Positions 1-64,000 of a stretch of DNA of 64,000 nt are shown here, piece by piece. The stretch's first letter is position 1, and each line of letters opens with the position of its first letter. Made by a program: the position numbers and the translations under genes. This DNA is from Candidatus Thalassarchaeum betae (GTDB taxonomy: Archaea > Thermoplasmatota > Poseidoniia > Poseidoniales > Thalassarchaeaceae). The DNA is taken from the NCBI GenBank assembly GCA_003193925.1, contig PSPG01000001.1:186001-250000 (forward strand), read 5' to 3'. Below the pieces are notes generated by a model. That model had not been told where the DNA came from. It saw only the letters and a program-made list of their open reading frames with translations, and did no database searches.

Positions 1-117
1 GACTCGAGTTCACGGTCAGTAAGAGCGGTCGGGATCCTACCATCTGGAATCTGGTCAATCGCTGACGCCGGCGCCTCCGTCATTCGTCTTACCCCAGTGC
101 ATCCCCGGCATCGCTGC

Positions 118-237
118 CTACGGTCGCGAAGTGCCTTTCTTGGCCTTCTTAACTTTGAGGGAAGTGAGGGAGTCATCGAGGCGATTATTCAGGGGTCTCC
201 GGAAAGCGAGATAAGGAGGGGGTCGCTCCATTGGCAT
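118..237 (-). CDS. small basic hypothetical protein (39 aa, MPMERPPPYLAFRRPLNNRLDDSLTSLKVKKAKKGTSRP)
   Basis: Manual translation of the minus strand: ATG at 237 (alternative ATG at 231), stop TAG at 118-120; Lys/Arg-rich C-terminus. Not in the supplied ORF track because it is short. Confidence 0.35.
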   Translation of the reverse strand: MPMERPPPYLAFRRPLNNRLDDSLTSLKVKKAKKGTSRP

Positions 238-239
238 GG

Positions 240-343
240 CCGCGCTTAGCTCAGTTGGCTAGAGCACCTGACTGTAGACTGGAAACACTTGGTTGTAGGC
301 AGCCATCAGGGGGTCCCCGGTTCAAGTCCTCTCTCGACAGGCC
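240..343 (+). tRNA. tRNA-Tyr (GTA) with 27-nt intron at 37/38; 3' half anomalous, 3' end uncertain
   Basis: A-box TAGCTCAGTTGG, D-stem GCTC/GAGC, anticodon stem CCTGA/TCAGG, anticodon GTA at 274-276, intron 278-304, B-box GGTTCAAGTCC at 319-329. T-stem and acceptor 3' strands do not pair with the 5' side. Confidence 0.55.
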
Positions 344-409
344 CACTCGGACAATGTGGGCAGACTGATAAAGGGGGGTTTGGTCGGCAGGCCGCTACGA
401 GGTCTGACT

Positions 410-997
410 ATGGGTGTCCAGCAGTATGTCCGCTCACTCTGGAAGACTCCGAAGGCGTCGCTGCCGCCGAGGTACCGACGCGAGCGCATGGTGGGCTGGA
501 GGCGAGAGCCGGTGTTCCAGCGAATCGAGCGACCGACCCGCATCGACGCGGCCCGCAGAGTCGGCTACAAGGCCAAGCAGGGCGTCGTCGTAGTGAGGAC
601 TCGCGTACGTCGAGGAGGACTGCGCAAGGGCAAGATCCACATGAAGCGCAAGCCGTCCAAGTCCGGCATCAAGAAGATCACCATGGCTAAGTCAATCCAG
701 CGTATGGCCGAGGAGCGGGTCAACAGGCGCTACCCGAACCTCGAAGTCCTCAACTCGTACTGGGTCGGAGAGGACGGCAAGAACAAGTTCTACGAGGTCA
801 TTCTGCTCGACCCCGCACACCCCGCCATCAAGTCCGACAAGCAGCTTGGCTGGGTGTCGAGCGGCAACAGCCACAGGGGTCGCGCGTTCCGCGGCAAGAC
901 CAGTGCAGGCAAGCGCGGGCGTGGGCTGTACAACAAGGGCAAGGGCGCTGAGAAGCTCCGCCCCAGCCTAAAGGCCAACAAAAACCGCGGCAAGTGA
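410..997 (+). CDS. rpl15e: 50S ribosomal protein L15e
   Basis: [15 protein letters not shown]...[30 protein letters not shown]...[16 protein letters not shown] is typical L15e; in-frame ATG at 410 preferred over the ORF start at 356. Confidence 0.95.
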
Positions 998-1046
998 GTT
1001 CTCACTCGCCGTCATATTGATGCCTGTCCCGTCTTGGCCAGTGCCG

Positions 1047-1301
1047 ATGGCCGACCTTCAAGTGTCCGAGATTCGCGGGCTCCCGGTGATTATGCCGAGC
1101 GGCAGATTGCTCGGCACCGTCCACGATACAGTCATCGACACCGACGGATGGACCTGCACCCACATCTTCGTCGCCGACCCTCCTGCGGACCTCGTCGAGG
1201 GACGGATCCACGTCGCCATACCGTGGAACTGGGTCCGCTCTATCGGGGACGTCGTCATGCTGCGCTGGTTCCCTCCGACCCCGATTCCCCGCAAGTTGTG
1301 A
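1047..1301 (+). CDS. PRC-barrel domain protein
   Basis: MADLQVSEIRGLPVIMPSGRLLGTVHDTVIDTDG..., a PRC-barrel-like small protein. Confidence 0.7.
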   Translation: MADLQVSEIRGLPVIMPSGRLLGTVHDTVIDTDGWTCTHIFVADPPADLVEGRIHVAIPWNWVRSIGDVVMLRWFPPTPIPRKL

Positions 1302-1341
1302 GAGTTCAATACGGGTCGGCTCCCGCATCGGCCTGAGAGAG

Positions 1342-2409
1342 ATGCTCGTACTGCATGTCCTAGGCACATCAGGCTCGCGCCCGACTCGCGGGCGCTCGGT
1401 CCCCGGTAACTATCTCTCGACGCCCTCCGGAGGTATCGTCATCGATTGCGGCGAGGGCTTCCAAGAGAGGCTGCTGAAGCACGATCTCGCTCTGAAGGCG
1501 ACCGGCACCAACAAGCGCGCTCGCGCCTCGAAAATCAGAGTGATTCTGCTCACCCACAGCCATCTCGACCACTGCTGGGGTCTCCTGCCGTTCCTCTACA
1601 CGATGGATCTCGACGGGCGCACCGCCCCACTCACCATCATCGCCCCTACCGCCTCCGAGAGAGCCCCGGCCCGCTCTGACTTCGCCGGCCTCTTCGAATC
1701 CTGGCGGGACCTGCTCGCCGGCGAGCTCTCTAGGGGAGGCCTCGGGTTCCCTGTCGAGTGGGTGCTGATTCCCGTCGACGGCGAAGAGCCGATCGAACCA
1801 CCGGTGCAGCCGCTAGAGGGCGTGCACCTGACAGCCGTGCCCACTAGGCACGGTGTCGTCTCGGTCGCTTGGATGGTCTCCACCCCCCAGCGCTCGGGAC
1901 GCTTCGACCGGGATCGGGCAGCCTCGCTGGGACTTGCCGACCATCAGGTTTCGCTGCTTGCTGCAGGAGAGAGCATCATCCATGACGGCGCGGAGTTGGA
2001 CCCGGCTGACTTCCGCGCCGAGAGGCGACCTCCCTGTCGGCTCCTCGTCAGCGGCGACACCACTCGTGGCGTTGCCTCGTTCAACCAGGAGAGCTTAGGC
2101 GGTCCGGTGGACCTGCTGATCCACGAGGCCACCTACACCAACGAATACCACGACAAGTCCGAGGCATATGGGCACTCGACCGCTGTCGACGCCGCAGCCG
2201 CTGCATCGGTGATGGGCGCCAAGGTTCTGGGAATGGTGCATCTGAGCACGAGAATCAGTGATTGCGCAATACTCGAATCAGAGGCTAGGGAAATCCATCC
2301 GAGCAGCTTCGTCTGCGAGGATGGGGACATAATCGAAATCTCTCTGGATGGGGCCATCGACGTCTCCAGACGCCGTGAAAACGTCTGGATGCCTCTGAGC
2401 ATAGAGTGA
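1342..2409 (+). CDS. rnz: ribonuclease Z (metallo-beta-lactamase fold)
   Basis: LGTSGSRPTRGR...IDCGEGFQERL...LLTHSHLDHCWGLLPF...SGDTTRG...HEATYTNEYHDKSEAYGHSTA; RNase Z motifs. Confidence 0.9.
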   Translation: MLVLHVLGTSGSRPTRGRSVPGNYLSTPSGGIVIDCGEGFQERLLKHDLALKATGTNKRARASKIRVILLTHSHLDHCWGLLPFLYTMDLDGRTAPLTIIAPTASERAPARSDFAGLFESWRDLLAGELSRGGLGFPVEWVLIPVDGEEPIEPPVQPLEGVHLTAVPTRHGVVSVAWMVSTPQRSGRFDRDRAASLGLADHQVSLLAAGESIIHDGAELDPADFRAERRPPCRLLVSGDTTRGVASFNQESLGGPVDLLIHEATYTNEYHDKSEAYGHSTAVDAAAAASVMGAKVLGMVHLSTRISDCAILESEAREIHPSSFVCEDGDIIEISLDGAIDVSRRRENVWMPLSIE

Positions 2410-2454
2410 ACGCGACTGCGATACGATTCAAAAGCAGGGAGCAAACCGTTCTGC

Positions 2455-4851
2455 GTGCGCCGAGCGTCAGCCAGTCTGCTAATCGCCTTGCTGCTGGTCA
2501 GCGCGGCCCCATTGGCCCAGGCTGACTCCAAGGGAGTCATCTCCTGCGTCAACGCAGACCTCACGATGATGCCTGCCAGTTGGGATGTCGAGGACCAATC
2601 CTGCGTTCGCCTGGACCTCGGAGAGCTGGAGCCCGGCGAGACCCTGTCCTTCGACATCACCTCCGACGGGCTCATCGACATCCTGCTCTTCTCGGTCAAT
2701 TCCATCTCCGTCTACCAGAACGAGCAGGCTTACCGGAGCGATTCCATTTGGGAGAGCGACTCGGTCTTCGAGAACTTCAACGGCACAGGCGCATGGCACT
2801 GGACCGTACCCGACGACCGCGAGATGACCCGCTGGTACCTCGTCTTGGACAATCTCGCGCATCCGCAGGACGGAGGCGGAGGGGCTCAGGGCATAGCGAG
2901 CGCCTCAGTCAGTCTGGACTCAGGACCAGTCCTCGCTGCGCCATTCACCCTCGCCGACACCATCGTGCGACTCGATGTCGGCGAGCACTCGATTCTCCAC
3001 GGGCCGTTCGTTGTCGACGCCGGCACTCAGGCCAGAATCGACGCGACGACGATGGAGGGGGCTCCCGATGTCTTCCTGATGACAGAGTCCCAGGTGACCC
3101 TGTACGAGGCAGGTGGCACCGCGGCCTCCCGCGTCGAGGGCACCGACATGCTGCTCATCACCACCGAGCGCCACATGGTCTGGCTCGTGCCCGAGACGTA
3201 CGAGGGCATTGACCTCTATCTGGTGGTCGACAACAGGCCGGGCCCCTCCGGAGGTGGCGCCGGGACTCAGAAGATTGCCACCACAGTTACCCTCTCGCTC
3301 ACCCCCGTGCTGGATCCGACCATCAGCAGCGAGGTCTCTCTGGACACCATCGACGTGGGGACCATCGTCATGCTGGACGCCTCCGAGACCCCGAACCGCT
3401 CCAATCAGATTCCCCCCTCCGGCTTCAGGTGGGACACTAACTCTGACGGCGTCGACGACACCGTCGGCTCAAACGTCAACATCAGCTGGTCCGACCCGAC
3501 GAACATCACCATCAGGCTCACCGTCGTATCCATCGACGGTCGCAGCGCCAGCGTGTACCAGGATATCGAGGTCGCCGACATCTCAGACCCAGAAGTCAGC
3601 ATCGGGGTCACAGCCATCCTCGAGCGTACCTACGGTGACAGCGTGATCCTGAGCGGACAGGTTTCAGACAACTGGGGAATCCAGACTATCGAGTGGTTCG
3701 TCGACGACGAGCTCGCCCGCAGCAACGCCGGAGACGACGAGGGAGCGACCGTGTTCAGCCACACGTTCAACTCCAGTTACTCGGCCGGGACGCACACCGT
3801 CACCCTCCGCGCCACCGACAGGTCCGACAGGGTGGCCGAGGACACAGCAACCATCAGCCTCTACGATTCGACCCCGCCAGTAATCGGGATTTTCCAGAGC
3901 GAGGTATCCCTGCAGATTGGGCAGACCTTCCGCTTTGAGGCCAATGTCACTGATGCCGAGTCGAGCAACCTGCTCTTCACTTGGGACTTCGACGACTCGG
4001 TCGACTTGGACTCTGACGGCGACGCTAGGAACGACGCTGACGCCCACGGCGACTCGGTATTGTGGAGCTACGACCAATCAGGTGCCCAGTGGGTGGTCTG
4101 TCACGTCGAGAACGATGCCGGACTGGTCAGCGAGTTCGAGATTCTCGTCAATGTACTGAGCGGATCCGAGGGCGGCGGCGCCTTCGACCTGATGACCCTG
4201 GGTATGATTGGCCTAGCAGCCGTCGTCGCATTGGCTGTCGTGATGATCTCGTGGAGAGTCGTCTCCAACCGCAGACTGGCCGCTCTCATCGCAGAGCAGG
4301 AGGAACCCGAAGAAGCCCGGGCAGCCGCTCCGTCGGCCGACGAGCAGAAGGCGATGTGGGGCGGAGGCGACATGGCTGCCGCAACTCCTCAGCACTCTCC
4401 TCAGATGTTCAGTGACTTCTCTAGTGGGATGTCAGGGGCCACCGCTGACGTTTCAACCGCGATGGGCGAGCCCGAGGGCGGCGACATAGACCCCGACATC
4501 GCGGCACTGCTGGAGTCGGCCAAGCAGTCACAGTCGACGCCCGCGTCCAGTGTCGCCAGCGACTTGCTGTCCGCCTTCGAGAGCGATGACACTGTCAAGA
4601 GGGAGGATGTCGAGTTCTCGCATGAGGGACGGACCGAGGAAGAGCCCTCGAAATGGGCCCCGGGAGAAACTGGGACCGGGGTCTTCCAGCCAGTGCAGGA
4701 CCCCGAGCCAGAGCCCGAGCGGAACCGGACCGTGCGCCAGAACTGCTCGTCTTGCGAGAAGCTGTTCGAAGTCGACTTGCCCGAGGGCGTCGACGCAGCT
4801 AGGACCGCTTGCCCTCACTGTGGTTCGATAGAATCAATCAGTTTGGGCTGA
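2455..4851 (+). CDS. large secreted membrane-anchored protein: signal peptide, PKD-like region, one TM, cytoplasmic zinc ribbon
   Basis: GTG start, signal-like LLIALLLVSAAPLAQA, PKD-like DASETPNRSNQIPPSGFRWDTNSDGVDD, TM LGMIGLAAVVALAVVMISW, C-terminal CSSCEKLF...CPHCGS. Confidence 0.75.
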   Translation: MRRASASLLIALLLVSAAPLAQADSKGVISCVNADLTMMPASWDVEDQSCVRLDLGELEPGETLSFDITSDGLIDILLFSVNSISVYQNEQAYRSDSIWESDSVFENFNGTGAWHWTVPDDREMTRWYLVLDNLAHPQDGGGGAQGIASASVSLDSGPVLAAPFTLADTIVRLDVGEHSILHGPFVVDAGTQARIDATTMEGAPDVFLMTESQVTLYEAGGTAASRVEGTDMLLITTERHMVWLVPETYEGIDLYLVVDNRPGPSGGGAGTQKIATTVTLSLTPVLDPTISSEVSLDTIDVGTIVMLDASETPNRSNQIPPSGFRWDTNSDGVDDTVGSNVNISWSDPTNITIRLTVVSIDGRSASVYQDIEVADISDPEVSIGVTAILERTYGDSVILSGQVSDNWGIQTIEWFVDDELARSNAGDDEGATVFSHTFNSSYSAGTHTVTLRATDRSDRVAEDTATISLYDSTPPVIGIFQSEVSLQIGQTFRFEANVTDAESSNLLFTWDFDDSVDLDSDGDARNDADAHGDSVLWSYDQSGAQWVVCHVENDAGLVSEFEILVNVLSGSEGGGAFDLMTLGMIGLAAVVALAVVMISWRVVSNRRLAALIAEQEEPEEARAAAPSADEQKAMWGGGDMAAATPQHSPQMFSDFSSGMSGATADVSTAMGEPEGGDIDPDIAALLESAKQSQSTPASSVASDLLSAFESDDTVKREDVEFSHEGRTEEEPSKWAPGETGTGVFQPVQDPEPEPERNRTVRQNCSSCEKLFEVDLPEGVDAARTACPHCGSIESISLG

Positions 4852-4893
4852 CCGCCATGCCGGTCTGGGTTTTTGATGCAGGGGCCGTTCCTG

Positions 4894-4908
4894 TAGGGCA
4901 ATACCCTA
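4894..4908 (+). promoter_or_regulatory. small leader hairpin TAGGG-CAATA-CCCTA
   Basis: Perfect 5-bp inverted repeat just upstream of the 4912-4930 hairpin. Confidence 0.4.
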
Positions 4909-4911
4909 TAG

Positions 4912-4930
4912 CGCACCTCTGAGAGGTGCG
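4912..4930 (+). promoter_or_regulatory. leader hairpin CGCACCTCT-G-AGAGGTGCG covering the SD GAGGTG
   Basis: Perfect 9-bp inverted repeat ending 3 nt before ATG 4934; GAGGTG (4923-4928) lies in the 3' arm. Confidence 0.65.
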
Positions 4931-4933
4931 AGC

Positions 4934-7900
4934 ATGGACAACACCGGTGTCCGGCTCGTGTATCGGGCCCCTGCGGTGTCACATTCGCACACCCTGCTGA
5001 TGATGCTGCTGTTCCTCCTGCCCGTTCTCTCTCCGATTGCCAGCGTCAGCGGCGAGGCTAGGATAGAATCGCAGGACTTCGAGATTCTCAATCAACTCTC
5101 GGACTTATTGGAGGAGCGACAGGAGGTACTGGAAAGCAACTCCGTCGGACAGATGGCCGGCCCGACAATCGAGGGTGTCAGCAACGCAGTCACACCCACA
5201 GGCTCGTCCGATCCCCTCTCGGACGTCGATGGCGCTATCGAAGGGGCGACAATGGCCGTCACGACTCCCCCGGAGCCCACTCATCCCGGCCCCTACCAGC
5301 TTCTGGTCGATTCCGACAGCAGGCCTCCCGGACAAGTGGACAACGTCTGGCAGACTCTGGTGAACCTCACTGACTACGTCATCTGGACCCAGTACACCGA
5401 CCTCGATGGCAACGTCATCGAGAACTTCGAGGTCGTCACATTCACCGCCAACCTACTATCGCTCTTGGATATCAACTCGGACCCGCTTCTGCACGAGGTC
5501 GATATCGACAACGACGGGGACGATGACATCGAGGTCGGACTCAAGATCGCTTGGGAGTTCTCAGGCGGCTGGGGGGTCGATCTCGATAGCGGAATACTGT
5601 GGATCGAGCCAGGGATCTCCTATTCGGTCAAGGTCCTGGCTTCGAGCCAGAACGACCCCGACTGGGACGACTTGGACAAGCTCCAAGTCTCCCTGATCAA
5701 GGCCTTCGCCTATTCTGGACCGGGCTCCATCCTCGCACTGGGGGAGGGCGAGTCCTACATCTGGGTCGTCGACTCCAGATTCACGACCCAGCCGAACGAC
5801 TTCTCACTGAGAGTCGGGATAGAGAGGTTCTACTTCGACATCGCAGGCGCTGGGTCGGACCTCTTCGTCACGTTGATCCAAGCCCTGACGCTCGGCATCA
5901 TCAACTCGGGCGTGGATGAATCAGGGATCACCTTCGCATCGATGTCCGCTCCCTATGCCATAGAGATCAGCAATGACGGGCAGTCGACCTGCCCGGACAG
6001 ATACTCCCCCGACGAGCTGCTGTTCGCCTCCTATTTGGAGTTGAACTGCGGCGTGACCGCAGGCTTCGGGTACCTGCATTTCTCACCCCCCGACGACAGT
6101 GGTGACAGAGACTTGTGGGAACTCGCTTACATCGAGCTCTCGCTGCACCCCAACAAGGACGCGGTAATACTCCCCAACCAGGTCGATATCGTCATCAGGA
6201 CCGACAGCGTGCTGCCGGCGAACGGGCTGGTCGACGGGGAGGACGGCCTGACCACCATCGAGTACTGGGCTGACGAGAGGACTGACCTCCATATCCACTT
6301 CCACGAGAACCGCTCGGAGTTGCCCGCGGAGGAGTCGGACGACGGGGGCCAGGGCAACGTCACCGACTCCGTTGGCTGGCTGCGTGGGATGCCCGCAGGA
6401 TCACTGTCGGAGGGCGAGATCAGGAGGGTCTTCAGGATGCTGGGTTCGGATGGCTCGCAATCGAAGTTGCCGGGTGAGCTTCCCGAGCGGTTGGGCATGA
6501 TTCTCGGGATCAAGAACTTCTCGCGTGACGACAGCGAGAACGTCAACGACCCGACCCTGCCGGTCAATCCGGCAAATCCGCCAAATACGCTGATTCTGCT
6601 GCGTTCCGTCCAGTCCATCGAGGAGATCGATTACGACTCGTGGTTCCTCCGCGGAGGGGCTGTCGACGACCATAGGAAGATGCACATCTCGGCTAGGGAC
6701 GTGCCTACCGCTGCAGTCCTCTACGGCTCCTTCGAGTTGGCAGGCAGGGACGAGGTAGATACCAGCTTCGATTCGGAGGACAGCCTCGACTTCATCTCCA
6801 AGATCATGGACAACGTCCTGATCAACATAGTCGATCTGTTCCTCGACATCGGCAATGTGCTCAATGACATCCCATCGGCCGTGGTCGACATCATCAGCGG
6901 GGGGGTCGATGGAACCAGCGGGCTGGAGGGGCGCTCGTTCCACCTTCTGCTCACCGACAACTGGCTGGTCACCCGTTCCGACATGCCGATTGAACACATC
7001 TCGATCCAGATAGGCTCCAGCGCCCATCCGATCCTGCCCGGTGACCATCTACTGCTGGCTCAGGACAGAGATCTCGACATGGTGAACGGCCGCAACGGGC
7101 CTGTAGATCCGCTGGTCCCGGTAGCGGCGAGCATCAGTTTCAGCGGGCTGATCGCGTTCTCATTAGTCGATGACAACGACCTCGACGAGCAGACCATGGC
7201 TCTTAGAACGGCCTCGGACGAGCCGTTCCGTTTCACTTACATCGAGCATCCTTCTGGCCTGCTTGAAGGAGCCTCCTACCAGTCGCTGACCTTGAGTGAC
7301 ATACCTGACAACCTCTCAACGTACATCACCCCTGAGGGGATGGAGTACACGGCTTCGACGAGCATCGATTCCATCGTCTACGCCGGCTTGGACGGAACCC
7401 AGCGCCAAGCAGCTCACATCTTCGGGGTCCCAGACAGTTTCACGACGACCTTCGGGACACACACCAGCTGGTCCTCGTCCACCCCGATCTCCACCATCGA
7501 GGCCCAGATCAGCAACGCATCAGAACCCGTGACCATGACCGGCGACCACTTCCTGTTCCACCACGACCCGGTCTCAGAGACCTCGACCATCTCGGTGAGG
7601 CTGACAGGTCTGAGCGAGGTCGGTTGGATAGAACCCGCCGAGGAGGGCGCGTCCGGGCCTGCGGGCCGGGGTACCGCCTACATGTCAGTGTCCGGTGACA
7701 GGCAGTTGAGCATCAATGTCGATCAGGCGCCCACACAGGACAGTGATCCGCTTTCGGTACTTGCCTCCATCGACCCACTGCCCTCCTCGGTGTCGGTCGG
7801 GATACCTACAGGGGCAGAGGCGGGATCGACGCTCGCAGTCCCCGAGTTCAACATCTCCAACGGTGTGTCAGGAATCGCTTTCTTCATCAGCGGGTTCGCC

Positions 7901-9328
7901 GACCTCGGTCGCTCAGTCAACAGCGTCCTCTCGGGAGTCACCTCGGACATCTCCACAGGTGCCGAGTCGGAGGATGACGGCTTCTCCTTCGGCATCCAGT
8001 TGGACGCTGACGCGTCCTTCGACCTCACGGTCGAGGCCATCCACGGTGATGGGTCGGTGGAGGCGCCCCCGTGGGTTCACGGCATCGCGTTCCAATCATC
8101 ACCCAGTGGTATTGCAGACGGCTTCCACCTCAGGACCTGGCTGCCCAACCTGCCTCCGATGATCGACCTCTCAATCAGTAGGACCCCGACGCTCAACGGC
8201 CAGGATTGGGTGATCAGCATGGGTCTCGAGGGCTGGGTGCCAGCACGCGGCGAGTTGATGTTGCACGCCTATGGAATCAACGGACAGGACCTGCTGCTCA
8301 CCCTGCAGGGGCTGACCATCGGGGAGCCGACCTCGCTCGTCGTGGACTCGCTCTTCGAGATAAGCACGATCGGCGGGATCACCGAGGTGGCGACCACGAC
8401 TCACTACGAGATGTCCGAGCGACTCGATTGGGTCCACATCCTGCTAATCAACAGGGCAGCCGGCAGCAGGACTGAGGTGATGATACATGACATCCCAGAG
8501 TCGATTGACCTACATGCCAGCATCGGCACCGCGATTTCACTTGATATGACGGTGCCCGAGGCGTATCGTCGCGACGGCACCGCGGTCGGTGCCATCATGC
8601 TGCAGCAGATGCAGTGGATGGAGTCTGCGTGGTGGCCTGCGACCGTATTCCTGACCGATGTGCCGGGATGGGTCAATCTGACGACGGAGCCATCGCTGAA
8701 TTTCGACATCACTCAGAACATAGCCTTCCAAGGCTCGGCGACCCTCGAGTTCAAGGCTTCTGACGAGGGCATGTCACTCTACATCGAGGCCTTCGGAAGG
8801 GCGATCAACAAGAGAGGCGACACCATCCTCCTAGCTCAGGGAATGTCCGACCGGATGTCGATCAAGCCCACCAGCTCCTTTGGCCTCGCCATCAGGTCAG
8901 GAGGTGAGGGAGTAGAACGACTCTACATCCGAATGAGCAACGTCCCGGCGACCCCACCCATCGTCCTCGAAGAGATGGAGGCTCTGGGGGAGAACCTGCA
9001 GAGGGCCACCATCCACATCAGGGAGATCGTGGGGCCATACAGCGTCATAGAGATCGATGATGTGCGAGGCGGCAGGATAATCGCCTCGGCTCGGGCATCT
9101 GCGCAAGTAGAGGGTACCGACTTTGACCTCCGAGGCGTTCTGCTGGACGCTCAGATAACCGGAGGCGTGCCGATGGGCACCACTCTTGGAGTGAACGGCC
9201 TAGCCTCCGATTTGTCTCTGCTGAACATGGTGCCGGGGCTCGATGGCTCGACCAAGCACGTGATGGTGATCGAGCCGTTCTCCTCAGCGATCCTGACTCT
9301 GCTGGCGACTGCTCTGGGAGGTGACTAA
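4934..9328 (+). CDS. giant secreted protein of unknown function (1464 aa)
   Basis: Single long ORF with N-terminal hydrophobic segment LLMMLLFLLPVLSPIASVSG; acidic, Ser/Thr-rich; no catalytic motif recognised. Confidence 0.8.
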   Translation: MDNTGVRLVYRAPAVSHSHTLLMMLLFLLPVLSPIASVSGEARIESQDFEILNQLSDLLEERQEVLESNSVGQMAGPTIEGVSNAVTPTGSSDPLSDVDGAIEGATMAVTTPPEPTHPGPYQLLVDSDSRPPGQVDNVWQTLVNLTDYVIWTQYTDLDGNVIENFEVVTFTANLLSLLDINSDPLLHEVDIDNDGDDDIEVGLKIAWEFSGGWGVDLDSGILWIEPGISYSVKVLASSQNDPDWDDLDKLQVSLIKAFAYSGPGSILALGEGESYIWVVDSRFTTQPNDFSLRVGIERFYFDIAGAGSDLFVTLIQALTLGIINSGVDESGITFASMSAPYAIEISNDGQSTCPDRYSPDELLFASYLELNCGVTAGFGYLHFSPPDDSGDRDLWELAYIELSLHPNKDAVILPNQVDIVIRTDSVLPANGLVDGEDGLTTIEYWADERTDLHIHFHENRSELPAEESDDGGQGNVTDSVGWLRGMPAGSLSEGEIRRVFRMLGSDGSQSKLPGELPERLGMILGIKNFSRDDSENVNDPTLPVNPANPPNTLILLRSVQSIEEIDYDSWFLRGGAVDDHRKMHISARDVPTAAVLYGSFELAGRDEVDTSFDSEDSLDFISKIMDNVLINIVDLFLDIGNVLNDIPSAVVDIISGGVDGTSGLEGRSFHLLLTDNWLVTRSDMPIEHISIQIGSSAHPILPGDHLLLAQDRDLDMVNGRNGPVDPLVPVAASISFSGLIAFSLVDDNDLDEQTMALRTASDEPFRFTYIEHPSGLLEGASYQSLTLSDIPDNLSTYITPEGMEYTASTSIDSIVYAGLDGTQRQAAHIFGVPDSFTTTFGTHTSWSSSTPISTIEAQISNASEPVTMTGDHFLFHHDPVSETSTISVRLTGLSEVGWIEPAEEGASGPAGRGTAYMSVSGDRQLSINVDQAPTQDSDPLSVLASIDPLPSSVSVGIPTGAEAGSTLAVPEFNISNGVSGIAFFISGFADLGRSVNSVLSGVTSDISTGAESEDDGFSFGIQLDADASFDLTVEAIHGDGSVEAPPWVHGIAFQSSPSGIADGFHLRTWLPNLPPMIDLSISRTPTLNGQDWVISMGLEGWVPARGELMLHAYGINGQDLLLTLQGLTIGEPTSLVVDSLFEISTIGGITEVATTTHYEMSERLDWVHILLINRAAGSRTEVMIHDIPESIDLHASIGTAISLDMTVPEAYRRDGTAVGAIMLQQMQWMESAWWPATVFLTDVPGWVNLTTEPSLNFDITQNIAFQGSATLEFKASDEGMSLYIEAFGRAINKRGDTILLAQGMSDRMSIKPTSSFGLAIRSGGEGVERLYIRMSNVPATPPIVLEEMEALGENLQRATIHIREIVGPYSVIEIDDVRGGRIIASARASAQVEGTDFDLRGVLLDAQITGGVPMGTTLGVNGLASDLSLLNMVPGLDGSTKHVMVIEPFSSAILTLLATALGGD

Positions 9329-9329
9329 C

Positions 9330-9896
9330 ATGGGTCTGCTGGAGAAGCTGAAGGGGGAGGAGAGCATCGAGGAAAGGGACATTGACTCGCAGGTCGCCCA
9401 CGAGGTGCTGGAGAAGATAGAGGAGGGTGCAAGGAGGCACATTTCGCCGACCAGGGTAATCTTCGCCTCAATCGCGGTCATGCTCCTACTCGCTACGAGC
9501 GCGTTCGTCTTGACATGGATAGTCCCGTACGACAGGGTCAGCGTCGATGTGGTGTACCGTCAAGGCGGTCCCGGGCACGTCGTACTGGTGGAGTTGGACA
9601 ACAAGGGCAGCAGGACGATCGAAGACATCGACCTGCACATTAGGTTCATCGATTCGAACGGCATCGAGGTCGCTCGCTCGATATTCAATAGGGATTCCCT
9701 CCCGGCCCATACCTCAATCGCTGGGGACGACCTCGAGCTGCTCGTCGAAGGGGCCTCGGTCTGGGAGGACTACACAATCGAAATACTGCTGAACTACGAG
9801 TACTACGGCGGCGATCGCAGCGAACGCTGGACCCACGACGTTGGAGGATGGACGATGGAGATGTTCGTGGACAAGTCGCCATATCGCTTTCTCTGA
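9330..9896 (+). CDS. single-TM membrane protein, coupled to upstream giant ORF
   Basis: ATG 9330 starts right after the TAA at 9326-9328, preceded by GGGAGGTGA; TM VIFASIAVMLLLATSAFVLTWIV. Confidence 0.75.
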   Translation: MGLLEKLKGEESIEERDIDSQVAHEVLEKIEEGARRHISPTRVIFASIAVMLLLATSAFVLTWIVPYDRVSVDVVYRQGGPGHVVLVELDNKGSRTIEDIDLHIRFIDSNGIEVARSIFNRDSLPAHTSIAGDDLELLVEGASVWEDYTIEILLNYEYYGGDRSERWTHDVGGWTMEMFVDKSPYRFL

Positions 9897-9918
9897 GCAG
9901 TCGCAAGCATGACTATTG

Positions 9919-9937
9919 ATGGGTTCAAAGAACCCAT
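9919..9937 (+). promoter_or_regulatory. intergenic hairpin ATGGGTTC-AAA-GAACCCAT
   Basis: Perfect 8-bp stem, 3-nt loop; not followed by a T-tract; 33 nt upstream of ATG 9971. Confidence 0.5.
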
Positions 9938-9970
9938 ACGCTCAAATTGGTTCCGAGAAGGCGAGGGTCG

Positions 9971-12900
9971 ATGACAAAGCGCTCAGTCTCCCTCGTGATG
10001 GCAGTTCTGCTACTGTCATACGTCCCAATTCTCGAGCATTCATCGAACCACGACGAGACTTCCCGGGGAGTATGGGTTTTGGATTCGGATGTGGAGAGGA
10101 TCGAGATCTCCCCCGACCCCAACAGCATCCAGGACCTCGGCGCTCCTACCATCTACAACGGCTACGAGGACATCCGCTCTGTTCGCGCCGACTCCGCCAT
10201 CGGGGTCTACACCGAGACAGGGCTCCTCCCAGGGGTCGCGATGACCCTTGAACTGGCCCAGACCCGCTCTGACCTGGCTGTCGTACTCGTCGACGGAAAG
10301 AGCGGCCTCTGGGATGCCAGACAGGAGATTCTCGATGCAGCGGACATCGAGATCAGATCCACCATTCCGCCGTCAGGGTTCCTCGTTCAAGCCGCACCAG
10401 ACGAACTCTCCAAACTGACCCACGTCTCAGTGGTCAAGGCCGTTCACGACGTTCCAGCCGGACTGCTGGTCCACCCGGTGTTCTGGGAGGCTCATGGAGA
10501 CGAGACCATCCTCGTCGAGGTGCTCGGCTGGAAGGACTCCGAACTCATCCGCCACAGCGAGCCCGGTCTCGGTCTAGACGACTCACTGAGCATCGCGGCC
10601 TCGTTGTGGCTGGAAGAGGCATGGTCGCCCGAGCGAGGGAGGATGTGGGGCGAGATCAGCCTCGAAGACGTCTCGCAGATCGTCAGGCACCCATCGGTGG
10701 CTTACGTGGCCCCTCTGCCAGTACTGGCTTTCCACAACAACGAGGCTCGCAACCACATGGGGATCAACACCGTGGAGAACACCTTCATCACTGGGCTGAA
10801 CGGCAGCGGACAGAAGATCGCCGTTGGCGATTCCGGGCTCGACAACGACCACGGTGACTTCACCGGCAGGATTGCAGGGCTGACCTCCGTCACTCCTGGC
10901 GATTCATCCACCGCCGACACTCACGACGGGCACGGCACCCACGTGGCCTGCACTGTCCTCGGAGACGGCTATCGCAGCAGCGGGACCTACCAAGGAATCG
11001 CCCCTGAGGCCCAGCTCTACTTCCAGGCGATGGAGGACGACGACACAGGCGTGCTCTACAGTTACGGCATCAACAGCATGCTGAACTCCGCCTACAACAA
11101 CGGCGCGCGTCTGCACACCGACAGCTGGGGTGCGGGCAGCGGGGCAGGCAGTTACTCGACGCAGTCAGAGGATGCCGACGACCGCATCTCCACTTGGGAC
11201 CAGTACTGGTCGTATCAGGGAATGACGGTGCTCTTTGCCGCAGGCAACGAACGGAACGAAGGCGTCTCGCCGCCGGGCACCGCGAAGAACGTCATCACCA
11301 TCGGCGCCCACGTGAATCGATACAACGGTGCCCCCGAAGAGATGTACTACTGGAGCAGCCGCGGACCGACCGACGATGGCAGGATTAAGCCGGACTTGGT
11401 CGCCCCGGGTGACTACGTCCGCTCTTGCAAGTCCCAAGAGGCCGAGGACGCACAGGGCTCTTGGAGCAACAACTGGTACCTAGAGTACAGCGGGACTTCC
11501 ATGTCCACTCCGGCAGCGGCTGGCACCGCTGTCCTCGTCAGGGAGTACCTGATGGAGGTCGCAGGCAGGCAGGCTCCACAGAGCGCCCTCATCAAGGGGC
11601 TGCTCATCCTCGGCGCCAAGGACATGGGCTCCCGTGACATCCCCAACAATGACGAGGGCTGGGGAAGGGTCAATCTGGTCGACTCGCTGATTCCAGACGG
11701 CGACGTGGGCATCTTCGTGGACGACCGCTCACGCCTCTCCAGTGGGCAGGTGAGCGATTACACGTTCGACATCACGCGCTCGGGTGAGCCGCTGAAGGTC
11801 GTACTGACTTGGTCCGACTACCCCGGCTCGTCATCCTCATCCAGCCAACTCAGGAACGATCTCGACCTCGAGGTAATCTCACCGAATGGGCAAATCACGT
11901 ACAAGGGTAACGCCTTCATCAACGGCCGCTCGGTCACGGGAGGGACCAAGGACTCGACCAACAACGTCGAGGTCGTCCTGATAGACAACGCCGCGACTGG
12001 CACATGGACGGTCCGTGTGCGCGATGCGCAGCATGGTGGCGGGCGAACTTGGCAGCCCTATGCGCTCGCGGTCCGCGGCGTGAACGTGAACGACCTGAGC
12101 CCTGACCCAGCATTCGTACAAAACTCGTTCGAGATTTCCTCCATGATTCCCCAAGTCGGCGAGGAGGTCGACATCTCTGTGCTGATACAGAATCAGGGCG
12201 CCGGCTCCGTAGCTGAACTCGCAGTGATCGCGAGGGCCGACAACGACCTGCTCGGAACTCGGACCCTGAGCATGTCGCCCGGTGAGTCCGCCGAGCTGAC
12301 TTGGAACTGGACACCCGTCCAAGAGGGAATGATCGAATTCACCTTCCACATCGACCCGAGCGATGCGGTGGAGGAGGCCTCGGAGTCGAACAACTACATG
12401 TCTCAGACCGTGGTGGTCAGCGCACCGGGGGTTCGGGTGACCACCGAGCAGGACACCATGACTCTGGCAGATGCGACCGACAGCTCGACGGCTTGGCAAT
12501 TGTCCCTCATGAACACCGCATTGTTCGAGACCAACGCCTCAATCGACGTCACCGACCCCGTGCGAGTGCAGGACGGCGTCGAGTTCGACTGGTTCACGTC
12601 ATTCACTTCGAACACGTTCAACCTCGACGCCGCCGAGACGATCACCGTCGGTCTGACGATGGTCCATCCGGCTCCGCCGCCGCCCGGCCTCTATAGGATG
12701 GTAGTGACCGGGACCGATATGGAGAACGACATCGATTCGGAGCTGATGCTCTACTTCGAGGTCCCGATACTGGCCGAGGCCGACATAGTCCTCCCCGGAG
12801 AGCAGTTCCTAGTCAGCCCGCTCGAGCCGACAGATCTCCAGATTCTGGTCTTCAACGAGGGCAACGGCGCTCAGACCTACGATGTCGAACTCGTCTCCCC

Positions 12901-14473
12901 TGCCGGCTGGCACCTCGGTCTGGACACCCTCGGAGCCTTCGCAGGCTCCTCGCATGGCTCAACCGGCACGCTCGCTAAGGACGCCGGCCGGGCTATCGAC
13001 ATCACGATCAACCCGCCCGGAGCGATGATTCCAGCCGGCTCGCTCTTCAACGCGGCCGTCATAGTTCACTCACGTGTCAGCTCTGACTCCTGGAGCGCCG
13101 ATATCCCCCTGATCGTCAAGGCGATCGACCAAGTCAGCGTGACCCCGTCATCGGACGGCATCGAGCACGAGATCGCCCCGGACGCTCTGCTGGAGATTGA
13201 ACTGGAGTTCAACAACCAAGGCAACCGGCTGATTGACTTCCAGCCTTACGTGAGGAGCATCCCCGGAGGCTGGACCGTCACAGGCGGTCTGAACATGGTC
13301 AGCATCCCCGCAGGTGAAACGGCCGATTGGTCGGTCTCCCTGCAGGGCAACGGCGTGGCCGTCAGCGGCGACCTCGAGTTGAGGTTCGCGACCGAGGACG
13401 GCTACTACGTGGATTGGAACAGGACCCTGGATGTCCTATCTGGTGCGATGCCGACCTTGGTGTTCCACCTAGTCGCCCTCCCGGACGGAACCACTGCCGA
13501 CTACCCGCTCGGAGTATCCGCTCACCCAGTCGGGGCCCCTGGGTTCGACCTCGGTTGGACAGTTACCAACGAAGGCTCCACCACGTGGCGCCCTACGACT
13601 TACATGGAAGTTCCGAATGACGATTGGTCATCGACCTGCGCCGGCCCGTCGACTCTCTCCGCAGGAGCCACTTCGACGGTCTGGTGCACCGTCGTCATCC
13701 CATTGTCCGCCGAGGCCGCTTCCGAGCCGATCGTGACTTTGGTCATGGAGGGCGAGGGAGTTGAGGTGAGAGACTCGATCTCACTGTTGGTCGAGTCCGT
13801 GGCCAGAGTGAGTTGGATCGTCACCAACCAGCAGGTCGCACATGAGGGCTACGAGACCGTGCTCTCCCTCGACCTCCAGAACGTCGGTAACTCGGACATC
13901 TCCCACGTTCTGCAAGCCTCGGGCCCAGATGGGTGGAACCCCCTGATTCTCGATGGCGTGGTAGTCAGCCTGCGCCCGGGCGAGACGCGCAATTTCAAAC
14001 TCGGATTCACACCCAACACCGGAGAGGATGGCACTCTAGTAGTCGAACTTGGGGATTCCGACAACGTCGAGGACTCCACTTTCGTAATCGAAATCGACGT
14101 ACTGCCAGCGAGGACAGAGGAGAGCATGTCCACTATCAAGATGGTGCTGTTCGCAATCCTCATCCTCGCCTTAGCCGGAGGCGTTGGCTTCTTGGTCTAC
14201 TCTAGGACAGTTGGCAATTCGGCGAGCCTGATTAAGACCGAGGCACTCAGCAAGATCGCGGACAGCCTCGGGCTGGGCGAGAAGGAGGTAGAGGACGGCA
14301 GCGGAATCCCGTGTTGGATATGCAGTCAGGACATCGTCCTCGGCGAGGCACTGGCGTGCTCCGAGTGCGGCGCGAGATACCACAAGGCCGGACAGGTCGA
14401 GGGCTGTGATATCGTGTCGATGGGTCATTGTCTGCACTGCGACGCCGAATCAGAGGGGCTTCTAGAAGCGTGA
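9971..14473 (+). CDS. subtilisin-like (S8) protease with CARDB/NEW3-like repeats, C-terminal TM and cytoplasmic RING-like zinc finger
   Basis: Catalytic motifs AVGDSGLDNDHGDF, DGHGTHVACT, YSGTSMSTPAAAG; TM MVLFAILILALAGGVGFLVYS; tail CWICSQDIVLGEALACSECGARYHKAGQVEGCDIVSMGHCLHCD. Confidence 0.9.
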   Translation: MTKRSVSLVMAVLLLSYVPILEHSSNHDETSRGVWVLDSDVERIEISPDPNSIQDLGAPTIYNGYEDIRSVRADSAIGVYTETGLLPGVAMTLELAQTRSDLAVVLVDGKSGLWDARQEILDAADIEIRSTIPPSGFLVQAAPDELSKLTHVSVVKAVHDVPAGLLVHPVFWEAHGDETILVEVLGWKDSELIRHSEPGLGLDDSLSIAASLWLEEAWSPERGRMWGEISLEDVSQIVRHPSVAYVAPLPVLAFHNNEARNHMGINTVENTFITGLNGSGQKIAVGDSGLDNDHGDFTGRIAGLTSVTPGDSSTADTHDGHGTHVACTVLGDGYRSSGTYQGIAPEAQLYFQAMEDDDTGVLYSYGINSMLNSAYNNGARLHTDSWGAGSGAGSYSTQSEDADDRISTWDQYWSYQGMTVLFAAGNERNEGVSPPGTAKNVITIGAHVNRYNGAPEEMYYWSSRGPTDDGRIKPDLVAPGDYVRSCKSQEAEDAQGSWSNNWYLEYSGTSMSTPAAAGTAVLVREYLMEVAGRQAPQSALIKGLLILGAKDMGSRDIPNNDEGWGRVNLVDSLIPDGDVGIFVDDRSRLSSGQVSDYTFDITRSGEPLKVVLTWSDYPGSSSSSSQLRNDLDLEVISPNGQITYKGNAFINGRSVTGGTKDSTNNVEVVLIDNAATGTWTVRVRDAQHGGGRTWQPYALAVRGVNVNDLSPDPAFVQNSFEISSMIPQVGEEVDISVLIQNQGAGSVAELAVIARADNDLLGTRTLSMSPGESAELTWNWTPVQEGMIEFTFHIDPSDAVEEASESNNYMSQTVVVSAPGVRVTTEQDTMTLADATDSSTAWQLSLMNTALFETNASIDVTDPVRVQDGVEFDWFTSFTSNTFNLDAAETITVGLTMVHPAPPPPGLYRMVVTGTDMENDIDSELMLYFEVPILAEADIVLPGEQFLVSPLEPTDLQILVFNEGNGAQTYDVELVSPAGWHLGLDTLGAFAGSSHGSTGTLAKDAGRAIDITINPPGAMIPAGSLFNAAVIVHSRVSSDSWSADIPLIVKAIDQVSVTPSSDGIEHEIAPDALLEIELEFNNQGNRLIDFQPYVRSIPGGWTVTGGLNMVSIPAGETADWSVSLQGNGVAVSGDLELRFATEDGYYVDWNRTLDVLSGAMPTLVFHLVALPDGTTADYPLGVSAHPVGAPGFDLGWTVTNEGSTTWRPTTYMEVPNDDWSSTCAGPSTLSAGATSTVWCTVVIPLSAEAASEPIVTLVMEGEGVEVRDSISLLVESVARVSWIVTNQQVAHEGYETVLSLDLQNVGNSDISHVLQASGPDGWNPLILDGVVVSLRPGETRNFKLGFTPNTGEDGTLVVELGDSDNVEDSTFVIEIDVLPARTEESMSTIKMVLFAILILALAGGVGFLVYSRTVGNSASLIKTEALSKIADSLGLGEKEVEDGSGIPCWICSQDIVLGEALACSECGARYHKAGQVEGCDIVSMGHCLHCDAESEGLLEA

Positions 14474-14479
14474 TTGAAC

Positions 14480-14498
14480 CGCGACCCCTAGGGTCGCG
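14480..14498 (+). promoter_or_regulatory. intergenic hairpin CGCGACCC-CTA-GGGTCGCG
   Basis: Perfect 8-bp stem, 3-nt loop, 38 nt upstream of ATG 14537. Confidence 0.5.
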
Positions 14499-14536
14499 AT
14501 GCCCGAAGTCCTTAGAGGGATGGTGGATTCGGAGTC

Positions 14537-17239
14537 ATGATGAAGCGTAGTCCTTCGACCGCTCTGCTGGCGGCTCTGCTGCTACTCACTGTGGCCTCAC
14601 CACTGGCTTCCGCCGAGGTCTCAGTAGCCCTTTCAGCAAGCCCGATGGCGCAGGAGGCCACCACTGATGACGATGCGGAGTACGACATCACCGTGACCAA
14701 CGACGGCGATGAGGACATCACGGTCACTCTGAGCACCCAGCAAGGCAGCGACTGCAGTGGGTTCTCGTCCTCCTTGGATTCCTACCAGGTCTCAGTCGAC
14801 CAAGGGGACTCTGAGACCGTCAAGCTGACCGTCACTGTGAACGACCAGGCCGATGGGGAGTGCGAGACGACCGTGGACGCCCAGGCTCAGGGAGAGGGAC
14901 TCCCGGGATCACCGGCCACCGATGACGTGACCGTGACCACCACCTCCGGCGATGGAGGCGGCCTGTACTCGGTAAAACTCTCGACCGATGAGTTGACCAA
15001 GACCTACGAGGGAGATGACAACGAGGGTGACAGCGTTGTCTGGGACGTCGAGGTCGAGAACAATGGCGAGCAGCAGGCCAACATCCAACTCGAGATGACC
15101 TCGGACAGCGACTGCGAGTCTGACACCTTGGACGCAACCGTCGACCCACAGGTCCTGCAACTGGAGCCCGAGGAGAATGAACAGGTCGAGGTGACCGTTG
15201 AGGTCCCCGATGGACGCTCCACCGAGGCCGGCAACCACTGCTTCATCCTCAAGGCGACTGTTACGAACGACCCTAACGCCGCCGATCAGGCCGAGGACAA
15301 CCTGACGCTGACCCTCATAATACCGGAGCTGAAGGAATGCGACCCCACCCTGCAGTACACCTCGCACAGCCTCGACCCCGACGAGTCTGCCAGCAACTCA
15401 TTCGAGGTCGAGAACGTCGGCAACACCGAGTGGACCGTCACCGCAAACGCTCAGGCTCAGGATTCGAGCCACGACATCACTGACTGGGTCGACTTCGACA
15501 GCCCGCTCAGTAAACTGCTCTCCGAGGCTGGGGGCTCTCAGGACAGCCATATCTTCACTTTCTCGGTCACCCCAGACGACTCTATCGAGTCGGGCACCCA
15601 GGTGGGCATCAAGATACAGGGACGTGCCGGTACCGCTGTGGGCTGCGAGCGAGTGCTCACGGTCACAGTCGGCCAGAGCCACGCCGCTACAATGACTCTG
15701 AGCAAGAACAAGCTCTCCAACGTCGAGCCCGGAACCTCAGACACAGTCTCAATACAGATAACAAATCTGGGCAACGGGATGGAGACGCTCTCCATAGGTG
15801 CCTCGGGGCTGCCTCCGGGCTGGCAGATATCCTTCTCCCAGAATTCAGTCACAGTTGGCAGCGTGCACTCTGGCAACAACAAGCAGACCATCAGCGCCGA
15901 GGTCTTCGTGCCCGAGGGCGCTAGCGCCGAGGAAGAGACTGTGATCACCTTCTCGGTCGGGCGTGGCGGTGGCAGCACGCCTTACGACACCAAGGACCTG
16001 ACAGTGTCTGTCGACGCACATCACGGCCTGACCACCTCGATTCTGTCCACCCAGCAGACGGGCAGGTCCAACCAGACCGTCCAGTTCCCGATAGATGTCA
16101 CCAACACGGGCAACATCCGCGACACCATCAAGCTCCTGACCTGCGACCCGAGCGACCAGACCGGATGCAACTCCCCCATGTGGGCCTCCTCGTACTCCGA
16201 CTCTCAGGGAAACACGATTACTCAGATCATCCTCGACCCGAGTGAGACCCAGAGGATATACCTGGACATCCTCGTTGAGGGCGAGGAGGATGCCGACTCA
16301 GCGAGCGTGCTCGCCCGCATCGCGATCTATGGCACGACGGTAATCGAAGACCACACTGTGAGCGTAATCGTCTCTAACTACAACTACGGTATGGCGATCA
16401 CACCGCAGAACCCTGGCGACATCCCGGACCAGATCGATGCGACTCTCCCACCGGGAGGCTCGCTTACCACTGCATTCTGGGTCGAGAACATCGGCGACTA
16501 CCCCGGTGGCGACGCCGTGGTGATATCGGTGACCGGGATGGAGTCGTCCGTACTGAGGACAATCACCGTCGAGGGAGTCGAGATCGAGGGAACAGTCTCA
16601 CTGGGACTGGGTGAGAGAGTGCTCATAGAAATCGAGATAGAGGTTCTCGAGGGCGTGGCGGACGGCGTCTCTGGAGTAGTGAAGGTCAGCGCCTACTCGG
16701 AGAAGAACACGGCACAGAGCACCTCGGTTGACATGATCGTCGAGGTCAGGACCATCCATGACCTCAGATTCACCCTCGAGGGGGAGGACGAGCAGACTGT
16801 CGAGTATCCCGACAAGGCCTACTTCTCCCTGTATGTCACCAATCACGGAAACACACTCGAGACGGTCGAAGTCCTGTCCAGCGAGTCGCTCAGGGGTTGG
16901 TCCGTCGATGTGGTCGATGAGGAGTTCGAACTCGAACCCGGAGTCACCCGGGAAATCGAGGTAAGGGTGACCCCACCGAGCGACTTGCTCGATGATGACA
17001 CCTATCTGTTCACTCTGACCGTGCAGCCCGAGGGTCTCACTGTGGCAGGTCAGCCCATTGATCTGACAGTGACATCGGAGATGCCCGCATCGTTCATCGG
17101 CCTGTCCGAGGAGGCAGCTCAGACACTGGTCTACGGCTCCATCATACTAGGATCGATTCTGGTCGTCGTTCTGTTCTTCCGCTCTCGCGCTGAAAACCGC
17201 AGGATAGTGGAAGCACTTGAAAATGAGTTAGAGGACTAG
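14537..17239 (+). CDS. secreted membrane-anchored protein with NEW3/CARDB-like repeats
   Basis: Signal peptide MMKRSPSTALLAALLLLTVASPLASA; repeats such as ITNLGNGMETLS, VTNTGNIRDTI, VTNHGNTLETVEV; C-terminal TM VYGSIILGSILVVVLFF. Confidence 0.8.
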   Translation: MMKRSPSTALLAALLLLTVASPLASAEVSVALSASPMAQEATTDDDAEYDITVTNDGDEDITVTLSTQQGSDCSGFSSSLDSYQVSVDQGDSETVKLTVTVNDQADGECETTVDAQAQGEGLPGSPATDDVTVTTTSGDGGGLYSVKLSTDELTKTYEGDDNEGDSVVWDVEVENNGEQQANIQLEMTSDSDCESDTLDATVDPQVLQLEPEENEQVEVTVEVPDGRSTEAGNHCFILKATVTNDPNAADQAEDNLTLTLIIPELKECDPTLQYTSHSLDPDESASNSFEVENVGNTEWTVTANAQAQDSSHDITDWVDFDSPLSKLLSEAGGSQDSHIFTFSVTPDDSIESGTQVGIKIQGRAGTAVGCERVLTVTVGQSHAATMTLSKNKLSNVEPGTSDTVSIQITNLGNGMETLSIGASGLPPGWQISFSQNSVTVGSVHSGNNKQTISAEVFVPEGASAEEETVITFSVGRGGGSTPYDTKDLTVSVDAHHGLTTSILSTQQTGRSNQTVQFPIDVTNTGNIRDTIKLLTCDPSDQTGCNSPMWASSYSDSQGNTITQIILDPSETQRIYLDILVEGEEDADSASVLARIAIYGTTVIEDHTVSVIVSNYNYGMAITPQNPGDIPDQIDATLPPGGSLTTAFWVENIGDYPGGDAVVISVTGMESSVLRTITVEGVEIEGTVSLGLGERVLIEIEIEVLEGVADGVSGVVKVSAYSEKNTAQSTSVDMIVEVRTIHDLRFTLEGEDEQTVEYPDKAYFSLYVTNHGNTLETVEVLSSESLRGWSVDVVDEEFELEPGVTREIEVRVTPPSDLLDDDTYLFTLTVQPEGLTVAGQPIDLTVTSEMPASFIGLSEEAAQTLVYGSIILGSILVVVLFFRSRAENRRIVEALENELED

Positions 17240-17294
17240 TCACGGCACCAAAGTCGAGTCCGGATAGGCTTATTTCCGGGTCTTAGGTGGATTG

Positions 17295-17324
17295 ACCCGT
17301 CGGTCCCTTGAGGGACCGCCGGGT
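17295..17324 (+). promoter_or_regulatory. nuo operon leader hairpin ACCCG-T-CGGTCCC-TTGA-GGGACCG-C-CGGGT
   Basis: 7-bp plus 5-bp stem with one T/C mismatch, 7 nt before nuoA ATG 17332; TATA-like GGCTTATTTC near 17267-17276. Confidence 0.6.
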
Positions 17325-17331
17325 GATACCG

Positions 17332-17781
17332 ATGACCACAGTTCCCGAGGCCTACATCGCAGTCGCTGTGATGGCTCTCGTCGGCATCGGCTTCCCGGTG
17401 GTCACTTACATCGCTACGGCCTTCCTGAGGCCGAGGAAGGACCCCAACGATCCAAACATGATGCGATCCTGGCTGCTGCCAGGGTACGAGACCGACCAGA
17501 GCCTGTACATCCGCAGGGATAGCACCTACGAGTGCGGCGCCGAGCCGGTCGGGGACGCTCACATAAACTTCCACTTCCAGTATTACTGGTACGCCATCAT
17601 CTTCCTCGTCTTCGACATAGCGTTCATGTTCCTCGCCTTTGGCGGGGTCATCGCAATGCAGGACGGCATCCTAGAACGGCCGGAGGTCTACGGAGCTCTC
17701 GCCACCCTGACCGCGTTCATCGTGCTCATGGGCCTCGGCGTCTGGCACGTCTTCCGCAGGCGAGGCAGAATCTACATCTGA
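17332..17781 (+). CDS. nuoA: NADH-quinone oxidoreductase-like subunit A
   Basis: STYECGAEPVGDAHINFHFQYYWYAIIFLVFDIAFMFL is the NuoA signature. Confidence 0.9.
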   Translation: MTTVPEAYIAVAVMALVGIGFPVVTYIATAFLRPRKDPNDPNMMRSWLLPGYETDQSLYIRRDSTYECGAEPVGDAHINFHFQYYWYAIIFLVFDIAFMFLAFGGVIAMQDGILERPEVYGALATLTAFIVLMGLGVWHVFRRRGRIYI

Positions 17782-17790
17782 GGTGAGCGA

Positions 17791-18387
17791 ATGGCGGAGG
17801 ACGGGCAGAACTACTCGATGTTCAGCAGCAGGATGCTCGTCGATGTAGTCGGCGACGTCACCGACGAGGCACTCAAAGCCAGCCGCATCAAGGACATCCT
17901 CGGGGTCCTCGCTGGAAGAATCTTCAACTGGAGCCAGCGCAAGTCCCTGTTCCCGCTCCACCTCGGCATCAAGTGCTGCGCCCTCGAGATGGCCGCGGCA
18001 GGCGCAAGTCGCTTCGATGCCGAGCGCTTCGGAGTGTTCTTCCGCTCCAGCCCGAGGCAGTGCGACGTCCTGCTAGTCAACGGCCCGATCAGCAAGAAGT
18101 TCGCCGACCCCATCATTCGGCTCTGGGAGCAGATGCCCGAGCCCAAGTGGTGCATCGCCATGGGCGAGTGCTCGATCTCCGGCGGACCCTACTTCCAATC
18201 CTACAACATCCTCGAGGGCGTCGACACGATAATCCCCGTCGATGTCTACATCCCGGGATGCCCGCCTCGACCAGAGGCTCTGATTGACGGCTTCGACAAG
18301 CTGCGACAGAAAATCATCCGCATCGGTGCCATCCCGAGCGACGTCAGGCCGGAAACAGAGGCACCTCTCATCATCGGGGATGAGTAA
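17791..18387 (+). CDS. nuoB: NADH-quinone oxidoreductase-like subunit B
   Basis: GIKCCALEMAA...SSPRQCDVLLV...MGECSISGGPYFQSYN...VYIPGCPPRPEALIDG. Confidence 0.95.
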   Translation: MAEDGQNYSMFSSRMLVDVVGDVTDEALKASRIKDILGVLAGRIFNWSQRKSLFPLHLGIKCCALEMAAAGASRFDAERFGVFFRSSPRQCDVLLVNGPISKKFADPIIRLWEQMPEPKWCIAMGECSISGGPYFQSYNILEGVDTIIPVDVYIPGCPPRPEALIDGFDKLRQKIIRIGAIPSDVRPETEAPLIIGDE

Positions 18388-18399
18388 GGGGGGGTTTCT

Positions 18400-19059
18400 G
18401 TGTCTAAGATCGTTCCAATCAAGGTGCAGAAGGCCGAGGCCGAGAAACTGGCCGCTGCCGTCTCGCAGATGGCCGGCGTCGAGGCCGAGGTGGTCGAGCG
18501 GGTCAATGGGACGCATCCTCGCCCCGTCGTGGTCGGGAACAGCTCCCCTGAGAGTTGGAGGGCACTCGCTGAGATGCTCCACTCAGAGCACGGCGTCGAC
18601 CACTGCTCGATGGTCACCGGCATCCACTGGCCAGAGGGAGACGCGGACAAGAAGTGGGAGGTCATCTACCACCTGATGAGAATCGCGGTCAGAGACCCAC
18701 CAATCGAGGATGGCTTAGTCCGGCCAATCATCGTCGACCCCTCGAAGGTGAAGGGGGCGAGCACGCCTCTGGAGCTGGAGTTCCACGTTCACCTGCCTGA
18801 CACGAGGACTCCTTCGGTCGACTCGGTACAGGACATCTGGGTCGGAGCAGACTGGAACGAGAAGGAGACCTGGGACCTCGTCGGGATAGACTTCGACGGA
18901 CATCAGGGCATGAGACGAGTCCTGCTGCCGCATGAGACCCCGAAGGGCTACCATCCGCTACAGAAGCAGCATCACCTGCGTTACCACGGCTTCGAGGAGA
19001 TGTACGACGATTCCCAAGGATTCATGCGCAAGCCCGCTGATGCTGGCAGGATCAAGTGA
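18400..19059 (+). CDS. nuoC: NADH-quinone oxidoreductase-like subunit C
   Basis: ADWNEKETWDLVGIDFDGHQGMRRVLLPHETPKGYHPLQK is a NuoC-like C-terminus; position between nuoB and nuoD. Confidence 0.88.
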   Translation: MSKIVPIKVQKAEAEKLAAAVSQMAGVEAEVVERVNGTHPRPVVVGNSSPESWRALAEMLHSEHGVDHCSMVTGIHWPEGDADKKWEVIYHLMRIAVRDPPIEDGLVRPIIVDPSKVKGASTPLELEFHVHLPDTRTPSVDSVQDIWVGADWNEKETWDLVGIDFDGHQGMRRVLLPHETPKGYHPLQKQHHLRYHGFEEMYDDSQGFMRKPADAGRIK

Positions 19060-19068
19060 GGTGACAGA

Positions 19069-20205
19069 ATGGCAGAGATGTGGATATCGATGGGTCCCCA
19101 GCACCCGATGACCCACGGTCTTTGGACGCTCAAAGTCAAGGTCGACGGCGAGACCGTCGTCGACACCGAGCCCGACTTGGGATTCATCCACCGAGGCGTC
19201 GAGAAAATCTGCGAGGCTCGCGATTTCACCCAGATCACGACCTACTGCGACCGGCTCTGCTACGCCAGCGCCAACACCTGGTCCCATTCCTACATCTACG
19301 CGACCGAGGACCTGCTCGAAGTAGAGGTACCAGAGCGAGCAGAGTACATCCGACTGGTCGCCATCGAACTGCAGCGTATCGCGAGCCACCTGATGTGGCT
19401 CGGAGCCTACGGACCCGACACCGGCAACCTGAGCATCATGGTGTGGTGCCTGCGAGAGCGCGAGATGATGATGGATCTGCTGCAGGAGCTCGGCGGCTCG
19501 AGGCTGCACTACAACTTTCCACGTGTCGGCGGGGTGAAGCGCGACCTACCGCACGGCTTCGCCCAGCGAGCCCGCGCCAAGGTCAACCTGTTCCTCAATC
19601 GCATCCAGGAGTACGAAGCGCTGTTCGACGAGAGCACCGTCTTCCTCGTTCGCACTCAGGGCGTTGGCTACGCCAAGCCCGAGGAGATGGTGAACCACGG
19701 CGTCACCGGCCCCAACCTGCGAGCCGGTGGCGTGAACTACGACGTGCGCTGGGCCCATCCCTACGGTGTCTACAGCGAACTCGACTGGGAGCCACCGGTC
19801 GAGCGCTCGTCGATCAAGGGCGCCGACTGCTACGACCGCTACAGGGTCAGGGTGGAGGAGATGCGGCAGAGCGCGAACATGGTCTTGCAGGCTTTGGACA
19901 AGATGCCGGGAGGCGCGGACACATACCACGAGCCCGGCGACCCCATGATTCTCGCCAAGGCCCCCAGCCGCGCCCCGGAGGGGACCAGCGGAGCACACCA
20001 CTTCGAGGACAGCCGAGGTGAGTCGATGTTCTATATCGTCGGAGGAGGAGAGAACAGGGGAAAGCATCCCTACAGAGTCTCCATCCGCTCTCCGATGTTC
20101 ATCACGATTCCATACGCAGCGAAGTGCATGATTGGCTACAAGGTGGCCGACATCCCGGCCATCATGGGGTCCTTCGACCCGTGCATCGGGGAGACAGACA
20201 GGTGA
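19069..20205 (+). CDS. nuoD: NADH-quinone oxidoreductase-like subunit D
   Basis: MGPQHPMTHGLWTLKVKVDGETVVDTEPDLGFIHRGVEKICE; C-terminal ...GSFDPCIGETDR. Confidence 0.95.
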   Translation: MAEMWISMGPQHPMTHGLWTLKVKVDGETVVDTEPDLGFIHRGVEKICEARDFTQITTYCDRLCYASANTWSHSYIYATEDLLEVEVPERAEYIRLVAIELQRIASHLMWLGAYGPDTGNLSIMVWCLREREMMMDLLQELGGSRLHYNFPRVGGVKRDLPHGFAQRARAKVNLFLNRIQEYEALFDESTVFLVRTQGVGYAKPEEMVNHGVTGPNLRAGGVNYDVRWAHPYGVYSELDWEPPVERSSIKGADCYDRYRVRVEEMRQSANMVLQALDKMPGGADTYHEPGDPMILAKAPSRAPEGTSGAHHFEDSRGESMFYIVGGGENRGKHPYRVSIRSPMFITIPYAAKCMIGYKVADIPAIMGSFDPCIGETDR

Positions 20206-20214
20206 GGTGATAGC

Positions 20215-21792
20215 GTGGCGAGCAGCGATTGGTTGGATGTGAACGGCTGGTCAGAGTCGTTCTCGAGCTGGTCGATGGACAGCGTCCACGACGCCCTCCC
20301 ATCCGACGATATCGACTTGCAGATGACCATCCCGAGCACTTGGGCTTGGCCAGAGCCCATCACCATCGGCCCGATCTTCAACATGCAGGAAGACTTCGCG
20401 AGCATGCAGCCCGGCTTGGAGGCTTTCATGCATGCCACCATCATGTGCACAGTCGTCTTCACCGTCCTGATGCTGACGATGCTGGCGATCCCCTACATCG
20501 AGAGGAAGTTCATCGGTCGGCTGATGGACAGGCTCGGCGCCACGACCACCCTGAGAAGCCTCTGGGTCGGCGAGAGCGGAGTGACAGCAGGTGAGTGGTG
20601 GAAGCAGCTGCCGTTCGGCATGGGGACCCCCATTGGATGGACCGTCAACCTGCTGAATTCGATTTGGGGCAACAGCCACGAGTTGGAGACGGTCTCTCGG
20701 GTCAACAACCGCAGTTACCACGGTTACTGGTTCCTACTGCCAGGATTCTTCCAGGCGTTCGCCGACTTCCTGAAATTCGCGTCCAAGGAGCACATCGTTC
20801 CAAAGAACGCCGACAAGGTCGTCTTCGAGGTAGCTCCGGTCATCATCATCTCGACCACCATCCTGGTGTTCGCCTTCATCCCGTTCGGACCGCACATCTA
20901 TGCGGCCAACTCCGAACTCTCCCTCATCTTCATGATGGCTATCTTCGGAGTCGCTCCGCTGGGGGTCTTCTTCGCTGGGTGGGCATCCAACAACAAGTAC
21001 GCCCTGATTGGCGGAATGCGCTCCGCTGCCCAACTCACCGCCTACGAGATACCACTGCTCATCACAGTCCTCGGGGTCGCGGTGCTCAGCGGCTCGTTCA
21101 ACATTATCGAGATCGTCGACTTCCAGATGGGCCAGGATGAAGGCAACGTCTGGAACATCTTCCTGTTGCCTCTGGGTGCGGCCCTCTTCCTCATCACCAT
21201 GATCGCCGAGGTCGAGCGCATCCCGTTCGACATGCCCGAGGCCGAGGCCGAGCTCGTCGAGGGCTGGTGGACCGAGTACGGCGGCATCCGCTGGGGTCTG
21301 ATGTTCGCCGCCGAGTACATGCGCTCGTACGCCGCGTGCATCCTCTTCGCGCTCTTCTTCCTCGGTGGCTGGGAGGCACCGTTCCAGCACACGCTCTCCG
21401 GCCTGCCCACAGTGGGTGGCACCTTCGAGGCCGTGTTCGCTGCCACCCCAGGCCTCGTCTGGCTCCTGATCAAGGCTTGGCTGATGTTCGCCGTGTTCGT
21501 CTGGATCCGCGCCTCTCTACACAGGGTGCGCACGGACCAGATACTGGAGTTCGGATGGCGCTGGCTCCTGCCGCTCTCTTTGGTCAACCTCGTAGTAGCA
21601 ATCATACTGCGTCTTGAGTTCTGGACCGGGCAGCCTTGGGAGCTATGGGTCCCGGCCGCGCTCTCGCTGGCCGCGCTCGCACTGTTCGTGATACTCGCGA
21701 TTGACGAGGACGAGGACGCGCTGCAGGCCCAGCGCAGACCGTACAGCACGCAGGCTGTGGTCAAGGCATCGCCAGGGAGCCACAGGGACTAG
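20215..21792 (+). CDS. nuoH: NADH-quinone oxidoreductase-like subunit H, with N-terminal extension and internal insertion
   Basis: IPYIERKFIGR, QAFADFLKFASKEHIVPKNAD, EVERIPFDMPEAEAELVEGWWTEYGG. Confidence 0.93.
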   Translation: MASSDWLDVNGWSESFSSWSMDSVHDALPSDDIDLQMTIPSTWAWPEPITIGPIFNMQEDFASMQPGLEAFMHATIMCTVVFTVLMLTMLAIPYIERKFIGRLMDRLGATTTLRSLWVGESGVTAGEWWKQLPFGMGTPIGWTVNLLNSIWGNSHELETVSRVNNRSYHGYWFLLPGFFQAFADFLKFASKEHIVPKNADKVVFEVAPVIIISTTILVFAFIPFGPHIYAANSELSLIFMMAIFGVAPLGVFFAGWASNNKYALIGGMRSAAQLTAYEIPLLITVLGVAVLSGSFNIIEIVDFQMGQDEGNVWNIFLLPLGAALFLITMIAEVERIPFDMPEAEAELVEGWWTEYGGIRWGLMFAAEYMRSYAACILFALFFLGGWEAPFQHTLSGLPTVGGTFEAVFAATPGLVWLLIKAWLMFAVFVWIRASLHRVRTDQILEFGWRWLLPLSLVNLVVAIILRLEFWTGQPWELWVPAALSLAALALFVILAIDEDEDALQAQRRPYSTQAVVKASPGSHRD

Positions 21793-21803
21793 GAGGTGGG
21801 AAG

Positions 21804-22772
21804 ATGAGTTACAAGGCTAACACAGGACACCCGCACGCGACCCCGAACTTCCGCAATCTCCTCATCCGCCCGATGTGGATGACGCTGAAGACCGCGCTCA
21901 GGACAGTCCCCTTCGTCGGCAAGGCGAGATTCCTGAAGAACGACTACCACGGCCAACCCACGGTCATGGTCGACCAGACCACGATGGAAAGGGTCGGACC
22001 GGAGCATCCGAGCGCCGGCCAGAAGTTCGCTCCTGACCGGGAGACCAGCCAGGTCATGCCGTTCATCGAGCGTCCGGTCACGGTGATGTACCCGTACGAG
22101 CGTCTCGAGGACCTCGAGCCATGGCTCTTCGTCCCCGGAAATTACTTCGGTCGAATCGGAATAGTCTGGGAGACGTGCACATCGTGCAAGTTGTGTATCC
22201 GTGCCTGTCCAAACGACTGCCTCCACATGACCACTGAATTGCGCGTCGATGTTCTGGATCTCCCCGATGAGGACGATGAGTGGCACGGCTACGGAAGCGA
22301 ACTCGAGGAAGGCGGCTACGCAGCCAGGGAGAAGGAGGAATACGACGAGATCGCCGTCGGCTTCGACTTGATCAACGCCCACGCCGACGCGCCTCAGCAG
22401 TACGACTTCGCCGAGGTCATCGAGATCTCTGGCGACAAGGCGACTGTGCGGTGGTCCGACGGCTCGGGAATCGAGACCGTTGACTCATCCTCGCTGAAGC
22501 GAGCCGAGCAGGACATAGTCTCTGGGCAGATCGACCTAGGGCGATGCATGTTCTGCGGACTGTGCGCCGAGGCGTGCCCGTTCGAGTCCTTCTTCATGAC
22601 GAACGAGTATGACGGAATGTCGGGGTTCTCTCGCGAGGAGCTCTGGATGGACGCCAGTAGGACCCGCTTGCTCCCCGCGGTGCATCAGGAAAGAGTCGAC
22701 ATGGAACTCGCTAAGCGCGCTGAGAGGGAGGAGAAGAAGCGCTCTAGGAAGGCCGCTAGGGCGGAGGCCTGA
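21804..22772 (+). CDS. nuoI: NADH-quinone oxidoreductase-like subunit I, with ~110-aa spacer between 4Fe-4S motifs
   Basis: CTSCKLCIRACP and CMFCGLCAEACP motifs; operon position. Confidence 0.9.
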   Translation: MSYKANTGHPHATPNFRNLLIRPMWMTLKTALRTVPFVGKARFLKNDYHGQPTVMVDQTTMERVGPEHPSAGQKFAPDRETSQVMPFIERPVTVMYPYERLEDLEPWLFVPGNYFGRIGIVWETCTSCKLCIRACPNDCLHMTTELRVDVLDLPDEDDEWHGYGSELEEGGYAAREKEEYDEIAVGFDLINAHADAPQQYDFAEVIEISGDKATVRWSDGSGIETVDSSSLKRAEQDIVSGQIDLGRCMFCGLCAEACPFESFFMTNEYDGMSGFSREELWMDASRTRLLPAVHQERVDMELAKRAEREEKKRSRKAARAEA

Positions 22773-22777
22773 GGCGA

Positions 22778-23047
22778 ATGCAGATCGACTTCGAGGCGCT
22801 GGTGTTCGTCATTCTCGCAGCGACCGCCATAGGCGGCGCGCTGGGATGCGTCTACGCCCGCCGTGTCGCGCGCTCCCTGCTCTGTCTCATGATGACCTTC
22901 TTCGCGGTCGCGGGCGTCTTCGTGATGGCCAGCGCAGAGATGCTAGCCGCGGTCCAGATTCTCGTGTACCTCGGCTCGGTTATGCTCGTCGTCCAGTTCG
23001 GAGTCATGCTCACCCGCAGGCAGATACAGGAGGGTGACATCGAATGA
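22778..23047 (+). CDS. nuoJ1: NADH-quinone oxidoreductase-like subunit J, N-terminal part
   Basis: LMMTFFAVAGVFVMASAEMLAAVQILVYLGSVMLVVQFGVMLTRR is the NuoJ core; overlaps the next ORF by ATGA. Confidence 0.85.
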   Translation: MQIDFEALVFVILAATAIGGALGCVYARRVARSLLCLMMTFFAVAGVFVMASAEMLAAVQILVYLGSVMLVVQFGVMLTRRQIQEGDIE

Positions 23048-23310
23048 GGGCACTATCGGCACTGGCCCGATTTGGAGTATTCGCATTCATCCTCATCCTG
23101 CTCTCCGAGGTCATGTCACACCCGATGTGGGGCTCGAGTGAGACACCCCCATCCACACTCGACTTCGCTGTCGCTCTGTTCAATGAGTGGTCGATGGCGA
23201 TCGTGGTGCTGGGCGTGCTGCTGGCGATGGCCATGATCGGTGCTTCTTACCTCGTGCGCGACGAGCGTTTGGCCAACCTGATTTGGGACTTGGAAGGTGA
23301 TGACCAGTGA
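23044..23310 (+). CDS. nuoJ2: NADH-quinone oxidoreductase-like subunit J, C-terminal part
   Basis: Short 2-TM ORF between nuoJ1 and nuoK. Confidence 0.7.
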   Translation: MRALSALARFGVFAFILILLSEVMSHPMWGSSETPPSTLDFAVALFNEWSMAIVVLGVLLAMAMIGASYLVRDERLANLIWDLEGDDQ

Positions 23311-23609
23311 TCGAGGCCAGCTGGATAGCCGGCCTCGGCGTCATACTGTTCGGGGTGGGTCTGCTAGGCGCGTTCACTCGCAAGAACGCTATTGTGGTAC
23401 TGATGTGCATCGAGGTGATGCTGAACGCGGCCAACCTCAACTTCGTCGCCGGTGCTGCGCACTACGGCGACGTCAACGGCTGGGTGTTCACGGCTATCGC
23501 AATCGCAATCGCAGCCGCTGAGGTCGCAATCGGGCTCGCCATCCTGTTGTCTCTGTACAGCACGCAGGAGACGATCTCTCTCGACGAGGCGAATATTCTG
23601 AGGAACTAG
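23307..23609 (+). CDS. nuoK: NADH-quinone oxidoreductase-like subunit K
   Basis: LLGAFTRKNAIVVLMCIEVMLNAANLNFV...AAAEVAIGLAI. Confidence 0.92.
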   Translation: MIEASWIAGLGVILFGVGLLGAFTRKNAIVVLMCIEVMLNAANLNFVAGAAHYGDVNGWVFTAIAIAIAAAEVAIGLAILLSLYSTQETISLDEANILRN

Positions 23610-23617
23610 GTGGGAGC

Positions 23618-25945
23618 ATGAGCGAATCGAAGAACGAGTGGCACCTTCTACTGCCTATCCTGCCGTTCCTAGCTGTCGCACCTTACCTCCGTTCGATCGG
23701 TTGGGAGTCCGTCGATGCCGCCTACCTGATCGTCGTGATCCCGCTGCTGATCTTCCCCCTGATTCTGATTCTGGGACAGATGTTCAACGGCAACGTGACA
23801 TGGAAGCACCGTTACAAGGAGGGAGGTATCTTCGCCCTCGGCGCCCTTGCTCTGTCTCTCAGCATAGCCGTCTGGATACTCTATGACTACCTGGTCGGCT
23901 CAGCTCACTTCGAGTCCGCCTCCGTGGTCGACCCCTTCTCGTGGCTGACCTTCGACGTTCTCGAGCAGAACGGCTCGCAGTGGGAGCTCAGCACCGGCTT
24001 CGCCGACATTGGCGTGGGCGTCTGGATAGACTCAATCAGCTTGATGCTGCTGTTCGTCGCGACCTTCCTGTGCTTCCTGATCTGCTGGTTCAGCCTCGGC
24101 TACATGAACATGGACTCGATCAACGAGGACCGCAACCACCGCTTCTACGGGGAGTTCGTGCTCTTCGGCATCGGCATGTTCGGCATGGTCCTCGCTGACA
24201 ATTTCCTGTGGCTGTTCATCTTCTGGGAGATAATGGGGCTCTGCTCGTATCTCCTCATTGGCTTCTACTTCTGGAAGGAGAGTGCAGCCTACGCCGCCAA
24301 GAAGGCCTTCCTGACTACCCGGGTGGGCGATGTGTTCCTAGTGGTCGGCCTGGTGATTCTCTACGACATCTACGGCTCACTGGAGTTCGCCGTGATCTTC
24401 GACGACCCGTCGACTGGCGTCGGCGGATCGCTCGTCGACTCCGGGGAGCTGTTCTGGGCGCTGATGATGCTCTTCATCGGAGCCGTCGGCAAATCCGCCC
24501 AGTTCCCGCTCCATGTCTGGCTGCCCGACGCGATGGAGGGCCCGACGCCCGTCTCTGCGCTCATACACGCGGCGACGATGGTGAACGCGGGACTCTACCT
24601 CGTCGCTAGGATGGTGCCGTTCGTCGACATCGGCCACGGTGGTGTCGCAGGACTCGAGGACCTCGGCCTGATCATAGCCTGGATAGGCGGTATCACGGCG
24701 TTCATGGCCGCCGCCATCGCCTTCGTCCAGAACGACATCAAGAAAGTCCTTGCCTACTCGACGATGAGCCAACTCGCCTACATCTTCACAGGCTTGGGCG
24801 CAGCACTCTTCCTCCTCAACATCGGCGAGCAGAGCGCCGGCTACTTCGTGCTGGGCGCCTCGATGTTCCATCTGTTCAACCACGCTATGGCCAAGGGGAT
24901 GCTGTTCATGGCGAGCGGCTCGGTAGTCCACGAGCTCCACCACGCCCACGACCACGTCCGCAAGCTCAGCCTCAAGTACAGCGCTCACGAGGGCGAGGAC
25001 CCCTTTGCCTTCGATCCGCTGGACATGCGCAACATGGGCGGCCTGGCCGCAAGGATGCCGGTCACTGCAACAGCGATGATGTTCGGCTCGATGTCGATTA
25101 TCGGCATCCCACTCATCGGCGGCTTCTGGTCCAAGGAAGGAATCATCGCCGAGACTTGGGCCGCCTGCCTGAAAGAAGAGCCGATGATGTTCGTACCCGC
25201 CCTGCTCATCCTCGCGACTGCTGGCATGACGGGTTTCTACATGACGCGGATGTGGCTGATGACCTTCGCCGGCTCGCCCAAGAGCGAGGTGGTCGGGCAC
25301 GTCCACGAAGCGACGCCCTGGATCAAGGAACCGCTGATCATCCTAACTCTCTTCGCTGCCATCGGCGGATTCGCCCTTGCCGTGCTGGGAGCCGTCAACT
25401 TCCTCGGTAGCGAGCATGACCACCTCGGCTTGGCGCACGGCAGCGCTTTGGACGAGGTGATCTACCAGCTCGAGCACGCTTTCCTACCTGAGGACACCAA
25501 CATGCGACTGATCGGCTGGACCACGATACTACTGGCTCTGGTCATCGGACCCGTGATGGCTTCTCGCATCCACGGAGGGAGACTCATCGAGGGAGTCGAA
25601 GCCACGCCCCTGGTAGCCTGGCTGGTGAACCTGTCAAGCCGCCTCGGCTCGCAGGACGTCGACGAACTCGCCAACTCGCAACTCGCCGAAGCCCTGCAGA
25701 GGAGGCTGTACTTCGACGACCTATACGAGATGGTGTTGGCGAAGACCGTGGTTCCGTTCGCTGCATTTGCCGCCTGGTTCGACCAGAACGTCATCGACGG
25801 CGTCATCAAGCAGGTCGAGTCCAATTCGGTCTTCGGCTCGGTCCAGATTCGCAGATTGACCACGGGCAGCGCCCGCGACTACATCCTGATGGCAGCGGTC
25901 GGGATGCTCTCCGTCTTCGCACTGGTATGGGGGGTGAGCGCCTGA
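23618..25945 (+). CDS. nuoL: NADH-quinone oxidoreductase-like subunit L
   Basis: FWEIMGLCSYLLIGFYF...KSAQFPLHVWLPDAMEGPTPVSALIHAATMVNAG. Confidence 0.95.
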   Translation: MSESKNEWHLLLPILPFLAVAPYLRSIGWESVDAAYLIVVIPLLIFPLILILGQMFNGNVTWKHRYKEGGIFALGALALSLSIAVWILYDYLVGSAHFESASVVDPFSWLTFDVLEQNGSQWELSTGFADIGVGVWIDSISLMLLFVATFLCFLICWFSLGYMNMDSINEDRNHRFYGEFVLFGIGMFGMVLADNFLWLFIFWEIMGLCSYLLIGFYFWKESAAYAAKKAFLTTRVGDVFLVVGLVILYDIYGSLEFAVIFDDPSTGVGGSLVDSGELFWALMMLFIGAVGKSAQFPLHVWLPDAMEGPTPVSALIHAATMVNAGLYLVARMVPFVDIGHGGVAGLEDLGLIIAWIGGITAFMAAAIAFVQNDIKKVLAYSTMSQLAYIFTGLGAALFLLNIGEQSAGYFVLGASMFHLFNHAMAKGMLFMASGSVVHELHHAHDHVRKLSLKYSAHEGEDPFAFDPLDMRNMGGLAARMPVTATAMMFGSMSIIGIPLIGGFWSKEGIIAETWAACLKEEPMMFVPALLILATAGMTGFYMTRMWLMTFAGSPKSEVVGHVHEATPWIKEPLIILTLFAAIGGFALAVLGAVNFLGSEHDHLGLAHGSALDEVIYQLEHAFLPEDTNMRLIGWTTILLALVIGPVMASRIHGGRLIEGVEATPLVAWLVNLSSRLGSQDVDELANSQLAEALQRRLYFDDLYEMVLAKTVVPFAAFAAWFDQNVIDGVIKQVESNSVFGSVQIRRLTTGSARDYILMAAVGMLSVFALVWGVSA

Positions 25946-27543
25946 TCGACGACCCCCTGTCTGTACTCACCCTCCTACCTCTGGCCGCTGGTCTGATCTT
26001 GCTGGTCCTGCCTCAGATCCTGCCCAGCCGATCTGCAGGCGGCCTCATGCGCGTTTCCCGCAACATCAGCATGGGCGTGGCGCTTGCCATCGCCGTGCTC
26101 ACCACCATGCTGTTCGTCGGCGAGATCGGCAATATAGACTGGACCAACATCACCCAAGGAGGCTACGTCCTCGAGAACGAGCCCGTGTCCCTCATCCCCT
26201 CGATCGGGGTGACTTGGAAGGTAGGCGCAGACGCACTGTCTTTCCCGATGATCTGGCTCACAGCGGTCCTCATCCCTGTCTCGATGCTGGTCGAGTGGGA
26301 CGCCAAGAGGGGCCACCTCTTCCACCCACTGCTCCTGCTGATGGAAAGCGCGCTCATAGGAGTCTTCGTCGCCCTCGACCTGTTCGTCTTCTTCGTCTTC
26401 TGGGAGCTGACCCTGATTCCGATGTTCCTGCTCATCCTCGTATGGGGTGGGGAGGACCGGCGCTATGCGGCGATGAAGTTCTTCATCTACACATTCACGG
26501 CGAGCGTCTTCATGCTGGTCGGCATCCTCGTCATGTACTTCCACACCGATTCAATCTCCGGCCTCGGCAGCCTGTCAGGGCACCACTTCGACTTGGTTGC
26601 AATGACCGCTCAGGACAATCTGATTCCGAGTGAGGGCCTCAGGCATTTCGTCTGGCTTCTCCTGCTCATCGGCTTCGCCACCAAGATGCCCAGCGTCCCG
26701 TTTCACACTTGGCTGCCTGACGCCCACGTCGAAGCTCCCACAGCAGGCTCTATGCTGCTGGCTGGAGTGATGCTGAAGATGGGCGCCTACGGTTTCCTGC
26801 GAATCGCGGTCACTGTCTTCCCCGAGTCCACGGTGGTGTTCATCCCGCTGCTGATAGTGCTGGGGATGGTGAGTCTGGTCTACGGCGCATGGGTCTGCAT
26901 GGGCCAGACCAACCTCAAGCGCATGGTCGCCTACTCCTCGGTGTCTCACATGGGGCTGATCTTCCTCGGCATCGCCACGATGCAGCCGTTGGGCGTCGCC
27001 GGCGCGCTGTTCATGATGTTCGCTCACGGCATCATCAGCCCGCTTCTGTTCGCGGTGGCTGGCGCCTTCAAGCACCACTACCACACGCTAGAGATCGGCG
27101 CGATGAGGGGCATGGCGCACCACAGTCCGTGGCTTGCGGGACACATGATGTTCGGCTGGATGGCGAGCCTCGGTCTGCCGCTGCTCGCCGGCTTCGTCGC
27201 CGAGGTCACCATCATGATCGCATTCTGGATGTCCTTCGGCTGGCTGGTCCTGCTGCCGGCACTCACTCTCATCGTCACAGCCGCGTACTTCGTGACCTCG
27301 ATGCAGCGTACCATCTTCGAGTCGAACGACCCGCATCAGGGGGTCCTGCCTGACACCCTGCACGGCGAGAATCCCAGTGACATAACCTGGCATGAGAACA
27401 TCGGGATGTTCGTACTCGTCGGCATGATCGCGCTGTTTGGCATCATGCCGTTCATCTTCTGGGACATGATGTCCGACTGGAGTTCCGGCTTCGTGCTCGA
27501 TACGCTGGTGGAAGCGATGCAGTCGCAGGGGTGGAAGCCATGA
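25927..27543 (+). CDS. nuoM: NADH-quinone oxidoreductase-like subunit M
   Basis: FWELTLIPMFLLILVWGGEDRRYAAMKFFIYT...PFHTWLPDAHVEAPTAGSMLLAGVMLKMGAYG. Confidence 0.95.
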   Translation: MGGERLIDDPLSVLTLLPLAAGLILLVLPQILPSRSAGGLMRVSRNISMGVALAIAVLTTMLFVGEIGNIDWTNITQGGYVLENEPVSLIPSIGVTWKVGADALSFPMIWLTAVLIPVSMLVEWDAKRGHLFHPLLLLMESALIGVFVALDLFVFFVFWELTLIPMFLLILVWGGEDRRYAAMKFFIYTFTASVFMLVGILVMYFHTDSISGLGSLSGHHFDLVAMTAQDNLIPSEGLRHFVWLLLLIGFATKMPSVPFHTWLPDAHVEAPTAGSMLLAGVMLKMGAYGFLRIAVTVFPESTVVFIPLLIVLGMVSLVYGAWVCMGQTNLKRMVAYSSVSHMGLIFLGIATMQPLGVAGALFMMFAHGIISPLLFAVAGAFKHHYHTLEIGAMRGMAHHSPWLAGHMMFGWMASLGLPLLAGFVAEVTIMIAFWMSFGWLVLLPALTLIVTAAYFVTSMQRTIFESNDPHQGVLPDTLHGENPSDITWHENIGMFVLVGMIALFGIMPFIFWDMMSDWSSGFVLDTLVEAMQSQGWKP

Positions 27544-29237
27544 GTTCGATTTTCACTGTAATAGACGCCGAGACGGCGGTACTCATCCTGCCCGAACTCA
27601 TCATGCTGGCGGGTGTGCTCACGATGATCCTCATTCCCAATCTCGGAGACGCCACGATGCGAATCCCACTCACCACCACGCGCGTCCCCATCCTGTTCGG
27701 AGGCACGAGGTTCGCAACCACAAGCAACCCGAAGATGCCCAATCAGATTGCTCTGGCGACCTTCGGACTAGCACTGGCCTCAGCCTTCCTGTTCCTAGGC
27801 GACGAGGGAGATGTCGGGAACACCCTGCATGTCGATGCGTTCAGCAGGATATTCACGATGATATTCACAGCAGCTCTGCTGCTGGCCTCGGTCGCTACGA
27901 CACACCGACTACCAGCGCGGCCCAAGGTGACCGCACCGATCGAGTCGGACTCGTCGGCAAGGGCCGACATGAAGGTCAACGCGCTGATAGACAACCGCCG
28001 GCAGGTCGACTTCCACATCCTACTAGTCACGACCGGCCTCGGAATGAGCCTGATGGCGATGGCCACCAACCTGTTCATGCTGTTCGTCTGCCTCGAGCTC
28101 GCCTCGCTCTCCTCGTACATCCTAGTGGCCTTCCACAAAGAGCTGGATGTCGGCGGCGAAGCCGGGACGAAGTACTTCATCGTCGGCTCGGTGCTATCCG
28201 CGGTCGGAATCTACGGGATGTCACTGCTGTATCTGTGGAACGGCAACTTGGACATGGCCGACTTGGCGGCCTCGTGGGACGCCATGGAGACGATGGACCC
28301 GTTCGCTGCAATCGGCGTCGGCCTGATGCTGGTCGCGTTCGGCTTCAAGGTCGGCGCAGCGCCCTTCCACCTCGCCGTGCCCGACGCCTACGCAGGTGCA
28401 TCCTCCCCTGTAGCAGGGGTTCTGGCCACGGCCTCGAAGGCGATGGGGTTCGTCGCCCTCATGCGACTCCTGCTAATCGTCACTATGCCAGTCGAAGGGG
28501 GCGCGTTCTGGCTCATCGTCCTCTCCATAATCGCAGTAGTGACGATGACGTGGGGGAATCTGGCAGCGCTCACCAGCGACAACCCGAAGCGCATGCTCGC
28601 GTACTCGAGCGTGGCCCACGCTGGCTACATGCTCGCTGCGCTCGCAGCCATCGGCAGTGGGCTGGCCGACTCCGATGGCACAGCCCTGCTAATAACCGCG
28701 GTGGTGTTCCACCTCGTCGTCCTCGTGCTGTTCAAACTCGGCCCATTCCTGGTCCTCTCGATGCTCGAGACCGAAGGGCGCAGCCACCAGTTGGAGTGCC
28801 TCCACGGTCTAGCTCGAAGGGACCCGGCAGTCGCCGCCTCGATGTTCGTCTTCATGCTCTCCCTCGCGGGAGTACCGCCGTTCTCCGGGTTCCTGTCCAA
28901 ACTCTTGATGATCAACGGTATCGTCAACGTCTCAGCCGGCACTGGGTCACTGTCTTCGACATCGGTCATGTCCTGGACCCAAGGCGTCGACCCGATCTTC
29001 TGGCTGGCCGTTGCCATAGTCCTCAACAGCGCCCTTTCACTGTTCTACTACCTGAGAATCGGAGTCGTGATGTTCTCCGAAGCTCCTGAGAGCGAGAGGA
29101 AGCTCAGGCGCACTGGCTCCCTCAGGCTGGCCATAGTGGGATGCGCGCTACTCACTCTGCTCTTCGGAATCGGCCCGATGAGCGAGTCACTCCTAGACAT
29201 AGTCAGCGCCGCAGTCGACTCCTTCATGGGCAACTGA
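27540..29237 (+). CDS. nuoN: NADH-quinone oxidoreductase-like subunit N
   Basis: VCLELASLSSYILVAFHK...GAAPFHLAVPDAYAGASSPVAGVLATASKAMGF; ATGA overlap with nuoM. Confidence 0.93.
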   Translation: MSSIFTVIDAETAVLILPELIMLAGVLTMILIPNLGDATMRIPLTTTRVPILFGGTRFATTSNPKMPNQIALATFGLALASAFLFLGDEGDVGNTLHVDAFSRIFTMIFTAALLLASVATTHRLPARPKVTAPIESDSSARADMKVNALIDNRRQVDFHILLVTTGLGMSLMAMATNLFMLFVCLELASLSSYILVAFHKELDVGGEAGTKYFIVGSVLSAVGIYGMSLLYLWNGNLDMADLAASWDAMETMDPFAAIGVGLMLVAFGFKVGAAPFHLAVPDAYAGASSPVAGVLATASKAMGFVALMRLLLIVTMPVEGGAFWLIVLSIIAVVTMTWGNLAALTSDNPKRMLAYSSVAHAGYMLAALAAIGSGLADSDGTALLITAVVFHLVVLVLFKLGPFLVLSMLETEGRSHQLECLHGLARRDPAVAASMFVFMLSLAGVPPFSGFLSKLLMINGIVNVSAGTGSLSSTSVMSWTQGVDPIFWLAVAIVLNSALSLFYYLRIGVVMFSEAPESERKLRRTGSLRLAIVGCALLTLLFGIGPMSESLLDIVSAAVDSFMGN

Positions 29238-29281
29238 TCCTATATGCTCAACTTCACATAGGGGACGCTCGACGGAGCCCC

Positions 29282-29761
29282 ATGGCCCGTAGGGAAGAGA
29301 AGGTGGACGCAGAGCTTCTGGCTCAGCTGGAAGCCGGCGGCGACCGCATCCGCGTCCCCCTTCCTAACCGGAAGGTGAACGAGATGTTCGCAATCGCCGA
29401 TCAGATTCTCGGCGGACGCAGGGTGCACGCTGTCTGCGAGGACGGCGAGAGCCGTCTTGCGCGCATCCCGGGCAAGATGCGACGCCGACAGTGGGTGCGC
29501 GAGGGCGATCTGATGGTCATCCAGCCCTGGGACTTCCAGGACGAGAAGGCCAATGTCTGCATGCGCTACACCAAGACCCAGTCACTCTACCTCTCGAGGA
29601 AGGGCGTACTGCCAGAGATAGTTGACCTGTTCGGCATGACCGATTTCGAGGCGGGGCCCAAAGTTGAGGATACGGTTCCGAAAGCCGACTCCGGGGGGCC
29701 CGAGCCCGAGTCTGCAGCAGCTCAGGACCCTGAGGACGACATAGACTCATTCTTCGGGTGA
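29282..29761 (+). CDS. eif1A: translation initiation factor aIF-1A
   Basis: EMFAIADQILGGRRVHAVCEDGESRLARIPGKMRRRQWVREGDLMVIQPW; ATG at 29282. Confidence 0.93.
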   Translation: MARREEKVDAELLAQLEAGGDRIRVPLPNRKVNEMFAIADQILGGRRVHAVCEDGESRLARIPGKMRRRQWVREGDLMVIQPWDFQDEKANVCMRYTKTQSLYLSRKGVLPEIVDLFGMTDFEAGPKVEDTVPKADSGGPEPESAAAQDPEDDIDSFFG

Positions 29762-29765
29762 GGGA

Positions 29766-30647
29766 ATGTCGGACGAGCCTGATGAGCAACCCGACATCGA
29801 CGCTCTGATGAAGGGCGAGAAGAAGTATGAGTGGTTGTCCGATCCGCGCTTCAAGCGGCTGTTCACCGATATCGAGGACGGACTGCAAGGGGTCCTCGGC
29901 AGGGGCAAGTTCGAATGGGTAGACAGGCGAGTCTTCGACCAGGTCTTCGACAGCTCGACCCTGCTGGCCGTTCACAAGCTCATGCAGAAAGGCGGGATCG
30001 ACACCATCGACTATCCCATAGCCCGAGGCAAGGAGGCGCATGTGTTCCACGCCTCGACCAACCACGGGCCAGTCGCAGTCAAGATATTCCACACCTCCAA
30101 CGCCGTGTTCAAGGGGCTGGCGAAGTACATCGACGGAGACCCCAGATTCAGCGGCCTCTCCCGACGCCACCGCGAGCTGGTCAACATCTGGGTTCGCAAG
30201 GAGTTCCGGAACCTCAAGCGGATGCGCAAACACGGGCTCAGGGTGCCCGAGCCCCTTGATAGCCTGAAAAACGTCCTCGTCATGAGCTATCTGGGAGATG
30301 ACAAGGGCGCAAGCCCACGTCTCAAGGACATCACCATCGACGAGCCGTACGAGGTGTTTGAGGAACTGCTCGACTTCGTCGCCGTCAACTGGCAGTCCTG
30401 TGGTCTCGTCCACGCTGACTTCAGCGAGTACAACGTCCTCTGGTACGATGGCGAGCCGTGGGTCATCGACGTCGGCCAAGCAGTGACCCATCAGCACCCC
30501 AACGCCGAGGAGTTCCTGGTCAGGGACGTCACTCGACTGGTCGAGTGGATAAACCGCCAAGGGTACGGCGCCGAATTGGCCGAGAGCCTAGCGAGAGTGC
30601 TGGATGACCCGGTTCCGACCCTGCCTCCGCTCTCGGGCGGAGATTAA
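29766..30647 (+). CDS. rio1: RIO1-type serine protein kinase
   Basis: ISRGKEAHVFHAS-like PIARGKEAHVFHASTNHGPVAVKIFHTS...VHADFSEYNVLWYDGEPWVIDVGQAV. Confidence 0.95.
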   Translation: MSDEPDEQPDIDALMKGEKKYEWLSDPRFKRLFTDIEDGLQGVLGRGKFEWVDRRVFDQVFDSSTLLAVHKLMQKGGIDTIDYPIARGKEAHVFHASTNHGPVAVKIFHTSNAVFKGLAKYIDGDPRFSGLSRRHRELVNIWVRKEFRNLKRMRKHGLRVPEPLDSLKNVLVMSYLGDDKGASPRLKDITIDEPYEVFEELLDFVAVNWQSCGLVHADFSEYNVLWYDGEPWVIDVGQAVTHQHPNAEEFLVRDVTRLVEWINRQGYGAELAESLARVLDDPVPTLPPLSGGD

Positions 30648-30673
30648 AGCAGGGTGGCGGGTCGGCCGCATTC

Positions 30674-31405
30674 GTGGAGCACCTAGCACGCATCCCGCAG
30701 GACCGCATAGCCGTGCTGATAGGCAAGGGCGGCGAGACCCGGAGGATGATTGAGGAGGCCTGTGGGGCCAAACTCGAGATCGACTCGAAGTCCGGCGACG
30801 TGATGGCAGACTGGGGTGAGGGCGAGGTCGATCCGGTCATCCGCATGAAGATGCCTGATGTCATCGTGGCAATAGGCCGTGGACTAGCTCCCAAGAGAGC
30901 GGTCCAACTGGTCGAAGACGAGGTCTCCCTCAGGATGTACGACATCCGCGAGTGGGTCGGCCGCCAGCCGAACCAGACCCGCAGGATGAGGAGCAGGCTG
31001 ATTGGCAGGAACGGGCGCATACGCAGCCTCATTGAGGAGATCTCCCAATGCGAGATGGCGATCTACGGCTCGAGCGTGCTCGTCATCGGCGACGAAGAAG
31101 GCCTCGCGCTGGCTACGCCTGCGATCGAAGGCATCCTGCGCGGCTCGGAGCACAGCACCGTGCTTCACGGGCTGGAGCAAGACCGCAAGCGGCAGAGGCT
31201 ACGCTCGCGCAGGCTGGAGGCTTTTGAGGAGCGCAGTCCGGACGAGCCATCGACCTTTGAGACGCTCGTACCGGGTTTGGCTCAGGCTCGCCGCCGCCGA
31301 GAGCGACGCTACAGGGACTCCCAAGTGGACCCTGATGACGAGGCCGAGGTCGCACGCACCCTCGAACTCGCAGAGGACGAGGAAATCATCTACCAAGAAG
31401 AGTGA
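30674..31405 (+). CDS. KH-domain RNA-processing protein (Pno1/Dim2-like)
   Basis: IPQDRIAVLIGKGGETRRMIEEACGAKLEIDSKSGDV and second KH RLIGRNGRIRSLIEEISQCEMAIYGSSV; downstream of rio1. Confidence 0.9.
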   Translation: MEHLARIPQDRIAVLIGKGGETRRMIEEACGAKLEIDSKSGDVMADWGEGEVDPVIRMKMPDVIVAIGRGLAPKRAVQLVEDEVSLRMYDIREWVGRQPNQTRRMRSRLIGRNGRIRSLIEEISQCEMAIYGSSVLVIGDEEGLALATPAIEGILRGSEHSTVLHGLEQDRKRQRLRSRRLEAFEERSPDEPSTFETLVPGLAQARRRRERRYRDSQVDPDDEAEVARTLELAEDEEIIYQEE

Positions 31406-31413
31406 TGAGAGCC

Positions 31414-32729
<1,316 letters not shown>

Positions 32730-32731
32730 AA

Positions 32732-32750
32732 TCGACATCTTTGATGTCGA
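32732..32750 (+). promoter_or_regulatory. intergenic hairpin TCGACATC-TTT-GATGTCGA
   Basis: Perfect 8-bp stem, 3-nt loop, 47 nt upstream of GTG 32798; followed by a second near-perfect repeat AGCCCATTCAATTGAAGGCT. Confidence 0.5.
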
Positions 32751-32797
32751 GCCCATTCAATTGAAGGCTCGCGTACTGTCTGAGGGGTCCGAGAGAC

Positions 32798-34357
32798 GTG
32801 GACAGGCTACCCACTCGTATCGACCGTGGAAGCGACGACTTCCAGTCCCGGCGAGAGAAGAACGTAGCTCTGGCAGAGCAGCTCAGGGACAGGCTGGACT
32901 CTGTTAAGGAGGGGGGCGGGGGCAAATACGTCGAGCGCCATCGAGAGCGCGGCAAGAGCCTGCCGAGGGAGAGGATCTCCGAGATCTGCGATGCTGGGAC
33001 CCCGTTCCTCGAGCTCTCGACCCTAGCAGCAAACGGTCTGTACGACGGCAGGGCCCACTCGGCGGGCATCGTCACCGGGATCGGGGTGGTACACGGCAAG
33101 GAGTGCATGTTCGTGGCCAACGACGCGACGGTCAAGGCAGGCTCATACTATCCGATGACGGTCAAGAAGCACATCAGGGCGCAGGAGATCGCCGAGGAGA
33201 ACAACCTGCCCTGCATCTATCTGGTCGACTCGGGAGGCGCCTTCCTGCCGATGCAGGACGAGGTCTTCCCCGACAAGCTGCACTTCGGCCGCATCTTCCG
33301 CAATCAGGCCATCCTCTCCAGCAAGGGGATCCCACAAGTCGCCGCCGTACTCGGCTCGTGCACTGCCGGCGGCGCCTACATCCCGGCTATGTCCGACGAG
33401 TCGATCATCGTCAAGGGGAACGGCACCATCTTCCTCGCCGGCCCGCCGCTGGTCAAGTCGGCCACCGGCGAGGAGGTCTCTGCAGAGGAGCTCGGCGGAG
33501 CCGACCTGCACACTAGGGAATCGGGGGTCGCCGACCACTTCGCCAACGACGAGCCCGAGGCACTGCGCATGGTGCGCAGCGTGGTTGAGAACCTGAATGT
33601 TAGCCCCAAGCACAGGCTCGACTCCTCGCAGCCGGAGGAGCCCGCCCACGACCCGCAGGACCTGATGGGCATCATCCCCGGCGACAACCGCACGGCGTAC
33701 GACGTCAGGGAGGTGATTGCCAGGATTGTAGACGGCTCGCGCTTCCACGAGTTCAAGCAACGCTACGGCAACACACTCGTCTGCGGCTTCGCGAGGATTC
33801 ACGGCTATCCCGTCGGCATCATCGCTAACAACGGGATACTGTTCTCCGAGTCCTCACTCAAGGCAGCACACTTCGTGGAGCTCTGTGGCCAGCGCGGCAT
33901 ACCGCTCGTGTTCCTGCAGAACATCAGCGGATTCATGGTCGGCCGCGAGGCCGAGGCCGGAGGCATCGCCAAGGACGGCGCCAAACTCGTCACGGCAGTA
34001 TCCTGCGTCCCGGTGCCGAAGTTCACAGTTATCATCGGCGGCTCGCACGGTGCCGGAAACTACGGCATGTGCGGCCGGGCCTACGACCCGCGTTTTCTGT
34101 TCATGTGGCCGAACGCCCGAATCTCGGTGATGGGAGGCGAGCAGGCTGCCAGCGTGCTCTCATCAGTAGGAAATGCCGATCCTGACGAGATTCGCGAGAC
34201 CTACGAGAGCGAGAGCAACCCGTACTACTCCACCGCTCGGCTCTGGGACGACGGCGTGATCGACCCCCGCGACACCCGCGACGTGCTCGGGCTGTGCATA
34301 TCGGCCAGCCTCAACGCGCCGATGCCGGAGCAGGACTACGGCGTTTTCAGGATGTGA
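32798..34357 (+). CDS. mccB: acyl-CoA carboxylase carboxyltransferase subunit (methylcrotonyl-CoA carboxylase beta-like)
   Basis: [31 protein letters not shown]...[16 protein letters not shown]...[23 protein letters not shown]-type signature. Confidence 0.88.
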
Positions 34358-34358
34358 T

Positions 34359-35231
34359 ATGGTGAGGATGAGCGACGTCAGGCCAGCAGCGGAACTCTGC
34401 TCCCTTAGCATCGACGATTCGGTCGCCACGCTCACCCTCGAGCGGAGCGATGTCTACAACGCACTCAACGTGCAACTGATCAGCGAACTCATCGACAAAC
34501 TCGACTGGACCGCGCAGCGCTCTGTCGGCACAACTGGCTCGCTGCGCGACCAGGACGGCTCCGAGTACCTGCGGGTGCTGGTGCTTCGCGGCGCGGGGCG
34601 CCACTTCTGCGCCGGCGCGGACATCAACATGATGCGCGATGCGGGGGTCAAGAGCCCGGAGGAGAACCGTGCCGACTCCGAGCGCCTCGACCGCTTATTC
34701 AACAGCCTGTGGTCACATCCTTGTTTCACCATCACCACCGTTCAGGGGGTGGCACTGGGTGGCGGTGCCGGCCTCATCGCCTGCTCTGACCACGTAATCG
34801 CTCTCGACAGTGCGAGAATCGCCCTATCCGAGGCCAAGTTGGGAATCCTGCCCGCGGTAATCGGGCCATACGTCTACCGTCGTGTGGGCAGTGCTCAGTT
34901 CCGCCGGCTCGCTATGCTCGCAGGTCGCTTCGATGGGCACGAGGCGTTGAATATCGGAATGATTGATCAAGTCTCCACCTCATTGGAGGAGACTGCTGAG
35001 ATGGTCGACGCCGCGATTGCGACGGTGATGAGTACCGGTCCCGTGGCAGTCACCGAGGCCAAGAGGCTCGCGCAGACCCTCGACCGCTGGCAGGGCAGCG
35101 ATGAGGGGCTGCGTCAGTGGACGCTGGACAAGACCAGCGAGATGAGGGGCTCACCCGAGGGTCAAGAGGGACTGTCATCGTTCCTCGATCGTCGACCGCC
35201 GGCCTGGTCACCGGAGGATCAGGACGTTTGA
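34359..35231 (+). CDS. enoyl-CoA hydratase/isomerase family (methylglutaconyl-CoA hydratase candidate)
   Basis: LRGAGRHFCAGADINMMRDAG...TVQGVALGGGAGLIACSDHVIA. Confidence 0.88.
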   Translation: MVRMSDVRPAAELCSLSIDDSVATLTLERSDVYNALNVQLISELIDKLDWTAQRSVGTTGSLRDQDGSEYLRVLVLRGAGRHFCAGADINMMRDAGVKSPEENRADSERLDRLFNSLWSHPCFTITTVQGVALGGGAGLIACSDHVIALDSARIALSEAKLGILPAVIGPYVYRRVGSAQFRRLAMLAGRFDGHEALNIGMIDQVSTSLEETAEMVDAAIATVMSTGPVAVTEAKRLAQTLDRWQGSDEGLRQWTLDKTSEMRGSPEGQEGLSSFLDRRPPAWSPEDQDV

Positions 35232-35233
35232 AC

Positions 35234-36787
35234 ATGACAGCAGAATCCTTCGGCAGCGCTCCTCGGCCGTTCGGCACAGTGCTGGTCGCGAATCGCGGCG
35301 AGATTGCCGTGCGGGTGCTGCAAGCCGCTCGAGAGGCTGGACTCCGCGGCATAGCGGTCTACTCGAACCCGGATGCAGGCTCCCTCCACGTCGAGGTGGC
35401 CGACAATGCAGTCCATCTACCCGGGGACACACTCGCTGAGACCTACCTGAACGCCGGAGCGATAATCTCCGCTGCCAAGAGCAGTGGGGCCGAGGCGATA
35501 CACCCCGGGTACGGATTCCTCTCCGAGCGAGCCGACTTCGCCAGGGCCGTCGAGGACGCCGGACTGGTCTGGATTGGCCCACCGGCCGAAGCGATCTCGA
35601 CGATGGGAGACAAGATCTCAGCGCGCATCCGGATGGTCGAGTCGGGAGTGCCGGTCATCCCCGGCGAGGAACTCTCGGTGCCCGACGGAGCCAAACACCT
35701 AGGAGTTCTGGCCGTGTGCGCGGCTAGGGTCGGATATCCGCTGCTGCTCAAGGCGAGCGCAGGTGGCGGCGGCAAGGGTATGCGCGCCGTCCACGAGCCC
35801 AAGATGCTCAGAACCGAGTACGAGGCGGCATCCCGCGAGGCTTCCGCCGCCTTTGGAGACGGCACGATCTATGTCGAGCGGCTGCTTATCGGCGTACGGC
35901 ACGTAGAGGTACAGATCCTCGCTGATTCTCATGGCAATTGCATCCACCTCAATGAGAGGGATTGCTCCTTGCAACGACGCCACCAGAAGGTGCTCGAGGA
36001 GGCCCCTTCCCCGGCGGTGACCCCTGACCTCCGAGAAGCCATGGGAGATGCAGCGGTGACGGCAGCCAAGGCAGTGAATTACGTCGGCGCCGGAACGGTC
36101 GAGTTTCTGCTCTCACCACGAGGCAAGTTCTATTTTCTCGAGATGAACACCCGACTGCAGGTCGAGCACCCCGTAACCGAGATGACCACTGGAATAGATC
36201 TCGTCCAGAAGCAGTTCGAGGTAGCCGCGGGGCTCCATCTGGGATTGGTGCAGAACGATGTTAGACTGAGCGGCCACGCCATCGAGGCCCGCATCTATGC
36301 CGAGGACGCATCGAAGGGGTTCCTGCCTGCGGTCGGCAGGCTATCCTTCTGGAAGTCGCCGCAGGGCCCGGGAATCAGAGTCGACTCTGGAGTCAGGCAG
36401 GGTGACGTCGTAATCACCGACTTCGACCCTATGCTCGCCAAACTCGTCGTTCACGCTCCCACGCGCCAAGCCGCCCTGCGTCGACTCGACACAGCCCTCG
36501 CTGACTTCGTAGCGCTCGGGGTCACCACTAACATCGGATTCCTGCGCAACGTAGCCGCACACCACGCGTTCGCGAGCGGTAACGTGACCACCGAGTTCCT
36601 AGACTCCACTTCCAGTTCAGAATTCGCAGAGCCGGGGGCGGATCCAGCCGTTCTGGTTGCCATCGCATCGGCTGCCCAGCGATTGGGGATGGACCGAGCT
36701 CCCTCGGCCGATGCGTCGGATTCGGTAGACGAGCACACCGGGCACTCTGGTGACCCGTTCAGGACCCTGTCGAGGTCCTTCCCCTGA
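35234..36787 (+). CDS. accC: biotin carboxylase
   Basis: VLVANRGEIAVRVLQAAREAGL...KASAGGGGKGMRAV...EMNTRLQVEHPVTEMTTGIDLV; ATG 35234. Confidence 0.93.
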   Translation: MTAESFGSAPRPFGTVLVANRGEIAVRVLQAAREAGLRGIAVYSNPDAGSLHVEVADNAVHLPGDTLAETYLNAGAIISAAKSSGAEAIHPGYGFLSERADFARAVEDAGLVWIGPPAEAISTMGDKISARIRMVESGVPVIPGEELSVPDGAKHLGVLAVCAARVGYPLLLKASAGGGGKGMRAVHEPKMLRTEYEAASREASAAFGDGTIYVERLLIGVRHVEVQILADSHGNCIHLNERDCSLQRRHQKVLEEAPSPAVTPDLREAMGDAAVTAAKAVNYVGAGTVEFLLSPRGKFYFLEMNTRLQVEHPVTEMTTGIDLVQKQFEVAAGLHLGLVQNDVRLSGHAIEARIYAEDASKGFLPAVGRLSFWKSPQGPGIRVDSGVRQGDVVITDFDPMLAKLVVHAPTRQAALRRLDTALADFVALGVTTNIGFLRNVAAHHAFASGNVTTEFLDSTSSSEFAEPGADPAVLVAIASAAQRLGMDRAPSADASDSVDEHTGHSGDPFRTLSRSFP

Positions 36788-36796
36788 GGTGAGAAG

Positions 36797-37297
36797 ATGG
36801 AGTGGAGCGTGGGAGACGACAGCAGGCGGTACACCGCTGCCCTCGTGGATTCGGATGGTGCCCTGAGCCTCTCGTCGCTCCAACTCGATGGAATGGAACT
36901 CGACTCCCCTGATGTCTCGATCACCCGGGACGACCTTCACGGGCGCCTCCGGGTGGAAATCGCCGGTACGCCCAGACTCGTCCACGTGGCCAAGGTCGGG
37001 GATGTTTGGTGGATACACCTCGACGGCCGCATACACGTCGTACGCGCGCACGAGCCCGGCAGCGCTGGGGCTGAGCCGGCAGAGGGAAGCCTCTCAGCAC
37101 CGATGCCCGGGACAGTCCTCGAAGTCCACGTCAAGGAGGGACAGAGAGTGCGCGAGGGTCAGACTCTCGTCGTGATGGAGGCGATGAAGATGGAGCACCG
37201 CGTTCAAGCACCCAGGGCAGGCGTGGTCACCAAGTTGCACTACTCCGAGGGCGACAGAGTCGATGTGGGAGCGATTTTGGTCGAAATCGGCGATTGA
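36797..37297 (+). CDS. biotin carboxyl carrier protein
   Basis: C-terminal VVMEAMKMEHRVQAPRAGVV biotinylation motif. Confidence 0.93.
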   Translation: MEWSVGDDSRRYTAALVDSDGALSLSSLQLDGMELDSPDVSITRDDLHGRLRVEIAGTPRLVHVAKVGDVWWIHLDGRIHVVRAHEPGSAGAEPAEGSLSAPMPGTVLEVHVKEGQRVREGQTLVVMEAMKMEHRVQAPRAGVVTKLHYSEGDRVDVGAILVEIGD

Positions 37298-37333
37298 TGC
37301 CGGGTTTGGGTTAATATCACGCCCCGCAGTCGG

Positions 37334-37927
37334 ATGGCCATGGAAGAGGTGACCATCGTCATGGCCACTCTGATGGGCATCAGCCTAGCCGCAGCCTCCG
37401 GGTTCCGGGTCTTCCTACCTCCGTTCCTGCTGTCGCTGGCCGCTCGCTTTGATGTAATTTGGTTCCTCGACATTGATCTCGTAGGAACCCAGTTCGAGTT
37501 CTTCACGTCCACTCTGGCGATAGTGGTCTTGGGAATAGCTACGATAGCGGAGTTCGTAGGGTTCTACGCTCCTTGGGTCGACAACGCGCTCGACAGCATC
37601 GCGACGCCGGCCGCAATCGTCGCAGGCGTCTCGATGACAGCCATCGTGCTCGAGGGCTCCGATCCGGTTGTCCAATGGGCGGTGGCCATCATCGCCGGTG
37701 GCGGTGTGGCAGCCACCATTCAGACCGCCACCGTGACGACTCGAAGCCTCAGCTCGACATTCACCCTCGGACTGGGGAACTCGACTGTCGCCACAGGTGA
37801 GAATGTCGCGAGCATAGCGCTCACTCTGATTGCCATTCTGATTCCATTCATCTCCGCCTTCGTTGTCATCCTAGTCGTGGCTCTGCTGCTCCGAGTGAAG
37901 CGAAGGCGGAACGCACAGCCTCAGTGA
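37334..37927 (+). CDS. DUF4126-like membrane protein
   Basis: GISLAAASGFRVFLPPFLLSL...FYAPWVDNALDSIATPAAIVAG. Confidence 0.75.
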   Translation: MAMEEVTIVMATLMGISLAAASGFRVFLPPFLLSLAARFDVIWFLDIDLVGTQFEFFTSTLAIVVLGIATIAEFVGFYAPWVDNALDSIATPAAIVAGVSMTAIVLEGSDPVVQWAVAIIAGGGVAATIQTATVTTRSLSSTFTLGLGNSTVATGENVASIALTLIAILIPFISAFVVILVVALLLRVKRRRNAQPQ

Positions 37928-39201
37928 AGAGGCTCGAGGGCCTTTTGCCCGCCCATGTAGGGCCTGAGCACCTCGGGGATGCTGACGCGACCGTCCTCCA
38001 TCTGGTTCTGCTCGAGGATCGTCACCAGCGCGCGACTGGTCGCGATGGCCGTGGAGTTCAGCGTGTGGACGGCGGCATTGCCCTCGGTGGTGCGGTAGCG
38101 CATACGCAGCCGGTTGGCTTGGTAGTCGGTGCAGTTGGAGCACGAGACGACCTCCTTGTAGCCCCCAGTTCCCGGCAGCCAGGTCTCCAAGTCGTACTTC
38201 CTCGCTGCCACCGTACCCATGTCGCCTGTACAGATGTTGACCACTCGGTAGTGCAGCCCGAGGCTGTCCCACAGGCCGACCACGTTGTCAAGAAGCTCCT
38301 CGTGCTGGCCCCAGCTGTCGTCGGGGTGGCAGATCACGACCTGCTCCACTTTGGTGAACTGGTGGACGCGCCAGATGCCGCGGTCCGAGAGTCCGTGCGC
38401 GCCAACCTCCCGGCGGAAGCATGCCGAGACGCCGACTAGTCTGATGGGCAGCTCCGCCGGCTCGATGATCTCGTCCATCCTCATCGCTGTGAGCGGATGC
38501 TCGCTGGTCGCTATGAGGTAGTACTTGTCTGGCTCCACTCCGTACATCACCATCTCGAAGTCATCGAGGTCGGTGACGCCCTCGTAGGCCTCACGGTTCA
38601 TCATCAGAGGCGGCTGGACAAGCGTGTAGCCCCGACCCATTAGGAAGTCGGCCCCGTACTGCTGCAGAGCCATCTCCAGTCGCGCCAAGTCGCCTTGCAG
38701 GAAGTAGAATCGGCTACCGGCGACCTTGGCGCCGCGCGCTAGGTCTACCCAACCGTTCATCTCGATCAGGTCGTTGTGATTACGCGCCTCGAAGCCCAGT
38801 TCGGCCTTCTCGCCGTGCACGCTGTGCAGCGTGTTCTTCTGGTCGTCCTCGCCGACGGGCACGTCGGCGTGCAGGATGTTGGGAATGCGCATCCGCAGCG
38901 CGTCGCGCTGCGCTAGGCACTCGTCGGAGTGCGCGGTTAACTCGTCGATTTGAGCGCCGATGTCCGCGACCTCTGCCATTATCGCCTCAGTAGCGGCAGA
39001 GTCACCCGACTTCTTCGCTGCCGCAATCCCTCTAGCAGCCTCGTTCCGGGCCTTGCGCAGTTGGTCGGCATCGTATCTGGCCTTGCGCCACTCCTCGTCC
39101 AGGCGAATGACCTCATCGATGTTCTCGTGAGTCATTCCCCGCCTGTCGTGGTCAGCCCGAATCACCTCAGCGCGCTCTCTGAACATGCTGATGTCGAGCA
39201 T
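37921..39201 (-). CDS. serS: seryl-tRNA synthetase
   Basis: MLDISMFRERAEVIRADHDRRG...GVSACFRREVGAHGLSDRGIWRVHQFTKVEQVVICHPDDS. Confidence 0.95.
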   Translation of the reverse strand: MLDISMFRERAEVIRADHDRRGMTHENIDEVIRLDEEWRKARYDADQLRKARNEAARGIAAAKKSGDSAATEAIMAEVADIGAQIDELTAHSDECLAQRDALRMRIPNILHADVPVGEDDQKNTLHSVHGEKAELGFEARNHNDLIEMNGWVDLARGAKVAGSRFYFLQGDLARLEMALQQYGADFLMGRGYTLVQPPLMMNREAYEGVTDLDDFEMVMYGVEPDKYYLIATSEHPLTAMRMDEIIEPAELPIRLVGVSACFRREVGAHGLSDRGIWRVHQFTKVEQVVICHPDDSWGQHEELLDNVVGLWDSLGLHYRVVNICTGDMGTVAARKYDLETWLPGTGGYKEVVSCSNCTDYQANRLRMRYRTTEGNAAVHTLNSTAIATSRALVTILEQNQMEDGRVSIPEVLRPYMGGQKALEPLH

Positions 39202-39204
39202 GGC

Positions 39205-39225
39205 GACCAGCCCTCAGGGCTGGTC
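39205..39225 (-). promoter_or_regulatory. serS leader hairpin GACCAGCCC-TGA-GGGCTGGTC
   Basis: Perfect 9-bp stem with 3-nt loop ending 3 nt before the serS ATG (39201, minus strand). Confidence 0.6.
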
Positions 39226-39255
39226 AGCAATCCTTCAACCAATCGGCCATTCCGC

Positions 39256-40335
39256 TCAGAAGAACGAGATGTCCTGCCAAAGGGCGGCTGGGCCGAGGGC
39301 GATGACGCCCGAAATCAGGTACCCGAGGATGCTGCCGCCGTTGAGCAGGGGCAGGCCCGCCTGCGGATTGCCGAGTGCGACCTGAGCCATCAGGGCGAGG
39401 TAACCGGCTAGACCGCCGACCAGAGTCCCCAGCCCAACAGTCAGAGGGCCTGCGTGCATGGTTCCGAACAGAGTGTTGATTTCAGGCCCCATCTCAGGCA
39501 GGAAGGAGACAGCCGAGATAACCAGCATCCCAGGGAAGATGACGTCGCCCAGTCCCATGAACAGGGCGTCTCTGCCACCCTTCTTCGGCTCGGATGCGTC
39601 GGGGGCCGGATCATCCCAGTCCATCTCATCGGGAGTCTCGCCGCGCATCACCTGGTCTCCCTCATCGAGGAACGAGTAGCCCTTCTCCTTCGGAGCGACG
39701 AGCAGCACGGGCAGTTTGAGCGCGATCATGGTGTCTGCCAGCTCGAGCATGTGCTTGCTGCTGTTGACCGCCCAGTGGTCGTAGACCGCCGCTATCACCA
39801 TGAAGAGGATGATGAGGACTGGCACGAACGAGATCCCGATTATCGTGATGACCCCTGCTCCGACCAGAATCCCGACGCCATTCACGACATACCATTCAGG
39901 ATACTTGTGCAACAACACCATCAGGCCTATGCTGATTCCTACGGCTGTCAGTTGGAATACTACTCCCAGTCCTAGAACCACGTCGATTTTCCAAGCGTAT
40001 GGTGAGATTGTGATTAGCAGGCTGTACCATAGAGCAATGAGTACTATGACTTTGATAACGGTATCGAGTCCCTTTCTAGCTAGCCAAATGATTACAACAG
40101 TGAAGACCAGAATGAGAAGCATCTCCAATGCGACGAATCCTGCCTTGGAGGCACCCTCCTCCCCGAAGGCCCTAGCCTCGGGTACGTTGTACAGGGGCTG
40201 TATGCTCAGGCCGAGCAGAATAGTCCCCACGAACATCACGCCCATTCCTGCCATCGAGACCCACTGCTGCTGCATCGCCTCGAGCACGCTGGGGGATTCG
40301 CCTTGGGCCATGCTCCCACGAACTTCAAGGGCCAT
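39256..40335 (-). CDS. presenilin-like intramembrane aspartyl protease
   Basis: Polytopic; catalytic-type motifs AAVYDHWAV (YD) and FMGLGDVIFPGML (GxGD), then GLPLLNGGSILGY. Start may be the internal ATG at 40311. Confidence 0.8.
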   Translation of the reverse strand: MALEVRGSMAQGESPSVLEAMQQQWVSMAGMGVMFVGTILLGLSIQPLYNVPEARAFGEEGASKAGFVALEMLLILVFTVVIIWLARKGLDTVIKVIVLIALWYSLLITISPYAWKIDVVLGLGVVFQLTAVGISIGLMVLLHKYPEWYVVNGVGILVGAGVITIIGISFVPVLIILFMVIAAVYDHWAVNSSKHMLELADTMIALKLPVLLVAPKEKGYSFLDEGDQVMRGETPDEMDWDDPAPDASEPKKGGRDALFMGLGDVIFPGMLVISAVSFLPEMGPEINTLFGTMHAGPLTVGLGTLVGGLAGYLALMAQVALGNPQAGLPLLNGGSILGYLISGVIALGPAALWQDISFF

Positions 40336-40386
40336 ATCACCTTGACCCGTTCACGCCCAAGCCCGTTTGGCGAGAGAGGATTCGAA

Positions 40387-41604
40387 ATGAGCGTTAGAGA
40401 TTGGCTCGAAGAGCGTATTCCCATGGGCGTCAAATTGGGTCTCGACAACTGCCGGACCATCCTCGAGCGACTCGGAGATCCCCATCTGGACTTCCCCTCG
40501 ATCCACGTCGCCGGAAGCAACGGCAAGGGCTCCCTGTGCGTCCAGCTCTCCGCCGCCGCCACCGCCAGCGGCCTGCGTACGGGGCTGTTCACCTCACCTC
40601 ACTTGGTCACGGTCGAAGAGAGGGTCCGCATCGACGGCAGGCCGATCTCGTCCGAGGCCTTCGACCGGCTGCTCGGCGCTGTCCGGGATGCCGCCTCGGC
40701 CGAGCCGGCTTGCATCCCGACGTACTTCGAGGCTACCTTCCTGACCGCGATGCTGGCGTTCAGCGAGGCCGGCATCGAGCGTGCCATCATTGAGACGGGC
40801 ATGGGCGGCAGACTCGATGCTACGAGACTGATCGATGCGGACTTGTGCATACTCACCACGGTCTCGCTGGAGCACACCGAGTACCTAGGTGACACCCTCG
40901 CCGAGATCGCCACCGAGAAGGCGGCTATCCACCGCCCCGGAGTCACCCTCATCGCCCTTGAGTCCGAGGATGCCGAGGTCAGGCGCATCATAGAGCAAAC
41001 CGCTGGTGATGACCTGTTCTGGTGGCCGAATGACATGCTCGACTCGACCTGGGATGACTACGGATGGATAGTCGAGGCCGTCGCCGAAATCGGAGGCTGG
41101 GAGACGTCTCAGGGCGAGTGTGATTGGCCGGGCCGCTCGCCCGGATATGGGGAGGATTGGATTGAGGGCGTAGCGACCCGACTTAGCGCGGCTCACAACG
41201 CCGAGAGCCTCGAGCGCGACCTCTCAGAGACACATCCCGTCAGCATCGTGCTGCTCGGGATGAGCGAGAAGGCCGATCTGGAGGCGACCCTCGAACCCGT
41301 GGTCACTGAGATATGCATGGACAAGCTCTTCCCGAAGGTCGTGCTCACCGAGCCCCAGACTGGCCGCAATCCCGCAATCTCTGTGGAGCAGCTCTGCGAG
41401 ATGATGGAGAAGATGGGTGTCGGACACATTTCGACGGCTGTGGAGAAGGACCCCGGAAAGGCGTTCGAGTTGGCCGGCCAGATGGCTAGGGAAGGCGGGC
41501 ACCAACTGCTCGTGATAGGAAGCGTATATCTCATCGGTGACCTGCTGAAATATGTCGTCGAAAGGGATGGATTGAACCTCTGGGATGAGTTGACAGTCCA
41601 CTAA
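40387..41604 (+). CDS. folC: folylpolyglutamate / dihydrofolate synthase-like Mur ligase
   Basis: IHVAGSNGKGSLCVQLSAAATASGLRTGLFTSPHLVTVEERVRIDG...ETGMGGRLDATR. Confidence 0.9.
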   Translation: MSVRDWLEERIPMGVKLGLDNCRTILERLGDPHLDFPSIHVAGSNGKGSLCVQLSAAATASGLRTGLFTSPHLVTVEERVRIDGRPISSEAFDRLLGAVRDAASAEPACIPTYFEATFLTAMLAFSEAGIERAIIETGMGGRLDATRLIDADLCILTTVSLEHTEYLGDTLAEIATEKAAIHRPGVTLIALESEDAEVRRIIEQTAGDDLFWWPNDMLDSTWDDYGWIVEAVAEIGGWETSQGECDWPGRSPGYGEDWIEGVATRLSAAHNAESLERDLSETHPVSIVLLGMSEKADLEATLEPVVTEICMDKLFPKVVLTEPQTGRNPAISVEQLCEMMEKMGVGHISTAVEKDPGKAFELAGQMAREGGHQLLVIGSVYLIGDLLKYVVERDGLNLWDELTVH

Positions 41605-41643
41605 GAACCCAAGTACGATGACCTGCTGAGACGCTCGCATCGC

Positions 41644-41970
41644 ATGTCTGAGAAGGGTGATGAGAAGGTCGAAGTCAGAGTGGTCGTCGAGTCTAGGGAC
41701 TCAGCATCCAAAGTCATCCTCATCACCCTCACATTAGTCCTCCTCGGCATCCTGATTGCAGTCATCTCTGAAGGAGGTGTGGACAATCTGCTGACGAAGA
41801 GAGGAGAGGTCGGGGAGGGCAATTGCGGCGACGGGATAGACAACGATAATGGTGGCCAAGCTGACGAAGACGACCCCGACTGTTACTCGAATCCGAATGT
41901 ATGGGAGGGATACGATCCTAGCCTCACTGAGGACAACCCAGACAACGACGGCCTGACAGATGTGCCCTGA
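41644..41970 (+). CDS. small single-TM protein with Cys-flanked acidic DGIDNDN motif
   Basis: TM VILITLTLVLLGILIAVISEG; NCGDGIDNDNGGQADEDDPDC. Confidence 0.65.
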   Translation: MSEKGDEKVEVRVVVESRDSASKVILITLTLVLLGILIAVISEGGVDNLLTKRGEVGEGNCGDGIDNDNGGQADEDDPDCYSNPNVWEGYDPSLTEDNPDNDGLTDVP

Positions 41971-41979
41971 GGTGAAGAT

Positions 41980-42417
41980 ATGACTGAGAAGTGGGACAGG
42001 AGATTCCTCGAGCTCGCCGCCCATATCTCTACTTGGAGCAAGGACCCGTCTACCAAGGTCGGCTGCGTGGTGGTCGGCGAGGACAGGGAGATCCGCTCGA
42101 CAGGCTTCAACGGCTTCCCACGTGGCATCGAGGACGACGCGGAGAGGCTCGAGGACCGCGAGCAGAAGTACCCCCTGATATGCCACGCTGAGGAGAATGC
42201 GATCATGCATGCTGCGAGGACCGGGGTCTCGCTCAAGGGTAACGTAGCCTTTGTGACATGGCCGCCCTGCTCGCGCTGCACCCGTTCACTCATCCAAGCG
42301 GGCATCTCAGAGGTGGTCTACCCGGCTGGGATCGATATTCCGGAGCGCTGGGAGGAGGACTTCAGCATAGCGATGAGCATGATGGAAGAGGCCGGATTAA
42401 CGGTCAGACAGGCCTAG
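41980..42417 (+). CDS. deoxycytidylate deaminase family
   Basis: WSKDPSTKVGCVVV...CHAEENAIMHAARTG...WPPCSRCTRSLIQAGISEVVY; SD GAGGTGA. Confidence 0.92.
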   Translation: MTEKWDRRFLELAAHISTWSKDPSTKVGCVVVGEDREIRSTGFNGFPRGIEDDAERLEDREQKYPLICHAEENAIMHAARTGVSLKGNVAFVTWPPCSRCTRSLIQAGISEVVYPAGIDIPERWEEDFSIAMSMMEEAGLTVRQA

Positions 42418-42983
42418 GGCAGTCTTGCCAGAAAATCCTCGAGGTCCTCGTGCAGCTCCTCTACAGAACCCTCGTTGATTAGCATCAGATCAGCCATCCT
42501 AGCAGTGGCGACAAGCGCTTGACCGGTTTCGTCGCGAGCCACTTCCTCAGACTTCTCGTGCGCCATGAAGGTCGCTTTGTCCGCAGAATCTCCGGAACGC
42601 GCTCGATTTTGCGAACGCTCCCATCGCAAATCGGCGGTGGCACGGACCTCGATAAGGATGAAATCGTCACGAGTCCGCAGCGCCTCGACCTCGCCGGGCG
42701 TGCGGATAGAGTCGATGACCGCATCCTCGCCTCTGAGGATGTCGAGCAGCATCTCTGCGAGGATGCCGGGACCACCTTGACGCCTCAGTTCCCTGCCGCC
42801 TTCGATGAGGGCCTCGCGACTTCCTTCGATGCCCTGCTCGGCCAGCCAGGCGCGAATCGAGTCCGAGCACGATGCCGTGCGAACGCCCCGGTCTGCGAAC
42901 CACTGAACTATCGTGGTTTTTCCCGAGGCGTTTCCCCCAGTCAATCCGAGCAACACGACCAGCTGTGTGGGTCGAACGCGCAT
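42414..42983 (-). CDS. P-loop nucleotide kinase, UPF0200/dephospho-CoA kinase-like
   Basis: LLGLTGGNASGKTTIVQWFADRGVRTASCSDSIR...VIDSIRTPGEVEALR. Confidence 0.8.
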   Translation of the reverse strand: MRVRPTQLVVLLGLTGGNASGKTTIVQWFADRGVRTASCSDSIRAWLAEQGIEGSREALIEGGRELRRQGGPGILAEMLLDILRGEDAVIDSIRTPGEVEALRTRDDFILIEVRATADLRWERSQNRARSGDSADKATFMAHEKSEEVARDETGQALVATARMADLMLINEGSVEELHEDLEDFLARLP

Positions 42984-42993
42984 AGGGATTGCG

Positions 42994-45975
42994 TCAGGAC
43001 CAGTATCGTCGCGTTCTAGCGTAATTCAACTCGGCATTGTGGATTGCTCTCAGCAGCCGCACCCTCTCGCCGGCGATGTGGCCTCGCAGGACTCGGGTTG
43101 CAGTCTCCTCTGCAATGCCACGCCCCATCAGGCACATCACCGCCTCGAGGCCGTGGGTGCGGACCAGTTCCGCGTTCTTCTCCATCTTGCCGCGGATCTT
43201 CGGGTCTGAGCTGTCGACCCATTCTGCGAGCATCGCTTCCATCCTCTCGGGCGCGCAAGCCTGCATCGTCCCGTTGCACGACGAGCAGGGCTCGATCCTG
43301 GCTCCGAATCGCTCGACCCGCCTGCGCCTTCTGCTCTTGCAGTTCAGGCATATCAGGACCGCCCGCTCGTTGAGCAGGCGCATCTCCAGACGCTCTCGCA
43401 ACTCCCTGTCAGACCACGATGGCAGGAGCAGGTCGCGTTCTCCCTTCGGAGTCATCCCCAGCGGCCCGGGCACCGTGTGCACCACCCTGACCTCCTCTTG
43501 CTGTACCTGCCTCAGCAGATCCACCGTCGCATCGACATCCATCCTCTCGTGGAACAGCTTGTCGAACGACTCCTCGATGACAGGAGTCCCTCGGTATCGC
43601 TGCATCAGACCGTCCAAGTTGACCTTTCGTGGGTCCACGCCCTTCCTCAGAACGCCCATCCGACGGGCCACTTGGACGACCCTCCAGCGCACGGCGCGCC
43701 CGTTGGGTATGGTCATCCTCAGTATGGAGACCAGTGCTTTCGGGGGAGTCTCGTTGAGCCATTCCATCACGTTCTGGGGCGTCATCCCAGGGACTTGGAA
43801 TGCTATTCTGTACGGGTCTACGAGCGCCCTGCCCATCTTGCCCTCCCGCATCGATCCCATGGCTTGTATGAAGTGAGCCAGGGTCTCGTTGACCTTCGAT
43901 CCACGGCAGGTGTTGAGCACCACCGTACCATTCCTGTCCTCGATCGTGATATTCCTGTCGTCAGGGAGCTCCCCGGTCGCGTCCACATGCTCGGCTACGC
44001 TCGAGACCAGACTCTGCCTGGCATCATCCGAGAGTGGGTAAGCGTCGAAAGGCAGGTAACCATCCTCAGGCGGCAAGGCGCCAATGGCAATCGCTGCACT
44101 GCGCCTCAGTCTGCCGACTTCCTCAGCGACCTCTTGTGGCACCGGCGGCAACTCGCCGATCCACACCGGTGCCTCACCAGTCTCCTTCACAGGGGCCACC
44201 ACGAGCTCCTCTTGCTCGGGGTCGGCGTCGATGATCTGCCAAGTGCGGCCGGCCATCACGAAACGGCGAGCCCGGCCCCGGGAGTCCTCGCCGCCATAGC
44301 CCAGCGTGAGGACGAATGCTTCGTCGACCGAGCCCAGCACCTTGCGGGTGACCACATCTCGGACGCGGTAGGACGTCTCGTCTGGTATCATCGAAATGTG
44401 CTCAGTTCGGGTCTTACCCAGTCTGCCGGCGGGTGAGAACCACCCGCCCTTGAGAGAATCCGGCAGAGCCGACAGGAACTGCCGACGCCATTTCTCCTTA
44501 TCAGCCTCCGACTGCTCCAACTCCCAGCGCGGCCGCTCAGCGGGTGCGTCACCCTGACTCCTCGATGCTAACTCCTTCCATAACTTCGCGGACCAGGTCG
44601 TCACATCGGATTCCGACGGCTCGTCCACGAGTCTAACGAGCCAGCGGTCGTCGAGCACTCTCAGGACGGCGAGGGTTGAATCATGGCTCCACTCGTGGAA
44701 TATCGAGCACCTCCCGATTATCTCCGTGGCCTTCTCCAGGGGTACGACCCCTCGCTCCATGGACATCTGCAGGAGTTGGTTGGCGGCCACTACCCCGGGG
44801 TCGGTGCGCCACTCGACGCCCTCGATCTCACCGGCCATGGCCCTGCGCGCGATGACTGCGCCCTCTGCTATGTCGTCGACCTCCCAGACGAGTATCTCGC
44901 CCCTACCGGTCCCTCCGAGGTGGTGTTCGGCGCGACCGACCCTCTGCAGCATCCTGTCAACTGCCCTCGGGCTCTGTAGTTGGTGCACTCTGCGGATTGA
45001 GCCGATGTCTATGCCGAGCTCGAGGCTGCTGGTGCAGATCAGCCCGTGCAACTCGCCCGCACGGAGCGCGTCCTCCATATCCCGGCGGGTCTCGGGGGCA
45101 AGACTCCCGTGGTGAACGCCGACTTTGATTTCGGGAACGAGGCTTGCCAGCCTCTGTGCAGCGGTCTCCGCTGCGCTTCGGGAGTTGACGAAGACCAACG
45201 AGGGCGGGTCATCCATCAGTAAGGCTGCGAGTCTCCGAAAGGCTGCGACGGAACCAGGTGATTTCGACCACTCTACGGAGAGCACCTCGTCCTCTGGCGA
45301 GGCAGGCTCTCGGTGGACCAGCAAGCGAGTCGTCCTCGGAGCGGGTCCAATCACAGGCTCGGTCGAGTCCGACATCCACTTGGCGACCTCGTTGGGGTTA
45401 CCGACGGTCGCAGACAGCCCGATTCGCTGGATCGGAGCCGAGCAATAGTCCTCTATGCGCTCGATGCCGACGAGGAGCTGTGAGCCCCGCTCCGAAGCAG
45501 CGAGGTCGTGGACCTCATCGAGCACAATGGCCTTGAGTCCGGCGAGATGCCGCCTCAGCCGACTGCCGAGCAGCATGATCTGCGTGGTCTCGGGAGTCGT
45601 GACCAGCAGGTTCGGCGGGTTTCGCGACTGCCTGGTTCTCTCCTTCTGCGTCGTGTCACCGTGTCTCAGACCGACGCTCAGTCCCAGCGGCTCGAGCATC
45701 GCTGCGAGTCTTCTGTCGATGTCGCGATTCAGCGCGCGCAGTGGCGTGACGTACAGAATCGACAGCCCCTCCCAACCCTCCCAGAGCGCACGCGAGGCCA
45801 GAGGCAGGACGGCTGCCTCGGTCTTCCCGCTTCCTGTGGGAGCCAGTAGCAGGCGGTGCTTGCCGTCGACCAAGTCAGCCACCGATTCGTTCTGGATGGG
45901 GGTCAAGGTCCAGCCCCGTTCCTCGACCAGCCCCCTTACCTTGGGATGAAGTCGGTCGAGCGCGGTGCTGGCCAC
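42994..45975 (-). CDS. lhr: Lhr-like ATP-dependent superfamily 2 helicase
   Basis: LLLAPTGSGKTEAAVLPL, LDEVHDLAASERGSQL, CTSSLELGIDIGSIRRVHQLQSPRAVDRMLQRVGRAEH. Confidence 0.93.
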   Translation of the reverse strand: MASTALDRLHPKVRGLVEERGWTLTPIQNESVADLVDGKHRLLLAPTGSGKTEAAVLPLASRALWEGWEGLSILYVTPLRALNRDIDRRLAAMLEPLGLSVGLRHGDTTQKERTRQSRNPPNLLVTTPETTQIMLLGSRLRRHLAGLKAIVLDEVHDLAASERGSQLLVGIERIEDYCSAPIQRIGLSATVGNPNEVAKWMSDSTEPVIGPAPRTTRLLVHREPASPEDEVLSVEWSKSPGSVAAFRRLAALLMDDPPSLVFVNSRSAAETAAQRLASLVPEIKVGVHHGSLAPETRRDMEDALRAGELHGLICTSSLELGIDIGSIRRVHQLQSPRAVDRMLQRVGRAEHHLGGTGRGEILVWEVDDIAEGAVIARRAMAGEIEGVEWRTDPGVVAANQLLQMSMERGVVPLEKATEIIGRCSIFHEWSHDSTLAVLRVLDDRWLVRLVDEPSESDVTTWSAKLWKELASRSQGDAPAERPRWELEQSEADKEKWRRQFLSALPDSLKGGWFSPAGRLGKTRTEHISMIPDETSYRVRDVVTRKVLGSVDEAFVLTLGYGGEDSRGRARRFVMAGRTWQIIDADPEQEELVVAPVKETGEAPVWIGELPPVPQEVAEEVGRLRRSAAIAIGALPPEDGYLPFDAYPLSDDARQSLVSSVAEHVDATGELPDDRNITIEDRNGTVVLNTCRGSKVNETLAHFIQAMGSMREGKMGRALVDPYRIAFQVPGMTPQNVMEWLNETPPKALVSILRMTIPNGRAVRWRVVQVARRMGVLRKGVDPRKVNLDGLMQRYRGTPVIEESFDKLFHERMDVDATVDLLRQVQQEEVRVVHTVPGPLGMTPKGERDLLLPSWSDRELRERLEMRLLNERAVLICLNCKSRRRRRVERFGARIEPCSSCNGTMQACAPERMEAMLAEWVDSSDPKIRGKMEKNAELVRTHGLEAVMCLMGRGIAEETATRVLRGHIAGERVRLLRAIHNAELNYARTRRYWS

Positions 45976-45989
45976 GGCTTTCGGCCGAG

Positions 45990-46018
45990 GTCGTGTGAGG
46001 AAAACCCTCGCACACGAC
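45990..46018 (-). promoter_or_regulatory. hairpin between the PLC-like gene and lhr (GTCGTGTG ... CACACGAC)
   Basis: Perfect 8-bp outer stem, inner AGG/CCT; overlaps the upstream gene stop and lies 14 nt before the lhr GTG (45975). Confidence 0.5.
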
Positions 46019-47046
46019 TACGGATGAGGAGGGACCTCCGATGACCAGTTCCTCATCTTGTTCAGAGTGATGGTCACGTTGGTGATCTCACCGTCCTCCC
46101 AGTAGTCGACGGCGATGAAAGTAGGCCTGTCATCGACCTCCTCCCAGCACCCCAGCGCTCTCTCCAGCAAGGTGTCGTAGTCGTTGACGTCTCGCGCGCG
46201 CACTGGGTCAGCCAAGCCGAAGGCGCTGGTCAGCCAGTTGTTCAGGTGCCACACCGGCTGAATCCCATCACCCCTGCCGACCCTGCATGACATGTCCTCC
46301 TGCTCATCCTCGCCGTACGGGGTGTCCCAGCTGTGGGTCCAGGCGTGGTGGAGCCATGGGTATCTCTCGTCATACTGATAGTCCCAGTATACGATGAGGT
46401 CCGTGCCGGCGAGCACCATCTCTCCGATGCTCGGCCAGGGCTCGCCGGGAATGTGCACGAAGGTCCTGTTGAGCATCCCGGTCTGGTTGAACAGGACCTC
46501 GAGGTGCTCGCCCGGCACGTAGTTCTCTAGCAGCAGGCTGACTACGTCGCCGCTGCTGTTGTTCATCAGCGAGTTCAGATGCCTCAGCCAGGCGTATGCA
46601 TCGACCTCGGAGTATCTGCACGGGTGCATGAAGCTCGAATCGGGGTCACCGTGGCAGAATCGAACGTCCTCGATGTCAGTGTCGTCCTTGGAGAGGTGAT
46701 GGGTATCGAGCATGTAGGCGCGAATCCCACCGTCCCACTGTGACTGCAGTCCGGTCTTGTGGTTCATCGCCATCCACACACCGTCCTCGATGGTCGCGAA
46801 CGAGTTGTGAGTCTCCGGGAAGGTGAAGTTGTCATACGAGAGCAGGCAGTACTCGGCCTTGCCGTGGCAGACCAGAGCGTCACTGGCGTTCATGGGATCC
46901 AAGCCGTGTTCCTCCTCCCAGCCGTTCGGCAGACCGTCTTCATCCTCGTCTCCGTAGGGGTCGAGTTCAGCAGGCTCCTCGGGACCGAAGCATCCCGGCG
47001 GGATCAGGCTGCAAATAACGAGCACAGCCATCCATAGGTGCTTCAT
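46018..47046 (-). CDS. secreted lipoprotein-like PI-PLC X-domain phosphodiesterase family
   Basis: Lipobox-like VICSLIPPGC; PETHNSFATIEDG...QSQWDGGIRAYMLDTHHL...RFCHGDPDS. Confidence 0.75.
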   Translation of the reverse strand: MKHLWMAVLVICSLIPPGCFGPEEPAELDPYGDEDEDGLPNGWEEEHGLDPMNASDALVCHGKAEYCLLSYDNFTFPETHNSFATIEDGVWMAMNHKTGLQSQWDGGIRAYMLDTHHLSKDDTDIEDVRFCHGDPDSSFMHPCRYSEVDAYAWLRHLNSLMNNSSGDVVSLLLENYVPGEHLEVLFNQTGMLNRTFVHIPGEPWPSIGEMVLAGTDLIVYWDYQYDERYPWLHHAWTHSWDTPYGEDEQEDMSCRVGRGDGIQPVWHLNNWLTSAFGLADPVRARDVNDYDTLLERALGCWEEVDDRPTFIAVDYWEDGEITNVTITLNKMRNWSSEVPPHP

Positions 47047-47105
47047 AGAGTCGCAATACCGTGTCCTGCTCATGAAATAATCGGATTTCCTGCGCTCAGG
47101 GGGTT

Positions 47106-47121
47106 TCGCATCATGATGCGA
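47106..47121. other. 16-nt perfect palindrome TCGCATCATGATGCGA
   Basis: Read directly; in the divergent intergenic region between the PLC-like gene and 47180. Confidence 0.6.
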
Positions 47122-47179
47122 GCGCAAACGACTCGTAGGAAGGCACTAATCGGGAGAGCATGACCCCGCGACGGGAAAG

Positions 47180-48010
47180 ATGGCGCGTAGAGGCACTCGA
47201 AAACTCGGCTTGTTCGGCCGTTTGTGGGAGAGTCAGAAGGACCGACACTTCCAGATAATCACCTACTCGACCATCCTCTCGGTCGCTTGTCTGGTATGGG
47301 GATTCGTCTTCCTGTTCGTCCTCGGTGGCTACGGCGATCCCGAGTATGATAATCTAGTGCCCTGGAGCTGGCTGGCGCTCGTCGGAGGACTCGTCGTGTC
47401 GTTCTACCTAGGGCCCGAGTTCTTCGTCTACATGGGGCAGCGCCAGATTCTCGAGGACATCCTGATGACCGACTCGCGTCCCGAGGTGCTGCGCCGCAGG
47501 AAGGAGGCTGAAGACGCAGCAGACATGCTCGGCAAGGCCTACCAAGCGCGTCTGATGGGCCTGTACCAGATGCACAACGTCGAAATCGGGAAGAAGTACA
47601 GGGTCGAGTCGGTCGGTCCGATAAGGGACGCCGACTCGCCGGACGAAGGGGACTTCGAAGTCCTCCCATCGGTACCCGACTCGTGGTGGAACACCAGCAA
47701 CTCGATGCTCTCGAAGATTCTACCAGGCCTCTGGGCTCTGAGGAATCCGACGGTGAACCGTGGCTTGATAGCCGGGTTCTCGTTCACCACACTGCTGCTT
47801 CTGTCGAACAGCATGTTCGGCCTCTTCACCGGGGTCAGCGGCGAGCGCGACCACACACTTGACCTGACTGCGTCGATCCACGGGATGGAGAGGGTCTACG
47901 AGTCCTCGCCGCATTTCGACGCCATCAGCCTGCTCTTCATCGCCGTGTTCGCGACCCTTATGTGGTCAACGCGCCCTCGGGTTGAATCACCCGCCAGCGA
48001 GGAGGAATGA
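47180..48010 (+). CDS. membrane protein of unknown function
   Basis: ORF with several hydrophobic segments, upstream of signal peptidase. Confidence 0.7.
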   Translation: MARRGTRKLGLFGRLWESQKDRHFQIITYSTILSVACLVWGFVFLFVLGGYGDPEYDNLVPWSWLALVGGLVVSFYLGPEFFVYMGQRQILEDILMTDSRPEVLRRRKEAEDAADMLGKAYQARLMGLYQMHNVEIGKKYRVESVGPIRDADSPDEGDFEVLPSVPDSWWNTSNSMLSKILPGLWALRNPTVNRGLIAGFSFTTLLLLSNSMFGLFTGVSGERDHTLDLTASIHGMERVYESSPHFDAISLLFIAVFATLMWSTRPRVESPASEEE

Positions 48011-48011
48011 C

Positions 48012-48848
48012 ATGGCCACCGGATTCACCTGGGCTAGGGAGGCCATGCTGGCTGGCGGCCTCGTGATTCTGCTACTCGGCTCCATGTGGGCTGCTACCGG
48101 CTCCTTCCCGCCCATGGTCGTTGTCGAGTCCGGCTCGATGATGCATACCGAGGAGGGCTCGATCGGCAGCATAGACCCGGGTGACCTAGTTCTGGTGATG
48201 AACCCCGATCGAGTCGACATAGTGACTTTCGTCGAGGCGACCGAGGAGGGTAACGCGAACTTCGGCTACGAGACGCACGGGATGGCGGGAGACGTCATCA
48301 TCTACCAGAAGAACGGAGGCTCAGACACCCCGGTCATCCACCGGCCCCTGCTCAAGGCCGTGGCAAACGAATCGGGGGGCTGGGACGTTCCCGGAACTAC
48401 ATTGCGCAACGTGGACAGCGTCACTTGGACGCTGGATTACCAATGCCCCTACCACGGGGGTACGTACGACCTCATGATTGACCGCTGGGTGCCGCCGCAC
48501 GAGGGCTATCTGACCACCGGCGACAACGTGGACAGCAATGGCTGCAAAATAGACCAATTGCGAGCCACCAACCCAGATGCGAGCGAGCAGTACATCCGCG
48601 GCAACGGGCTCAAGGACGAGAACGGCAATCCGGTTCTGGCCGTGAAGGACGACTGGGTCGTCGGAGTCGCCTCAGCAGAGATTCCCTGGCTCGGCGCGGC
48701 CAAGCTCTTCTTCTCCGGGACATCGTCTTCCGTCAGTGACCAGACATGGAGGGGCCTCGGGGTCGTGATAGCAGTGATCATCGCAGCACCGTATATGCTC
48801 GAGACCGCGATGGATAGACTCAGGCCTTCCTCAGACGAGGAAGAGTGA
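48012..48848 (+). CDS. signal peptidase I (archaeal/ER type)
   Basis: MVVVESGSMMHTEEGSIGSIDPGDLVLV...GDVIIYQKNGGSDTPVIHRPL...GYLTTGDNVDSN. Confidence 0.88.
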   Translation: MATGFTWAREAMLAGGLVILLLGSMWAATGSFPPMVVVESGSMMHTEEGSIGSIDPGDLVLVMNPDRVDIVTFVEATEEGNANFGYETHGMAGDVIIYQKNGGSDTPVIHRPLLKAVANESGGWDVPGTTLRNVDSVTWTLDYQCPYHGGTYDLMIDRWVPPHEGYLTTGDNVDSNGCKIDQLRATNPDASEQYIRGNGLKDENGNPVLAVKDDWVVGVASAEIPWLGAAKLFFSGTSSSVSDQTWRGLGVVIAVIIAAPYMLETAMDRLRPSSDEEE

Positions 48849-50360
48849 CTAGCCCATCAGCCTCGGCATGATGATTGGCATAACCACGATGATGAGGATC
48901 AGGATGCTACTCACGCCGCTAATCCTGTCAGCTAACGACTCCACGCGCATCGGGTGCATGTTCCTATTGAGTCTGGCGAGTACGGAGTGAGTGCCATCGC
49001 GCACGATGTGACCACCATCAAACGGAATCATCGGAATCAGGTTGGCGAAGCCGAGCAGGAAGTTGATCCAGACCAACCAGAACAGGAAGTCGAACAGCAT
49101 GAGCATGCCGCCGGTGCCCACAGCAGACGCTATCACACCGTCACCGGCCTCGAGCATGGCGCGCTCCTCGAGCAGCATCGTCTGACCATCGAACTGTATC
49201 GGGACCCCAATCATCGCCAAAGGAGTCAGAGACGTTGCCAGAATGGTCTGCCTGTACGAGAACTCGCCACTCAGGATGTTGGAGTAGTAATCGACTGAAG
49301 AAGACCCGAATCGCAGTCCGCTGACCCCTAGGAACGCATCGCCTGGCTCGATGCCTAAATCGGCCAACAGAGCCTCCGTATCCTCGATGCACACAGCATC
49401 TCCATCACACTGTCCTAAGTGGTACAGGTAACGATCCCCGAGAGTTACAACCAGATCGCGTTCGACTCGCTCCCCTCCGGAGTCAGGATGTGAGAGCACC
49501 GTGAATGTCGCTTGGTCGCCGACCGACAGTTCGTCCATCTCGTTCGAGAAGGCCTCGTATCCCGGCACCCCGTTGCCGTCGATGTGAGTGATTATCTCAT
49601 ATGGTAGCAAGCCTGCTTCCTCAGCAGCCTCATCGGCGATTATCCCAGATGCGTGCACCCCCGGGTTGCCGGCGACGAGTCCAGCAGCGGTTGCGGACAG
49701 CAGAATGAGAGTGACGTAGGTCGCGATGATGTTGATCGATGGTCCGGCGGCGTACAGCCTCATCCTCTCTCTCCTAGGCGCGCGAATCATCTCGTGCATC
49801 TGCGGCTCCGCGAAAGCTCCTATGGGCACGGGTCCAGCTAGCAGGAGTCCGAAACTACTCACGCGCATCCCGTGCGCACGTGCTTGGATGCCGTGGCTGT
49901 ACTCGTGAATCACCAGCGCGATGATGAGGGCGAGAACCGGCCACCAGAACGGCACGAAACTGTTCACACCTGGTATCAGCAGCAGGTCGCTGGCTGGCAG
50001 GTACTCCTCGGGCGGAGCCATCACGGTGCTGATCGCCGTGAATACGAGCAGCGCGACGACACCGAGCATGACGAACAGGCAGAGCCAGATCGACATCTCC
50101 CCGAAGGCGCGCCAGAATCTCCTGTTTCGAGATATTTTCTCCAGCAGCCCCTGCCCGTGCCTAGTTCGAATCATCAGGACGATCCCGAGCATCCGCGAAA
50201 CCCCCAACTTGTCGAGAGACCCATTGTCCTCGAGGTACAGCAGACCGATGTACCACAGTCCCGAAACCGCCACCCCCCATAGCGGCATACCCAGGTAATA
50301 TAGCAGGTACAGCAGCAGCAGTGGAATCAGGTAACTCCTCGACCGCCGCTCCTCTTGCAT
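48849..50360 (-). CDS. site-2 protease family membrane metalloprotease (M50)
   Basis: VIHEYSHGIQARAHG (HExxH) and NLIPMIPFDGGHIVRDG, with a PDZ-like central region. Confidence 0.9.
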   Translation of the reverse strand: MQEERRSRSYLIPLLLLYLLYYLGMPLWGVAVSGLWYIGLLYLEDNGSLDKLGVSRMLGIVLMIRTRHGQGLLEKISRNRRFWRAFGEMSIWLCLFVMLGVVALLVFTAISTVMAPPEEYLPASDLLLIPGVNSFVPFWWPVLALIIALVIHEYSHGIQARAHGMRVSSFGLLLAGPVPIGAFAEPQMHEMIRAPRRERMRLYAAGPSINIIATYVTLILLSATAAGLVAGNPGVHASGIIADEAAEEAGLLPYEIITHIDGNGVPGYEAFSNEMDELSVGDQATFTVLSHPDSGGERVERDLVVTLGDRYLYHLGQCDGDAVCIEDTEALLADLGIEPGDAFLGVSGLRFGSSSVDYYSNILSGEFSYRQTILATSLTPLAMIGVPIQFDGQTMLLEERAMLEAGDGVIASAVGTGGMLMLFDFLFWLVWINFLLGFANLIPMIPFDGGHIVRDGTHSVLARLNRNMHPMRVESLADRISGVSSILILIIVVMPIIMPRLMG

Positions 50361-50419
50361 GGTATGAGGGTTGCATTTTCCCTCTTCAACCTGCGTCTCT
50401 GGGCAGTAAGCGACTTGAG

Positions 50420-50632
50420 ATGGACCCTCCTCCGCTGTTCGTGGCCGACGACCCGCTGGAAGACGACAGGAGCCTGACCAGGCGAATCGACTCCCTGAGG
50501 CGCGAACGAGACAGCGTCAAGCGACTGCTCAATCAGGCCTCGCTAGACGACGTGAAGGACAATGTCGAGCGCCTGAAGCAGAGACTCTACCGCTTGGAGT
50601 CGGAGTTGTCCGGAGAGCAGGGGTCTGACTAG
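50420..50632 (+). CDS. small coiled-coil protein
   Basis: MDPPPLFVADDPLEDDRSLTRRIDSLRRERDSVKRLLNQ...; in-frame ATG 50420. Confidence 0.55.
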   Translation: MDPPPLFVADDPLEDDRSLTRRIDSLRRERDSVKRLLNQASLDDVKDNVERLKQRLYRLESELSGEQGSD

Positions 50633-51213
50633 TTGGCCGATTCGAGCATCGACCGGTAGATCTGCGCGCTAGCTGGGTCGGTCTCGATGGAGCGTGCCCC
50701 GTCAGAGCGGCAGACCAGAGCCAGGAAGCGATGCAGTGGCATGCCCTTCTCCCAGTCGAGGTGAGGGGTCCCATTGCGCGTCAGTGGGAGTTTGGGGATG
50801 CTTCTCGACAGATGACGTAACTTCCCAGTCAACGACTCCACCTCGACTCGCATGATCCTCCAACTGTCGCCCCTGACACCCTTCAGCCTGTATGCGTAGA
50901 GCGGCAGCAGCCCGCACCTCTCGCCGGTCGAACGGAGGGCCTCGTACTGGACCATCGTCCTCCCGGACAGGTACTGTCGTGAGTACTTCGAGGACTTGAC
51001 TTCGATGGGGAAGCACATGTCACCGCGCAGGACCAGCAGGTCACCGGTCCCCTCGGAGCCGCTGCCGGGGGCCCTGACAACAAGGAAGGGACGCTGGAGG
51101 ACCTGCATCGCGCGAGCGCGCTCGACCTCGCTGCAGGACTTCGTGACGGCACGGACGCCCTTCAGCTCGCCCGCGAGTACTGCCCGCAACTCGCGCTCGT
51201 AAACGCCGCCCAC
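50629..51213 (-). CDS. hjc: Hjc-like Holliday junction resolvase / nuclease
   Basis: RELRAVLAGE...RAPGSGSEGTGDLLVLRGDMCFPIEVKSSKYS (E...D...ExK). Confidence 0.75.
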   Translation of the reverse strand: MGGVYERELRAVLAGELKGVRAVTKSCSEVERARAMQVLQRPFLVVRAPGSGSEGTGDLLVLRGDMCFPIEVKSSKYSRQYLSGRTMVQYEALRSTGERCGLLPLYAYRLKGVRGDSWRIMRVEVESLTGKLRHLSRSIPKLPLTRNGTPHLDWEKGMPLHRFLALVCRSDGARSIETDPASAQIYRSMLESAN

Positions 51214-51257
51214 GGCGCTATCGCATTCTCAGGGTTCTTGAGAACATTGGTCGGGGA

Positions 51258-51899
51258 TCAGTGGAACTTGCCCTTTCGGTATTCACGCGTCCTGTCGACC
51301 CCCGGAAAACGGTCCTCGCTCTCGCGGTAGACCGTCTTCATGTTTTTGAGGAAGTTGTCCTCATCGGTGACGATAAGCACCATGTCCACTCCAGGGTCGT
51401 GCTCGGCATCCATCCACTCCAGAATGATCTCCATGGTCATTCGAGCACCCTCTCTGTGGGGGTATGCGAAGACATCCATGCCGAGGGGTGGAGTGACTAG
51501 GGTCTCCCGAGGCTTGAGTTTCTCGACCTCAGCGAACATAGCCATGTACGACTTCTTCAGCAGTTCGCGTCTGAATGTGTCCTGCGTTGGCCTTCTGCAG
51601 TCAGGCCCGACCACGTGGACGATGTGCTTCGCTAGCAGGTTGAAGGCAGGGGTCGTCACAGCCTCGCCGACGCTGCATGGCTGGAGGTTCAGCTTGCGCC
51701 GCTCATTGGCGATGCCGGCGCAGAACTCCCTGAGTTCGGGCCCGGCGGCCAGTTGCATCCTCTCGTCCAAGCCCTCCCTGCCAGCGAGCCTATTGTTGGC
51801 CGGGATGACCACGACATCACCTTCGATGCCGGGCAGGTTACCGAATACGACCCTGACCTGACCGTGACGGCATTCTCTAACGATGATGACCTCTGCCAT
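51258..51899 (-). CDS. macro-domain protein
   Basis: VVIPANNRLAGREGLDERMQLAAGPELREFC...VGEAVTTPAFNLLAKHIVHVVGP...LVTPPLGMDVFAYPH. Confidence 0.85.
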   Translation of the reverse strand: MAEVIIVRECRHGQVRVVFGNLPGIEGDVVVIPANNRLAGREGLDERMQLAAGPELREFCAGIANERRKLNLQPCSVGEAVTTPAFNLLAKHIVHVVGPDCRRPTQDTFRRELLKKSYMAMFAEVEKLKPRETLVTPPLGMDVFAYPHREGARMTMEIILEWMDAEHDPGVDMVLIVTDEDNFLKNMKTVYRESEDRFPGVDRTREYRKGKFH

Positions 51900-52002
51900 A
51901 CGTTTCCCAAGGTGAGGCCATCGGATATCTATTCATCGTAGTCGATTTCAGCCGATTCCAGTTTAGGGAACCTTGATTCGGGATGACTATCCAGAGTCCG
52001 GT

Positions 52003-52236
52003 ATGTCTGTCGGCTATGTGCTAATCAACGTCGAGCCGGGCTCGGAGTCCAGCGTCCACCAGGTGGCCGCCGACCTCGAATGCGTCACCGATGCGAACCT
52101 GCTCTTCGGCGACTACGACCTGATAGTCAAGGTAGAGGGTGACAACATGGGCGACATAGCCCGAAGTGTGGTTGGGTCCATTCGTTCGATACCCGGAGTG
52201 GTGAACACGAAGACCCTCGCTTGCGCGGAAATATGA
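52003..52236 (+). CDS. Lrp/AsnC-type RAM ligand-binding domain protein (no HTH)
   Basis: MSVGYVLINVEPGSESSVHQVAADLECVTDANLLFGDYDLIVKVEGDNMGDIARSVVGSIRSIPGVVNTKTL. Confidence 0.85.
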   Translation: MSVGYVLINVEPGSESSVHQVAADLECVTDANLLFGDYDLIVKVEGDNMGDIARSVVGSIRSIPGVVNTKTLACAEI

Positions 52237-52351
52237 GATTTCAGCCCCTTCGGTTTTTCGAGAAACCCCTCAATAGAGGCGCAGTGTAGCGTTTCTTCGC
52301 CCATAACTTCATTATCCCCTCTGAAAACCGGCGCGGCGGAGGAATTGCTTC

Positions 52352-52615
52352 ATGTCTGGAAAGAAATACTTCGTACTAATGGAAGACGGCAAGGACACAA
52401 CGCAAGTGTTCGTGAGCAAGCAGCCCCGCGGTGCAGCCCTCAAGGCAGCCACGCGAGGTCACACCGAAATCTGTCTGAGGGAGCGTGGAACCAACAAGGT
52501 CCATTGCTTCAATGGCTGGACTGAGATGGTGAACAAGCCCCGGAACGGGCCTGCATGGCTACCTGCCAGAATCAAGAAGGCGAATGTCAAGAAGAGCGGA
52601 ACCATGCGCATCTGA
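52352..52615 (+). CDS. non-histone chromosomal protein MC1
   Basis: KKYFVLMEDGKDTTQVFVSKQPRGAALKAATRG...LRERGTNKVHCFNGWTEMVNKPRNGPAWLPARIKKANVKK; strong MC1 resemblance. Confidence 0.92.
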   Translation: MSGKKYFVLMEDGKDTTQVFVSKQPRGAALKAATRGHTEICLRERGTNKVHCFNGWTEMVNKPRNGPAWLPARIKKANVKKSGTMRI

Positions 52616-52618
52616 GTG

Positions 52619-52699
52619 TCTGGTACACTCTCTTGTCAGAGAGCAGGTACAGATTCTGAGGAGGGGCGTAGCACGCCTCAGACTGGGGCTTTCGGCCCC
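52619..52699. other. structured convergent intergenic region (three consecutive hairpins)
   Basis: TCTGGTAC/GTACAGA with nested CTCTCT-TGTC-AGAGAG; TGAGG..GCG/CGCCTCA; GGGGC-TTTCG-GCCCC abutting the sdhB stop. Confidence 0.6.
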
Positions 52700-53464
52700 T
52701 CAGCCACGCAGCCCGAGTTTGCGCGCTAGCATGGCCAGCGGGTCGTAGTACTCCGTGACCACTCGCTCCTTGAGTGGGATGATCGCGTTGTCTGTGATGT
52801 TGATGCCGGCCGGGCATACGTCAGTGCAGCATCTGGTGACGTTGCAGTAGCCGATTCCGAAGTCGTCCTTGATCTCGGGGATCCTGCTCTCGGAGTCCAG
52901 CGGGTGCATCTCAAGGCCGGCCAGTCGGACGAAGAAGCGCGGGCCGGCGAACTCTTCGAACATCTGATGCTCGCGCAGAACGTGGCAGGTGTCGACGCAC
53001 AGCATGCACTCGATGCAGGAGCGGAACTCCTGCAATCGGTCAGCCTCCTCCTGGTGGAACTCCCAGTCAGCCTCCTCCGGTCCGTTGATCGGGGTGATTC
53101 GCTTGTCAGTCTCGTAGGCCCAAGAGGTGTCGGTCACCAGATCCTTGGTCAGCGGGAATGCCTGCATCGGCTTGACTAGGACAGGCTCGCCAACTGGAGT
53201 CTCCTCGAGGACGTCATCCATCCTAGTCATGCACATCAGTTTGGGCTTGCCATTGACCTCGGCACTGCACGAGCCGCATTTGCCGGCCTTGCAGTTCCAG
53301 CGGCATGCGAGGTCAGGAGCCTGCTCGGCCTGTATCCGGTGGATGACGTCGAGCACCACCATGCCTTCTTCTATCTCGACGGTGTAGTCGACCATCTGGC
53401 CGAACGGGTCGCCGTCGGCGTCAGGCTCGCCCCTGAACACTCGGAATGTCACCTCATCGCTCAT
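52700..53464 (-). CDS. sdhB: succinate dehydrogenase iron-sulfur subunit
   Basis: CRWNCKAGKCGSCSAEVNGKPKLMC, CIECMLCVDTCHV, CNVTRCCTDVCPAGI. Confidence 0.93.
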   Translation of the reverse strand: MSDEVTFRVFRGEPDADGDPFGQMVDYTVEIEEGMVVLDVIHRIQAEQAPDLACRWNCKAGKCGSCSAEVNGKPKLMCMTRMDDVLEETPVGEPVLVKPMQAFPLTKDLVTDTSWAYETDKRITPINGPEEADWEFHQEEADRLQEFRSCIECMLCVDTCHVLREHQMFEEFAGPRFFVRLAGLEMHPLDSESRIPEIKDDFGIGYCNVTRCCTDVCPAGINITDNAIIPLKERVVTEYYDPLAMLARKLGLRG

Positions 53465-53466
53465 GA

Positions 53467-55299
53467 TCAGTCCTCCTCGTGCGGGTCATCCGTGTCGAGC
53501 AGCGTCCTGAGCTCCTCCGGTATCGCGGGGTAGGAAGCGTAGCCTATGTCCATAGAGCCGTCCTCACCAATCGAGATCACGCTCGTGACTCTGCCCCAGT
53601 GCGAATCATCGGTCTCGGGGAAGTCGGCGCGGGTGTGCGCTCCCCGACTCTCTTCGCGCCTGTGCGCGGCCAATGCGCACATCCGACTGACGTCAATCAT
53701 CGCGCTAAGCTCGAGCGCCTGATGCCAACCTGGGTTGTAAGTCCTGCCTCCACCCGGTGATGTGGCATCGGCCCGCTCCTCCAGCGAATGCAGATCGTCG
53801 ATGGCCTCCAGCAGCAGATTCCCGCTCCTGATGATGCCGGCCTTGTGCTGCATCATCTCACGCAGGTCGCCGACGACTTGGGCCGGGTTCTCCCCGCCCT
53901 CGCGCTGCAGTGGGGTGAGGGTCTCAGCCACTACATCGCCGATTTCCGACTGCGCGATGCCGGCGAAGTGATCCATATCATTGGCGGCTTCGGCTGCCTG
54001 CTCGCCGGCTATCCTGCCGAACACGATGAGGTCGGTGAGCGAGTTCCCACCCAACCTGTTGGCGCCGTGCATGCCGGTTGCCACCTCACCTGCGGCATAT
54101 AGCCCGGGGATCGATGTCTCCTGCGAGTACGGATCGACCCGCACACCACCCATCACGTAGTGAGCTGTCGGCCCGACCTCCATCGGCTGCTCGGTGATGT
54201 CCACCGCAGCGAGCTCCTTGAACTGGTGGTGCATCCCAGGGAGCTTCCTCATGACCTGCTCTGGATCACGCCAGGAGATATCGAGGTAGACGCCGCCGTG
54301 CTCGGAGGCCCTGCCCGCGTCGCCCTCGCTGTTAATCGCCTTGGCAACCACGTCGCGGGTCAACAGCTCGGGCGGCCTGCGATGTGTTGTGAGCTCGCCG
54401 GAGATGACTTCGTCGACCCAAGCGAGCGCCTCCTCCTCAGTGTCGGCGAACTCGTCTGCATACCTCTCCGGGATGTAGTCGAACATGAATCGCCTGCCCT
54501 CGGAGTTTCGCAGCACACCACCCTCCCCGCGAACCCCCTCAGTGACCAGTATGCCCTTGACCGATGGCGGCCAGATCATGCCGGTGGGGTGGAACTGGAC
54601 GAACTCCATGTCGCCCATCTCGGCCCCAGCCCAGTAGGCCAGAGCGTGACCCTCTCCGGTGTACTCCCAGGAGCCGGAGCAGACCTCCCAGCAGCGGGTG
54701 ATGCCGCCGGTAGCGAGGACGATTGACTTGGCCTTGAAGACATGGAGTGAGCCGTCGTTGCGGTCGTAGGCGAAGCAGCCGGAGATACGTCCATCGGCCT
54801 TGAACAGCCTACGCACTGTGAACTCCATGAACACGTCCATTCCCATGTGGATCCCTCTCTGCTGCAGCGTGCGGATCATCTCGAGGCCGGTGGCATCGCC
54901 GATGTGGGCGAGCCGCGGGTAGGTGTGGCCGCCGAAGTTGCGCTGGCTCGTCATCCCCTTCGGCGTGCGATCGAACACCGCGCCCCACTGCTCGAGCTCG
55001 CGGATGCGGTCCGGCGCCTGCTGCGCGTGAATCTGCGCCATTCGCCAGTCTCCTAGGTACATGCCTCCCTTCATCGTGTCACGGAAGTGGGTCTGCCATG
55101 AGTCGCGTGGGTCATTGTTGGCCAGCGCTGCGGCAGCGCCGCCCTCGGCCATCACGGTATGCGCCTTGCCGAGCATCGACTTGCAGATCATGGCGACACT
55201 AACTCCTGCGGCGCTTGCCTCGATGGCCGCGCGCAGCCCGGCGCCACCGGCACCGATCACCACGACGTCGTGCTCGTGGGTTACTACCTCATCCATCAC
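53467..55299 (-). CDS. sdhA: succinate dehydrogenase flavoprotein subunit
   Basis: VVIGAGGAGLRAAIEASAAGVSVAMICKSMLGKAHTVMAEGGAAAAL...GLYAAGEVATGMHGANRLGGNSLTDLIVFG. Confidence 0.95.
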   Translation of the reverse strand: MMDEVVTHEHDVVVIGAGGAGLRAAIEASAAGVSVAMICKSMLGKAHTVMAEGGAAAALANNDPRDSWQTHFRDTMKGGMYLGDWRMAQIHAQQAPDRIRELEQWGAVFDRTPKGMTSQRNFGGHTYPRLAHIGDATGLEMIRTLQQRGIHMGMDVFMEFTVRRLFKADGRISGCFAYDRNDGSLHVFKAKSIVLATGGITRCWEVCSGSWEYTGEGHALAYWAGAEMGDMEFVQFHPTGMIWPPSVKGILVTEGVRGEGGVLRNSEGRRFMFDYIPERYADEFADTEEEALAWVDEVISGELTTHRRPPELLTRDVVAKAINSEGDAGRASEHGGVYLDISWRDPEQVMRKLPGMHHQFKELAAVDITEQPMEVGPTAHYVMGGVRVDPYSQETSIPGLYAAGEVATGMHGANRLGGNSLTDLIVFGRIAGEQAAEAANDMDHFAGIAQSEIGDVVAETLTPLQREGGENPAQVVGDLREMMQHKAGIIRSGNLLLEAIDDLHSLEERADATSPGGGRTYNPGWHQALELSAMIDVSRMCALAAHRREESRGAHTRADFPETDDSHWGRVTSVISIGEDGSMDIGYASYPAIPEELRTLLDTDDPHEED

Positions 55300-56180
55300 A
55301 GACCACCCCAGAGGATTACATCGGTCCAGCCGAACATAGGGTCGGTGCAGGCGTAGATGTAGAAGTCAGCAAGCATCACCCAGAACAGGCTGTAGAGGGC
55401 CCATTCCCTGTGGCTCTCGTTGAATGAGGTGGAGAACTTCCAGAGCTTGTACTTGAGCCGACTCATCGGGGTGGCAGTCCATTCGTTGGCACCACCACCG
55501 ACCACGTGGCGGAAGGCGTGGCAACCGAAGGTATAGCCAGCGAGAAATATGACATTGATCAGAAGTATGAGCGAGCCGACGCTGACTCCGTAGGCATCGG
55601 TGCTACCTAGGTTGAAATCGCTTGCGCTTTCGTGGAAGTTGACCGACATCCAGACGTCGTAGGACAGAATCGGCAGGTAGATCAGAGCGACGTACATGAA
55701 GTAGCGATGCAGGTTCTGCACGACTAGCAGTCCGGTCTCTCCGCTGTATTCGTCCCATGGCTTCGAGACCGCGCATCCGGTAGGCTGCTGCATGAAAGCG
55801 CGGTAGTACGCCTTGCGGTAGTAGTAGCAGGTCGCCCTGAACCCAATCGGGAAGATGAGTATGAACATCGCCGGGGACATCCAAGCCAGCCAGAGCGGCA
55901 CCATCGAGCCCAAGCCATCACCCCCAGGGATGACCAGCGGGGAGAACAGCGGGCTCAGGACGTGGCTGCCTTCGCTTTCGATCCACATTGTCTGGTGCCC
56001 GGCGCTCCTGCCGAACTCCTCGAAGAACCAGAAGTCGGCTTCCATCATGCCGCGCCAGGTCGAATAGACGATCATGATCCCGAGATACGCCGCCATCGCG
56101 CTCGGGCTCTTCCACCAGTCATCGACCCGGTCTGTGGCACCGAAGCCCTTCTTCATCGGGAGCTTCATGCCCTCGCTCAT
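55296..56180 (-). CDS. sdhC: succinate dehydrogenase membrane subunit (single large cytochrome b-like polypeptide)
   Basis: Polytopic, His-containing, ATGA overlap with sdhA; ...FGCHAFRHVVGGGANE.... Confidence 0.8.
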   Translation of the reverse strand: MSEGMKLPMKKGFGATDRVDDWWKSPSAMAAYLGIMIVYSTWRGMMEADFWFFEEFGRSAGHQTMWIESEGSHVLSPLFSPLVIPGGDGLGSMVPLWLAWMSPAMFILIFPIGFRATCYYYRKAYYRAFMQQPTGCAVSKPWDEYSGETGLLVVQNLHRYFMYVALIYLPILSYDVWMSVNFHESASDFNLGSTDAYGVSVGSLILLINVIFLAGYTFGCHAFRHVVGGGANEWTATPMSRLKYKLWKFSTSFNESHREWALYSLFWVMLADFYIYACTDPMFGWTDVILWGGL

Positions 56181-56232
56181 GGCTCATCCCTGATGGCCGC
56201 ATGGCACAGTCATAGCCCCATAAGGGATTGCA

Positions 56233-56251
56233 TGGGCCCCTGTGGGGCCCA
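56233..56251. promoter_or_regulatory. hairpin TGGGCCCC-TGT-GGGGCCCA in divergent intergenic region
   Basis: Perfect 8-bp stem, 3-nt loop; lies between the sdhC start (56180, minus) and the small zinc-ribbon ORF (56303, plus). Confidence 0.5.
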
Positions 56252-56302
56252 GTCTTCTGCCGGTGCAGGGTTCAAAGCGGCCCGTCTGCACTGCACTCCC
56301 AG

Positions 56303-56410
56303 ATGCTCGGTGACGACATTGAATCCTCGATCTGCCCCAACTGCGGCCACATGCCCGGTGCGTGGCTGCCGGGGCTGCCTTGTTCCAAGTGTGGTGAGAT
56401 GCTAATCTAA
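56303..56410 (+). CDS. 35-aa zinc-ribbon microprotein (MLGDDIESSICPNCGHMPGAWLPGLPCSKCGEMLI)
   Basis: Two CxxC knuckles CPNC/CSKC; in-frame ATG at 56303. Confidence 0.5.
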   Translation: MLGDDIESSICPNCGHMPGAWLPGLPCSKCGEMLI

Positions 56411-58053
56411 GCGAGGCCGGCGTAGTCGGCGTCTGCTTCCTCGATGTGGACCTCGTCGACGTCCATCTGAGCGAGTTGCAACTTGCCGCTGAGCTCATCG
56501 TTGACGGCGTGCCAGTAGGAGTAGGCCTCGATGACCCAGATGCCTGACTCGCGGGTTCCGTTGCCGCTGCCCTTGACTCCGCCGAACGGTAGGTGGGCCT
56601 CGGCCCCGGTGGTCGAGTTGTTGATTCCCGTCATTCCGGCCTTGATGCCGGTCTTGAATCGGTAGGCTTCGAGCCTGTCATTGGTGTAGCAGGCACTCGA
56701 CAGGCCGTATGGCGAGGCGTTGGCCAGATGCAGAGCGTGGTCGAAGTCCCTTGCCTTGACTACAGTGACCGCCGGGCCGAAGATCTCCTCGTGGAAGCAC
56801 TCCATGTCCTCAGTCACATCGGCATATACGTGAGGCCACATGTAGACGCCCTCGGAGGCGTCTCCGACGAAGTTAATCGGCTTGTTTTCGTTCGTAATTA
56901 TGCCCTCGCCCCAGAGTTTGATCGCACCGCTGGACTCGCACATCTCGAGATCGCTCAGGAAGTCCCTGGCGTACTTCTCTGACAGCATGGGCCCGTACAG
57001 GATATCGTCGTGACGCATCGAGTCACCGACCCTCGTCGACTCCACTTTAGCCATGAACCTCGACATGAACTCGTCGTAGACGTCTTCGTGGATGATGAGG
57101 TTGCCAAGCGAAGTGCAGCGCTGACCCGCTGTGCCGAAGCCCGCCCAGTAGGCTCCTTCCACTGCATTGTCAAGGTTGGCTGATGGCATCACCACGAGTG
57201 GGTTCTTGCCGCCGAGCTCTAGCGAGCAGGAGACTAGGTTGCGACCGCAGATCTCGCCGATCATCTTGCCGACTGCGGTCGAGCCAGTGAAACTGATCTT
57301 GTTGACCATGCCCTCGTCGACGGCATCGACCAGGCTCTGACCGGCACCTCTGCCCTTTCCGTGAACGAGGTTGATGACTCCATCAGGCAGACCAGCCTCG
57401 TGCATTATGCGCGTTAGCATGAAGGATAGCAGAGGCGCGTCCTGCGGCGACTTCCAGACGCAGGTGTTGCCGCACATGATGGCGGGAATCATCTTCCAGA
57501 ACGGCACTGCGGCTGGGAAGTTACAGGCGTTGATGATGCCGCAGACCCCCAGGGGTCGGCGGTAGGTGAAGAGCTCCTTGTCCGGCAATTCGGAGTTGAC
57601 CGTCTGACCGTACAGTCGGCGACCCTCGGACTGGAAGAACAGGCAGGTGTCGATGGCCTCTTGAACCGAGCCCGCGCTCTCCTTGAGCGTCTTGCCGATC
57701 TCGCGAGTCTCGACTCGAACGATGTCGTCCTTGTATTCCATCAGCAGGCGACCCATGTTTCCTATGATCTGACCGCGCGTGGGAGCGGGCGTTGCAGCCC
57801 AGCCCGGGAAGGCCGCCTTTGCTACACTCAAGGCAGCGTGAACATCCTCTTTTTCGGAGAGTGGGAACTCGCCGAGGCAGTCGTCGAGCCAAGCCGGGTT
57901 GCGGCTTTCGAAGGTGCCTCCGTCCCTGGCCAGAGTCAACTGCCCGTTGACGATGTTGTAACCGCGAACTTTCGGGCTCCCGTTGGGATTGTCGCTCTCC
58001 ATCACTTCGAAACCGGTCTCGAGCACATGGGTCATGGCCACCGCGAATCGCAC
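56407..58053 (-). CDS. aldehyde dehydrogenase
   Basis: ISFTGSTAVGKMIGE, LELGGKNPLVVM, GFGTAGQRCTS, HEEIFGPAVTV. Start could be 58035 or 58002. Confidence 0.92.
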   Translation of the reverse strand: MRFAVAMTHVLETGFEVMESDNPNGSPKVRGYNIVNGQLTLARDGGTFESRNPAWLDDCLGEFPLSEKEDVHAALSVAKAAFPGWAATPAPTRGQIIGNMGRLLMEYKDDIVRVETREIGKTLKESAGSVQEAIDTCLFFQSEGRRLYGQTVNSELPDKELFTYRRPLGVCGIINACNFPAAVPFWKMIPAIMCGNTCVWKSPQDAPLLSFMLTRIMHEAGLPDGVINLVHGKGRGAGQSLVDAVDEGMVNKISFTGSTAVGKMIGEICGRNLVSCSLELGGKNPLVVMPSANLDNAVEGAYWAGFGTAGQRCTSLGNLIIHEDVYDEFMSRFMAKVESTRVGDSMRHDDILYGPMLSEKYARDFLSDLEMCESSGAIKLWGEGIITNENKPINFVGDASEGVYMWPHVYADVTEDMECFHEEIFGPAVTVVKARDFDHALHLANASPYGLSSACYTNDRLEAYRFKTGIKAGMTGINNSTTGAEAHLPFGGVKGSGNGTRESGIWVIEAYSYWHAVNDELSGKLQLAQMDVDEVHIEEADADYAGLA

Positions 58054-58179
58054 TTACGCCATGAATCCTACTCATCGGGCCCCATCATTCCGATAACCGT
58101 TCCGACCCAAAGGACACCGCTCTGTTGGTAGGTTTAACTAGCCTCATGAACGAAGAGTATCTGTCAGGGGCGTGCCGTT

Positions 58180-60405
58180 GTGTCAGAAGACTCGTCAGAA
58201 TCCTTGATCCTCAGGGTGGCGAAGGCCATCCCAAGCGACGTGGGACACGGTCGCGCGCGCGTTCCTTTCGACAATGAGCTCAGTCTCAAGCCCGGCGACA
58301 TAGTCGAGATAGCAGGCGACCAGCGTACTGCCGCTATCGTCTGGCGCTGCCGACCCGAGGATGCCAACCTCGGAGTTATCAGAATCGACGGAATAATCCG
58401 CAAGAACGCCGGTGTGAGCCTCGGTGACCGGGTCACCATCACTAAGGTAGAAACCAACCCATGCGAGCGGCTGGTGCTCAGCCCCGTGATGGCCAAACAG
58501 CAGAAGGTCCGCTTCGGGCCGGGCATCGAGGGCTTCGCCCGACGCGGCCTCAACAAGCGCCCCGTGGTCGCCGGCGATCGCATCTTCATCCCCGGCATGA
58601 CGCTGTTCGCCGAGGCTCTCCCGTTCGCAATCGTCTCGACCAACCCGAAGGGCATCGTCCAGGTCCTGCCAGACACTGAGATCATCATCAAGGAGGAGGC
58701 CGTAGACGAGGAGGAACCAGGCCGAGTCCAGACCATCTCCTACGAGGACATCGGCGGTCTCGGGGAGCAGCTGCAGAAGGTCCGCGAGATGATCGAGCTC
58801 CCGCTTAAGCATCCAATCCTGTTCAGGCGGCTCGGGATCGACCCGCCCAGAGGGGTCCTGCTCCACGGTCCGCCCGGGACCGGCAAGACCCTGATTGCCA
58901 AAGCGGTCGCCTCGGAGACACAGGCCCACTTCACTTCGATCAACGGCCCGGAGATCATCTCGAAGTACTACGGCGAGAGCGAGAAGCAGCTCCGCGAGAT
59001 TTTCGACGAGGCCGCTGCCAACGCACCCGCCATCATCTTCATCGACGAGCTCGACAGCATCGCGCCCAAGCGCGAGGACGTCACCGGCGAAGTCGAGCGC
59101 AGGGTCGTGGCCCAGCTCCTCACCCTGCTCGATGGCATGCAGGGGCGCGACAACGTCGTAGTGATCGGCGCTACCAACCGCCGTGACGCCATCGACCCGG
59201 CGCTACGCCGGCCCGGCCGCTTCGACCGCGAGCTGGAGATAGGCGTGCCCGACAAGAACGGCCGGGCCGAGATCATCGGAATCCACACTCGTGGCATGCC
59301 GATCAGCGATGACTTCGACATCGACTATCTGCTCGAGAACTCGTACGGCTTCGTAGGGGCCGATATCTCGGCACTGGTCCGCGAGTCGGCGATGAAGGCC
59401 CTACGCCGGTACCTTCCTGAGATAGACCTCGACGAGGAGCATATTCCGCCCGAGGTACTCGAGAAGATGGAGGTCAGGATGTCCGACTTCCGTCAGGCCA
59501 TCAAAGAGATCGAGCCGAGCGCCCTGCGCGAGATCTACCTCGAAGTTCCCGACGTCTCCTGGGACGAGGTCGGAGGCTTGGACGAGATCAAGGAGAGGCT
59601 CAAGGAGAGCGTCGAGTGGCCTCTGACCAAGCCCGAGTTGTTCGAGCACTTCGGAATCAGCCCCCCGAGGGGAATCATCCTGTTCGGTGCCCCAGGGACA
59701 GGCAAGACGCTGCTCGCCAAGGCGATAGCCAACGAGGCCAAGGCGAACTTCATCACAATCACAGGACCGGAACTGATCTCCAAGTGGGTTGGCGAGTCCG
59801 AGAAGGCAGTTCGCGAGATCTTCAAGAAAGCCAAGCAATCCAGTCCTTCCATCGTCTTCCTCGACGAGTTCGAGAGCATCGCCAGCATCCGTCGAACCGG
59901 TTCGGGCGATGGCTCCAACGTCATGAACCGCGTCGTGAACCAGCTCCTCAGCAGCATGGACGGCATCGAAGGCATGGACGGCGTCATCGTGGTCGCCGCG
60001 ACCAACCGCCCCGAGATGCTCGACCCGGCGCTCCTGCGTAGCGGCAGGTTCGAGCGTGTGCTGCACATCCCACCACCCGATACCGAGTCGCTCAAGGAGA
60101 TCCTCAAGATCCACACCGCTGGGATGCCGCTTGGCAGGTTCAAACTCGACGACCTCGCTTCAGGTTTGCAGAACTACACCGGTGCCGATGTCGAGGCCAT
60201 CTGTCGCGAGGCCGCTCTGATTGCGATGAGGGCCGAGCGCAAAACAGTCTCGAAGAAGAACTTCGAGCAGGCAATCAAGCGCGTACGCCCCACCGTGACC
60301 GATGAGATGATGGAGTATTACGGTCGTATGGAGTCGATGCTCACCAGCGGCCTCGAGTCAGTCCGCCGTCGGCCCGACGGCCTCTCGGGCATCGAATCAG
60401 TATGA
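58180..60405 (+). CDS. cdc48: CDC48/VAT-type AAA+ ATPase
   Basis: CDC48-N-like N-terminus and two AAA modules: [15 protein letters not shown] and [15 protein letters not shown], with [16 protein letters not shown] and [15 protein letters not shown]. Confidence 0.95.
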
Positions 60406-60414
60406 GGTAGAATA

Positions 60415-60657
60415 ATGCCGACGACCTTCGGCCGGGAGATCCTAGGGCGAGAGGTCGTCGACGAATCCGGTGACAAGCTGGGTCACATGGCCGACTTCAG
60501 GCTCGACACCGACACTGGCAGCATCGTGGCTCTCTTGGTCTCGATCGAGCCTGACATAGATCCCACTCTGCTGCCCTGGCCTACCGTGGACGGACTCCTC
60601 TCAGTCCCAGTCGAGGAAGTCACTGCAGTCGGTGCGACGGTCCAACTCGCACGCTGA
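60415..60657 (+). CDS. PRC-barrel domain protein
   Basis: FGREILGREVVDESGDKLGHMADFRLDTDTGSIVALLVSIEPD. Confidence 0.85.
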   Translation: MPTTFGREILGREVVDESGDKLGHMADFRLDTDTGSIVALLVSIEPDIDPTLLPWPTVDGLLSVPVEEVTAVGATVQLAR

Positions 60658-60719
60658 CTATGATGCACGGTCCGTTCAGCACCACATAACGGTCTTAAGA
60701 CGAAGTTGAGGCTCGTAGC

Positions 60720-60736
60720 CCGTTCCTACGGAACGG
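60720..60736 (+). promoter_or_regulatory. leader hairpin CCGTTCC-TAC-GGAACGG
   Basis: Perfect 7-bp stem, 3-nt loop, 11 nt before ATG 60748; its last GG overlaps the SD-like GGAGG (60735-60739). Confidence 0.55.
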
Positions 60737-60747
60737 AGGCTCTCAGC

Positions 60748-62409
60748 ATGGCGGATTGGCGCGAATACTCCAAGCGATTGACATCGCGCAGCGCTCGCCG
60801 TGGTGCGGTCATATTCTCCTTCTGGGCACTGCTGCTGATTCTGGTCTCGACGGTGGCCATGACCTACATCGTCCCCGGGCAGACCCACCAGTCGGCGTAT
60901 GGCGACGACTGGAATGACCTAGGGGCCTTCAGAGGGGACATCAGCAGGATGGGAGTGGAGACCACGGCTCTGGTCTCCAGCCCTCTCCTGCTGAGCGAGA
61001 TCGACCATCCTGAGGAGGCCATTTTCATCATCTCGGGAGTCGAGCGGGACACCATATCGTTGCCTCGCTTCACCGGGGACGAGAGGGTCATCGAGTTCTC
61101 CGAAGGAGACGGATACACCACATCCGAGATACTGGCCATCGAGGCCTTCGTCGAGAGGGGGGGAACCGTCCTGCTGATGGACGACTTCGGCTACTCGAGC
61201 AACCTCGCCGAGCAGTTCGGCCTGGAGTTCTCTGGCCACAGGCTGTACGACGAGGGCTCGTACGCAGTGGAGCTCGGAGCCGACTACGTATGGATCAACA
61301 CCGGCTCCGCGTTCAACTTCACGACCAACTCCGGCTCTCTGGCCTCAATCCACCCCTGCCTCAGGGACCTCGATAACGACGGGGTCATCGACATCCTCGA
61401 CCCAGAGCCTCTGGACCCGACTATCTCGGCCTTCGTCACCGAGGCCGACGCGGGCCTATGCGCCCATCGCTACTCCTCCATTGACGGGTGGGACTTCTCG
61501 GAGGGCTACCGCCTCCTGACCAACACGCCATCCGCCTTCGAGAAGGCAACTTCGTACAACCCCGTTGAAAATCGGTACGCGATAGGCAGGTCTACCCTCG
61601 ACTCGTACCTCGATACTAACGACGACGGCAACCTCACCGTCGGCTTCGAGTCGCTTGGAATCGAAGGCGACGAGCAGGGTCCCTTCGCAGTCTACGTCCG
61701 ATACTGTCAGGACAGGCTTTGCATCGACCCCGACTCGGGCAGGGTGCATTTCGTGGCCGACGGCTCGATTCTGATCAACTCCCTGTATGACCCGGCTTCG
61801 GTCGGTCAGTTCGCAGTTGGTGGCGGCTCGACCGTGGCGATCTCGATGCCGGACACGGACAATCGCAAGTGGGCTCTGGACATCATCGCCGAGGCCCTGC
61901 TCGTGCACCCCAACTCGACCAAGGCCAGTTCGAACGCCATCGTCATCTTCGATGAGAGCCGCCACCAGCAGCCAACGCTGTTCGGAGACACCTACAACTT
62001 GCTCTACTACCTCCTGATCTACTTCACCAACGACTGGATGGCGATGCTGCTGCTGTTCCTCACGTTGTTCATCGTCCTCGAGGCCGTCCTAATCCGCAAG
62101 GAGGACCCCGAGGACTGGCGCCACGTGTTCCGCATCATCTACTACGGCTTCGGCGACGCGAGGCGCTACGAGTACTACCAGCGCCCCGAGAAGATCCGAC
62201 AGGTCCTGCTGTCTCGCGTCAGGAACCTGAACACGTTATCTCGTGAGGAGTTCGACGCTCTGCCCGCTGTGGAGCTGCAGCGAATGGTAGAGGACCCAGT
62301 CCTCGTGAACTTCATCTTCGAGGACAGGAGGTACAAGCCTGACGAGCTGGTGGGCATCATCAAGCGAATCAAGGAATGGGGTCGTACCGACACGGGAGCG
62401 GAGGCGTAG
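60748..62409 (+). CDS. DUF4350-like membrane protein
   Basis: N-terminal TM, EAFVERGGTVLLMDDFGYSSNLAEQFGLEFSGHRLYDEGS, Ca-binding-like DLDNDGVIDILDPEPLDP, C-terminal TM and cytoplasmic tail. Confidence 0.75.
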   Translation: MADWREYSKRLTSRSARRGAVIFSFWALLLILVSTVAMTYIVPGQTHQSAYGDDWNDLGAFRGDISRMGVETTALVSSPLLLSEIDHPEEAIFIISGVERDTISLPRFTGDERVIEFSEGDGYTTSEILAIEAFVERGGTVLLMDDFGYSSNLAEQFGLEFSGHRLYDEGSYAVELGADYVWINTGSAFNFTTNSGSLASIHPCLRDLDNDGVIDILDPEPLDPTISAFVTEADAGLCAHRYSSIDGWDFSEGYRLLTNTPSAFEKATSYNPVENRYAIGRSTLDSYLDTNDDGNLTVGFESLGIEGDEQGPFAVYVRYCQDRLCIDPDSGRVHFVADGSILINSLYDPASVGQFAVGGGSTVAISMPDTDNRKWALDIIAEALLVHPNSTKASSNAIVIFDESRHQQPTLFGDTYNLLYYLLIYFTNDWMAMLLLFLTLFIVLEAVLIRKEDPEDWRHVFRIIYYGFGDARRYEYYQRPEKIRQVLLSRVRNLNTLSREEFDALPAVELQRMVEDPVLVNFIFEDRRYKPDELVGIIKRIKEWGRTDTGAEA

Positions 62410-62411
62410 TC

Positions 62412-63680
62412 ATGTGGACGCGCAAGGCATCCCTGATGCTGACCAGCGGGGTCAGCCTGATTCTGATCGGGATGATGATATCCAACTTCCAGTTGATGAT
62501 AGTCGGTCTGACTTTCATCTCGTTCTTGGCCATCAATGGTTGGGTGTATGGACATTCCGAGCTCGAGATCACGCGGACGATCAACGACACGGAGACCCCT
62601 ATGGTCAACGTCTACAAGGGGGACGACGTGACTGTAGAGCTCACCATCTCCAACAACTCATACCGAAGGACCCAGCAGTTGGAGGTCTACGACAACGTCC
62701 CGCACGAGATGAAGATGCGACAGGGCATCAACCAGATGCGAATGAACCTCGGGCCGGGTCAGTCCGCGCGAATCAGGTACAAGATCCGATGCCCGCTGCG
62801 CGGGCACTACACCCTAGGTCCAGTATCAGTGCGCTACCGCAACGCGTTCAACCTGTTCGTGACCGAGTCCCAAGTGGAGGACAGGACCGACATCACGGTG
62901 TTCCCCCAAGTCAGGGAGATCGAGGAGGCCCTACTGCGCTCCGACGTACCGAAGATGTACACCGGAGCGACCACTCTCAAGACCCCAGGCCCAGGAATGG
63001 AGTTCTACTCGCTCCGCGAGTACCTGCCTAGCGATGCCTTCCGCTCGATCAACTGGAAGGCGTTCGCCAGAACCGGTGAGTTGATGGTCAACGAGAAGAC
63101 GAGAGACGCCGTCACGGACGTCTTCATCATCCTTGACACCAGAGACGTGTCCAGAATCGGGACCGTCCTCAAGAATCCGCTGGAGATGGGGACGATCGCC
63201 GCCGCGTCGATATCGAACTACTTCATCCGCAGACGCGATTCGGTCGCTCTGGTCACCTATGGCGAGAGGATGGAGTACCTGCCTCCGGAGACCGGGGACA
63301 ACCAGGGTTACAAGGTCCTGAGCAGATTGGCCGCGGTCCGAGCCAAGGGCTCCATGCCCTTGCAGGCGGTGACCAACGCGATGTCCTCCAGGATAAGCCG
63401 CGGCTCCCCGATCTTCATCATCAGCAGCCTCGAGGGAGACGGCACCACGCTGCCAGCCATCCGCGATCTCGCGGGCAAGGGGCACGAGGTCATCGTGCTC
63501 TCACCGAGCAGCATAGACCTCGAGAGGCTGATCAGCAGGATCCCGCGCATGTCCTATGAGGTGCTCAAGTTGGAGAGGCAGAACCGACTGACTGCCCTCT
63601 CCGGCTACGGGGCCAAGGTGATCGACTGGATGCCGGACGTCGAGCTCTCTCAGGCTCTGCTGCAAGTGAGGACTGTTTAG
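62412..63680 (+). CDS. DUF58 family protein
   Basis: GATTLKTPGPGMEFYSLREYLPSDAFRSINWKAFARTGELMVNEKTRDAVTDVFIILDTRD. Confidence 0.9.
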   Translation: MWTRKASLMLTSGVSLILIGMMISNFQLMIVGLTFISFLAINGWVYGHSELEITRTINDTETPMVNVYKGDDVTVELTISNNSYRRTQQLEVYDNVPHEMKMRQGINQMRMNLGPGQSARIRYKIRCPLRGHYTLGPVSVRYRNAFNLFVTESQVEDRTDITVFPQVREIEEALLRSDVPKMYTGATTLKTPGPGMEFYSLREYLPSDAFRSINWKAFARTGELMVNEKTRDAVTDVFIILDTRDVSRIGTVLKNPLEMGTIAAASISNYFIRRRDSVALVTYGERMEYLPPETGDNQGYKVLSRLAAVRAKGSMPLQAVTNAMSSRISRGSPIFIISSLEGDGTTLPAIRDLAGKGHEVIVLSPSSIDLERLISRIPRMSYEVLKLERQNRLTALSGYGAKVIDWMPDVELSQALLQVRTV

Positions 63681-63691
63681 GAGGTGAAGTG

Positions 63692-64000
63692 ATGGCAATG
63701 GAAGCGGTACCCGACTCGAAGACCCTCCACATCCCGAAGCTGCGCCGGCGCTGGCAGGTGCTCCTGCTCCAACTCATCTCCATGGCCTCCCTGCTCATGC
63801 TGATGAAGCGGATGAACACCGTCTTCGGCTCCTGCACCGAGGAGTTCATCGAGGATTCAGGCGGAATCGAGTCCATTTACTGGTGCCCGGCATACGAGCA
63901 CACTAGGGGCTTGAACTACTGGCAAGGCGGGGGCTCAGTGGAACTGATCCTGCCGGATTTCCTGCACGGACTCACCAACCTAGCCGGGGAGCCGCTCACA
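63692..64000 (+). CDS. membrane protein, N-terminal fragment, truncated by window end
   Basis: ATG 63692 with SD GAGGTGA; MAMEAVPDSKTLHIPKLRRRWQVLLLQLISMASLLMLMKRMN... open to the window edge. Confidence 0.6.
   Translation, partial: MAMEAVPDSKTLHIPKLRRRWQVLLLQLISMASLLMLMKRMNTVFGSCTEEFIEDSGGIESIYWCPAYEHTRGLNYWQGGGSVELILPDFLHGLTNLAGEPLT

Follow-up and report, generated by a model that had tools for sequence, protein, structure and literature searches.

A conserved insert with a predicted SH3-like barrel at the probable electron entrance of complex I in Marine Group II archaea

The NuoI subunit of Marine Group II archaea (Ca. Poseidoniales) is a conserved, order-specific variant form of NuoI, in which a long acidic insert, predicted to fold in part as a small SH3-like barrel, separates the two 4Fe-4S motifs. 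We analysed it in a window of 64,000 nucleotides from Candidatus Thalassarchaeum betae (contig PSPG01000001.1, positions 186,001 to 250,000), which belongs to a Marine Group II genome of 1.48 Mb. The features discussed below are the following, in window coordinates:

17308..29237, + strand: nuoABCDHIJJKLMN operon, complex I without NuoEFG (open reading frames and family matches)
20545..20718, + strand: insertion in the TMH1-TMH2 loop of NuoH, residues 111-168 (order-specific, same complex)
21804..22772, + strand: nuoI, a single open reading frame of 322 amino acids; two-motif NuoI with a long intermotif insert
22176..22211, + strand: motif 1, CTSCKLCIRACP, residues 125-136 (from the sequence; Cys invariant in 48 orthologues)
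22212..22544, + strand: intermotif region, residues 137-247, 111 amino acids (23-43 residues in relatives)
22251..22316, + strand: acidic segment VLDLPDEDDEWHGYGSELEEGG, residues 150-171 (conserved in both Marine Group II families)
22317..22514, + strand: predicted SH3-like barrel, residues 172-237 (AlphaFold2 strands, Foldseek, conservation)
22545..22580, + strand: motif 2, CMFCGLCAEACP, residues 248-259 (aligns to the second motif of relatives)

In the window, nuoI is preceded by nuoABCDH and followed by nuoJJKLMN, and its product carries motif 1 at C125-C135/P136 and motif 2 at C248-C258. The protein is matched by Pfam Fer4 and by the NCBIfam NuoI model, to which both halves fit. The latter match (TIGR01971, E=2.2e-20) comes in two pieces flanking the insert, and it is because the insert splits it that the total of 72 bits falls under the 113-bit cut-off. 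The long hairpin is a variant feature and gives no ground to drop the protein from the NuoI/NdhI family. The preliminary description of this DNA had placed about 111 residues between the motifs, as against roughly 30 in canonical NuoI; the measured length is 111, with the coordinates exact, and the canonical figure agrees with the 23-43 found in thirteen other Thermoplasmatota families. A frameshift or assembly error is ruled out, since every Marine Group II genome that has NuoI keeps the frame open and conserved. Also ruled out is the identification of motif 2 with the third motif of the four-motif NuoI of relatives: it aligns to their second motif, and the usual NuoI C-terminal sequence comes after it. 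The distance from motif 1 to motif 3 in those relatives (107-110) is close to the Marine Group II gap by coincidence.

Gap lengths were taken between the final Cys of motif 1 and the initial Cys of motif 2. By this measure the gap is 112 in the window and 108-113 in every Marine Group II orthologue measured, from both families, while it amounts to 42 in the sister family f3 of the same class, to 27-33 in Thermoplasmatales-type families, and to 23-43 across all thirteen other Thermoplasmatota families measured. Whole-genome searches found nuoI in 18 of the 18 genera sampled from the two Marine Group II families, and 111 distinct insert sequences were gathered. Two drafts without NuoI (G018 and G019) are also without NuoD, so that the operon is missing from both. 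When the insert profile was searched against a 194-genome sample of the phylum, each Marine Group II genome gave a single match, invariably in NuoI, and the remaining genomes gave none at E<=0.01. The insert is specific to Marine Group II within the phylum searched. The possibility that it might be general in archaeal FpoI/NuoI proved false within Thermoplasmatota, where it is confined to one order, and the suggested search for it in other proteins returned none besides Marine Group II NuoI in the same sample. Two database entries look misassigned: a contig listed as viral (IMGVR_UViG_3300027553_000062, L178, 2-448) carries a Marine Group II NuoI, and one titled Gammaproteobacteria bacterium SAT84 (PAJW01000011.1, L150) has a typical Marine Group II NuoI. 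The search of viral contigs gave one Marine Group II fragment and no more.

Within the order, NuoI shows further variation. In the second Marine Group II family (L048, L050, L053, L074-L076, L078-L087) motif 2 reads CGLCMEAC[GSDN], with Gly, Ser, Asp or Asn following the last Cys where Pro is otherwise nearly universal. In genus g14 (L050 1096-2463, - strand, and L052; frames of 455-456 amino acids) the protein is longer by about 125 residues at its C-terminus, and this extension closes with a helix-hairpin-helix-like stretch, IKGIGPFIEEKLNALGIYTFSQI.

The fold of the insert was predicted with AlphaFold2, both within the whole protein and alone. The whole-NuoI model, built on a 78-row alignment, is weak (mean pLDDT 48.4), its best part being residues 201-230 at 87-88; the weakness outside the insert is perhaps due to an alignment composed of close relatives only. 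Strands are predicted at residues 172-176, 200-209, 212-217, 223-227 and 232-240. Modelled alone, the insert reaches a mean pLDDT of 60.7, with a core at 76-78, and is predicted to form a small beta barrel with the same strands minus the last. With this model, Foldseek ranks first, among 350,542 PDB chains, the NdhO subunit of the T. elongatus NDH-1 (E=6.3e-3, probability 1.00). Below it, with weaker E values, come mainly SH3, Tudor, PWWP and KOW folds of a generic kind. With the whole-NuoI model, NdhO ranks third. The SH3/Tudor-like barrel proposed from the letters in the preliminary description is thus supported by the confident core and by the fold matches, and we conclude from the models that the insert is a predicted SH3-like barrel, of which NdhO would be the closest solved resemblance. 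Pfam gave nothing over cut-off on the insert. Two other candidate relatives were discarded as noise, namely the 'putative oxygenase' 4nao (E=0.004 with a narrow profile vs 0.97 with a broad one) and RNA-free RNase P (single-sequence matches, E=0.11).

The insert is well conserved. Residues G162, G170, H193, G210 and W217 are the same in all sequences of both families, and A174, F202, R216 and others nearly so; a loop at about residues 176-186 is variable. The acidic segment 150-171 is kept in the window's own family as VLDTAEEGDEWHGYGSELE.GG. The within-genus median dN/dS, for which dS is near saturation, is about 0.05 for the insert vs 0.02 for the cluster core, and in the closest pair the values are about 0.13 and 0.02, respectively. 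The insert is under purifying selection. Unconserved disorder, the outcome that would have counted against a functional domain, came out false: disorder is ruled out for the barrel core, which is predicted folded, and variability occurs only around residues 176-186. The strongly acidic character first described was also confirmed, with a net charge of -20 over residues 143-240, -13 over residues 150-188 and, for the 111 orthologous inserts, a mean of -16.5 per 100 residues, whereas in relatives the charge of the intermotif hairpin ranges from near neutral to basic (-3 to +4). The 42-residue hairpin of the sister family (L058-L065) contains AWYGSHLAKRK, which faintly resembles the DEWHGYGSELEEGGYAAREK segment of the insert; going by this likeness, the acidic segment may predate the barrel.

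The position of the insert can be read from the photosynthetic NDH-1. In the ferredoxin-bound NDH-1L, NdhI touches ferredoxin through Lys86, Lys89 and Lys91 (PMC7021789), and by our count on the PDB sequence of T. elongatus NdhI all three fall in the stretch bounded by C73 (motif 1) and C103 (motif 2) (NKELKKKELKHYSIDFGVC). In a second NDH-1 structure ferredoxin is contacted chiefly by the NdhI hairpin, along with NdhH, and the hairpin projects free above the hydrophilic arm (PMC6992706). The Marine Group II insert lies in this same hairpin, and homology to these proteins therefore strongly supports the earlier proposal that the insert is near the point of electron entry. The chloroplast and cyanobacterial NdhI are the best solved relatives of this NuoI in sequence searches, and NdhI likewise belongs, as a core subunit with two clusters, to a complex that has no NuoEFG. 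On the other hand, its hairpin has 29 residues and is basic, whereas that of Marine Group II has 111, is acidic and holds the predicted barrel.

As to the donor, NuoF is absent from the window's own genome, while control genomes give a positive signal; 6 of 60 relatives have NuoF-like proteins only, all below cut-off. This agrees with the initial view of a complex lacking NuoEFG. In a few Marine Group II genomes (G016:C20, G026:C47, G032:C15, G036:C82, G045:C12) there is a NuoF-related protein of 625-652 amino acids that scores well below cut-off and may belong to another enzyme as its diaphorase subunit. Of 40 genomes, 38 have a member of the 2-oxoacid:ferredoxin oxidoreductase family PF01855, which makes reduced ferredoxin a plausible donor, and the own genome encodes an FdxA-like ferredoxin (L181) that is very acidic (net -18), with two-motif proteins (L179 and L180) as further candidates. 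The donor would most probably be a ferredoxin reduced by 2-oxoacid:ferredoxin oxidoreductase. The absence of NuoEFG does not by itself require the insert, since relatives with the same NuoA-N set manage without it.

A second difference concerns the C-terminus of NuoI. In the sister family and in Thermoplasmatales-type archaea (L066-L073, L077) the protein has four CxxCxxCxxxCP motifs in one frame, owing to an extra two-cluster ferredoxin domain fused C-terminally, while the Marine Group II protein has two motifs. The two forms share the operon order, the NuoI core and the CPNxC/CPTxC feature; the four-motif form combines the second two-cluster domain with a short, near-neutral to basic hairpin, and Marine Group II has neither. 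In a tree of NuoD, Marine Group II and the sister family group together within the four-motif set, with moderate support, which makes loss the simpler reading: Marine Group II probably lost the extra ferredoxin domain of NuoI. A two-motif NuoI with a short loop, having neither the extra domain nor the insert, also exists in Thermoplasmatota. The missing extra domain comes on top of the insert, so that more than one feature of the entrance has changed, and this points to a rebuilt electron entrance in the Marine Group II complex I.

We therefore favour, with middling confidence, a reading in which the insert of this NuoEFG-less complex forms part of an electron-entry platform, shaping, selecting or gating the docking of a soluble donor above cluster N6a. 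The extra ferredoxin domain of NuoI would have been lost, and an SH3-like barrel, together with its conserved acidic entry segment, would have been inserted into the hairpin joining the two cluster-binding halves; the barrel would then shape, select or gate the access to N6a of the donor, presumably ferredoxin reduced by 2-oxoacid:ferredoxin oxidoreductase. Such a docking or gating role is what we infer for the insert. Direct attraction is unlikely, considering that the insert is acidic, the NdhI hairpin basic and the FdxA-like ferredoxin strongly negative. With both the barrel and its likely donor acidic, a selector, a gate, a lid or a contact through a basic face is likelier than an attractive landing pad. 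In the photosynthetic NDH-1, comparable work is done by NdhO, NdhS and NdhV, which are separate small subunits; NdhO sits at the ferredoxin end of the complex and appears to lower its activity (PMC7021789), which by analogy would fit a gating role of the insert. A bolder version is doubtful in our opinion, namely that Marine Group II gave up the two-cluster ferredoxin domain of NuoI, took on an NdhO-like SH3 barrel in the docking hairpin instead, and so evolved independently, or captured by fusion, an entry module of the NDH-1 type.

Alternatively, the acidic barrel could be a protective lid over N6a, a cluster that the loss of the C-terminal ferredoxin domain would have left bare; the lid would bind no donor and instead bar oxygen or non-cognate carriers, limiting electron leakage in an aerobic archaeon of surface waters. 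We consider this possible, if somewhat improbable. The strong negative charge over 111 sequences, the lack in Marine Group II of the extra two-cluster domain of relatives and the apparent lowering of NDH-1 activity by NdhO, the closest fold, all agree with a lid. However, conserved residues of exposed type (H193, W160/H161) suggest a specific partner, and the phylum contains the short-loop, two-motif NuoI that dispenses with both the extra domain and the insert.

The barrel could also act as a structural brace or assembly element, packing on NuoB, NuoC or NuoD and stabilising the peripheral arm amid a general elaboration of the complex. Indeed, NuoH too has an order-specific insertion of fixed length: its TMH1-TMH2 loop runs to 68-69 residues in every Marine Group II locus measured and to 7-8 in Thermoplasmatales-type loci, with the conserved motif LRSLWVGExGVTAGEWW...PFGxGxPIG...GN and no Pfam match. 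Other subunits are likewise longer than those of relatives. Against a brace, the free projection of the NDH-1 hairpin (PMC6992706) makes a direct contact with NuoH unlikely, and we regard this explanation as improbable. The C-terminus of NuoH carries in addition, in Marine Group II, a hydrophobic stretch (window 21634-21789) that is absent from all relatives compared and is probably one more transmembrane helix.

A closer kinship with NdhO, in which the barrel would be a true NdhO homologue built into NuoI, is very improbable. For this comparison the NdhO and NdhS letters were copied from PDB alignments, the look-ups being seeded with NdhO- and NdhS-like sequences. Besides the small SH3-like barrel, predicted in the case of the insert, and the top fold match, the two share H..P..Y.F..EVxD..GD.A.(V/I) around the second and third strands. 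Furthermore, NdhO is one of two matches in an hmmsearch with an insert profile drawn mostly from one family (E=0.81), and the hhalign score of insert vs NdhO, 24.4, exceeds all those of 150 column shuffles (maximum 18.5) and 120 real-protein windows (maximum 17.1). However, the hhalign probability is 29 per cent over just 18 columns, the broader two-family profile gives no NdhO match, and Pfam NdhO (PF11910) finds no significant match in 60 genomes and none in the own genome, its lone match inside NuoI being in G046 at E=3.1. Myosin_N, another SH3-like family, matches the insert about as well by Pfam, under cut-off. NdhO is moreover a separate subunit of 70 residues with the basic Lys4 and Lys5 near ferredoxin, whereas the insert is acidic and lies inside NuoI. 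Membership of the NdhO family is thus unsupported by sequence, with no match over the PF11910 cut-off, and a plasmid search for further NdhO found none. NdhS and its counterpart CRR31 have an SH3-like fold at the NDH-1 apex as well, NdhS lying in the NdhI groove (PMC7021789), but their comparison with the insert is within the noise: the hhalign score of 12.7 (probability 0.6 per cent) lies among the decoys, and membership of the NdhS family is likewise unsupported by sequence.

Finally, a neutral loop expansion devoid of function is scarcely credible, for although the sister-family hairpin is already slightly longer, at 42 residues, and positions 176-186 vary, the insert keeps a length of 108-113 order-wide, many invariant residues, purifying selection and a predicted fold.

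Marine Group II archaea are abundant in the sea worldwide and have been described as being without cultured isolates, and a survey labels their complex I a canonical NADH dehydrogenase (PMC6336850). NuoF is nevertheless missing from the own genome and from nearly all relatives searched, which puts the electron donor in question, and a conserved, lineage-specific domain at the donor-docking hairpin is a concrete handle for probing it. If our reading is true, small SH3-like barrels would recur at the ferredoxin entrances of complex I-type enzymes, here within a core subunit.
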